A DNA stretch of 41,386 nucleotides, from the NCBI GenBank assembly GCA_030532365.1, contig JAUNLH010000012.1, forward strand, positions 1 to 41,386, read 5' to 3'. The notes beneath the pieces were generated by a model. That model was not told where the DNA came from. It ran no database searches and saw only the letters and a list, made by a program, of their open reading frames with translations. This DNA is from Porphyromonas sp. GTDB lineage: Bacteria > Bacteroidota > Bacteroidia > Bacteroidales > Porphyromonadaceae. Below are positions 1 to 41,386 of the stretch, piece by piece. Each line of letters begins with the position of its first letter. Position 1 is the stretch's first letter. The position numbers were made by a program, and so were the translations under genes.

Positions 1-58
1 GAAGTTCGGAACTTAGGTGCATCGAAGTTCCCAACTTAGATTTTTTAAGTTCGGAAGT
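1..58. repeat. Array A of 13-nt palindromes, 22-23 nt period (cut by window edge)
   Basis: Three copies of the palindrome AAGTT-NNN-AACTT are seen at 2-14 (centre CGG), 25-37 (centre CCC) and 47-58 (last copy degenerate). Repeat starts are 23 and 22 nt apart. The spacers are AGGTGCATCG and AGATTTTTT. The first spacer is the exact reverse complement of a spacer in the array near 29250, so the arrays are related. The array may continue to the left of the window. It lies beyond the terminator of the phosphate operon. Each unit could form a 5-bp mini-hairpin with a 3-nt loop. Function is unknown. Confidence 0.85.
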
Positions 59-172
59 AGTATTGTACTATGTTCTAATCCGTGATTATTAGAGACCTCT
101 TGAGATATTGATTAGGATCTTAGTTTGGGTGCTGCCGAGTGTCGTAGCTGGTCGTCATTAGATATCATATTT
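59..172. other. AT-rich intergenic stretch, nothing recognised
   Basis: This gap lies between repeat array A and the terminator of the phosphate operon. I see no convincing ORF, tRNA or consensus promoter in it. A run of T at 170-177 belongs to the 3' side of the minus-strand terminator. Confidence 0.5.
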
Positions 173-225
173 TTTTTATAAAAACAGAAGTTCCGATCCC
201 TGCCATTACGGGGATCGGAACTTCT
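173..225 (-). terminator. Rho-independent terminator of the pst-phoU-kinase operon
   Basis: A perfect 15-bp stem (186-200 paired with 211-225, 10-nt loop) lies 24 nt after the kinase stop codon. Read on the minus strand it is followed by TGTTTTTAT and then an A-run, as expected for an intrinsic terminator. The stem contains AAGTTCCGATCC, which resembles one half of the dispersed AAGTTCCGAACTT repeat. The terminator may have formed from, or been recruited into, that repeat family; this is only an inference from similarity. Confidence 0.8.
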
Positions 226-249
226 ATCTTCATCAGTATGTCCGGACTG

Positions 250-1965
250 CTACTTACGTAGGTGGAAGAGGACCTCCAGACCACCAGATGGGTGGATGCG
301 TGCTTGTACCTGACCGCCATGTATCTGTATGGCATTGCGTACGATACTGAGCCCAAGCCCAGTGCCACCCTTGCCCTCTTCGCTCTTGCCCTCATCGGCA
401 CGGTAGAAGCGGTCGAAGAGGCGTCCTAGGGTCTTCTCGTCGACGCCCTTACCGGTGTCGTGGTAGGAGATGTAGGCATATTTCTTATCTTCGTGGTAGC
501 TGCGAATATTTATCTCTATGTTGTCTCCAGCGTATCGGAGTGAGTTCTCTACAAGGTTCTTGAATATATCATAGAGAAGGCTCTGATTTCCTCTGATGGT
601 TAGTTCAGAGGGGAGTTCGTTGGCAAACGTGATGCCGTGCTCCGTAAAGGCTGCCGTGTAGGCGATGCGGATCTCCTCGGCTACGAGTCGGAGGTTTACC
701 GGTGTGAAGTCGACCAGAGCCTCATCCTCGTCATCGAGCTTAGTGAGTAGGCGGATGTCGTCGAGTACCTCATTCATGTGGACTGCCTGGCTGTATGCCT
801 TCTGGGTAAACTCCTTGCGCTTCTCGTCGGAGATGTCCATGAAATTGAGCGTCTCGAGGTAACTGCGAATAGAGATGAGTGGGGTGCGCAACTTCTGTGT
901 GATGCTACTCGTCATCTCATGCTTGAGGACTCGGTTGTTCTCCTCCTTGGTTATATCCTCAATCGTTAGCTCAAAACTGCCGTCTTTTGACTTAAGTGCC
1001 TTGATTTCAAATATCTTATTGCACTGGTTGATGGTCTGGATGAGACTTTTCTTTTTGTGCTTCTTATCCTCGAGGAAGTGCTTGACTTTCTCAAGGTTAG
1101 GCTCGTCTATCAGCTCATTGGCATTGGTCATTGGTCTAGTTGCCAGCATATTGGCGTAGAGGATGAAGTGGCTATTGGCGAACTCCGTATTTCCATCCTT
1201 ATCAAAGAGCGCTATGCCTATATTTGAGAGCTTGAAGTGCAGGATCAGGCGCTTGCGTGCTTCACGTATGGCTGCTATTGCCTGCTCCTTCTCCTTCAGG
1301 AGATCGACTATCTGCTGCCCCATGGCGCCGAAGTCATCGGAGGGCAGAGCTAGCTGATCGAGAGGGACACCCTGTGCTATCTGATTGCTCAGGTCACCAA
1401 GCTGGCGTAGTGAGGTATTGTACCTCCGCACGAGCATGAATAGAGCAATCATCATTAGGAGAAAGACTATGATACTCGTGTAGATGAAGTAATAGTTATT
1501 GGTTTCTAGCCCCTGATAGTAGGTATTGACGTGGTCGTACGGTAGTGCGGCACGTATGTAGTGATCGCCATAGTAGCGTGCGTAGTAAAAGGTCTTTGTA
1601 CCGGTAGTCTTGGAGGTACGTACCGACGTCCCCACTTTATGGAAGCGGGCTTGCTGTAGCTCTGGGCGCGTGTCGTGATTGCCCATGGTAGAGGCATCAG
1701 GCACCCCTGTGTCGAGGAGTACCTTGCCATCGTTGTTAACAATAGTGACCCTCAGGTCCTTGGGTATGTCGGGTAGGAGTAGGTCTACAGTTCCTTTCTC
1801 ATAGGCATTGTTGATGACCTCAGCGTGTGCATCGAGCTTCGACAGGAGGAGCTCCCGACGTATCTCGGACTCCTGACGCTGGTGGATGTATACCATCGCC
1901 CCTGTATAGGCAAGTAGGAGCAGGAGAAGTGAGATGAATAGTCTTTGTATCAGTGAGTTCTTCAA
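250..1965 (-). CDS. PhoR-like sensor histidine kinase lacking the phospho-acceptor His
   Basis: This is a membrane sensor kinase of 571 aa. Transmembrane segments lie at about 7-27 and 158-182 and flank a periplasmic sensor region. They are followed by a linker/PAS-like region (about 240-345), a dimerisation/H-box region (about 345-410) and an intact HATPase domain: N-box N470/N474, G1 D503-x-G505-x-G507, and G2 GGTGLGLS at 533-540. In the H-box, where relatives have S/A-H-E-L-K/R-T-P, this protein reads T-Q-K-L-R-T-P, so the phospho-accepting His is Gln357 (codon CAG, 897-895). The start codon is TTG. It is the last gene after pstSCAB-phoU (89-nt gap), so it probably senses phosphate status or the Pst/PhoU complex. 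No response regulator is adjacent. It could act as a phosphatase, as the kinase half of a heterodimer, or be degenerate. The family call is firm; the activity is uncertain. Confidence 0.9.
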   Translation of the reverse strand: MKNSLIQRLFISLLLLLLAYTGAMVYIHQRQESEIRRELLLSKLDAHAEVINNAYEKGTVDLLLPDIPKDLRVTIVNNDGKVLLDTGVPDASTMGNHDTRPELQQARFHKVGTSVRTSKTTGTKTFYYARYYGDHYIRAALPYDHVNTYYQGLETNNYYFIYTSIIVFLLMMIALFMLVRRYNTSLRQLGDLSNQIAQGVPLDQLALPSDDFGAMGQQIVDLLKEKEQAIAAIREARKRLILHFKLSNIGIALFDKDGNTEFANSHFILYANMLATRPMTNANELIDEPNLEKVKHFLEDKKHKKKSLIQTINQCNKIFEIKALKSKDGSFELTIEDITKEENNRVLKHEMTSSITQKLRTPLISIRSYLETLNFMDISDEKRKEFTQKAYSQAVHMNEVLDDIRLLTKLDDEDEALVDFTPVNLRLVAEEIRIAYTAAFTEHGITFANELPSELTIRGNQSLLYDIFKNLVENSLRYAGDNIEINIRSYHEDKKYAYISYHDTGKGVDEKTLGRLFDRFYRADEGKSEEGKGGTGLGLSIVRNAIQIHGGQVQARIHPSGGLEVLFHLRK

Positions 1966-2054
1966 TTTTCTAGGGTCTTTGGTTAGGTTTTGAATTGGTG
2001 GTAGGTGGGGGGATCTCCGATCAGATCTCAGCTTCGCTCTGGTATGTCGTGAGT

Positions 2055-2744
2055 TTACTGCTTCTTGTTGAGATCTTCGCCGTGCCTTATGTCTCTACCC
2101 TTGATGAGGTAGATGGTAGACTCTGCGATATTAGTAGCACTGTCACCACAGCGCTCGAGGTTGTGTGCGATGCATTCGATACTGATGAGCTCGTAGACCT
2201 CCTCAGGCGTTAGCTCTCTGTATGAGTACATCTCGCTCATGAGATCCTTGATATAATGATACCCCTCATCGACCTTGTCGTCGCCCTCTATCACCTCGTA
2301 CGCTACCTGTATCTGCTCGTTGGTGAAGGATAGTATCGCATTGCGAATGAGGAGGTTGACATCGTCAAGCATCTTTACAACGGTATCGCGTACTTTGTGC
2401 AGCTCAGGTCGGTTGAGATCTACCTCCCTGACATAGCGGACGACGTTGAGCACCATGTCACCAACTCGCTCTAGATTGGTCGTGAGGTCTTGGTATGCTA
2501 TGATGCGGCGTAGCTCCTCAGCGACGGGGAAAAACTTGAAGATGGTGAATGCTACCTCCTCACGGATCTTTATCTCTAGGCGGTCTATGATGATTTCATT
2601 ATTCTTCGCCTCTTCGATGAGCTCTTCTGTCTGTGGTTCGTCGATCAGCTTTCTGAGGATGGCAAACTGTAGGAGTACATTCTTGGAAATGAGCTCAAAC
2701 TCCTTGAGTAATATCTGCTGCTGTTGCTGTTTGATGCGGCTCAT
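2055..2744 (-). CDS. phoU: Phosphate transport system regulator PhoU
   Basis: This 229-aa all-helical cytoplasmic protein has the PhoU pattern of two three-helix repeats with acidic metal-binding E/DxxxD-type motifs, for example the stretch around NLERVGDMVLNVVRYVRE and the second copy around NLERCGDSATNIAES. PhoU proteins link the PstSCAB transporter to a PhoR-type kinase and restrain phosphate uptake when phosphate is plentiful. The gene follows pstB by 38 nt and precedes the histidine kinase by 89 nt, the expected order for a phosphate operon. Length is normal for the family. Confidence 0.95.
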   Translation of the reverse strand: MSRIKQQQQQILLKEFELISKNVLLQFAILRKLIDEPQTEELIEEAKNNEIIIDRLEIKIREEVAFTIFKFFPVAEELRRIIAYQDLTTNLERVGDMVLNVVRYVREVDLNRPELHKVRDTVVKMLDDVNLLIRNAILSFTNEQIQVAYEVIEGDDKVDEGYHYIKDLMSEMYSYRELTPEEVYELISIECIAHNLERCGDSATNIAESTIYLIKGRDIRHGEDLNKKQ

Positions 2745-2782
2745 ATATGGTTGAGTTGTATGAATTTTGGTTGTATGATCTA

Positions 2783-3739
2783 TTAGCTAAAGACTCCTGT
2801 TAGGTAATCCTCTGTCTGCTTGTGCTTTGGCTTGGTAAACATCTTGTCGGTATCGCCGTACTCTATCATCTCGCCCATGTACATGAAGACAGACTTATCA
2901 GAGATGCGTGCTGCCTGGCTCATGTTGTGCGTTACGATGATGATGGAGTACTTCTCCTTGAGCTCTAGTATCAGCTCTTCTATCCTATTGGTAGCGATGG
3001 GGTCTAGTGCTGAGGTGGGCTCGTCCATCAGCAAAACCTCAGGTCGCATGGCCAGTGCACGGGCGATACAGAGGCGTTGTTGCTGCCCACCTGAGAGGAA
3101 GGTGCCCTTCTTCTTTAGCTGGTCTTTGGTCTCGTCCCATAGTGCGACGCTCTCAAGGCTTGTCTGGACGATCTCCTCTTTCTCTGACTTTGAGAGTCTT
3201 ATGCCATTGAGCTTGTAACCCGCTAGTACGTTGTCTGCGATAGACATGGTAGGAAATGGGTTAGGACGCTGAAAGACCATGCCGGCTCTACGTCGGGCCT
3301 CCATGGAGTTCATATTGAGCATGTTCTCTCCATTTAGTAGGATTTCGCCCTCAGTCTTGATACTAGGATAGAGGTCGTGCATGCGGTTGATGGCTCGGAG
3401 TAGGGTGCTCTTACCGCATCCGCTTGGTCCCATGACAGCTGTCACTAAGTTCTCATAAAAAGTGACATTGACATCCTTAATCGCCTTTTTCTCAGGTGTA
3501 TATGATACAGACAAGTTGCACACCTTGATGATGGGCTTGAGCTCCTTCTCCTTTGTCGTGGTCGGCTTGTCGAAAAGCGTGTCAGACACTTGGTAGTTGT
3601 CGATAGTGTCGGTAGTCGTCTCGATATTAGTGACGTCTTTGCTCACCTCTTGCTCTGCGGTTGGTTGAGCCGTTGATGTGGGCGTTTCAGATTTCATATT
3701 AGTCACAGTTGTATTTAGGGTTTGTTTTGTATTTATCAT
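2783..3739 (-). CDS. pstB: Phosphate ABC transporter ATP-binding protein PstB, N-terminally extended
   Basis: This is the ATPase subunit of the high-affinity phosphate importer. Walker [10 protein letters not shown] is at 104-112, followed by the LSGGQQQRL signature, the Walker [13 protein letters not shown] and a switch His (IVTHNM). PstB is usually about 250 aa; this ORF is 318 aa because of a Thr/Glu-rich, low-complexity extension of about 66 residues before the conserved core starts ([11 protein letters not shown]). The ATG lies 3 nt after the pstA stop, which fits translational coupling. An internal Met15 exists, but none lies close to the core, so at least most of the extension is probably translated. 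Confidence 0.96.
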
Positions 3740-3742
3740 TAC

Positions 3743-4669
3743 TTAGTTGATGCGCCATTTGTTTGCCACTGCCTTTGCGAGAAGGTTCATGCCAAAGATA
3801 AGGATAAGTAGTAAGAGTGAGGAAGACCAGATCAAGTCTGCAAGGTTGGGATCGTTGTAGAACTCCCAAATCAACAAGCTCACAGCGCTCATCGGCTTAG
3901 TGATGTTGTAGCTGATGTAGTTGGCTCCTAGCGCAGTTACCATCAAAGGTGCCGTCTCTCCCATCACCCTGGAGATGGCGAGTAGGATGCCGGTGAATAG
4001 TCCTCCAAAGGCACTAGGGACTATGACTCGGAACATTACCGAAGTGTACGACGCCCCAAGGCCTAGCCCTGCCTCCTTGAGCGTGGTAGGGATCATCGCG
4101 ATACTCTCCTCTGTGCTTCGTATGATCATTGGTAGCATCATGAAGCCAAGGGAGACACCACCAGCAAGTGCGCTAAAGCTGTGCATGGTGCTCACAATCC
4201 ACATGTAGACCACAATACCGTACACGATAGATGGGATGCCCTGTAGTATGTCGGTGAGGACTCGGACGACCTTTGCTAGCCAGCTCTCTTTTTTCTCTGC
4301 TAGGAAGATGCCAGCAAATATACCGAGTGGAACTGCCATTGCGATGGCTATCGCTAGCATCATCAGTGTTCCTGTGATACCATTTAGGATACCACCTGGT
4401 ATGATCTCCCCTGACTCTCTCGCATACATAGCCTCCATAGAGGTTGGTACGACCTGCGTGAAGAGACCTAGGTTGAACTGCTTGTAGCCCTTGACAATCA
4501 ACTCAAAGAGGATCGAGAAGAGCGGAATAGCAGTGGAGATGGTTAGGATGATCACTAGGACATAGATGAATCTATCTGCTGCGATCTTGGATTTTAGCCT
4601 TGTAGGTCTTGAGGCTACCTCTGCGATCTTGTCTTGTTGTACCTGTGAAGTAATATCTGTCGAAGACAT
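3743..4669 (-). CDS. pstA: Phosphate ABC transporter permease PstA
   Basis: This inner-membrane permease (308 aa) has about six hydrophobic segments and the BPD_transp_1 cytoplasmic-loop motif EAGLGLGASYTSVMFRVIVPSA, which docks onto PstB. It forms the phosphate channel with PstC. The N-terminal 25 residues or so are hydrophilic, followed by a first membrane helix around 32-58. It lies between pstC (22-nt gap) and pstB (3-nt gap) in the pstSCAB order. Nothing unusual was seen. Confidence 0.96.
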   Translation of the reverse strand: MSSTDITSQVQQDKIAEVASRPTRLKSKIAADRFIYVLVIILTISTAIPLFSILFELIVKGYKQFNLGLFTQVVPTSMEAMYARESGEIIPGGILNGITGTLMMLAIAIAMAVPLGIFAGIFLAEKKESWLAKVVRVLTDILQGIPSIVYGIVVYMWIVSTMHSFSALAGGVSLGFMMLPMIIRSTEESIAMIPTTLKEAGLGLGASYTSVMFRVIVPSAFGGLFTGILLAISRVMGETAPLMVTALGANYISYNITKPMSAVSLLIWEFYNDPNLADLIWSSSLLLLILIFGMNLLAKAVANKWRIN

Positions 4670-4691
4670 CTCTTTCGTGCTCTGGGGTTAA

Positions 4692-5540
4692 TTACTTACT
4701 GAGTTGTTTAATTACTGCTTTGGCAATCAGATTGATAATAGCAGTGATTAAGAATAGTAGGAAACCAATAGCAAAGAGTGAGCTTAGCTTAAGACCTGAT
4801 GCCTCACCAAACTGGTTGGCAATGACACTTGCCATGGTATTTCCGGTGTCTGCCAGACTGATGGGTATGTTATTGGTGTTACCTATCAGCATGGTTACAG
4901 CCATGGTCTCTCCGAGTGCTCGCCCAAAGGCTAGGATATATGCAGCAAAGATGCCGGATCCAGACACTGGGAGGCTTATGGTCTTGATTGTCTCAAGCTG
5001 AGTCGCCCCTAGACTATATGCGCCCTCTTTGAGATCATTGGGCACCATGCTGATGAACTCCGTACTTAGCGATGACGCATAGGGTATAATCATGATAGCC
5101 AGTACGATAGAAGCTAGTAGGATGCCAAAGCCCTGTGAATTGACCCCTAGTTGTATCAGTATAGGTCTTACAGTGTAGAAGCCCCAGATACCATAGACAA
5201 TAGAGGGGACACCTGCTAAGAGATCTACTATTGAGCCAGCGATTCTAGCAATTCTCTTACCTCTGAAGTACTCCCCATTGAAGATTGCTACTGATAGAGA
5301 GAACGGGATGCAGAAGACGAGTGCAAGGAGAGAGGTTAGGAGTGTGCCCGCAATAAAGGGGAGGGCACCATAGGTGTCACTTCTCGAGACCCACTCAGAA
5401 GAAGCTACAAACTTTAGTAGTCCAAACTCCCTGAAGGCAGGGAGGCTCTCCGTAGTTAGAGCGTACAAGATACCAGCGGCAACTACTACAATAAAGACAC
5501 CCGCTAGTGTGAGGAGTAAATTGAATATCTTATCCTTCAT
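4692..5540 (-). CDS. pstC: Phosphate ABC transporter permease PstC
   Basis: This is the second permease subunit (282 aa) with an N-terminal membrane helix (about 7-30), several further hydrophobic segments, and the coupling-loop motif KEGAYSLGATQLETIKTISLPVSGSG (shortened: EGAYSLGATQLETI). It pairs with PstA in the inner membrane. Its start overlaps the end of pstS by 11 nt, so translation is likely coupled to pstS. Length is near the family norm of about 290-320. Confidence 0.95.
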   Translation of the reverse strand: MKDKIFNLLLTLAGVFIVVVAAGILYALTTESLPAFREFGLLKFVASSEWVSRSDTYGALPFIAGTLLTSLLALVFCIPFSLSVAIFNGEYFRGKRIARIAGSIVDLLAGVPSIVYGIWGFYTVRPILIQLGVNSQGFGILLASIVLAIMIIPYASSLSTEFISMVPNDLKEGAYSLGATQLETIKTISLPVSGSGIFAAYILAFGRALGETMAVTMLIGNTNNIPISLADTGNTMASVIANQFGEASGLKLSSLFAIGFLLFLITAIINLIAKAVIKQLSK

Positions 5541-6624
5541 TGATCTCGCTAGTAATATTTTTTTCTACTTCTGTAGGATCAGCTGCCCACAATGGCTCAC
5601 CATTGTAAGTCATGCTTTTGATGACTGCCTCTGCCTTCTTTCTGGCTGACAAGGGTAGAGGTACATAGTGCGTCTTGGATGCGCTCCTAGCACCTTCCTC
5701 TCCGACAAGGAATAGGAGGAACTTCTGGAGCTCCTGTACGTGTCTGAGCGACCTCCCATAGTAATTCTGCTCCTTGTACACGATGACCCAAGTCATGGTA
5801 CTGATAGGATAGGCATCGGGGTGGGTAGGATTTGAGATGATAGCACGTGTGTCGTCGGGTAGGTCTTTGTCAGCACTGAGCTTAATTGTCTCGAGATTGG
5901 CCTCTACGAACTTCCCAGCTCTGTTCTGCATTCGAGCTGATACTATGTCCATCGCCAGTGCATACTCGGATCCTAGGTAGCCAATAGATCCCACAGTCTG
6001 CCCGATTACTCCGGCTACACCAGGGTTGCCCTTCGCAGCGATGCCTACTGGAAAGTTGACGGACTTCCCTGCGCCGATGGCTTCATCCCATTCGGTGCTC
6101 ACCTGGCTCATAAAGCCAGTGAATACTGCTGTCGTACCACTACCTTCACTACGGTAAACCACAGTAATGGGTTGATCTGGAAGGATGACATCTGGATTCG
6201 CCTCCGCAAGTGCTGGGTCATTCCAGTTCGTGATATTGCCAAGGAATATGTCTGTCACCAGATCTGGTGTAAGGTTAAGCACCGGTACATCATCAAGATT
6301 GTATGATAGTACCACGCCTCCAATACAAGTGGGGATATGGAGCACTTCGGCTGGCATCTCCGCCATCTCGCTGTCTGACATAAAGACATCTGTACCTCCA
6401 AAGTCGACTGTGTGCTCTTCGAGGTTTCGGATACCTGCACCGCTGCCCATGGCTCCGTAGCTAATTTTGATGCCACTTAGCTGATCGTAGAGCTTCGTTG
6501 CATCGCTGTAGAATGGTGCGGGAAACGTGGCTCCCGCGCCGCTAAGTATAACGTTATCTCTTCCGCATGATGAAGCCAGCAGAAGTGTGACCACTAGTGA
6601 GATGATTGATGGAAGTGCTCTCAT
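5530..6624 (-). CDS. pstS: Phosphate-binding lipoprotein PstS
   Basis: This periplasmic phosphate-binding protein delivers phosphate to PstCA. From the chosen ATG at 6624 it is 364 aa, with a lipoprotein signal peptide ending in the lipobox LASSC (Cys20). The mature part starts with the PstS pattern SGAGATFPAPFY and carries the phosphate-site segments YGAMGSGAG, FGGTD and RSEGSGTTAVF. An ORF runs upstream in frame to an ATG at 6702, but a consensus TAACTTTG promoter box at 6673-6680 puts the likely transcription start near 6669, downstream of that ATG. The 6624 start also gives a standard signal peptide and an A-rich upstream sequence. It is the first gene of the operon. Confidence 0.94.
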   Translation of the reverse strand: MRALPSIISLVVTLLLASSCGRDNVILSGAGATFPAPFYSDATKLYDQLSGIKISYGAMGSGAGIRNLEEHTVDFGGTDVFMSDSEMAEMPAEVLHIPTCIGGVVLSYNLDDVPVLNLTPDLVTDIFLGNITNWNDPALAEANPDVILPDQPITVVYRSEGSGTTAVFTGFMSQVSTEWDEAIGAGKSVNFPVGIAAKGNPGVAGVIGQTVGSIGYLGSEYALAMDIVSARMQNRAGKFVEANLETIKLSADKDLPDDTRAIISNPTHPDAYPISTMTWVIVYKEQNYYGRSLRHVQELQKFLLFLVGEEGARSASKTHYVPLPLSARKKAEAVIKSMTYNGEPLWAADPTEVEKNITSEINEG

Positions 6625-6672
6625 ATTTTTTTGAAACATAGAGTACGGTTTGCCTCTTCTCGACATCTGTAG

Positions 6673-6680
6673 CAAAGTTA
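6673..6680 (-). promoter_or_regulatory. Bacteroidota-type -7 promoter box of the pst operon
   Basis: The minus strand reads TAACTTTG, a perfect match to the Bacteroidota TAnnTTTG element. It would start transcription near 6669, giving a 5' leader of about 45 nt to the pstS ATG at 6624. No clear -33 TTTG was found at the usual distance. Confidence 0.6.
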
Positions 6681-6722
6681 ACATATATCCTTCATTTTTC
6701 ATAGCTTAATTTGATCAAAGAC

Positions 6723-8192
6723 TTACATTAAAGGGGCGAAAAGACGTAGCGCCGACTCCCACAGTCGCTTGATGAGCGGGCGTTGCTTCCAATCTTCATA
6801 GTAAAGTTCTGTAGAGTTATTTAGGTCCTGCTCGAAGCATCGGTTGAGCATCGAGGTGCACTCCCTGTCGTATAGCAATGAAGTGATCTCGAAATTGTGC
6901 TCCATACTGCGGAAGTCCATGTTGGCTGATCCGATGATAGATAGTTTTTCGTCTATAGTGACCACCTTGGCGTGTAGGAAACCCTCTTGGTAGAGGTATA
7001 TGTGTACACCTGCCTTGAGCATATTGTCGAAGTAGGAGCGAGCTGCGGCATTCACGCCTAGAATATCGCTGGAGCGAGGTAGCATAAGCTCCACCTTTAC
7101 ACCGGCTAAGGCAGCCCCCGCTATTGCCTTGTAGAGGCTCTCTGGAGGGAGGAAGTAGGGGGTCTGTATACGGACGCTCCTCTTTGCTTCATATATGGCA
7201 CGGCATAGCACCTGCTGTAGTATGCGAAAACTACCTGTAGGTCCGCTGGTAAAAGTCTGCATCATTACGTTGTGGTCTATGCAGGATCGCACTCTACTAC
7301 TATCGTAGCTTAGGGTACTCCCCCCTCCGATGATAGAATTATAGAAGAAAGACTTGGGCAGTACCTTACGTGATGCTACGTACCAGTCTGTCATGAATGC
7401 AGCCTGTAGAGCATTCACAGCTCTACCAGTGATTCTAGCATGTGTATCTCTCCACTTTCCGAGCTTATTGCCATAAGTGTAATGATCAGCGATGTTCATA
7501 CCTCCCACATAGCCAATAGATCCATCTATGACGACGATCTTGCGGTGGTTGCGGTAGTTGATCTTGCTAGTCAGAGCAGGGAAAACTACCTCTAGGATCG
7601 GGTAGACTTCTATCCCCGCTGCTCGCATCTCTCTAAAGTAGGCTTTGGATGTATTGAAGCTCCCAACGTGGTCGTACAGCACTCTAACTTCGATCCCTTC
7701 CTGTGCTTTCTCGATGAGGGCTTCCTGCAGCTGCGTGCCGGTCTTATCATCGCGTATGATGTAGTACTGGATGTGTATGTGGTGCTTCGCTGATTTGATG
7801 TCAGCGATGAGGGCTTCTAACTTTTCTTTTCCTGCAGTGAAGAGTTCTAGATTATCTGCCTCCATGACGCTGTTGCTCGTCTGCTGGAGGATCATCTCCT
7901 TTAGCCGCTGGTGCTCACGAATGAGATCGTTAGGTTCTGAAACCACACCTATGGGAGCCTCAGGTGTAGCGCTCTGCATGATGCGCTCGTAGGAGCGCTT
8001 AGAAATGATCCTATGTCTCCTCGTATCCTTTCCTACCATGAGATACAAGACAAAGCCAACACCAGGTAGCAGGACAAGGATCGTTACCCAACTGAGAGCC
8101 TTTAGTGGGTTACGATTTTCCAGTAGGACGGTGAGGATCGTACTGACAATGATGAAGATATAGATATATAGTAAGATCGTGTGCCAGTTCAT
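6723..8192 (-). CDS. cls: Cardiolipin synthase (phospholipase D family)
   Basis: This 489-aa membrane enzyme should condense phosphatidylglycerol molecules (or PG with another phospholipid) to cardiolipin. Two N-terminal hydrophobic segments (about 5-25 and 33-53) are followed by two PLD domains with HxKxxxxD motifs: NHRKIVVIDGS near residue 214 and LHAKVVTIDEK near residue 406. Each is followed by the usual GG/GSANMD segment. Length is typical of bacterial Cls. It stands alone between the xse unit (57-nt gap upstream) and the pst operon, and it could be transcribed from the leuS-xse operon. Confidence 0.95.
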   Translation of the reverse strand: MNWHTILLYIYIFIIVSTILTVLLENRNPLKALSWVTILVLLPGVGFVLYLMVGKDTRRHRIISKRSYERIMQSATPEAPIGVVSEPNDLIREHQRLKEMILQQTSNSVMEADNLELFTAGKEKLEALIADIKSAKHHIHIQYYIIRDDKTGTQLQEALIEKAQEGIEVRVLYDHVGSFNTSKAYFREMRAAGIEVYPILEVVFPALTSKINYRNHRKIVVIDGSIGYVGGMNIADHYTYGNKLGKWRDTHARITGRAVNALQAAFMTDWYVASRKVLPKSFFYNSIIGGGSTLSYDSSRVRSCIDHNVMMQTFTSGPTGSFRILQQVLCRAIYEAKRSVRIQTPYFLPPESLYKAIAGAALAGVKVELMLPRSSDILGVNAAARSYFDNMLKAGVHIYLYQEGFLHAKVVTIDEKLSIIGSANMDFRSMEHNFEITSLLYDRECTSMLNRCFEQDLNNSTELYYEDWKQRPLIKRLWESALRLFAPLM

Positions 8193-8249
8193 TGTGATCC
8201 TTTCTTACATTTCTCCTTTGATGTCAGTTATCTTCGATCTTGGCTGTTG

Positions 8250-8546
8250 TTAAAATGGAAACAGATCCTCGTCTGAAGAGGATGAAGTAGACGAACTACT
8301 TGACGTAGAAGTGGGTGACTGTTCCTCTCTAAGCTCCTTAAGTATCTCTGATACCTCCGACCCGACTTCCTTCATTTTATTACGACAGTGCACTATGAGG
8401 GCCACCACTCTACGGCTCTGGTCTAATACCTCGCTTATAGGCAATTCCTCGTCTTCAAGCCTGGCAAGTATCTTTTCCGTTTCTGCGATGGCTTCATCAT
8501 AGGTCATCCCTTCAATGTCTGGGTACTTATTGTCCTTGTTACTCAT
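8250..8546 (-). CDS. xseB: Exodeoxyribonuclease VII small subunit
   Basis: This 98-aa protein has the XseB core MTYDEAIAETEKILARLEDEELPISEVLDQS, here cut to MTYDEAIAETEKILARLE, forming a helical hairpin that binds the XseA C-terminus. The last 25 residues are a Ser/Thr-rich low-complexity tail, longer than in many XseB proteins (usually about 70-80 aa). Its start overlaps the xseA stop by 4 nt (ATGA type), so the two subunits are translationally coupled. Confidence 0.92.
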   Translation of the reverse strand: MSNKDNKYPDIEGMTYDEAIAETEKILARLEDEELPISEVLDQSRRVVALIVHCRNKMKEVGSEVSEILKELREEQSPTSTSSSSSTSSSSDEDLFPF

Positions 8547-10045
8547 AGAGTTTTATCGTTTTCGTTATTGTCTTGTATGATATTTGCTTTTATCCTTGTA
8601 TCCAAGAGGGTTACCTCTATTGGTCTGTCAAAGTCAAGCGTATCACGCTTAGTTACTTTACGCCCATTCTGCGTGACAGGCAGGTAGCCACGAGCCATAA
8701 TGGAGGTTGGGTCATAAAGTTTTGCAGTCTGCTCCAAAAGGCTTAGTCGTGCGTCTTCCTTCGTTAACATAGTTGAGAGGAAGTGTCGTAGCTGAGAGGT
8801 CATAAGTTGCACGCTGTTCTTACTCTCACTCAAGCGACTGCTCACTCCGGAGAGCACCATGGTAAGAGTTGTCGTATAGCGTGCTAAGGCCTTGTCTTTC
8901 TCCAACTGGCGTCTCGTCAATTGTTCAGTGCGAAACTGAGCCTCTCGGATCTTACTACGACCAGCCTCAAGCCTTCTATGGAGCAGTCGCTCAATCCGCT
9001 GTTGATGCCTGTGCCGTTGCTCAGTCGCTTCCATCTCTATATGTGCGAGCGTGACCCTTAACTCGTATATGTTTTTGTGAATAGCATTTTGGATGGAGGT
9101 CTGCGACTGCAGAAGCAACTCTTCGAGCTTCGTCTCCGCCATCAGTAGTCTGTATAGTGCGTCTTCTGCACCTCGAAGTAAGAAGTCTGCGACTGCTGTG
9201 GGGGTCTTAAGGGCTGTATGTGCTACGAGGTCAGCGACCGACTCATCTCGCTCATGACCTATACCAGTGATGATTGGGAGAGGGTAGTTTGCAAGGTTGC
9301 AGGTGAGGACATAGTCATCAAAGGCTGCCAGGTCCATACGACTGCCCCCCCCACGTATGAGTACCACGGCATCGTACTCCTCCATCCTCTCAGCTATATG
9401 ATCCAGTGCTTTAAGCACCGATCTCGTTGTATTCTCGCCCTGCATCGTTGCTGGGTATAAATCGGTCTTAATCAGTGCTCCAACCCTGCTTTGCTTGATC
9501 TGCTTTAGGAAGTCACCCCATCCAGCAGCCGTGGAGGAGGAGATGACAGCTACACGCCTTATGAAGCGTGGTAAGGCGATCTGTTTGTTCAGGTCAATGA
9601 CTCCCTCCTCTGTCAGCCGTTTGATGGTCTCCTTTTTCAGGCGCTCCAGATGTCCTAGAGTGTACTCTGGGTTGATGTCATAAACGACCAAAGAAAGTCC
9701 ATAGACAGGGTGCATGTTCACTTTGACATAGAGCATCAGCTCCATGCCTGCCTGTATTGTACTGCCTGTGATCGACTTAAATCGTGGAATGACCCGACTC
9801 GCCACTCCTGCCCATAGGTTTGCCCTTATATGTGCGATCTGTTGCCCATCTTCAGTTTGTGCGAGCTGCATGTACCAATGCCCGCTACCTGAGTGGTATC
9901 CTGAATCGATTACCTCCGCGATTACCCAGTACTGACCGTAAAAGGTGCGTTTCAGTACTCCCTCGATGCTCTTTAGGAGCTCGACGAGCTGATATGCCTT
10001 AGGACCTACAGCATCACTTTGGTATAGAGGAGCAGGATCACCCAT
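8543..10045 (-). CDS. xseA: Exodeoxyribonuclease VII large subunit
   Basis: This 500-aa catalytic subunit degrades single-stranded DNA from both ends. It shows an N-terminal OB fold (about 15-115), the catalytic domain with the [14 protein letters not shown] motif and [24 protein letters not shown] (shortened: [16 protein letters not shown]), and a long C-terminal coiled coil of about 180 residues that carries XseB. It overlaps rdgB upstream by 8 nt and xseB downstream by 4 nt. It is slightly longer than E. coli XseA (456 aa), which is common in Bacteroidota. Confidence 0.95.
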
Positions 10046-10637
10046 TTCCGAGGTATTTGGCTAGGAAGTTCGCAAGTTCGTTTGTAGCTCTGTATCTATG
10101 ACTGATACGATTCTTTTCCTCACTAGACATTTCAGCGAAGGATTGCTCAAAGCCATCAGGGCGGAATATTGGATCATACCCAAATCCTCCCTCACCACGG
10201 GGCTTAGTGAGTATCTCACCCTTAACTTCCCCTTCAAAGAGATACTCCTCCCCGTCAAGAAGGAGAGCTATCACAGTTCGAAAGCGTGCTGTTCGGTTGC
10301 TCTCCCCCTCCAGCTCCTTTAGCAGCTTTCTGACATTGTCCTCGGCCTTGCATTCTGGACCAGCATATCTGGCAGAGTAGACTCCAGGTGCCCCGTTGAG
10401 CACCTCCACCTCTAGCCCGGTATCATCAGCAAAGCATGTTGTGCTATACCTGCGGAGCACTTCATACGCTTTCTGGAGGGCGTTTGCCTCAAGTGTATCC
10501 CCATCTTCAGGTATCTCCTGCTGGTCGTTGACGTCAGTTAGGGAGCGTAGCTCTACACCAGGAAGTCCACGTTGTTTCAGGATCTCCTGTATCTCATCTA
10601 CCTTATGCTGGTTATGTGTTGCAAAGAGGAGTTTCAT
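10038..10637 (-). CDS. rdgB: XTP/dITP pyrophosphatase (RdgB/HAM1 family)
   Basis: This cytoplasmic house-cleaning enzyme of 199 aa hydrolyses non-canonical purine triphosphates (dITP, XTP) to monophosphates. Family motifs are the N-terminal [11 protein letters not shown] (substrate and metal site), [22 protein letters not shown] (shortened: [12 protein letters not shown]) with the catalytic Asp pair, FGYDPIF and the C-terminal SHRYRA. It sits between yitT (4-nt overlap) and xseA (8-nt overlap) in a compact minus-strand operon. Confidence 0.96.
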
Positions 10638-11557
10638 TCTTTCTCTTTCTGCTCTCGTCTTTTCCTCCGCTCGCTTACCTTGATGGCATCAAAGCCCTCC
10701 CCATACACACTGCTTGTTGTGGTCTTGGTGATAAACGCCTGCTGGTCGACCTCCTTGACAGCTCGTAGGATCTCATTACCCATTGACTTTCTCGCCACGA
10801 CCATCACTATCTTCTTCTCCTCTCCAGAGTAGGCGCCCTCGCCTTTCAAGAAGGTGACTCCGCGGTTCAGCTCGGTCATGATCTTCTTAGCCATCTCATC
10901 GGGGCACCTAGTCATGATGAGGAATTGTACACTCTGCTTGGTGCCGTCTAGGAAGTAATCCAAAGAGAAGTTGGTGATCAAGATCTGGATCATGCTGAAA
11001 ACCAGCTTGTCCGGATCATGAAATACAAACCAGCTCGAAACCACCGTCACAGCATCGATGTACATGAGTGTACGCCCGATCGTGACTGGCTTGTACTTGT
11101 GTACGATGGCAGCCACGATGTCGGTGCCACCGGTAGAGCCGTTTCTAGAAAAGATGATTGCTAAGCTGAGTCCGATCAATATCGATCCCAGCACTGTAGC
11201 CATTGCGGTCTGTCCCTGCAGGGGTAGGTAGTCACGCATCAGAGGGAGTACGTACTTCTCTACTGATGTCGTGCCCACTCCTAGGATCAAGACGCTGTAA
11301 ACGGTCTTTAGGCTAAAGCGCCATCCCAGGACCTTGAGCGCCACGAAGAGCAGGGATAGGTTGATGAAGTTGTAAGGTAGAGAGAAGGGGACATTAAATG
11401 CCCAGCTAATAACAGACGAGATACCAGCTAACCCACCGCTGGTGATCTCGTGACTGTAGATAAATCCAAAATAAGCTACGAGATAGAGGAGTAGTCCGAA
11501 CGTGACCATCACATAATCTCGTACATTCTGGTAGATGACCTTTGTTTTACTTGACAT
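10634..11557 (-). CDS. YitT family membrane protein
   Basis: This 307-aa inner-membrane protein has five or six hydrophobic segments in residues 15-190, with the YitT/DUF161 glycine-rich pattern ([13 protein letters not shown] and [13 protein letters not shown]). A C-terminal cytoplasmic DUF2179-type domain of about 80 residues follows. The family's biochemical role is not established; transport has been proposed. It follows leuS by 37 nt and overlaps rdgB by 4 nt, so it is co-transcribed with housekeeping genes. Confidence 0.88.
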
Positions 11558-11594
11558 TTCTTTATAGTGGTAAATTAGTGGTTTTTTCCTGTAA

Positions 11595-14387
11595 TTATTT
11601 GCCAGTGACTAGGTTAACGATGCGCCCAGGCACTACGATTACCTTTTTGATCTCTTTGCCAGTGATTAGTTCCTGTACATCTGGGCTTGCCATCACTTGC
11701 TCCTCGATTTGCTCCTTGGTGAGGTCAGCGGGGAGTTGCTTCTGCAGGCGCACCTTACCATTGACAGAGATCGGATAGTTGATAATGCTCTCTTTGAGGT
11801 AGGCTTCATTGAGCTCAGGATAAGGAGCAAAGGTAACAGTGCTGTCATGCCCCAGCTGGTGCCATATCTCTTCAGCCAAGTGAGGTGCAAAGGGAGATAG
11901 TAGGACTATAAAGTCCTCCAGTATCGCCCTCTTATTGCACTTGATGGCTTGCAGGTCGTTCAGGCAGACCATAAATGCGCTGACACACGTGTTGAATGAT
12001 ATATTTTCAATGCCCCACGATACTTTCTTGATGGCTGTGTGAAGTATCTTCAGCTCTTCTGGGGTCGCCTTTTCCTCAGATAGAGCCACCTTGCCTGAGT
12101 CGTCAAAGTAAAGTCCATGTACCCTACGGAGGAAGCGGAAGACCCCATCAATGCCGTTGGTATCCCATGGCTTTGCCTGCTCTAGTGGTCCTAAAAACAT
12201 CTCATAGACGCGCAGAGTGTCGGCTCCGTACTCCTCAATGATATCGTCGGGGTTGACTACGTTGAGGTAGGTCTTACCCATCTTCTCTATCGTCCATCCA
12301 CACAGGTAAGTACCGTCCTCCTCAAGTATAAACTCCGCATCTACTCTGTCTGGCTGAGACTTCTTAAATGCCTCTAGATCTAGCTTGTCGTTGTGTACGA
12401 TATGGATGTCGACGTGCATTGGCTGTACGTCATACTCATCTTTCTTACTGTAGGTGACGTAGGTATTGGTGCCCTTGATCCGGTATATAAAGTTGGATCT
12501 CCCTTGGATCATTCCTTGGTTTACCAGGCGCTTGTAGGGCTCCTCCTCGTAGATGAGCCCGAGGTCGTATAGGAACATGTTCCAAAACCTACTGTATATC
12601 AGGTGTCCTGTCGCATGCTCTGTACCACCAACATAGAGGTCAACACTCCTCCAGTACTTATTCTTCTCAGGATCCACTAGGGCTTGGTCATTGTGTGGAT
12701 CCATATACCTGAGGAAATAAGCTGAGCTACCAGCAAAGCCAGGCATAGTGTTGAGTTCTAGAGGATAACCCTCCTCGGTCTTCCAGTTTCTCGCTCTACC
12801 TAGTGGTGGATCGCCAGCTTCGGTAGGGAGGTACTTATCTACCTCAGGTAGCGTAAGGGGAAGCTCCTCATCCTTAAGAGGATAGGGCATACCTTCCTTG
12901 TAATAGATAGGGAAGGGCTCACCCCAGTACCTCTGACGGCTGTAGATGGCATCTCTGAGCTTGTAGTTTACTTTACGGCTTCCTACGCCTCTCTCGGTGA
13001 GGTATGCTGCCATCTTGTATATCGCATCATCGACATCCAGCCCGTTGAGGAAATCGGAGTTGACCATGGTACCCTCATGGCTGTCCATTGCGTCGTCCCA
13101 TGTCGTAGGATCGGTGAGGGTGGAGTCGCCCTTGGGCTGTACCACTTGTACGATTGGTAGCTCGAAGTGCTTGGCAAAGGCAAAGTCTCTCGTGTCATGA
13201 GCCGGTACTGCCATCACTGCTCCTGTGCCATAGCCCGCCACCACATAGTCGCTCACCCATATTGGGATGGGTGCTCCCGTAACTGGGTGTACGGCATACC
13301 CGCCGGTGAAGACGCCTGTCACCTTGCGATTGATCATGCGCTCCCGCTCGGAGAGTAGCTTAGACTTCTCAATATAATACTCCACATCTGCTCTTTGCTC
13401 ATCAGAGGTGACTATATCTACAATGTCACTCTCCGGTGCCAGTACCATAAATGTGACACCAAAGAGCGTGTCAGCCCGTGTGGTGAAGACAGTGATCTTC
13501 TCGTCAGCATCCTTGATATCAAAAGTCACTTCGGTACCGGAGGAGCGGCCGATCCAATTGCGCTGGGTCTCCTTGAGAGCATTGTTCCAGTCGAGCTTTT
13601 TGAGCCCTTCTAGCAAGCGATCTGCATAGGCTGTCGTGCGTAGGCACCATTGGGTCATCACCTTCTGAACGACGGGGAAGCCACCGCGCACCGAGAGCCC
13701 CTCGCTCACCTCGTCATTTGCAAGCACAGTGCCTAGATCAGCGCACCAGTTGACGACCGTCTCGCCAAGATAAGCGATGCGGTAGTTCATCAGCACCTCT
13801 TGCTGCTCTACTTCGCTCATGCTCCGCCACTCCTCTGCGGTGAAGCGTAGCTCGTCGGTCCCTTTTGCATGGATGCCCTCGCTACCATTTTTCTCAAAGT
13901 GCTCGACCAGCTGGGCGATAGGTAGTGCCTTATTTGCCTCTGTGTCGAAATAGCTCTCGAACATCCTGATAAATGTCCACTGAGTCCACTTGTAATACTC
14001 TGGGTCGCTGGTATTTATCTTTCGGCTCCAGTCGTAGCTAAAGCCGATATTATCCAGCTGTTCGCGGTACTTCGCAGTATTGATTTGAGTGGTGATCTCC
14101 GGGTGTTGTCCTGTCTGGATGGCGTACTGCTCTGCAGGTAGTCCAAAAGCATCAAAGCCCATGGGATGCAGTACGTTGTATCCCTTGTGCCGCATGTATC
14201 GGCTCAGGATATCAGAGGCGATATAGCCTAGAGGGTGCCCTACGTGCAGTCCAGACCCAGAGGGGTAAGGAAACATATCTAGGACATAATACTTAGGCTT
14301 GCTCTCATCCTCGGTCACCCGATACGTGTCATTGTCACGCCAGTACTGTTGCCACTTTTTTTCAATCTCTGTGAAGTTATAATCCAT
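11595..14387 (-). CDS. leuS: Leucyl-tRNA synthetase with a variant KMSKS loop
   Basis: This class I aminoacyl-tRNA synthetase of 930 aa charges tRNA-Leu. The HIGH-type signature is [12 protein letters not shown] near residue 40-50. The CP1 editing domain is present ([17 protein letters not shown] and [18 protein letters not shown]), as is the C-terminal tRNA-binding part. The KMSKS loop reads KMGKT at residues 702-706, before the conserved NVVNPDDII, so both Ser positions are changed while both lysines remain. This may be a lineage variant. It is the first gene of the leuS-yitT-rdgB-xseA-xseB unit and is divergent from trmD. Confidence 0.96.
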
Positions 14388-14460
14388 ATCTATCTAGTTT
14401 TTAACTCTCTTTCGTGAAGCGCAGTCGAGACCATTCAACTGTAGGCGGTCACACCTTCTG

Positions 14461-14468
14461 CAAAAATA
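14461..14468 (-). promoter_or_regulatory. Candidate -7 box for leuS operon
   Basis: The minus strand reads TATTTTTG, which fits TAnnTTTG, and would give a leader of about 70 nt before the leuS ATG. The surrounding DNA is AT-rich and no -33 element is clear, so a chance match is possible. Confidence 0.4.
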
Positions 14469-14615
14469 CACAAAAAAGCTCTATCCATCGCTGTTCTTTT
14501 TTATAGCTCAAGCTGATTTTTTATTTAACCGGTACTAAGTTAGTATTTGTAGAATAATAACGCTGAGGTTATTATAAAAGCGGCCTCGTTATGCTAGAAA
14601 ATGGTAGTCGAGAGA

Positions 14616-14623
14616 TACCTTTG
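14616..14623 (+). promoter_or_regulatory. Candidate plus-strand -7 box upstream of array B
   Basis: TACCTTTG matches TAnnTTTG exactly. If used, transcription would begin near 14627 and run through the whole palindrome array into trmD, giving trmD a structured leader of about 200 nt. No -33 TTG lies at the standard spacing. Confidence 0.35.
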
Positions 14624-14652
14624 TAGATGCGGAATTGGAAGTTGTCGGTTAC

Positions 14653-14757
14653 TGACCCCCGAACTCAGAAAATCTAAGTTCCCAACTTCGACACGTCGAA
14701 GTTCCGGTCTTAGATGTATCGAAGTTCCCAACTTAGATCAGCTTAAGTTGGGAACTT
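14653..14757. repeat. Array B of 13-nt palindromes, exact 23-nt period
   Basis: Clear units start at 14676, 14699, 14722 and 14745, exactly 23 nt apart. They are AAGTTCCCAACTT, AAGTTCCGGTCTT (degenerate), AAGTTCCCAACTT and AAGTTGGGAACTT. A fifth, badly decayed unit (CCCCGAACTC) lies in register at about 14653. The 10-nt spacers are CGACACGTCG, AGATGTATCG and AGATCAGCTT. The last unit is the reverse complement of the first, so unit orientation varies within one array. The array sits between two plus-strand promoter-like boxes ahead of trmD. Confidence 0.88.
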
Positions 14758-14808
14758 AAATAGGAGTGAGTTGCGAATGGAGACAACGTGTGCTACGACT
14801 ATTTTTAT

Positions 14809-14816
14809 TAACTTTG
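14809..14816 (+). promoter_or_regulatory. -7 promoter box immediately upstream of trmD
   Basis: TAACTTTG is identical to the boxes upstream of pstS, the cytidylate-kinase-like gene and the sigma54 activator gene. With the usual spacing transcription would start at about 14820-14823, only 2-8 nt before the trmD ATG codons at 14825/14828, predicting a nearly leaderless mRNA. Confidence 0.6.
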
Positions 14817-14827
14817 TGGCACTTATG

Positions 14828-15514
14828 ATGAGGATAGATATTATTACAGTTTTGCCGGAAATGCTGGAGGGCTTTTTGCACACCTCCATCCTCAAGCGCG
14901 CACAAGATAAGGGGCTGGCTCATATAGAGCTACATAATCTACGCGACTATGCTACCAATAAGTGGAAGCGAGTAGACGATTATCCTTTTGGCGGAGATGC
15001 GGGGATGGTGATGCAGATAGAGCCTGTAGACCGTGCGATCCAGGCACTTAAGGCTGAGAGAGAGTATGACGATGTGATCTTTACCTCGCCCGATGGTGAG
15101 ATGCTGTCGCAACCTCTGGTGAATGAATTGTCGCTTGAGCAAAATCTGATCATCCTCTGTGGTCATTACAAAGGTGTGGACCATAGGGTCCGAGAGCATC
15201 TGGTGACACGTGAGATCTCTGTAGGAGACTACGTGCTGACGGGTGGGGAGTTGCCAGCAGCGATCATAGCTGATGCTGTGGTGCGACTAGTACCAGGGGT
15301 GCTTGGAAATGAGGAGAGCGCGCTCTCCGACTCGTTTCAAGACTCTCTCTTAGCACCGCCAGTGTACACGCGACCTGCCGAGTACAACGGATGGAGGGTG
15401 CCTGATGTCTTGCTCTCAGGTCATCAAGCAAAGATAGAGGAGTGGAAGCTCGAGCAGTCGATAGAGCGTACCAAGAGACTGCGCCCTTACCTGATGCAGG
15501 GGAGGTCGTCATAA
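14828..15514 (+). CDS. trmD: tRNA (guanine-N1-)-methyltransferase TrmD
   Basis: This SPOUT-family enzyme methylates G37 at N1 in tRNAs and so prevents +1 frameshifting. From the ATG at 14828 it is 228 aa. It begins with the family start [12 protein letters not shown] and carries GGDAGMVMQ, the trefoil-knot SAM site ([12 protein letters not shown] and [14 protein letters not shown]) and the C-terminal helical tRNA-binding part. An in-frame ORF extends upstream to a TTG at 14771, but that stretch contains the TAACTTTG promoter box and has no homology to TrmD, so I reject it. An adjacent ATG at 14825 is equally possible. It precedes guaA by 45 nt. Confidence 0.95.
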
Positions 15515-15559
15515 GTTGGAGATTGTGAACTATTTGGTCAGAAAATATACAAGAGCCCT

Positions 15560-17080
15560 ATGTTGAAGAAGATTTTAATCCTGGACTTCGGATCTCAGAC
15601 TACCCAGCTGATCGGCAGACGCATACGTGAGCTGGGCGTCTACTCTGAGATCGTCCCTTATCACTCTATCCCAGAGAACTTCGATGACATCCTCGGAGTC
15701 ATCCTCTCCGGTAGCCCCTATTCGGTGCACGATGAGGATGCGTTTAAGATAGATCTCGATGCCATCCCTGAGCAACTCCCAGTACTTGGTATTTGCTACG
15801 GGGCACAGTTTATTGTCGATGCGCTTGGCGGTGAGGTTGTCTCTGCGGAGCATAAGGAGTATGGCAAGTCTCTGCTCAATGTGCTAGATACATCGGATCC
15901 TCTGCTTGCTGGTATTTCGGATAAGAGCCAGGTCTGGATGTCGCATGGTGACAGCATTGCTCGCTTGCCTGAGGGTGCAGTGTTGCTGGCGAAGACTGAG
16001 CAGATCCCAGTTGCAGTGTACAGACTGCAGGATAAGAAGCTATGGGGCGTCCAGTTTCATCCAGAAGTAGCACACACCCTAGAGGGGATGAAGCTCCTGG
16101 AGAACTTCCTTCGTATCTGCGGTGCTGAGGCGACATGGACTCCTGCTTCGTTTGTAGAGAGTACAGTGGCTCGCCTGCGCGAAGAGCTGGGTGATGATAA
16201 GGTGATACTGGCGCTCAGTGGTGGAGTAGACTCGAGTGTCTGTGCCGTGATGCTGAATAAGGCTATTGGGCGCAACCTCACCTGTGTCTTTGTAAATCAC
16301 GGACTTCTGAGAAAAAACGAGTACAAGGATGTCCTCGAGATGTATGAGCACTTGGGTCTCAATATCATAGGGGTGGACGCAAGCGAGTATTTCTATGAGC
16401 GTCTGCGTGGAGTGTCAGATCCGGAAAAGAAGCGTAAGATCATAGGGCAAGGGTTCATCGAAGTCTTTGATAAAGAGGCTGCTAAGCTAAAGGATGTCAA
16501 GTGGCTAGGTCAGGGTACGATCTATCCGGATGTGATTGAGTCGCTCTCTATATCTGGGACGGTGATTAAGAGCCACCACAATGTGGGTGGACTACCTGAG
16601 GAGATGAAACTCAAGCTGGTGGAGCCACTGAGGATGCTCTTTAAGGACGAGGTGCGTCGTGTAGGCGAGGAGCTTGGTATGCCCCGCGAGATGATATCCC
16701 GCCACCCCTTCCCAGGTCCAGGGCTAGGCATCCGTATCCTTGGAGACATCACTCCTGAGAAGGTGAGAGTGCTACAGGAGGCTGACTATATCTTTACCAA
16801 GAAGTTGCGTGAGTGGGAGCTCTACGAGTCGGTATGGCAGTCTGGTACTATCTTACTACCGGTGCGCTCTGTCGGCGTGATGGGAGATGAGCGCACTTAT
16901 GACAACGTGGTGGCACTGAGGGCAGTTCAGAGTGTAGATGCCATGACAGCCGACTGGGTACATCTGCCACATGACTTTTTGGCTGAGGTCTCTACAGAGA
17001 TCATCAATAATGTGGCAGGTGTCAACCGCGTCGTGTATGACATTAGCTCCAAACCACCTGCAACCATAGAGTGGGAGTGA
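15560..17080 (+). CDS. guaA: GMP synthase (glutamine-hydrolysing)
   Basis: This two-domain enzyme of 506 aa converts XMP to GMP. The N-terminal class I glutamine amidotransferase domain has nucleophile Cys79 in LGICYGAQ and the His/Glu pair in FHPEVAHT. The ATP-pyrophosphatase domain has the P-loop LSGGVDSSV near residue 218, followed by the dimerisation domain ending in [13 protein letters not shown]. Length is typical (about 505-525). It is probably co-transcribed with trmD, 45 nt upstream. Confidence 0.97.
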
Positions 17081-17119
17081 TCTAGGGTACTTGGTCCTGC
17101 ATGTCATGAGAGTGTTTGC

Positions 17120-17127
17120 TAACTTTG
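17120..17127 (+). promoter_or_regulatory. -7 promoter box for the kinase-clpC unit
   Basis: TAACTTTG fits TAnnTTTG and predicts a start near 17131, about 41 nt before the ATG at 17172. A TTGG at 17091 is a loose -33 candidate, with a spacer a few bases longer than usual. Confidence 0.6.
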
Positions 17128-17171
17128 TTTGAGAGCAAGGTGCATATAACTAACGTTTAAGGAAAGATGCT

Positions 17172-17831
17172 ATGGCAGAATTTAGTAAAGATACATTCGC
17201 AATATGTGTGGGACGCTCCTACGGGAGCGGAGGGCTCTCTTTTGCCCATGCCCTAAGTAAGAGGCTTGGGATCCCGCTGTATGACAAGAATATCCTCGAC
17301 GAGGCAGCCAAGGATAGCAATATTCGTAGGGATCTCTTCGAGAAGGCGGATGAGCATGGAACTTTCTCTATGCCTATGGTCTATGGTGCTGACTATGGAG
17401 TGGCGCCGCCCTCCCTGATGGTATGTGCCAATAACCTGCTCTCAAACGAGAATCTCTTTAATATTCAGTCAGATGTCATACGCGATCTGGCTGCCAAGCA
17501 CTCTGCGATCTTTGTGGGGCGTGCAGCAGACTTCATCCTCAAGGATCACCCCAATCTATTTTCTATCTTTATTGCTGAGAATGAGGAGTTAAGGATAACT
17601 CGCATTAAGAAGCGACAGAACCTAGAGAGTGACAAGGAGGCGCATAAGGAGATGGAGCGCCAGGACAAGACCCGCCGGGATTACTATAACTTCTATACGG
17701 CAGGACGATGGGGCAGGGCCGAAAACTACGACTTATCATTGCAGCTCTCCTACTTTGGCATAGATTATGCTGTAGACTTGGTAGTGGATGTACTCCGCCA
17801 TAAGGGCTTCCCCCTAAGGGAAGACTTGTGA
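17172..17831 (+). CDS. Cytidylate kinase-like family protein
   Basis: This 219-aa P-loop protein belongs to the cytidylate-kinase-like group (Cytidylate_kin2). It has an N-terminal phosphate-binding segment GRSYGSGGLSFAHALSKRLG (a relaxed Walker A), a YDKNIL segment, FVGRAADFIL and the LID-like R-rich region RITRIKKRQNL followed by DKTRRDYYNFYT. True substrates of this group are not well defined; a nucleoside-monophosphate kinase role is likely but not certain. It follows guaA by 91 nt behind its own promoter box and precedes clpC by 33 nt. An A/G-rich AAGGAAAG lies 5 nt before the ATG. Confidence 0.85.
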   Translation: MAEFSKDTFAICVGRSYGSGGLSFAHALSKRLGIPLYDKNILDEAAKDSNIRRDLFEKADEHGTFSMPMVYGADYGVAPPSLMVCANNLLSNENLFNIQSDVIRDLAAKHSAIFVGRAADFILKDHPNLFSIFIAENEELRITRIKKRQNLESDKEAHKEMERQDKTRRDYYNFYTAGRWGRAENYDLSLQLSYFGIDYAVDLVVDVLRHKGFPLREDL

Positions 17832-17852
17832 TGATGCACAATACTACTGATT

Positions 17853-17859
17853 AAGGAGG
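17853..17859 (+). promoter_or_regulatory. Strong Shine-Dalgarno sequence of clpC
   Basis: AAGGAGG ends 5 nt before the ATG at 17865. It is a near-perfect anti-16S complement at near-optimal distance. Bacteroidota genes normally lack such sequences, and none of the other starts inspected here has one this strong. It fixes the start codon of the downstream gene. Confidence 0.75.
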
Positions 17860-17864
17860 ATTAA

Positions 17865-20030
17865 ATGCTGAAATATAGAAAGATTGAAGAAGATAATGCA
17901 CTAGACCGGTCTCCTACATCACCCTTGGCACTTACTGAGAACCCTTTCTTTGACGACGAGGAGGAGAAGGATATCAATGAGCTGATGGGAGGTGGCAATG
18001 AGTCTGCCACTAAGGGCTCTGAAAAAGACAGCCGTAAGGGTAAGAGAAAGTCTGAGACACCCATGCTAGACAAGTATGGCACCTCACTTACCGGTATGGC
18101 ACGTGAGGGTAAGCTCGATCCTGTATTTGGACGAGAAAAGGAGCTACTGCGTGTAGCTCAGATACTTGCACGGAAGAAGAAGAACAATCCGATCCTACTC
18201 GGTGATCCCGGGGTGGGTAAGACCGCAATCGTAGAGGGTCTGGCTCAGCGCATTGTCGCTAATGACGTGCCAGTCACGCTGCTGGGTAAGGAGCTAGTCT
18301 CTGTAGACCTAGCTTCGATCGTTGCTGGCTCTATGTATAGAGGACAATTCGAGGAGCGAATGAAGGCGATGATAGAGGAGCTCAAGAATGATCCGGATAT
18401 CATCCTCTATATAGATGAGATACACACACTTGTGGGTAGTGGTAACACCCAGGGTGGGCTGGATGCCGCTAATATCCTCAAACCTGCACTGGCGAGAGGT
18501 GAGATACGCTGTATCGGTGCCACAACGGTCGAGGAGTACCGCAAGACCATTGAGAAGGACGGTGCAATGGATCGCCGCTTTCAGAAAGTGGTGGTTGAGG
18601 CTCCTGATACTATCGAGACCCTAGAGATGCTGAAGCGTCTACGCCCTGCGTATGAGAAGCACCACCGGGTCGCCTATACTGACCAAGCGCTTGAGGCTGC
18701 TGTGAGACTTACGGATCAGTATATTACGGAGCGTTTCTTTCCTGACAAGGCGATCGATGCGATGGATGAAGCAGGTGCCTACACCTTTATGATCCACCAG
18801 AAACCTGTAGACTTCTCGGCTTATGAGTCAAGGATAGCAAATTTCCGAGCTATGAAAGAGAAAGCAGCTGCTGTAGGGGACTTTGCGATGGCTACTAAGT
18901 GGAGGGATAAGGAAAAGGATGAGATTGATGAGCTCGAGAGCTACAAGCTGTCGCTCGAGCAGGGGCATATTCAGGATAAACCCATTGTAGTGGGCGTAGA
19001 GGAGGTGGAGAAGGTGGTCTCACTCTCTAGTGGAATCCCTGTGGAGTCTTTGACTAAGGATGCTCTGACTGTACTGTCGGGGCTTGATGAGCGGCTCTTG
19101 GAGCGTGTAAAGGGTCAAGATCATGTAGTTGAGGCTGTGGCAAAGGCTATTCAGAGAAATAAGGTAGGTTTGCGTGATAAGTCTCGCCCGATAGGCACAT
19201 TCCTCTTCTTGGGGTCTAGTGGTGTAGGTAAGACGCACCTATCTAAGCAGCTCGCTAGAGAGCTATTTGGTAGCGAAGAGGCAATGATACGTGTGGATAT
19301 GAGCGAGATGATGGAGCGCCATACGGTGTCTCGCCTTATCGGTGCGCCTCCCGGATATGTCGGGTATGACGAGGGTGGCGAGCTGACAGAGAAGGTGAAG
19401 CGTCGTCCATACTCTGTAGTGCTCTTTGATGAGATTGAGAAGGCACACCCCGATGTCCATAACCTGCTCTTGCAGCTGATGGATGATGGAGTCCTTACGG
19501 ACAGCAATGGCGGTAAGGTGAGTTTTAAGAATACGATTGTGATCATGACTTCTAACGTGGGTACACGTCAGTTGAGTGAGTTTGGTACCGGCATTGGCTT
19601 TAAGGACGCTAATGCAGACATCTCTCAGCTTTCACAGGGAGTGATAGATAAGTCGTTGCGAAGAGCTTTCGCTCCAGAGTTCCTGAACCGAATTGATCAG
19701 ATACTCACTTTTAACGCTCTGACCCCTGAGGTGATCCGGAGTATCGTTGATATTGAGCTCAAGGAACTAGATGATAGGCTTAAGGATCTCTCTATCACCG
19801 TAACCTATACGGAGGCAGTGCTTAACTTCCTCGCTGACAAAGGCTATGATGTCCGGTATGGCGCTAGACCGCTTAAGAGAGCTATTGCTAACTATGTCGA
19901 GGAGTTGATCACGCAGAATATCTTGGATCACGAGATTGTGTCGGGTGGTAGCTATGTCATAGACGTGGCTGAGGGTAAGCAATCCGATAAATTACGTGTG
20001 CTACAGCCTGAACCTGTTTTGGTACCATAA
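17865..20030 (+). CDS. clpC: ClpC-type AAA+ unfoldase lacking the N-terminal Clp repeat domain
   Basis: This 721-aa Hsp100 unfoldase presumably feeds substrates to ClpP. After a charged, low-complexity lead of about 65 residues it enters D1 directly: Walker A GDPGVGKT at 113-120 and Walker [14 protein letters not shown] middle segment at about 325-365 ([21 protein letters not shown]) resembles the UVR motif of ClpC. D2 has Walker A GSSGVGKT near 450 and Walker [17 protein letters not shown] near 577 is the likely ClpP-docking loop. The Clp_N repeat domain of about 145 aa that normally binds adaptors is absent. The upstream gene ends 33 nt before and a strong SD marks the ATG, so this is not a mis-chosen start. 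ClpA-like naming is also possible. A terminator follows. Confidence 0.92.
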
Positions 20031-20060
20031 GTCGGTCAGAGCTGACCTAGCATAAATAGA

Positions 20061-20098
20061 AAGTCCTCGCTATAGCTGTCTATAGCGAGGACTTTTTG
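20061..20098 (+). terminator. Rho-independent terminator after clpC
   Basis: A perfect 15-bp stem (20061-20075 with 20080-20094, 4-nt loop CTGT) is followed by a T-run. It lies 31 nt after the clpC stop and ends the plus-strand block. Confidence 0.92.
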
Positions 20099-20131
20099 TC
20101 TCTAGACTACGGTGCAAGGACTGTATAAGAA

Positions 20132-20167
20132 GAATGGTGGATAGACTTTTCGGTCTATCCACCATTC
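20132..20167 (-). terminator. Hairpin terminating hsp20
   Basis: A perfect 15-bp stem (20132-20146 with 20153-20167, 6-nt loop) lies 52 nt beyond the hsp20 stop. On the minus strand it is followed by TTCTTCTTAT, a pyrimidine-rich tail. Together with the clpC terminator it separates the convergent genes. Confidence 0.75.
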
Positions 20168-20219
20168 ATACTACTCATTCTCCAAATTACTTACACACTA
20201 ACCAATCTTTGAAGTGGGA

Positions 20220-20708
20220 TTAGTCTACACTGATGGTACGCTCGTGCTGAATCTTGTCAGCCTCTCTTATCTTCTTGATGGTCACTTCGAGTACTCCGTT
20301 CTCTACACGTGCAGAGATGCCATCTAGGTCTGTATCTTCTGGTAGTGTCATCCTCTGTACGAAGCTCTCGTTGAGGAACTCTCTCCTTAGGTATCGTACA
20401 GGCTTCTCATCTACCTTGGCTACTTCCTTGCTGCGAGCCTCTTCGGTCTCGTTCTCTACATTGTCCACTGATTCAGGGCTTTGAGTGGTGTACTCTTCCT
20501 TCTTCTGCATAGAGATGACCAGGTTCTCCTCTTCATCTAGCTTGATGGAGACATCCTCCTTGGTTAGACCTGGAGCTGCTATCTGGACGACATAGTCCAC
20601 TTCGCTCTCCATTACGTTGACTGCTGGGCTTGAAACCTTTCTATAAGTTACAGCTGGCATTTCACTGTTCCACAGTGCATCAAACAAGTCATAAAATCCA
20701 CGTCTCAT
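20220..20708 (-). CDS. hsp20: Small heat-shock protein, Hsp20/alpha-crystallin family
   Basis: This 162-aa ATP-independent holdase binds unfolding proteins. The alpha-crystallin domain runs from about residue 28 to 147, with PGLTKEDVSIKLDEEENLVIS and the signature ISARVENGVLEVTIKK at 131-146. A C-terminal tail follows. Between strands it holds an acidic insertion at about 70-103 (rich in Glu, Ser and Asp) that is longer than the short KEE-type loop usual in bacterial Hsp20. Upstream there is no TAnnTTTG box, but a sigma54-type promoter with phased repeats is present. Confidence 0.93.
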   Translation of the reverse strand: MRRGFYDLFDALWNSEMPAVTYRKVSSPAVNVMESEVDYVVQIAAPGLTKEDVSIKLDEEENLVISMQKKEEYTTQSPESVDNVENETEEARSKEVAKVDEKPVRYLRREFLNESFVQRMTLPEDTDLDGISARVENGVLEVTIKKIREADKIQHERTISVD

Positions 20709-20764
20709 ATCTAATTTCTTTTCTTTTTGCGTTGAACATTCATTATCAATTACATAAAGAGTAG

Positions 20765-20782
20765 TGCAAGATGATTGCCAAA
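20765..20782 (-). promoter_or_regulatory. Putative sigma54 (-24/-12) promoter of hsp20
   Basis: The minus strand reads TTGGCAATCATCTTGCA. This matches the sigma54 consensus TTGGCACG-N4-TTGCW at every position except the CG after TTGGCA, and the GG and GC dinucleotides have the required 10 nt between them. Transcription would start near 20754, leaving a leader of about 46 nt to the hsp20 ATG. Three upstream repeats and a sigma54-type activator gene elsewhere in the window support it. Confidence 0.6.
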
Positions 20783-20816
20783 GGCGTGGTGGCAGTGAAA
20801 TGTGTCAGAGCGTTGC

Positions 20817-20870
20817 ATATCTGGCATAAATGATGAAATATCTGGCGTGACATGGGATGCGGATATGGCA
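20817..20870 (-). promoter_or_regulatory. Three phased repeats upstream of the hsp20 promoter (possible activator sites)
   Basis: On the minus strand the motif GCCAGATAT occurs at 20817-20825 and 20838-20846, and a variant GCCATAT at 20863-20869. The GCC cores are 21 and 23 nt apart, two helical turns each, so the sites face the same side of the DNA. They lie about 40-90 bp upstream of the -24 element, where a sigma54 activator would bind. The binding protein is unknown. Confidence 0.5.
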
Positions 20871-20923
20871 AGGTCTGACATCTATGAAAATATCCTCGTA
20901 CTTTATTTTCACGAAGTATAACG

Positions 20924-21160
20924 TCGGTTTTTTAGCAACCGATTAAAGCTACAAACGGTATTATTGGCACCCTTTACCGCATCACTCGCCACATCTCAGC
21001 CGCCCAAAACAGCCGTCGTAAGCAAGAGGAGTGAGTCGTCACCAATTACTCGTACAGCGTTCGACTGCCATTCATATGGCGATCGAACGCTATTCGAGTG
21101 CCGTTTTACCACCAAAACAACAAAAGGGCTACCCTCACTGGGGATAGCCCTTTTGTCTTT
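20924..21160 (+). other. Structured intergenic region, candidate small RNA on the plus strand
   Basis: There is no convincing gene between the hsp20 control region and htrA, yet the stretch contains a long imperfect hairpin (21057-21090: 8 bp, a mismatch, then 6 bp, loop TCAT). A second copy of its core motif lies close by (TTCGACTGCC at 21060 and TTCGAGTGCC at 21093). It ends in a hairpin followed by a T-rich tail on the plus strand (21121-21165). A terminator with no upstream plus-strand gene suggests a noncoding transcript. I found no perfect promoter; TATTATTG near 20959 is one base off consensus. Not matched to any known RNA family. Confidence 0.4.
21121..21155 (+). terminator. Hairpin with T-rich tails on both strands
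   Basis: CAAAAGGGCTA pairs with TAGCCCTTTTG, with an extra CCC/GGG pairing inside. On the plus strand TCTTTCTTTTG follows; on the minus strand TTGTTTTGG follows. It could end a plus-strand transcript from the 20924-21120 region, back up termination of htrA on the minus strand, or both. Confidence 0.65.
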
Positions 21161-21226
21161 CTTTTGCGTAGTTCGTAGACGTCACGTGCGCGCCACCTCA
21201 ACAGATATTTCGTTTTTACGGATATA

Positions 21227-21254
21227 CAGGCACCCAACCTGAATCGGGTGCCTG
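21227..21254 (-). terminator. Hairpin downstream of htrA
   Basis: A perfect 9-bp inverted repeat (CAGGCACCC ... GGGTGCCTG, 10-nt loop) lies 42 nt beyond the htrA stop. It has only a weak T-rich tail on the minus strand, so termination may be completed by the hairpin at 21121-21155. Confidence 0.5.
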
Positions 21255-21295
21255 CTAAATATTATTGAGTCTTTGCTTTTTCAGCGGTTAATTGG

Positions 21296-22825
21296 TTAGG
21301 TTAGGTCCACAGCAACGTAGCGTACTCGACCGTTAGGATAAATACCCTTGATGAATAGAACCTTGTCAGCCGCATGGTTGACCACCCCCTCTACTATGCG
21401 CTCTACGTCATCACCCGTACGCACACGGGTGTTGTTGATCGCTAGGATGACGAACCCTTTGTTGATGCCAGATTCGTGGAACTTCCCTTCCTTATCTACC
21501 CCAACAACGACAACACCTGAGCTAATACCTAGCCTAGTTGCAGTCTCCTCATCGATGGGCTTGAATGCAGCTCCAAGTGAAGCTACAGATGAGCGCTCTA
21601 TAATATCGGTGTTGCCTTCTCTATTTTTTAGCTCTACCTTAAAGCTCAGCTCCTCGCCTTGACGGTTCACACTTAGAGTGACGTGGTCGCCAGGTCGGTA
21701 CTTACTGATCTGCTCCTGGAGCTCTGCCATCCCCTTGGTATGGATGCCGTTCACCGCAGTGATAACGTCTCCCTCCTTTATGCCAGCTGCCTTAGCACTA
21801 CTATTTTCTCCAAAATCAACTACGACAGCCCCTTGAGTTACCTTCAGGTTGTGCTCTTTCTTAAGCTCCTCAATGACGTTAGTGCCGACTATGCCTAGGA
21901 CGGCTCGTTGTACAGTGCCATATTGCTTAATATCGGCTACTACCTTGCTGGCGATGCTAACAGGGACAGCGAAAGAATAGCCTGAGAAACTCCCATCACG
22001 CGAGTATATCATTGTGTTGATCCCAACTAACTCTCCACGAGCATTGACGAGCGCACCACCGGAGTTCCCAGGGTTGACCGCTGCATCTGTCTGGATAAAT
22101 GAAGCTATCTTGAGATCGCCCTGCTGCATAGTACTGCGTCCCTTTGCGCTGACTATACCTGCTGTGACTGTACTAGAAAGATTGAAAGGATTACCGACAG
22201 CCAATACCCACTCCCCAACTCTCAATGATTCGCTGTCACCAAATGGGATCGGAGAGAGACCGGATGCCTCAATCTTGATCAGCGCGATATCTGTCTCAGG
22301 ATCAGTTCCTACCAGAGTTGCCTCGAATGTCTCATTGGTATTAGTCGTGACTGTGATGCGTGTCGCTCCACTGATCACGTGATTATTCGTGATGATAAAG
22401 CCATCTGTGCTTATGATGACACCCGAACCAATGCCTATCTTAACTGGACTTTCGGCACGGCCGCCATCACCACGAGGCCCATCGCCAGGGATACCGAAGA
22501 AAAACTCAAACGGATCAATGTATCTCCTAGATGGCTGTTTGGCAACTGTCTCGGTACGGATGTTGACCACACCATTTATACTGCGCTCTGCAGCCTCCAC
22601 GAAGTTCTCGGGGACACTAGTTGGGCTGTAGACAGCCTGCGTCATCTTCGGCTGCTTAAAGACGTCTGCAGCAACGGCTATGTTACCACTCAGCTCTGTT
22701 GTCTCTGTCTGTGAGGAGACCTTAGCTTGTTTCCCATCAAACCCCGTATAGATCGCTACCCCAGATGCAGCACCGATCAGTGAGCATCCAAGGGCGAGTA
22801 ACCCTATCTTTACGCTTTTATTCAT
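21296..22825 (-). CDS. degP: Periplasmic serine protease/chaperone DegP-HtrA
   Basis: This 509-aa envelope protease has an N-terminal signal/anchor helix (about 7-27). The trypsin-like domain has the triad His149 (TNNHVIS), Asp179 (PETDIALIKI) and Ser255 (PGNSGGALV). PDZ1 lies at about 290-390 and PDZ2 at about 405-505. It degrades or refolds damaged periplasmic and outer-membrane proteins. It is monocistronic, with 134 nt separating it from ygiQ upstream. The protein lies near clpC and hsp20, but no shared promoter was seen. Confidence 0.95.
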   Translation of the reverse strand: MNKSVKIGLLALGCSLIGAASGVAIYTGFDGKQAKVSSQTETTELSGNIAVAADVFKQPKMTQAVYSPTSVPENFVEAAERSINGVVNIRTETVAKQPSRRYIDPFEFFFGIPGDGPRGDGGRAESPVKIGIGSGVIISTDGFIITNNHVISGATRITVTTNTNETFEATLVGTDPETDIALIKIEASGLSPIPFGDSESLRVGEWVLAVGNPFNLSSTVTAGIVSAKGRSTMQQGDLKIASFIQTDAAVNPGNSGGALVNARGELVGINTMIYSRDGSFSGYSFAVPVSIASKVVADIKQYGTVQRAVLGIVGTNVIEELKKEHNLKVTQGAVVVDFGENSSAKAAGIKEGDVITAVNGIHTKGMAELQEQISKYRPGDHVTLSVNRQGEELSFKVELKNREGNTDIIERSSVASLGAAFKPIDEETATRLGISSGVVVVGVDKEGKFHESGINKGFVILAINNTRVRTGDDVERIVEGVVNHAADKVLFIKGIYPNGRVRYVAVDLT

Positions 22826-22959
22826 ATCAATGTCCTTTATCTTGTAATCAGATTCTTAATCAGTACGATTACAAATAAAAGGAATAATTGAGACTCTTCA
22901 AAGCTGAGATTTACTGTTTTAACAGTTGAGACGAGTGCTATTTGCACCTTTAATGATGA

Positions 22960-24864
22960 TTAACGGCGACGATACCCTTTTTTAGAGGATTTGTCCTTGA
23001 GACGTTTGTCCTGTCTGCTTTTATGTGTGGGTGCAAGTAACTTGGGAATCAAGTCGGAGCGTCCCATCTGTCTCAGCGACCGTGCAATGCTGGTCCTTGC
23101 CTCAGGCTTGTACCAAAAGAAGAATTGCCTCTGGCGTTCTTTCTCCTCCTTAGTGTGTGCAGTATAGACTATCTCACCTGTATAGGGGTGATAGCCACTA
23201 TGGTAGATCACTGTGGCGACTGTCATTGGGGTAGGAGTGAAGTCCTGTACCTGCTCCAGCTGGAAGTGCATCGACTTCGTAAGGAGAGCCAGCTCTGCCA
23301 TATCCTCTTCGTGGCACCCTGGATGGCTCGAGATGAAGTAGGGGATCAGCTGTTGCTTGAGCCCATACTTGGCATTGATGCGATCGAAGTTACGCTTGAA
23401 CTCTTGGAACTGGCTGACCGAAGGCTTCCTTATGACTTTCAAGACCCTATCAGAAGTGTGCTCGGGGGCTATCTTAAGTCTCCCTGATACATGGTTGGCA
23501 ACCAGTTCTTCTGTGTACGCTCTTGCTGCTTCCTTGAGGTCTGGAGCCTTATGATCATGCAAGAGTAGGTCGTATCTCACTCCGCTGCTGACAAAGCTCT
23601 TCTTGAGCCCTTCGATGCCATCAACCTCCTTGTAAAGCTCGATCAATGGCTGGTGGTTTGCATTGAGGTTAGGACAGACCTTAGGGAAGATACAGGAGGG
23701 ACGCAGACACTGCTCGCAGATTTGAGGCTTAAAGCCTTTCATCTGGTACATGTTGGCACTTGGGCCCCCAAGATCGCTGATATACCCTTTGAAGTCATCC
23801 ATTTTGGTGATGCGTTTTGCCTCCTCTACAACTGATTCTTTGCTCCGAGAGGAGATGAATTTGCCCTGATGGGCGGAGATTGTACAGAAGGCGCACCCAC
23901 CAAAGCACCCACGATGTAGCGTGATGGAGTGCTTGATCATCTCGTACGCAGGTATCTCTTTACCCTTGTATCTGGGATGTGGCAGACGGGTATAAGGAAG
24001 AGCGTAAATTTTATCTAGCTCCTCAGTTGATAGCAAAGGGTAGGGCGGGTTGACTACTATTGTGTTTGCCCCAACCTTTTGAAGGATCCTTTTGGCATGT
24101 AGTGAGTTGCTTTGCTCCTCTATGTGGCGGAAGTTGGATGCGTATAGTCGCTTGTCTTGTAGACACTCCTCATGACTAAATAGGACAATATCATCATCGC
24201 TTGACTGAAGCCCTTCTGAGGGCTCTAAAAAGGCTATCTGAGGCAACTCTTTAATCCTATCAATACTTGCTCCTTGGTCAAGTAGCGAGGCGATATCACA
24301 TACAGACCTCTCCCCCATGCCATAAATGACAATGTCTGCCTTAGTGAGGACTGGAGCACCGGGTAGGAGCTTATCTTGCCAGTAATCGTAGTGTGTGAGC
24401 CTACGCAGAGAAGCCTCAATCCCGCCGAGGATAATAGGGGTTTCGGGGTAGAGATCACGTAGGATCTCTGTGTATACTATACTTGGATAGTCCGGGCGCA
24501 TGTCAGCCCGTCTGTCGGGGGTGTACGCATCATCACTACGACGTCGCTTAGCCGCGGTGTAATGATTGACCATGGAGTCCATATTCCCCGGTGATACACC
24601 GAAGAACAGCCTTGGACGCCCTAGTTTCTTGAAGTCGCGTAGATCGTCACGCCAGTTGGGTTGCGGTACTATCGCTACCCTATATCCAGCTGCCTCTAAG
24701 GTCCTACCAATGACGGCATTGGCAAAGGAGGGATGGTCGACATAAGCATCTCCGCTAAAGAGTATGATGTCCAACTCGCTCCACCCTCTCAGCTTCACCT
24801 CTTTAGCCGATGTGGGTAGCCAGCGAGTAAGATCTGGACGCTCGTCTCTATTACTCCGAGACAT
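22960..24864 (-). CDS. ygiQ: YgiQ-family radical SAM protein
   Basis: This radical SAM protein of 634 aa has an N-terminal YgiQ/UPF0313 domain with B12-binding-like character. The iron-sulfur motif HRGCFGGCAFC has Cys320, Cys324 and Cys327, and the C-terminus is Lys/Arg-rich. The reaction is unknown for the family. The ORF could be extended 58 codons upstream, but that part lies entirely inside queF in another frame. The ATG at 24864 overlaps the queF stop by one base (TAATG), so this start is favoured and the genes are coupled. Confidence 0.92.
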   Translation of the reverse strand: MSRSNRDERPDLTRWLPTSAKEVKLRGWSELDIILFSGDAYVDHPSFANAVIGRTLEAAGYRVAIVPQPNWRDDLRDFKKLGRPRLFFGVSPGNMDSMVNHYTAAKRRRSDDAYTPDRRADMRPDYPSIVYTEILRDLYPETPIILGGIEASLRRLTHYDYWQDKLLPGAPVLTKADIVIYGMGERSVCDIASLLDQGASIDRIKELPQIAFLEPSEGLQSSDDDIVLFSHEECLQDKRLYASNFRHIEEQSNSLHAKRILQKVGANTIVVNPPYPLLSTEELDKIYALPYTRLPHPRYKGKEIPAYEMIKHSITLHRGCFGGCAFCTISAHQGKFISSRSKESVVEEAKRITKMDDFKGYISDLGGPSANMYQMKGFKPQICEQCLRPSCIFPKVCPNLNANHQPLIELYKEVDGIEGLKKSFVSSGVRYDLLLHDHKAPDLKEAARAYTEELVANHVSGRLKIAPEHTSDRVLKVIRKPSVSQFQEFKRNFDRINAKYGLKQQLIPYFISSHPGCHEEDMAELALLTKSMHFQLEQVQDFTPTPMTVATVIYHSGYHPYTGEIVYTAHTKEEKERQRQFFFWYKPEARTSIARSLRQMGRSDLIPKLLAPTHKSRQDKRLKDKSSKKGYRRR

Positions 24865-25328
24865 TACTCCTGTCTGTGTAGTCTCTCTTTCGCCAGTTCC
24901 TCGTACTCCGTATTGGGGCGCCCCCAGTTGGTATAGGGGTGGATAGAGATACCGCCTCGAGGGGTAAATAGTCCCCTTACCTCGATGTAGCGAGGGTTCA
25001 TCAGCTCTATTAGGTCGTTCATGATGATGTTGACGCAATCCTCATGAAATGCACCATGATTGCGAAAGCTGAAGAGATATATCTTCAGACTCTTGCTCTC
25101 TACCATCTTCTTGTCCGGTATATAGCTAATGATGATCTCCGCAAAGTCAGGCTGACCTGTGATAGGACAGAGACTTGTGAATTCCGGACAGTTAAACCGC
25201 ACCCAGTAATCTCTGTCTGGATGCCTATTCTCAAAGGCTTCTAATACCTCTGGGGCATAATCTTGGCTGTACTCCTCGTGGGGTCTAAGGAGCGTCAGCT
25301 CCTCCTCACGTCTTTTATCTTGTCCCAT
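24864..25328 (-). CDS. queF: NADPH-dependent 7-cyano-7-deazaguanine reductase QueF
   Basis: This 154-aa single-domain (B. subtilis-type) QueF reduces preQ0 to preQ1 in queuosine biosynthesis. The catalytic Cys54 lies in [13 protein letters not shown] and the general acid is Asp61. The NADPH-binding E-S-K-S-L-K motif ([21 protein letters not shown], shortened VESKSLKIY) and the conserved FHED pattern follow. It is coupled to ygiQ by a TAATG overlap. Its ATG lies only 22 nt after a long hairpin. Confidence 0.95.
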
Positions 25329-25350
25329 ATCCTTTTATCTATGTACGAGA

Positions 25351-25400
25351 ATAAGACTTGAAGGATGTTCTATACAGATAGACATACCTTCAAGTCTTAT
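25351..25400 (-). terminator. Long hairpin between the rpmB cluster and queF
   Basis: A perfect 14-bp outer stem (25351-25364 with 25387-25400) continues inward with ATG/CAT and TCTAT/ATAGA pairs around an ACAG loop, interrupted by one bulge. On the minus strand TTATTCTCG follows. It probably terminates the rpmB-rpmG-DUF4295 transcript. Because it is so close to the queF ATG, it may also act as an attenuator for queF. Confidence 0.75.
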
Positions 25401-25434
25401 AAATATCCTATGTGATCTCCCTATGTGGGTGAGT

Positions 25435-25590
25435 TTACTTTTGCTTGAAGTAATCCTCTACCATCTCGTTAGGGACCATATCTTCCTTAAAGAAATACCT
25501 CCCTGACTTTGGGGACTTCTCCACCTTGATTACTTTAGAGTAGGTACGTCCTTCACCTGTCTGTAGTTTCGCAACTGCTTTCTTTGCCAT
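25435..25590 (-). CDS. DUF4295 family small basic protein
   Basis: A 51-aa ORF starts MAKKAVAKLQTGEGRTYSKV, continues with KSPKSGRYFFKEDMVPNEMV and ends DYFKQK. This matches the Bacteroidota-specific DUF4295 family, found next to rpmB and rpmG. It lies 24 nt after rpmG in the same direction. Its size, charge and position argue for a ribosome-associated role. From memory, a protein of this family was reported as an extra large-subunit protein in a Bacteroidota ribosome structure, but I am not certain of that. Confidence 0.88.
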   Translation of the reverse strand: MAKKAVAKLQTGEGRTYSKVIKVEKSPKSGRYFFKEDMVPNEMVEDYFKQK

Positions 25591-25614
25591 GGTGTTTTCT
25601 TCTCTTTAAGTTTA

Positions 25615-25803
25615 TTACTTAATTTCCTTATGAACTGTCATCCTCTTCAGGATTGGATTGTACTTCTTAAGCTCAAGCCTACCTGTAGTGTTGCGCCTAT
25701 TCTTTGTAGTGATGTAGCGCGAAGTGCCTGGCAGTCCGCTCTCCTTGTGCTCTGTGCACTCAAGGATTACTTGTACTCTATCTCCTTTTCCTTTCTTAGC
25801 CAT
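25615..25803 (-). CDS. rpmG: 50S ribosomal protein L33
   Basis: This 62-aa basic protein has the L33 pattern [22 protein letters not shown] followed by [21 protein letters not shown] (here overlapping at RY). Only one Cys is present, so it is the zinc-free (C-minus) type. It lies between rpmB (34-nt gap) and the DUF4295 gene (24-nt gap). Confidence 0.95.
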
Positions 25804-25837
25804 ATCTCTTCTCCTTTCCTACTTGGGTATCCTTAAC

Positions 25838-26101
25838 TTACTTGCCTAGCTTAACGATTTCGTACTTAGTAAGATTCCCCTTCTCCTGTGCTTGGAGTAG
25901 AGCTGCATTAAGTCCAAGCTTATTGATAAGACGCAGACCTGCAGCAGAGACACGGATCTTGATCCAGCAGTTCTGCTCTGGCCAGTAAAACTTCCTATCA
26001 AAAAGGTTAGCATTGAAGGTGCGCTTTGTACGGCGCATGGAGTGCGAAACGTTGTTCCCAATGATAGCCTTCTTGCCGGTGATTTGACAAACTCGTGCCA
26101 T
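25838..26101 (-). CDS. rpmB: 50S ribosomal protein L28
   Basis: This 87-aa basic protein begins [20 protein letters not shown] and contains [11 protein letters not shown] and the C-terminal [12 protein letters not shown] typical of L28. It is the first gene of rpmB-rpmG-DUF4295. The 62-nt gap upstream to secG shows no clear TAnnTTTG box. Confidence 0.96.
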
Positions 26102-26163
26102 AAAATATACGCTCTCTGATCTTAAATATTACTTACGTGTAGAAAGAGTGAGAAATGTATTTC

Positions 26164-26529
26164 TTAGTTGTTCTGCGGAGTCTCAGCAGGAGTAGCATCG
26201 CTCGGTGCTGTCGTATCTCCGAAGGGTAGTGCTTCTGCGGGGGCTGGGATAGTCGCATTATCGACATAGTCCTCAATCACGCTCGTAGGCTGTGATGAGA
26301 CGGTATTGCGCGGTGCCCATCTAGCTATCAAAAGGCTAAGTACCACCATAATGCCTGCCAATCCCCATGTGACCTTCTCTAGTAGATCAGTCGTCTTACG
26401 AACGCCCATGATGCTATTAGAAGAAGCGAAACCTGATGCCAAGCCACCTCCCTTTGGATTCTGAATAGTGACGATAAATACGAGAAGGATCGTGACTATC
26501 AGTATCAGTATGGACAGAAATATATACAT
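26164..26529 (-). CDS. secG: Preprotein translocase subunit SecG
   Basis: This 121-aa protein has two membrane helices (about 2-22 and 54-75) separated by the conserved loop QNPKGGGLASGFASSN. A Thr/Pro/Ala-rich periplasmic tail of about 45 residues follows, longer than in E. coli. It is an accessory subunit of the SecYEG channel. It follows the TPR-like gene by 8 nt and is the last gene of the sigma54 activator-lptE-TPR-secG operon. Confidence 0.93.
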   Translation of the reverse strand: MYIFLSILILIVTILLVFIVTIQNPKGGGLASGFASSNSIMGVRKTTDLLEKVTWGLAGIMVVLSLLIARWAPRNTVSSQPTSVIEDYVDNATIPAPAEALPFGDTTAPSDATPAETPQNN

Positions 26530-26537
26530 AACTCTCT

Positions 26538-27239
26538 TTAGAATTCGTGTTTGCTATTGTCTATCAACTTGTCTAAAAAGCCGATTTGCTCCGCAAAGTA
26601 ACCACTTTTTTGGGGATATTCCAAATTTATTTGCCTTAAAATGTGTCTAGCGCGTTCATACTTACCTTGTCGTATGTATATTCGAGCCAGTGTCTCGGTA
26701 AAGAGCTCCTCGGTGTCAAAGCTGTCGGCTTCCGTAGCTGTGGATGTCTTAGGTTGGTCTTCAACGGGTATCTTCTCTGCGGCTTCTCCTTTATTGAGAA
26801 AGTTGTCGATCAGCTCCGAGACATTGTAGCTCTGTGTGTTATCATCAGCAATACCTTCTATAAGACCTTGAGAGGGCGCGGTGCTAAGCATCTGGTCTAT
26901 ATCTACTGGTTCATCTGGGTAGCTCTCTAGAAAGTTGGAGATGATATCGCTAGTGGTCTCCGCAATCTCCTCATGCTTGCCATCGACTGATTCGAGCAAT
27001 GCTGATGGGTGCTCTACTAGGAGTTGGTGGAGGCGTGAGGGGCTTGGCAGGTAGAGCACTCTCCGATGCAACTCTGCAGAGAAGCGTAGGTCACCCTCCT
27101 TGTGTAGTGCGATGAGTATCAGGAAGTGGAGCGATGCAGCATAGGGGTATTGCTCCGAGAGCTCCAGCAACTCCATCAAGTCGTCTGCACCCAATCTATC
27201 AGGATGTGCCAGCAGATTAGAGAGGTCTTTGTGGGTCAT
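26538..27239 (-). CDS. TPR-like protein of the lptE-secG operon
   Basis: This 233-aa soluble protein has no signal peptide. The N-terminal third is helical and leucine-rich (DLMELLELSEQYPYAASLHF). A low-complexity acidic middle follows, and the C-terminus has a TPR-like helix pair (ETLARIYIRQGKYERARHIL). It is placed between lptE (1-nt gap) and secG (8-nt gap), an arrangement I recall as common in Bacteroidales. Function is unknown; its position suggests a link to envelope protein or LPS export. Confidence 0.75.
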   Translation of the reverse strand: MTHKDLSNLLAHPDRLGADDLMELLELSEQYPYAASLHFLILIALHKEGDLRFSAELHRRVLYLPSPSRLHQLLVEHPSALLESVDGKHEEIAETTSDIISNFLESYPDEPVDIDQMLSTAPSQGLIEGIADDNTQSYNVSELIDNFLNKGEAAEKIPVEDQPKTSTATEADSFDTEELFTETLARIYIRQGKYERARHILRQINLEYPQKSGYFAEQIGFLDKLIDNSKHEF

Positions 27240-27240
27240 G

Positions 27241-27771
27241 TTACCAGTTTTCTACTGTCGCGTTAAAGATCTGATTGATAAGATCTTCGGTCAGCTCTTC
27301 TACCAGTGCATCTTGTACGTCGGTAAACATACTGGAGCTGTCAAATGTGGCATAGGAGCTAAATTCACGCTCGAAGCTCTCATCCTCATTCACCCTGTTG
27401 TTGTATCGGACGTTGATCCTCATGGTCAGTCTGGTCCTTGCAGCGAAGGCGTCTGCTTGTACAGCCTCTGCAGTGAGGTCGTAGCCTATGATCTCTCCCT
27501 CTATATTGAGGTCACCGATTTGTGAGGTCTGCACGAGGCGAGTGCGTGTCTGGAAGCGACGTTTCAGATCCTCCGAAAACTTCTGAGCTAGAGGAGGGTA
27601 TGCGTTGGGAGCGAGGTTGCTGAAGTCGCTGATATTGATGGTCTTGATCTTTGTATAGTCTATGCTGGCTCCATTTAGCTGATAGGAGACTGTGCACCCT
27701 CCAAGTATCAGTAATAGAGCGGAGAGTGATGCTAATATTAAGGCTCTGTGTATGCGAAGTGATCTCATCAT
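27241..27771 (-). CDS. lptE: LptE-like LPS-assembly lipoprotein
   Basis: This 176-aa lipoprotein has a signal peptide ending LILGGC with the lipidated Cys26. The mature part fits the Bacteroidota LptE pattern: TVSYQLNGASIDYTKIKTI near the start (shortened TVSYQLNGAS), then PLAQKFSEDLKRRF, and a C-terminal amphipathic helix with Q-DALVEELTEDLINQIFN. LptE plugs the LptD barrel that inserts LPS into the outer leaflet. It lies 13 nt after the sigma54 activator gene and 1 nt before the TPR gene. Confidence 0.85.
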   Translation of the reverse strand: MMRSLRIHRALILASLSALLLILGGCTVSYQLNGASIDYTKIKTINISDFSNLAPNAYPPLAQKFSEDLKRRFQTRTRLVQTSQIGDLNIEGEIIGYDLTAEAVQADAFAARTRLTMRINVRYNNRVNEDESFEREFSSYATFDSSSMFTDVQDALVEELTEDLINQIFNATVENW

Positions 27772-27784
27772 GATACCATTTTAG

Positions 27785-29032
27785 CTAATCCCTACTGAGC
27801 TTGCGATAGAGAGTGCGCTCGGAGATGCCAAGGTCTTCGGCCGTCTTTTTGCGCACACCATTATTCTTCTTCAGTATAAGTTCGATGTATTTCTGCTCCA
27901 TCTCCTCTAGAGTTAGCGTCACCTTACTCTCCATTATCTCTTCTACCTCATCTAGAATCGTCGCCTCGTCATGGCTAAGGCGTGGTGATACCGGCTCATC
28001 GCTGGTCGATGATGTGTGCTGGTCGATGCTCTGTATCTGAGGTGAGCGTTGCTGGGTCTGAAGCACGTGGTAGAGTAGTTGCGTGAGCTCTCCTAGTGTC
28101 CCTCTCATCTCGGAGATCATATTGTACAGCAGTCCTAGCGAAGCATCGTCATGCCGCTCACGATCATAGGAGTTGCCCTGCCATCTGTCTTCGATGCGCT
28201 GCTGTATGATCACGGGGTGCCGTACATCAGCATTCGTGGGGAGTTGCTCCTTGAGGTCTTCTCGTGTCACGACTCTGCTCTCCATGATCACGCTAAGTCG
28301 CTCCACGAGATTGCGGAGCTGGCGTATATTGCCGGGCCAATCATAGCTAAGTAGTAGCTCAAGAGCCTCATCGTCAAGGCGTACGGGAGGCATCTTGTAC
28401 TTAGCAGAGAAGTCAGAGGCAAATTTCCTAAAGAGCAGCTCAATATCTTTGCCCCGATCTCTAAGAGGTGGGAGCTCAATGGTAACCGTATTAAGACGGT
28501 AAAGGAGGTCTTCTCTAAACTTCCCCTCTTTTACAGCCTCCTCCAGATTTCTATTGGTCGCTGCCACCACCCTAATATCGGTGCGCTGTATCTGGGACGA
28601 GCCAACCTTCATAAACTCCCCAGACTCTAGTACCCTAAGCAACCGCGCTTGTGTCGGTAGGGGGAGCTCTCCTATCTCATCCAGAAAGATGGTACCACCA
28701 TCAGCTACCTCGAAGTAACCCTTACGCTCACTCACCGCGTCGGTAAAGGAGCCTTTCATGTGTCCGAAGAGCTCCGAGTCGATAGTGCCCTCTGGGATTG
28801 CACCGCAGTTGACAGCTACAAAAGGACCGTGCTTACGGACGCTATTATAGTGTATGATCTGAGGGAAACTCTCCTTCCCCACACCACTCTCGCCCGTCAC
28901 CAGTACACTCACGTCGGTGGGGGCGATGAGGAGTGCTACCTCAATCGCTCGATCTAGCCCAGGAGCATTGCCAAAGATGCCAAATCTCTGCTTCGCTCTG
29001 ATCGTCTCCTGTGGGTCTATCCTATTGCTCAT
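27785..29032 (-). CDS. Sigma54-dependent transcriptional activator without receiver domain
   Basis: This AAA+ enhancer-binding protein of 415 aa starts almost directly with the ATPase domain. Walker A GESGVGKE is at 47-54, Walker B IFLDEIGEL at 115-123, and the arginine-finger region includes FREDLLYRLN. A C-terminal Fis-type helix-turn-helix is at about 372-415 (KKTAEDLGISERTLYRKL). The sigma54-contacting GAFTGA loop reads GSFTDA (94-99): the key Thr97 is kept, but Gly is replaced by Asp98. With no receiver or sensor domain, it is probably controlled by its level or by a partner. It heads the operon with lptE, the TPR gene and secG, behind its own TAACTTTG box. Confidence 0.92.
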   Translation of the reverse strand: MSNRIDPQETIRAKQRFGIFGNAPGLDRAIEVALLIAPTDVSVLVTGESGVGKESFPQIIHYNSVRKHGPFVAVNCGAIPEGTIDSELFGHMKGSFTDAVSERKGYFEVADGGTIFLDEIGELPLPTQARLLRVLESGEFMKVGSSQIQRTDIRVVAATNRNLEEAVKEGKFREDLLYRLNTVTIELPPLRDRGKDIELLFRKFASDFSAKYKMPPVRLDDEALELLLSYDWPGNIRQLRNLVERLSVIMESRVVTREDLKEQLPTNADVRHPVIIQQRIEDRWQGNSYDRERHDDASLGLLYNMISEMRGTLGELTQLLYHVLQTQQRSPQIQSIDQHTSSTSDEPVSPRLSHDEATILDEVEEIMESKVTLTLEEMEQKYIELILKKNNGVRKKTAEDLGISERTLYRKLSRD

Positions 29033-29075
29033 ACTTAATCTCTGTCTCTCTGCCTCTCGCGTTCCTTTAGAAGTC

Positions 29076-29083
29076 CAAAGTTA
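29076..29083 (-). promoter_or_regulatory. -7 promoter box of the sigma54 activator operon
   Basis: The minus strand reads TAACTTTG. Transcription would begin near 29072, giving a leader of about 40 nt. No clear -33 element was found. Confidence 0.6.
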
Positions 29084-29368
29084 CCATTTATTCGCAACGC
29101 ATGCCACCAGCCACTCTCTTAGTTTGTATCGACAAAAATGATCCAGTCTAACTCCCACATCTATATATTATGGAGTACCCAACACACTAGATCCGAACTC
29201 GAGCTAATCCGAGTTGGGAACTTAGAGTTGTCGAAGTTCCGAACTTCGATGCACCTAAGTTGGGAACTTAGAAAATCTAAGTTCGGAGGTCGGATTTTGC
29301 TCAGCGCGGAGCATGGGTTGAGATAGGATTTGGTTTGCTCTTTTAAGAGCTTGTGATGTAGGACGGAG
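29084..29368. other. Intergenic region holding array C
   Basis: Apart from the palindrome array (29188-29291), this gap contains a small palindrome GCTCTTTTAAGAGC near 29338 and a hairpin TGCTC-GAGCA near 29297. I see no gene and no RNA family I recognise. Confidence 0.6.
29188..29291. repeat. Array C of 13-nt palindromes, 22-23 nt period
   Basis: Units start at 29211 (GAGTTGGGAACTT), 29234 (AAGTTCCGAACTT), 29257 (AAGTTGGGAACTT) and 29279 (degenerate AAGTTCGGAGGTC). A decayed copy lies in register at 29188 (ATCCGAACTC). Starts are 23, 23 and 22 nt apart. Spacers are AGAGTTGTCG, CGATGCACCT and AGAAAATCT. The unit at 29234 extends to the 19-nt palindrome TCGAAGTTCCGAACTTCGA. CGATGCACCT is the reverse complement of an array A spacer. 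The array lies between the promoter of the activator operon and the terminator of nadE. Confidence 0.88.
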
Positions 29369-29403
29369 AAAGCCCAAGCTAAAACTTGTTTAGCTTGGGC
29401 TTT
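29369..29403 (-). terminator. Terminator of nadE
   Basis: A perfect 15-bp stem (29369-29383 with 29389-29403, loop of 5) starts 21 nt past the nadE stop. On the minus strand the stem ends in TTT, giving a short T-tract. Confidence 0.85.
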
Positions 29404-29423
29404 GAGATTGGTTGGGTCGGGTG

Positions 29424-31349
29424 CTAAAAGTTGCTGATGGTGTCTAGCCACAATTGTGCCGAAGCATCGCTGATCATTCGCCAATTGCCACGAGGTGAGA
29501 GGGAGACGACACCTACCTTCGGCCCGTCTGGCATGAAGTTTCGCTTGTATTGGTAGGCAAAGAAGCGTTTGAAGAATGTCAGCATCCAGCCCTTTAGCTG
29601 ATCGTGCGTGTACTCACCCTTAAAGGCTTTTTTCGCCATATAGAAGATCTTTTGTGGCGAGTAGGCGTTTTGCAGGAAGTGGTATAAGTAGAAGTCGTGC
29701 ACCTCGTACGGGCCTAAGATATGCTCTGTGTACTGGGTGATGTCATCGCCCTTACGGGTCAGCTCGGGGCTTACTGGGGTGGCGATGACATCCATCAGTA
29801 CCTCTGATAGCTCTGGGTCTTGCTCTGGTCTTGAAGCAAGGTACTCTACGATCAGTCGTACTGAGGTCTTGGGTATCGTGGCATTGACGTTGTACATGCT
29901 CGCATGATCCCCGTTGAAGGTGGTCCACCCTAGAGCTAGCTCGGAGAGATCTCCGGTGCCTAGGACAAAGCCACCCTCCATATTTGCCACATCCATGAGT
30001 ACTTGTGTCCGCTCTCGTGCTTGGGCATTCTCAAATGTGACATCTGGTGTGTGACCGTCGTGGCCGATCGCCTCTAGGTGTTGGAGTGTTGCCTCTTTGA
30101 TAGAGATCTCTCGCAGGGTCACCCCAAGGAGCTTTAGCATCTTGATGGCATTTTGATGGGTGCGATCGCTCGTTCCTAGCCCTGGCATTACTACCCCGAT
30201 GACGTCCTTGATGTCGCGACCTAGATAGTTCATCGCTCTGACTGCCACAAGTAGTGCCAATGTGCTATCAAGACCTCCACTGATGCCGATCACTATTTTG
30301 CTATTCTTGAGATGGTTAAGGCGCTGTGCCAAGCCTGCTACCTGTATGTCAAACATCTCCTGGCATCGCTCTGATTGATCGCAGGTGCTGGGTATAAATG
30401 GATTGCGCTCGATGGGGCGAGTCATCTCAAACCCTCGGTCCTCCTCGTTGAGGTCAAACTCTATGACTGATAGCTTGTCCCACGCAAACTCGGACGCAGC
30501 TGTGCGGAAAGAGGAGTTGATCAGTCTCTCAGTGCGTATGCGCTCTACGTCTATGTCGCTCACAATCATTCGCTCTGTGGGTACAAATCTCTCCGTCTCG
30601 GATATCATCACTCCGTTCTCCGCGATAAAGGCTTTGCCTGTGTATACGAGGTCTGTCGAGCTCTCTCCGAAACCGCAGGAGGAGTAGACATAGCCCACAA
30701 TCCCCTGTGATGAGAGTGCCGATATGAGGGATCTGAGGTAGCTATTCTTTCCCGCATTTTCATTGCTGGCAGAGAGGTTGAAGATGATATGTGCACCATA
30801 GAGAGCTAGGCGTGTGCCTGGTGTTACTGGGGTCCACATGTCTTCGCAGATCTCAACGCCGACTCCTAGATCTCCGTGCTTGAAGATCAGGTCGTGTCCG
30901 ATGGGTACATCTTGGTGCCCTATTCGTATTGTGGAGTAAGCGAGCTCTGATGAGCTGGAGAACCATCTTTTTTCTTGAAACTCACGATAGTTCGGCAGGT
31001 AGGTCTTGGGTATTGCCCCTAGGATTTTGCCACCCTGTAGGGCTACAGCTGCGTTGTACAGCTTTTCCTCGGCACGAAGTGGCATACCAACGATGAAGAA
31101 TACGTTTGTGTCCTCTGTCCGCTTTGCAAGGGTGCACAGTGCCTTCTCTGCTTCTTCTAGGAGATGGGGCTGTAGGAAGAGATCCCCGCACGTGTAGCCA
31201 GTGATGCTCAGCTCGGGGAATGTCATCATCTCAACTCCCTGTGCCTCTGCTTGGCGCACCATTTGTTCGGTCCTCTCTATGTTGTACTGGCAGTCGGCAA
31301 CCTTGACAAAAGGTACAGCAGCCGCCACTTTGACATATCCGTATCTCAT
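29424..31349 (-). CDS. nadE: Glutamine-dependent NAD+ synthetase
   Basis: This 641-aa two-domain enzyme amidates nicotinic acid adenine dinucleotide to NAD+. The N-terminal nitrilase-type glutaminase has the Glu46 (FPELSITGY), Lys (PKTYLPNY) and Cys (VEICEDMW) triad. The C-terminal synthetase has the PP-loop VIGISGGLDSTLA and LGTGDLSELALGW. Length fits the long, glutamine-using form. It is flanked by hairpins on both sides and appears monocistronic. Confidence 0.96.
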   Translation of the reverse strand: MRYGYVKVAAAVPFVKVADCQYNIERTEQMVRQAEAQGVEMMTFPELSITGYTCGDLFLQPHLLEEAEKALCTLAKRTEDTNVFFIVGMPLRAEEKLYNAAVALQGGKILGAIPKTYLPNYREFQEKRWFSSSSELAYSTIRIGHQDVPIGHDLIFKHGDLGVGVEICEDMWTPVTPGTRLALYGAHIIFNLSASNENAGKNSYLRSLISALSSQGIVGYVYSSCGFGESSTDLVYTGKAFIAENGVMISETERFVPTERMIVSDIDVERIRTERLINSSFRTAASEFAWDKLSVIEFDLNEEDRGFEMTRPIERNPFIPSTCDQSERCQEMFDIQVAGLAQRLNHLKNSKIVIGISGGLDSTLALLVAVRAMNYLGRDIKDVIGVVMPGLGTSDRTHQNAIKMLKLLGVTLREISIKEATLQHLEAIGHDGHTPDVTFENAQARERTQVLMDVANMEGGFVLGTGDLSELALGWTTFNGDHASMYNVNATIPKTSVRLIVEYLASRPEQDPELSEVLMDVIATPVSPELTRKGDDITQYTEHILGPYEVHDFYLYHFLQNAYSPQKIFYMAKKAFKGEYTHDQLKGWMLTFFKRFFAYQYKRNFMPDGPKVGVVSLSPRGNWRMISDASAQLWLDTISNF

Positions 31350-31513
31350 GCTCTGACGTGGCTTATATAAGTGATCTAAAAGTTGTGTGAAAGTCCTCTC
31401 TCAGTAGTACTAAATGGTGGGCAAAATTCGCTAAAAAGAGAGAACCTGCCAAAAGTGATCGCTTGCTATGTAGCAAGTCTTTAGAGGGAGTGCTGGGGGA
31501 GGGGCGTATGAGT

Positions 31514-31545
31514 AGCCCCATCTCGTCCGCAGACAAGATGGGGCT
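31514..31545 (-). terminator. Hairpin downstream of gcvP
   Basis: A 10-bp perfect inverted repeat (AGCCCCATCT with AGATGGGGCT, 12-nt loop) lies 30 nt beyond the gcvP stop. No strong T-run follows on the minus strand, so the terminator call is tentative. The rest of the 225-nt gap to nadE shows nothing else recognisable. Confidence 0.55.
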
Positions 31546-31574
31546 AGAAGTTAGATCAGTTCTTGGTCTGGTAG

Positions 31575-34448
31575 TTACTTCTCCTTAGTCTCAGGGAAGA
31601 ACTCCTCGACTGCTGCATGAGAGGCAATGAGGTTGCGATCGCCCCAGCCGTTGTCTACTCTTGCGACATTGGTCCAATACTTGTGATCTTTGAGGTAGTC
31701 AAGGGCAAAGGCTGCCTTCTCTCTACTGTACGGGTGTGACCAGTTGTCAGAGACAACAGAGTAGAGGGGGTGCGGTGCGTTCTTGAGCACATTGTCCTCC
31801 TTGTCTGCAGTGCCGTCGATGACCTCTTGGATCTCTGCTCTGATCGTCCTCAGTACCTCGATGAAGCGATCAAGCTCAGCCAAACTCTCGCTCTCTGTAG
31901 GCTCTATCATCAGTGTGCCGTGTACAGGGAATGATAGGGTAGGAGCATGGTACCCGAAGTCTACCAAGCGCTTAGCAATGTCTCCTTCGTCGATGCCGCT
32001 CTGTTCTTTGAGTGGTCTGCACTCTAGGATTAGCTCGTGCCCGACATAACCCGTAGCGCCTGAATATGTGATGCCGTAGTCATCCTTGAGGCATGCTGCG
32101 AGGTAGTTGGCATTGAGGATCGCTACTGCTGTCACGCGCTTGAGCCCATTAAGTCCTAGCATACGTATGTAGGAGTAGGTGATACCGGTGATGACTGCAC
32201 TGCCGTAGGGCGCTGATGCCACTGGGATGTTGTCATGACCATAAGCTATCGGATGGCTGGGTAAATGCTTTATCAAGTGCTCTGCTACGCAGATAGGACC
32301 AGCACCAGGACCACCACCACCGTGTGGGATAGCAAAGGTCTTGTGGAGGTTGAGGTGGCACACATCGGCACCCATAAAGCCTGGGTTGGTGTATCCTACC
32401 TGTGCGTTCATATTAGCTCCGTCCATATAGACCTGACCACCACACTCGTGGACGATGTCTATAAGTGTGCGGATCTCTGGCTCGAAGATACCATGTGTGC
32501 TCGGATAGGTGATCATGGTAGCAGCCAAGCGATCTTTGTTTGCCTCAGCCTTCTGACGGAAATCCTCAACATCGATATTACCATTCTCATCGGAGTCTAC
32601 TATTAGTACCTCATAGCCTGCCTGGATAGCACTTGCAGGGTTGGTGCCGTGTGCTGATGCTGGGAGGAGTACGAGGTTGCGGTGAGATTCGCCCTGAGCC
32701 TCAAGGTACTCACGGATGACCCTCAGCCCGCTGTACTCGCCTGATGCACCGGAGTTGGGCATGAGAGATACTCCAGGTAAGCCGGTGATGGCACCCAGTA
32801 GCTCGGAAAGGTTATCGAGCATCTCTATAAATCCCTCAGTCTGACCAGCTGGTGCATAGGGGTGGAGCAGTGCGAAGTTGGGGTTGGAGAGGATGAAGAG
32901 CTCACTTGCTGCATTGAGCTTCATGGTGCACGATCCGAGAGAGATCATAGAGTCGCCCAGAGAGATATCTTTCTTCTCTAGTCGACGGATGTACCTCATC
33001 ATCTCTGTCTCAGTGTGATACTTCTTAAATACATCGTACTGTAGGAAGTCGCTCTCACGACGGAGTGCTCCTTCAAAACTTACGTACTCACTTGGTACCT
33101 CTGGTACTGGTGCCTCGATCCCTTTTGCCTGAGCGAAGATATAGTTGATGACACCTAGGTCTGTGATCTGAGTGGTCTCGTCGAGAGAAATACCGACCTC
33201 ACCCTCCTCAAAGTAGCGGAAGTTGACCTGGCACTCCTCTGCGATGTCTCTGATTTTTGCTTGCTCCTCCTTGGAGATACCAGTGATGTAGAGGGTATCG
33301 AAGAAGAGTTTATTGCTCTGGTTGTAGCCCATCTTTGTCAGAGCCTCAGCGACTGATACTGCATAGGTGTGTACTCTACCAGCGATATCTCTTAGTCCTT
33401 CCGCACCGTGGTACACAGCGTAGAAGCCTGACATAGTAGCAAGTAGAGCCTGAGCTGTACAGATGTTGGAAGTAGCTCGCTCTCGCTTGATGTGCTGCTC
33501 TCTAGTCTGAAGCGCTAAGCGGTAGGCAGGCTTGTCATTGGCGTCCTTGGAGAGCCCGATGATGCGACCTGGTATGATGCGCTTATAAGCGTCAGTAGAT
33601 GAGAGGAATCCAGCGGATGGCCCACCAAAGTACATTGGAATACCAAAGCGCTGTGATGAACCAAACACGATGTCGGCACCCCACTCGCCAGGAGGCGTGA
33701 GGAGGACGAGTGATAGCAAGTCTGCCGCTACAGCGACTTGGATGTCAGCCTCTTTTGCCTTCTGTATAAAGTCGCGATGATCATTGACCTCACCATGGTC
33801 GTTGGTATACTGTATGATAGCTCCGTAGAACTCCTCTGAGAAGTCAAACTCCTCAGCCTTACCGACTACCACTTCTACGTCCCATGGGATGGCTCTCGTC
33901 TCAATCACGCGACGGGTAGAGAGGAATAGATCATCAGCTAGGAAGAGTTTATTGGCATTCTTGCGCTTACGGCTGCGACCGTGGAGCATCATGGCAGCTG
34001 CCTCAGCGCCAGAGGTTGCCTCGTCTAAGAGAGAACAATTGGTGAGCGGTAGTGCGGTGAGCTCGGTGATGACTGTCTGGAAGTTGAAGAGGGCCTCGAG
34101 GCGTCCTTGTGAGATCTCTGCTTGGTACGGAGTATAGCTGGTGTACCAGCCGGGGTTTTCCAAGACATTGCGCTGTATGACAGCTGGAGTGTAGTTGTCG
34201 TACCAGCCCATACCAATGTATGAGGTGAAGATCTTGTTTTTATTGCCCAGTTCGTTGATGTGCTCTATGAGCTCACGCTCTGTCATGGGCTCAGGTAGCT
34301 CCAACTCTTTTTCTAGTCGGATGTTGTTGGGAATTACCTTGTCTAGGAGCTTGTCCATGCTCTCTATTCCGATGGCATCGAGCATTTTCTTCTCTTCTTC
34401 AGGCTTGGTGACCCCCACGTGGCGGATAGTGAAGTCGTTTGTATTCAT
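31575..34448 (-). CDS. gcvP: Glycine dehydrogenase (decarboxylating), P-protein
   Basis: This single-chain PLP enzyme of 957 aa decarboxylates glycine and passes the aminomethyl group to the lipoyl H-protein of the glycine cleavage system. Two homologous halves are visible. The active-site PLP Lys is K703 in HLNLHKTFAIPHGGGGPG, and the Gly-rich loop follows. The N-terminal half contains NCSLLDEATSGAEA. Length matches the fused P-protein. The other cleavage genes (gcvT, gcvH) are not in the window. It follows the MBL-fold gene by 39 nt. Confidence 0.97.
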   Translation of the reverse strand: MNTNDFTIRHVGVTKPEEEKKMLDAIGIESMDKLLDKVIPNNIRLEKELELPEPMTERELIEHINELGNKNKIFTSYIGMGWYDNYTPAVIQRNVLENPGWYTSYTPYQAEISQGRLEALFNFQTVITELTALPLTNCSLLDEATSGAEAAAMMLHGRSRKRKNANKLFLADDLFLSTRRVIETRAIPWDVEVVVGKAEEFDFSEEFYGAIIQYTNDHGEVNDHRDFIQKAKEADIQVAVAADLLSLVLLTPPGEWGADIVFGSSQRFGIPMYFGGPSAGFLSSTDAYKRIIPGRIIGLSKDANDKPAYRLALQTREQHIKRERATSNICTAQALLATMSGFYAVYHGAEGLRDIAGRVHTYAVSVAEALTKMGYNQSNKLFFDTLYITGISKEEQAKIRDIAEECQVNFRYFEEGEVGISLDETTQITDLGVINYIFAQAKGIEAPVPEVPSEYVSFEGALRRESDFLQYDVFKKYHTETEMMRYIRRLEKKDISLGDSMISLGSCTMKLNAASELFILSNPNFALLHPYAPAGQTEGFIEMLDNLSELLGAITGLPGVSLMPNSGASGEYSGLRVIREYLEAQGESHRNLVLLPASAHGTNPASAIQAGYEVLIVDSDENGNIDVEDFRQKAEANKDRLAATMITYPSTHGIFEPEIRTLIDIVHECGGQVYMDGANMNAQVGYTNPGFMGADVCHLNLHKTFAIPHGGGGPGAGPICVAEHLIKHLPSHPIAYGHDNIPVASAPYGSAVITGITYSYIRMLGLNGLKRVTAVAILNANYLAACLKDDYGITYSGATGYVGHELILECRPLKEQSGIDEGDIAKRLVDFGYHAPTLSFPVHGTLMIEPTESESLAELDRFIEVLRTIRAEIQEVIDGTADKEDNVLKNAPHPLYSVVSDNWSHPYSREKAAFALDYLKDHKYWTNVARVDNGWGDRNLIASHAAVEEFFPETKEK

Positions 34449-34487
34449 TATTCAATAGGTTTTTGTTAAGGTTTCCTTACTTGAGTT

Positions 34488-35135
34488 TTACATCTGATAG
34501 TTTCTCCTCTCTGCTCCTACTGTCGTATTTGGACCATGTCCAGAGTATATGACAGTACTAGCAGGGAGGATGGTGAGGAGGTTTTTGATTGAATCCATCA
34601 ATGCTTCATAGCTGCCTCCCCATAAGTCGTAGCGACCATGGTCGTTGAGGAATATAACATCGCCGCTAAATAGAGCGCCGTCTCCACCTGCGTAATAGTA
34701 GCAGACATGACCAGGAGAGTGACCAGGAGCCTTAATGACTTGTAGCTTGGTGTCTCCGAAGTGGATGCTGCCATCTGGCTCGAGCTGGAGTGGCTTCGTC
34801 TCAGGCTCTTCTAATGGACTGATACTTGGGATGTACAGCAGCCTCATCTGATCTTCAATGGAAGGGAGGAGGTCTATATCCTCCTCCGGCATCTCTAGTA
34901 CCACACCATACTGCTCCTTCACTTTGAGCGCACCTAAGTAGTGATCGAAGTGGCGATGGGTGCCTATACAGCGGGTGAGTGTCAGATGCTCTTGCTCTAT
35001 GGTCTGCTGTAGCTGCTTGAGGTTGCTATCGGTCATGAATCCTGGGTCTATGATGCAGGCTTCTCTGCTATCGTCCCAAATGAGATAGCTGTTTTCTTGC
35101 ACCATGTTGACCATATATTTCTCTATATATAGCAT
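34488..35135 (-). CDS. MBL-fold metallo-hydrolase (glyoxalase II-like)
   Basis: This 215-aa protein has the metallo-beta-lactamase metal site THRHFDHYLG (His60, His62, Asp64, His65), GHSPGHVCYY, SGDVIF and YSGHGPNTT. The pattern is that of the glyoxalase II/YcbL group, which hydrolyses thioesters such as S-lactoylglutathione or related compounds. The true substrate cannot be told from sequence. It lies 12 nt after rsmG and 39 nt before gcvP. Confidence 0.9.
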   Translation of the reverse strand: MLYIEKYMVNMVQENSYLIWDDSREACIIDPGFMTDSNLKQLQQTIEQEHLTLTRCIGTHRHFDHYLGALKVKEQYGVVLEMPEEDIDLLPSIEDQMRLLYIPSISPLEEPETKPLQLEPDGSIHFGDTKLQVIKAPGHSPGHVCYYYAGGDGALFSGDVIFLNDHGRYDLWGGSYEALMDSIKNLLTILPASTVIYSGHGPNTTVGAERRNYQM

Positions 35136-35147
35136 GTCTTAGGTATA

Positions 35148-35795
35148 CTAGGCGGGAAAGAATATGAGCTTTTTCTCCTCATAATACTCCATATCAGGCA
35201 GATAGGCACTAATCTCTTCAATACTTGCGATCTTACGAAAGGGTCGGAGCTCTTCGCTTAGATCACCCCCCTTAAGAGTGATGATGCCATTTGGTAGAGG
35301 ATTAAGCTGTTCTTTCTTGTTGATAAGGCGTTGCCCGATCTGTACAAGGTCGGTAGCTCTCAGAGCAGCCCTGCTGACTATAAAATGACACCTCTCGTGT
35401 AGCTCCTCAGCACGGCTGTGGAGGTAGCTGACGTTTGTGAGTCCGATAGCGCTTCCTATCTCCTCGGCTACTCGCACCTTCTTGCCAACACTATCGATGA
35501 GTGTGAAGTGGCACTCAGGAAAGAGAATAGCCAGTGGAATGCCTGGCAGCCCCCCTCCTGTGCCGACATCGAAGATCTCAGTCCCCGGGACAAAGCTGGT
35601 GAATCGTCCTATGACAAGGGAATGGAGGATGTGGTGTGAGAAGACGTTGTCTATGTCTTTTCTAGAGATAACATTGATTTTGGTATTCCAGTCCTCATAT
35701 AGAGAGGGCAGAGCCTCTAGTTGTTCCCTCTGGTGCTGAGATAGGGTGGGGAAGAGTCTTTGGATCAGGTCTCGCTCCTCGTGTGTGATCATCAT
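35148..35795 (-). CDS. rsmG: 16S rRNA (guanine-527-N7)-methyltransferase RsmG
   Basis: This 215-aa SAM-dependent methyltransferase is the GidB type. It has the NVISRKDIDNVFSHHILHSL region, SAM-binding motif I DVGTGGGLPGIPLAILFP, LIDSVGKKV and the SRAA motif in the RNA-binding loop. It methylates G527 of 16S rRNA near the decoding site. Its start overlaps the lipoprotein gene upstream by 4 nt, so the two are coupled. Confidence 0.95.
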   Translation of the reverse strand: MMITHEERDLIQRLFPTLSQHQREQLEALPSLYEDWNTKINVISRKDIDNVFSHHILHSLVIGRFTSFVPGTEIFDVGTGGGLPGIPLAILFPECHFTLIDSVGKKVRVAEEIGSAIGLTNVSYLHSRAEELHERCHFIVSRAALRATDLVQIGQRLINKKEQLNPLPNGIITLKGGDLSEELRPFRKIASIEEISAYLPDMEYYEEKKLIFFPA

Positions 35796-36703
35796 TCGCC
35801 TATCAAGAAATCAAACTGTGGTTGGAGGTATGGCTCAAGAGCAGAGTAGGGGAGCTCTATATCAATGCTGCTTAGAGCGTGGATCCCAATTTCATAGGGG
35901 TTGAAGTAGAGGTGTAGAGTCTCTTTGTCAAAGAAGAAGTTGACAGGGACGAAAAGCTCCTCTTGCTCGTAAATGAAGAGTCCTTGATTGACGAGGTCTT
36001 CAGCTCGCTCAACCCCAAAGTAGTTGATCAATCCTTTCTGGATCAGTTCCTTAAGAGACTTACTGTCAATGTCGATGAAGAGTGAGCTTGGAGAGATTTG
36101 CTCTCCGCTCTTCAAACTAAAGTTTAGCGTCTCCATGAAGTCTGTCTCGTGTGTTGCACCGCCAGCGTAGCTTTGTGTGAGACGCCCGATAGATACCAGA
36201 CCTAGGTCATTGTACAGCAGTGTATCGTGGACGTCCTTTCTGAAGATGAAGAGAGGATAGTATAGTTCTGTACCGGGATCTCTCCGCTCAAGATAGAATC
36301 CCATGTCCTTTACGTATTCTTCGACCTCCAGGTTTAGCAACTCCTCCGTAAGATGCTTGTGGTCATCTATCTGTATGGGTGTTGTGTCTGTGCTGCTTAG
36401 AAGGTTCTGGACGAGAGTATTTGAGATCCTTTCTACAGCCTCCTTGAGCTTTGCCGACTTGGTATCTGGTAAGAGTATATCAAGGTGCGACCAGAATATG
36501 GGCTTCTCGTCTTCTATGCCTGTCCATGCCTCTTCGATCACAGGATGAGTGTAGCTTAGAGCGTTCTCTAGTCTGCTCCACTGGATTTGGTCGTTCAGCT
36601 CCGTCTCGCCTTGTTTCGACTTTCTGCAAGACAAAGCAGTGATAAGGATCAAGACAAAGAGACCAGCTAGAAGGATCTTTCTATCAGCGTTCGCTTTAAT
36701 CAT
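35792..36703 (-). CDS. DUF3298-containing lipoprotein
   Basis: This 303-aa lipoprotein has a signal peptide ending TALSC (Cys26). The mature part has the RsiV/PdaC-type DUF3298 layout: a central segment with QSYAGGATHETDFMETLNF, an acidic helix region, and the C-terminal signature LHLYFNPYEIGIHALSSIDI followed by ELPYSALEPYL. Proteins with this domain occur as extracytoplasmic anti-sigma or carbohydrate-esterase partners, but here the domain stands alone. No function is claimed. It lies between recQ (6-nt gap) and rsmG (4-nt overlap). Confidence 0.8.
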   Translation of the reverse strand: MIKANADRKILLAGLFVLILITALSCRKSKQGETELNDQIQWSRLENALSYTHPVIEEAWTGIEDEKPIFWSHLDILLPDTKSAKLKEAVERISNTLVQNLLSSTDTTPIQIDDHKHLTEELLNLEVEEYVKDMGFYLERRDPGTELYYPLFIFRKDVHDTLLYNDLGLVSIGRLTQSYAGGATHETDFMETLNFSLKSGEQISPSSLFIDIDSKSLKELIQKGLINYFGVERAEDLVNQGLFIYEQEELFVPVNFFFDKETLHLYFNPYEIGIHALSSIDIELPYSALEPYLQPQFDFLIGE

Positions 36704-36709
36704 ATCGAT

Positions 36710-38902
36710 CTAGTTGGCTACTTCAGACAAGAATTTGATGCGCACGAGACGGATCTCGCCCTCCTCGTACTCCCCAAGTTCGCTCATGGCTGTGTCAAGG
36801 TCGTCGGTAGTAGAGGTGATAAAGTAGTCGTATATCTCTTCAACTTGATCTTCGTCCATCACGTCCTGGATGAAGTAGTTGATGTTAATCCTAGTCCCAC
36901 TGTATACGATTGCTTCAATCTCGTCGAGTAACTCTGAGAAGTCGAGATTGTGCATGTAAGCTATGTCTTCGAGAGATACCTTGCGATCAATGAGCTGCAC
37001 TACTGAGACTTTGATCTTTGATCTATTGGGTACAGTACGTATACGGATGTCCTCGGGTCTCTCCACCTCATTCTCTATCACATACTTACTGATGACCTCT
37101 AGAAATGGTGTGCCGTACCTGCGAGCTTTGTTTTGTCCTACACCGGAGATGTTTTGTAGTTCCTCCAGATTGATGGGGTAGAATGTCGCCATGTCTTGAA
37201 GGCTCGCATCTTGGAATATCACATAGGGTGGCAGGTCGAGCTTACGTGCTAGCTTCTTACACACATCTTTCAGAATAGAGTAAAGCTGAGGATCGGCAAT
37301 ACCGCTTCCCACTGCTTGTGAGTCTTCCTGAGGCTCTTCCTCATCGTCCGATGGTAGCTGGATTTTGATTGGTTTCGGTTTCTTTAAGAATGCCTTCCCC
37401 TTTGCAGTCAACGACAATACCCCAAAGCGCTCAACATCCTTCTCCAAGTATCCATCTATGAGAGCTTGTCGTATTACGGTCTCTAGAAGCTCCTCGTCTT
37501 TGTCCTCGCATGAGCCAAAGTCTTCTAGATCATCATGACCATAATTTTGCATGTCTGCAGTCTTGTTACCTTTGAGGAAGTTGATTAAATACTCTGTCTT
37601 AAACTCTTCTTTCAGTACCTTCACAGACTTCAGAATGCAGACTAATACTTCTTTGACTTCCACTACCATTCTTTTTTTCTTACAGTTATCACAGTTATGA
37701 CAATTATCATGCGGGTAGCTCTCTCCGAAGTAGTGTAGTAGGTACTTCCGCCTACAAATAGGGCTCCTCGCGTATTCATCTATCTCATCAAGCAGTTGCA
37801 GACCTATTTGCCTTTCGCTATTGGTCTTGTTCCTGCCTTGTAGGAGTTTATTCATTCGCTGTACATCCTCCTTGTTGTAGTACCCGATACAGATACCTTC
37901 CCCTCCATCTCTTCCAGCACGACCCGTCTCTTGGTAATAGCTCTCAAGGCTCTTGGGTATATCATAGTGTATGACGAAGCGGACGTCCGGCTTGTCTATC
38001 CCCATGCCAAAAGCTATCGTAGCCACAATGACATCTATCTCTTCGTTGATAAAAGCGTCTTGAGCCTGCGCTCTCACACTGCTGTCTAGCCCAGCGTGAT
38101 ATGGGAGTGCGCGTATATTATTTGCCCGCAGCACCTCTGCGAAGGTCTCCACCTGCTGGCGGCTCATGCAGTAAACAATGCCTGTCTTGCCTTTGTGAGC
38201 CTTTATGAAGAGTATGATATCCTCGTCGATCTTATCATCTTTCTGCCGTATCTCGTAAAAGAGGTTGGCGCGATTGAAAGAGCCCATAAAGACGTTGGCA
38301 TCCTCTATCTGGAGGGTCTTGATGATGTCGTCTTGGACCATCGGGGTAGCTGTAGCGGTAAGAGCAATGATTGGCTTTGACCCAATGGCCTCTACGACAT
38401 CGCGTATCTTCCGATACTCTGGTCGGAAGTCGTGCCCCCACTCAGAGATACAGTGAGCTTCGTCCACTGCAAAGAAAGATATGTTCATCTCTTTGAAGAG
38501 CTCCATATTTTCACTCTTTGAGAGGCTCTCAGGTGCTACATAAAGTAGCTTGGTCTTTCCGGATCTCAGATCAGAGTGCACTTCATCGAGCTGTGCTCTT
38601 GACAAGGACGAATTCATGAAGTGTGCTACAGCGTTGATGTCTGAGCAACCTCTAATTGCGTCTACTTGGTTCTTCATGAGTGCTATCAGCGGTGAGATGA
38701 CGACAGCTGTCCCCTCCATTGCCAAAGCTGGGAGTTGGTAGCACAGCGACTTCCCACCTCCTGTAGGCATGAGGACAAAGGTGTTGTGCCCCTCTAGGAC
38801 ACTGTGAATGATCTCAAGCTGTTGATCCTTAAAGGAATCAAAGCCAAAGAATTGTTTCAGTATGCTATACACCTTTTCGGTACGTGCTGTCTTGTTGGTC
38901 AT
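36710..38902 (-). CDS. recQ: ATP-dependent DNA helicase RecQ
   Basis: This superfamily 2 helicase of 730 aa has Walker A MPTGGGKS (Lys51) and the DEAH box AVDEAHCISEWGHDFRP, followed by helicase motifs IV-VI (QETGRAGRDG). The RecQ-Ct zinc site has Cys at CRRK and CHNCDNCKKK. A winged helix and an HRDC domain at about 535-610 (ISGVGQNKARRYG) follow, plus a C-terminal helical extension of about 100 residues with an acidic patch. It unwinds recombination and replication intermediates. It heads a probable operon recQ-lipoprotein-rsmG-MBL-gcvP, with 166 nt upstream to clpX. Confidence 0.96.
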   Translation of the reverse strand: MTNKTARTEKVYSILKQFFGFDSFKDQQLEIIHSVLEGHNTFVLMPTGGGKSLCYQLPALAMEGTAVVISPLIALMKNQVDAIRGCSDINAVAHFMNSSLSRAQLDEVHSDLRSGKTKLLYVAPESLSKSENMELFKEMNISFFAVDEAHCISEWGHDFRPEYRKIRDVVEAIGSKPIIALTATATPMVQDDIIKTLQIEDANVFMGSFNRANLFYEIRQKDDKIDEDIILFIKAHKGKTGIVYCMSRQQVETFAEVLRANNIRALPYHAGLDSSVRAQAQDAFINEEIDVIVATIAFGMGIDKPDVRFVIHYDIPKSLESYYQETGRAGRDGGEGICIGYYNKEDVQRMNKLLQGRNKTNSERQIGLQLLDEIDEYARSPICRRKYLLHYFGESYPHDNCHNCDNCKKKRMVVEVKEVLVCILKSVKVLKEEFKTEYLINFLKGNKTADMQNYGHDDLEDFGSCEDKDEELLETVIRQALIDGYLEKDVERFGVLSLTAKGKAFLKKPKPIKIQLPSDDEEEPQEDSQAVGSGIADPQLYSILKDVCKKLARKLDLPPYVIFQDASLQDMATFYPINLEELQNISGVGQNKARRYGTPFLEVISKYVIENEVERPEDIRIRTVPNRSKIKVSVVQLIDRKVSLEDIAYMHNLDFSELLDEIEAIVYSGTRININYFIQDVMDEDQVEEIYDYFITSTTDDLDTAMSELGEYEEGEIRLVRIKFLSEVAN

Positions 38903-39068
38903 CTCATTGAATATTGCTCATTAGTGTGTGCCTGAGTGGTTTTACCATAAGCCAGAGATCCTGTCTTCGTACAGAATAGCTGCGGTATCTTCCCATTGTC
39001 TTGGTTAAAGATACCACTTTTCCCCTACGACTACAACCACCATGTCTTATTTCTACCAATCATCTGTT

Positions 39069-40370
39069 TTAGGCACTTATTTGATCTAAAGTCGTCTGTC
39101 TGAGATGCTTTTCAGCGTAATTCCTCGTGATACGGATGGCTCTCCTATCCTCATTGGATGGGAGCTCGTACATCGCATCGCGCATAATGTCTTCAAAGAT
39201 TGACCTAAGCCCTCTAGCACCAACCTTGTACTCTATTGCCTTGTCGACTACAAAGTCATAGACTGCGTCATCTATACGCAGATCCACTCCATCCATTGCT
39301 AGTAGCTTCTTGTACTGCTTAGATATGGCATTTTGAGGCTCTGTGAGGATCGCTCTAAGTGCCTCTCGATCTAGAGGTTGGAGGTAGGTTAGGACTGGTA
39401 ATCGGCCGATTAGCTCAGGGATGAGCCCAAAGTCACGTAGGTCAGCGGGTGAGGTGTATTTGAGCAGATCATACCCACTCTCTACATTTTTACCCCTAAT
39501 ATCGCTTGTGTATCCTACCATTCTGGTATTCAGCCTTTTTGCAATCTTTTTCTCTATACCATCAAAGGCTCCTCCTGCGATAAAGAGGATGTTCTCAGTG
39601 TTTATCTTCACAAGAGGTTGATCAGGATGCTTCCTACCTCCCTCTGGTGCTATACGCACGTCGGCACCCTCTAGTAGCTTAAGGAGACCTTGCTGTACCC
39701 CCTCACCACCTACATCACGAGTGATGCTGGGATTGTCTTGCTTTCGAGAGAGTTTGTCGAGCTCATCCACAAAGACAATCCCGCGCTCCGTTGCCTCCAC
39801 ATCGTAGTTCGCAGCTTGGTATAGGCGACTAAGGATACTCTCCACATCCTCTCCCACGTAACCTGCTTGCGTGAATACAGTCGCATCTACAATCGTAAAG
39901 GGGACCTTGAGCATCCTTGCTATGCTGCGAGCGAGCAAGGTCTTTCCGGTACCTGTCGGTCCTACCATTATGATGTTGCTCTTATCCAGCTCTATGTTGC
40001 TACTGTCTTTGCTCCCATCCCGCTTCAGCTCACTGTGGTATATAAGTCGTTTGTAATGATTGTATACCGCCACAGCGATGGTACGCTTAGCCTCATCCTG
40101 ACCTATCACATAGCGGTTGAGGTAGTCGACAATCTCTTTTGGCTTTGGTAGTTCCTCAAGAGAGGGGAGGGCAAACTGGTCGAAGTTCTTCTGCTTGTTC
40201 TTGACCTCTTCTACTGCTAGGTGTACTGATGTAGCACACTCATTGCATAGATTGCCCACAGGACCTGGAATTAAGTATTCGAGCATACTGGCAGGGCGAC
40301 CACAAATATCGCACCGCTCCTCTACTCCTGTACCTTTGTGTCCAGTTCCTCTAGTTGTTTTTTTAGTCAT
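39069..40370 (-). CDS. clpX: ATP-dependent protease ATP-binding subunit ClpX
   Basis: This AAA+ unfoldase of 433 aa partners ClpP. The N-terminal C4 zinc-binding domain has Cys20, Cys23, Cys42 and Cys45. Walker A GPTGTGKT is at 137-144, Walker B is IVFVDELDKL, and the pore loop is in the GYVGEDVES segment. The ClpP-docking tripeptide, IGF in E. coli, aligns with Val285-Gly286-Tyr287 (RMVGYTSD), a form I recall in Bacteroidota ClpX. It follows clpP by 21 nt and is co-transcribed with it. Confidence 0.97.
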   Translation of the reverse strand: MTKKTTRGTGHKGTGVEERCDICGRPASMLEYLIPGPVGNLCNECATSVHLAVEEVKNKQKNFDQFALPSLEELPKPKEIVDYLNRYVIGQDEAKRTIAVAVYNHYKRLIYHSELKRDGSKDSSNIELDKSNIIMVGPTGTGKTLLARSIARMLKVPFTIVDATVFTQAGYVGEDVESILSRLYQAANYDVEATERGIVFVDELDKLSRKQDNPSITRDVGGEGVQQGLLKLLEGADVRIAPEGGRKHPDQPLVKINTENILFIAGGAFDGIEKKIAKRLNTRMVGYTSDIRGKNVESGYDLLKYTSPADLRDFGLIPELIGRLPVLTYLQPLDREALRAILTEPQNAISKQYKKLLAMDGVDLRIDDAVYDFVVDKAIEYKVGARGLRSIFEDIMRDAMYELPSNEDRRAIRITRNYAEKHLRQTTLDQISA

Positions 40371-40391
40371 CTATATATGTCTTATGCTCAA

Positions 40392-41099
40392 TTACTTATC
40401 GTGATCCTCGTCCTTATATAGCACCTTGTCCACGATGCCGTACTTTAGAGCTTCCTCCGAGGTCATCCAGTAGTCACGATCACTGTCTCTCTCTATCTCC
40501 TCGATACTCTTGCCGCTGTGCTTAGAGAGTATCTCGTAGAGCTCCTGCTTCACCTTAATGATCTCGCGGACAGATATTTCCAAATCACTGGCTTGCCCTT
40601 GGGCTCCTCCCAGAGGTTGGTGGATCATCACTCTGCTGTGCGGTAGAGCAAAGCGTTTCCCCTTCTCTCCGGCGACGAGGATGATGGCACCCATACTAGC
40701 AGCCATGCCAGTACAGATAGTGCTGACGTCACAGTTTATGTATTGCATCGTGTCGTAGATCCCATAACCGGCATACACAGACCCTCCAGGAGAGTTGATG
40801 TAGAGCGAGATGTCCTTGCCCGGGTCGCTTGTCTCTAAGAAGAGAAGCTGTGCTTGCACCACGTTAGCCACGTAATCATCAATGGCTGAGCCCAAAAAGA
40901 TGATTCGATCCATCATGAGACGACTAAATACGTCCATCTGCGCCACGTTGAGTTGGCGTTCCTCTATAATTGTAGGAGAGATGTAGCCTCGTGATTGTTG
41001 CTGATTGGTGATCATATACTTATCTAGAGCAAGAGAGTTAAGCCCAAGATGCTTGGTAGCGTACAACCTAAACTCCTTATCAAAATCCTTCTGATTCAT
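40392..41099 (-). CDS. clpP: ATP-dependent Clp protease proteolytic subunit ClpP
   Basis: This serine protease (235 aa from the chosen ATG) forms the tetradecameric chamber used by ClpX and probably ClpC. The catalytic triad is Ser135 (GMAASMGAI), His160 (SRVMIHQPLGG) and Asp209 (DRDYWM), with 25 and 49 residue spacings as in E. coli. The ORF is open to an ATG at 41162, but relatives begin close to M-x-x-x-x-F-x-K-E-F-x-x-Y-A-T-K-H-L-G, so the ATG at 41099 is preferred. The promoter box at 41170 gives it a leader of about 67 nt. The short propeptide region is retained. Confidence 0.95.
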   Translation of the reverse strand: MNQKDFDKEFRLYATKHLGLNSLALDKYMITNQQQSRGYISPTIIEERQLNVAQMDVFSRLMMDRIIFLGSAIDDYVANVVQAQLLFLETSDPGKDISLYINSPGGSVYAGYGIYDTMQYINCDVSTICTGMAASMGAIILVAGEKGKRFALPHSRVMIHQPLGGAQGQASDLEISVREIIKVKQELYEILSKHSGKSIEEIERDSDRDYWMTSEEALKYGIVDKVLYKDEDHDK

Positions 41100-41169
41100 A
41101 TACTTATAAACTTTCAATTTTAATGCTACAGGGTGCTGTACACTCGTGTAGCCGAAATCCAACTTAGCA

Positions 41170-41177
41170 CAAATATA
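41170..41177 (-). promoter_or_regulatory. -7 promoter box of clpP-clpX
   Basis: The minus strand reads TATATTTG, a match to TAnnTTTG, with a predicted start near 41166. If the upstream ATG at 41162 were used instead of 41099 the mRNA would be almost leaderless; homology favours 41099. Confidence 0.5.
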
Positions 41178-41386
41178 CCATATTTATTTGCTGTTTCATC
41201 TCGAAAGCAGTTAAGCAAACCTATATTACTTTCAGATCTCTGTAAGTTAATGGTTCCTAGACTTTTGTCTCTTTTGTCTTGGTGAATTGATATAATGAAA
41301 GGATCCGTAGTATGAGAACTTATTGGTATTCCCTAAGTTCAACATCGAAGTGCAATTTTTAGGGTTGCATTGAGGAGAACTCGACC
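41178..41386. other. Intergenic sequence upstream of clpP, nothing recognised
   Basis: No ORF or RNA gene is seen. The trigger-factor gene often found upstream of clpP is not present within the window. A fragment at 41335-41352 (AAGTTCAACATCGAAGT) resembles a decayed piece of the dispersed palindrome array. Confidence 0.5.

Follow-up and report, generated by a model that had tools for sequence, protein, structure and literature searches.

Read from its sequence, the phosphate locus of this Porphyromonas genome has had its phosphotransfer output dismantled: phoB is gone, the PhoB-type site before pstS is gone, and the sensor protein PhoR has lost the phospho-acceptor His, the adjacent Glu and two Arg of the ATP lid. 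It is the joint loss of the regulator gene, the catalytic residues and the Pho-box-like repeat that leads to this conclusion. The rates of change of the individual domains, together with the open reading frame, indicate that the product is still under selection, mainly in its membrane sensor and PAS half. The best explanation, to which we give an even chance, is that PhoR is a pseudo-histidine kinase kept as a membrane and PAS partner of the transporter complex PhoU-PstSCAB. The features discussed here lie in the window, that is, the whole stretch of 41,386 nucleotides that was analysed, and are collected in Table 1.

Table 1. Features of the pst-phoU-phoR locus and of PhoR, with their positions in the window.
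Feature	Positions	Strand	Remarks
phoR, candidate pseudo-histidine kinase	250..1965	-	571 aa, TTG start, open frame; NF053855 match over whole length
N-terminal membrane/periplasmic sensor region, residues 1-160	1486..1965	-	ordinary rate
PAS domain, residues 236-342	940..1260	-	rate at or below that of Pst/PhoU
DHp domain, residues 343-413	727..939	-	changed about twice as much as expected
Linker and CA domain, residues 414-571	253..726	-	mildly accelerated; N, G1, F and G2 motifs kept
Gln357 codon CAG, position of the phospho-acceptor His	895..897	-	read in frame, aligned with relatives
Lys358 codon AAG, position of the catalytic Glu	892..894	-	from alignment; role of Glu from PMC3510030
ATP-lid codons 527-529, Lys527 and Glu529 for two invariant Arg	379..387	-	from orthologue alignment
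phoU-phoR junction, 89 bp, place of phoB in 11 of 11 congeners	1966..2054	-	no recognisable phoB remnant
phoU, presumed PhoR partner	2055..2744	-	ordinary rate
pstB	2783-3739	-	
pstA	3743-4669	-	
pstC	4692-5540	-	
pstS	5530-6702	-	
Core promoter element TAACTTTG before pstS	6673..6680	-	kept
Degenerate remnant ATGTAAGTCTTTGATCAAA at the place of the congeners' Pho-box-like repeat	6710..6728	-	ATGTAA half overlaps the cls stop codon

Descent and catalytic residues of PhoR

The minus-strand frame from 1965 to 250, which includes HEMTSSITQKLRTPLISIRSYLETL, holds 571 codons and zero internal stops, and the open frame reported by the first-pass annotation is thereby borne out. Residues 5-571 of the product align to the NCBIfam model of Bacteroidales PhoR (NF053855) with 462.8 bits, slightly below the cut-off of 500 bits for this model. 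The Pfam matches are HisKA and HATPase_c, together with weaker sCache-like and PAS matches, and both the full-length similarity and the domain order (sensor, PAS, HisKA, HATPase_c) are those of the family. The protein clusters with the PhoR of its congeners, and the gene still adjoins phoU and the pst genes; the nearest PhoR orthologue is 51% identical, and synonymous sites are saturated. As far as sequence and neighbourhood can tell, the protein is a PhoR by descent, and by function it is outside the definition of a PhoR sensor kinase: Gln357-Lys358 stands where such a kinase has its phospho-acceptor His and adjacent Glu, a cognate PhoB is missing both from the locus and from the 90% complete assembly, and there is no Pho box before pstS. 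Its features are those of a pseudo-histidine kinase, in which catalytic residues are lost from an otherwise complete HisKA-HATPase protein.

The H-box reads ITQKLRTP here and ITHEIRTP or IAHELRTP in relatives. Gln in place of the phospho-acceptor His (CAG at 897-895) and Lys in place of the neighbouring Glu had both been proposed in the first-pass annotation, and both are confirmed: the His-Glu pair occupies positions 357-358 in 25 of 25 full-length orthologues from the first retrieval and in 134 of 134 other distinct Bacteroidales PhoR proteins (a survey of 392 Bacteroidales genomes plus a family search, with the matches fetched and aligned), Gln-Lys being found only here. A Gln conserved across species had been named as support for function; on this alignment Gln357 is a private derived state of this genome. 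The two ATP-lid Arg of HisKA kinases grip the phosphates of the nucleotide, and Arg527 and Arg529 are likewise present in all 134 other proteins and replaced by Lys and Glu only in this one. The ATP-binding boxes, described earlier as intact, are so in the N box and the G1, F and G2 motifs, which are retained, but not in the lid, where the Arg pair is lost (R527K, R529E). As regards the second change in the H-box, an acidic residue beside the His is needed for kinase activity in CrdS and HK853 (PMC3510030).

Six departures are found at columns that are invariant among 23 orthologues (H357Q, E358K, G368S, L397M, R527K and R529E), four of which bear on catalysis (H357Q, E358K, R527K, R529E), and in a leave-one-out count every other orthologue departs at two positions or fewer. 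The phosphatase Thr361 of the H-box motif is retained. The rest of the dimerisation helix is not intact as was first thought: 15 of 71 DHp positions are private to this PhoR when it is compared with four sisters. The first-pass annotation had also named what would speak against its reading, namely His in all sister species together with scattered disabling changes in this strain; His is indeed present in every sister species, but the disabling changes cluster at catalytic sites instead of being scattered.

The phosphate locus without phoB

In 11 of 11 congeners the genes run pstC-pstA-pstB-phoU-phoB-phoR, and in the seven nearest of them pstS precedes pstC. Here phoU is followed after 89 bp by phoR, on the same contig and with no phoB between them, and no recognisable remnant of phoB was found in this 89-bp junction. 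No PhoB equivalog was found in this assembly (1.69 Mb, 90% complete), which holds two receiver domains, one in the RprY regulator and one in a hybrid protein. Both were considered as a PhoB located elsewhere and rejected: the OmpR-type regulator is RprY (389.6 bits to NF051850) and adjoins its own kinase, and the second receiver belongs to the hybrid protein. Across the 38 genomes of the family, each of the 21 others that encode a full PhoR carries a PhoB orthologue next to phoR, and the remaining genomes have neither PhoR nor PhoB, except for one with PhoB at a contig edge. A PhoR without PhoB is thus confined, among these 38, to this genome, represented by one draft with no same-species replicate.

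Upstream of pstS, 7 of 7 near congeners (L067-L073) have a TGTAAC-N5-TGTAAC direct repeat with an 11-bp period, located 50, 50, 50, 39, 28, 50 and 50 bp from a TAnnTTTG core; these spacings differ by multiples of 11 bp, the pattern that a phased activator site would show. In two congener genomes the exact repeat was found a single time each, in both cases before pstS. Its position, its repeat form and its resemblance to known Pho boxes suggest that it is the PhoB site. No Pho-box-like site was found upstream of pstS in the present genome, where the best score is 4.3 (reached by 197 of 300 shuffles) compared with 19.5-25.9 in the congeners. The ATGTAA half of the remnant may have been kept owing to its overlap with the upstream cls stop codon. 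To our knowledge, no Pho box consensus has been described for the genus, and TGTAAC-N5-TGTAAC, at 28, 39 or 50 bp before TAnnTTTG, is a candidate.

The entire Pho system is often lost in the family: most genomes of the sister genus (g2) have neither PhoR, PhoB nor PhoU. One sister-genus genome without PhoB and PhoU keeps a fragment of phoR that consists of the CA domain only (L028 1501-1833, G036:C33; 54% identical to the CA domain of the present PhoR) and directly follows a phosphate-selective-porin-like gene; this is a truly decayed phoR. Three Bacteroidales genomes (L170/G379, L171/G208, L177/G421) encode an additional, divergent PhoR, next to which lies a PhoB-like regulator of its own.

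A dispersed palindromic repeat, AAGTTCSSAACTT, is located at 2-14, 25-37, 14676-14757 and 29234-29269 of the window, in intergenic clusters with a 23-bp period. It has 173 forward and 170 reverse matches in this genome and 0 or 1 in 11 congeners, a control pattern giving 0, and it shows a putative likeness to the BrickBuilt minisatellite/MITE of P. gingivalis (PMC4596501). Several contigs, that of phoR included, start or end at this repeat, which therefore breaks the assembly beside phoR.

Domain rates and the alternatives

The part of the total change that falls on this lineage was estimated for each domain on a fixed tree of eight species, with bootstrap. This share is 0.132 (bootstrap 0.111-0.153) for Pst and PhoU taken together, 0.095 for the PhoR sensor, 0.111 for the TM2-linker and 0.080 (0.046-0.132) for PAS; it is 0.192 (0.128-0.245) for CA, a weak acceleration, and 0.265 (0.176-0.356), about twofold, for DHp. 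Relaxation or remodelling is limited to the kinase half and is most marked in DHp, where the response regulator makes contact. Under a model of uniform decay, a rough sum in which the fastest domain is taken as a proxy for the neutral rate and the drift time is derived from the DHp excess, a PAS share of 0.177 and about 9.6 stops would be expected, compared with the 0.080 and zero stops observed. The same sum for the kinase half alone gives only about 3.8 expected stops (P ~0.02), and for this reason the evidence for selection on CA is weaker than that for the sensor and PAS.

These figures bear on the possibility that PhoR is a relic in decay, useless after the loss of PhoB and drifting, with a frame that is open by chance. 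We regard this as rather unlikely. The relaxed kinase half would agree with it, as would the loss of PhoR in most sister-genus genomes, one of which keeps a CA fragment only; but the sensor and PAS are not accelerated, there are zero stops where the rough neutral model expects about 9.6, the motifs of the nucleotide pocket are intact, and the changes are concentrated at catalytic sites. The initial opinion that this is not ordinary decay is supported, and on grounds that go beyond the H-box alone, given that phoB, the site before pstS and the lid Arg are lost, the sensor and PAS are constrained and the frame is open. The excess in CA could reflect relaxed selection on the kinase half, so that nucleotide sensing may be disappearing; since the sister genus has commonly lost the whole Pho system, the present state could conceivably be a step towards such loss.

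A different two-component target appears improbable. PhoR would be a phosphatase or decoy for RprY, or the inactive half of a heterodimer with the RprX-like kinase, in the manner of ChrS and HrrS. The retained Thr361, the presence in the genome of an RprX-like/RprY pair with a normal H-box and the precedent of ChrS (PMC9491836) speak for such a target, but DHp, the surface for both a dimer partner and a regulator, is the most changed part of the protein, and the RprX-like kinase is only 23-24% identical to PhoR. An action of PhoR on RprY is possible but unsupported.

Even less probable is a PhoB encoded in the unassembled tenth of the genome, with PhoR acting as a dedicated phosphatase or being trans-phosphorylated. 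Room for it is left by the 90% completeness of the assembly, the location of phoR at a contig end and the conservation of Thr361; against this, phoB adjoins phoR in each of the 21 other phoR-bearing genomes of the family, phoU and phoR are directly joined here on one contig, and the Pho-box-like site has been lost too. A sequencing or assembly error, imaginable for a single-copy gene in a draft with no independent genome of the species, is hardly credible, since the catalytic residues have changed independently at several sites (H, E, R, R), in agreement with a deleted gene and an altered promoter, the H-boxes of the genome's other two kinases are normal, and there is no frameshift.

A candidate role beside the transporter

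The retention of PhoR as a partner of PhoU-PstSCAB, the explanation preferred here, draws on enteric bacteria, in which PhoU binds the PAS domain of PhoR, makes contact with its kinase domain as well and connects it to PstB (PMC4423584, PMC9239213). PhoR would still dock PhoU via PAS, and possibly also via a nucleotide-bound CA domain, and would act as a membrane-side regulator or scaffold of PhoU-PstSCAB that tunes phosphate uptake directly, without phosphotransfer, while pst would be transcribed without PhoB. The protein presumably binds ATP. It is more tentatively suggested that PhoR serves as both sensor and ATP-binding subunit of the complex, gating phosphate uptake directly and free of phosphotransfer. 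Three roles had been offered at the outset; two of them, dedicated phosphatase and trans-phosphorylating half, depend on PhoB, which is absent together with its presumed site, and they are unlikely because the substrate is lacking, whereas the route through PhoU would fit best.

By analogy, PhoR here would work most like the pseudo-histidine kinases DivL, which has Tyr at the phospho-acceptor site, or evolved ChrS. DivL of Caulobacter is a repurposed, non-autophosphorylating HisKA/HATPase protein with a non-kinase role, likewise kept for sensing and contacts (PMC4211667); it differs from this PhoR in descent and reads the regulator DivK to control the kinase CckA, whereas here the cognate regulator is gone. 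The ChrS pseudokinase of Corynebacterium glutamicum is also a kinase-dead sensor that still influences the response of the cell, but it arose by a CA frameshift under laboratory selection and works with a paralogous kinase and its regulator ChrA (PMC9491836), while the present case is natural, involves the H-box and the lid, and has no cognate regulator. Both DivL and ChrS act on other two-component proteins; the likely partner here is the transporter complex.

The closest relatives by domain order, full-length family and pst-phoU neighbourhood are the canonical Bacteroidales PhoR-PhoB systems (NF053855/NF053854; BF1575/BF1576 of Bacteroides fragilis, PMC3547664), from which the present locus differs in the absence of the His, the Glu, the lid Arg pair, PhoB and the Pho-box-like site before pstS. 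The PhoU-PhoR-PstB complex of E. coli and Salmonella has an equal protein set, in which PhoU links PhoR to the transporter (PMC4423584, PMC9239213), but that complex has PhoB as its target, which is missing here. The part of the literature that was searched yielded no account of a natural pseudokinase PhoR and no relevant study of PhoR or PhoB in Porphyromonas.

In model bacteria, the PhoB-independent roles of PhoR and the transporter role of PhoU are hard to separate, as every mutant disturbs the Pho regulon. The locus described here would be a natural case of separation of function, in which PhoB, its presumed DNA site and the catalytic residues have apparently been removed and the sensor has been kept. 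It suggests that the loss of output from a two-component system need not end the usefulness of its sensor and, if this is true, PhoR would have a PhoB-independent job that selection can maintain on its own.
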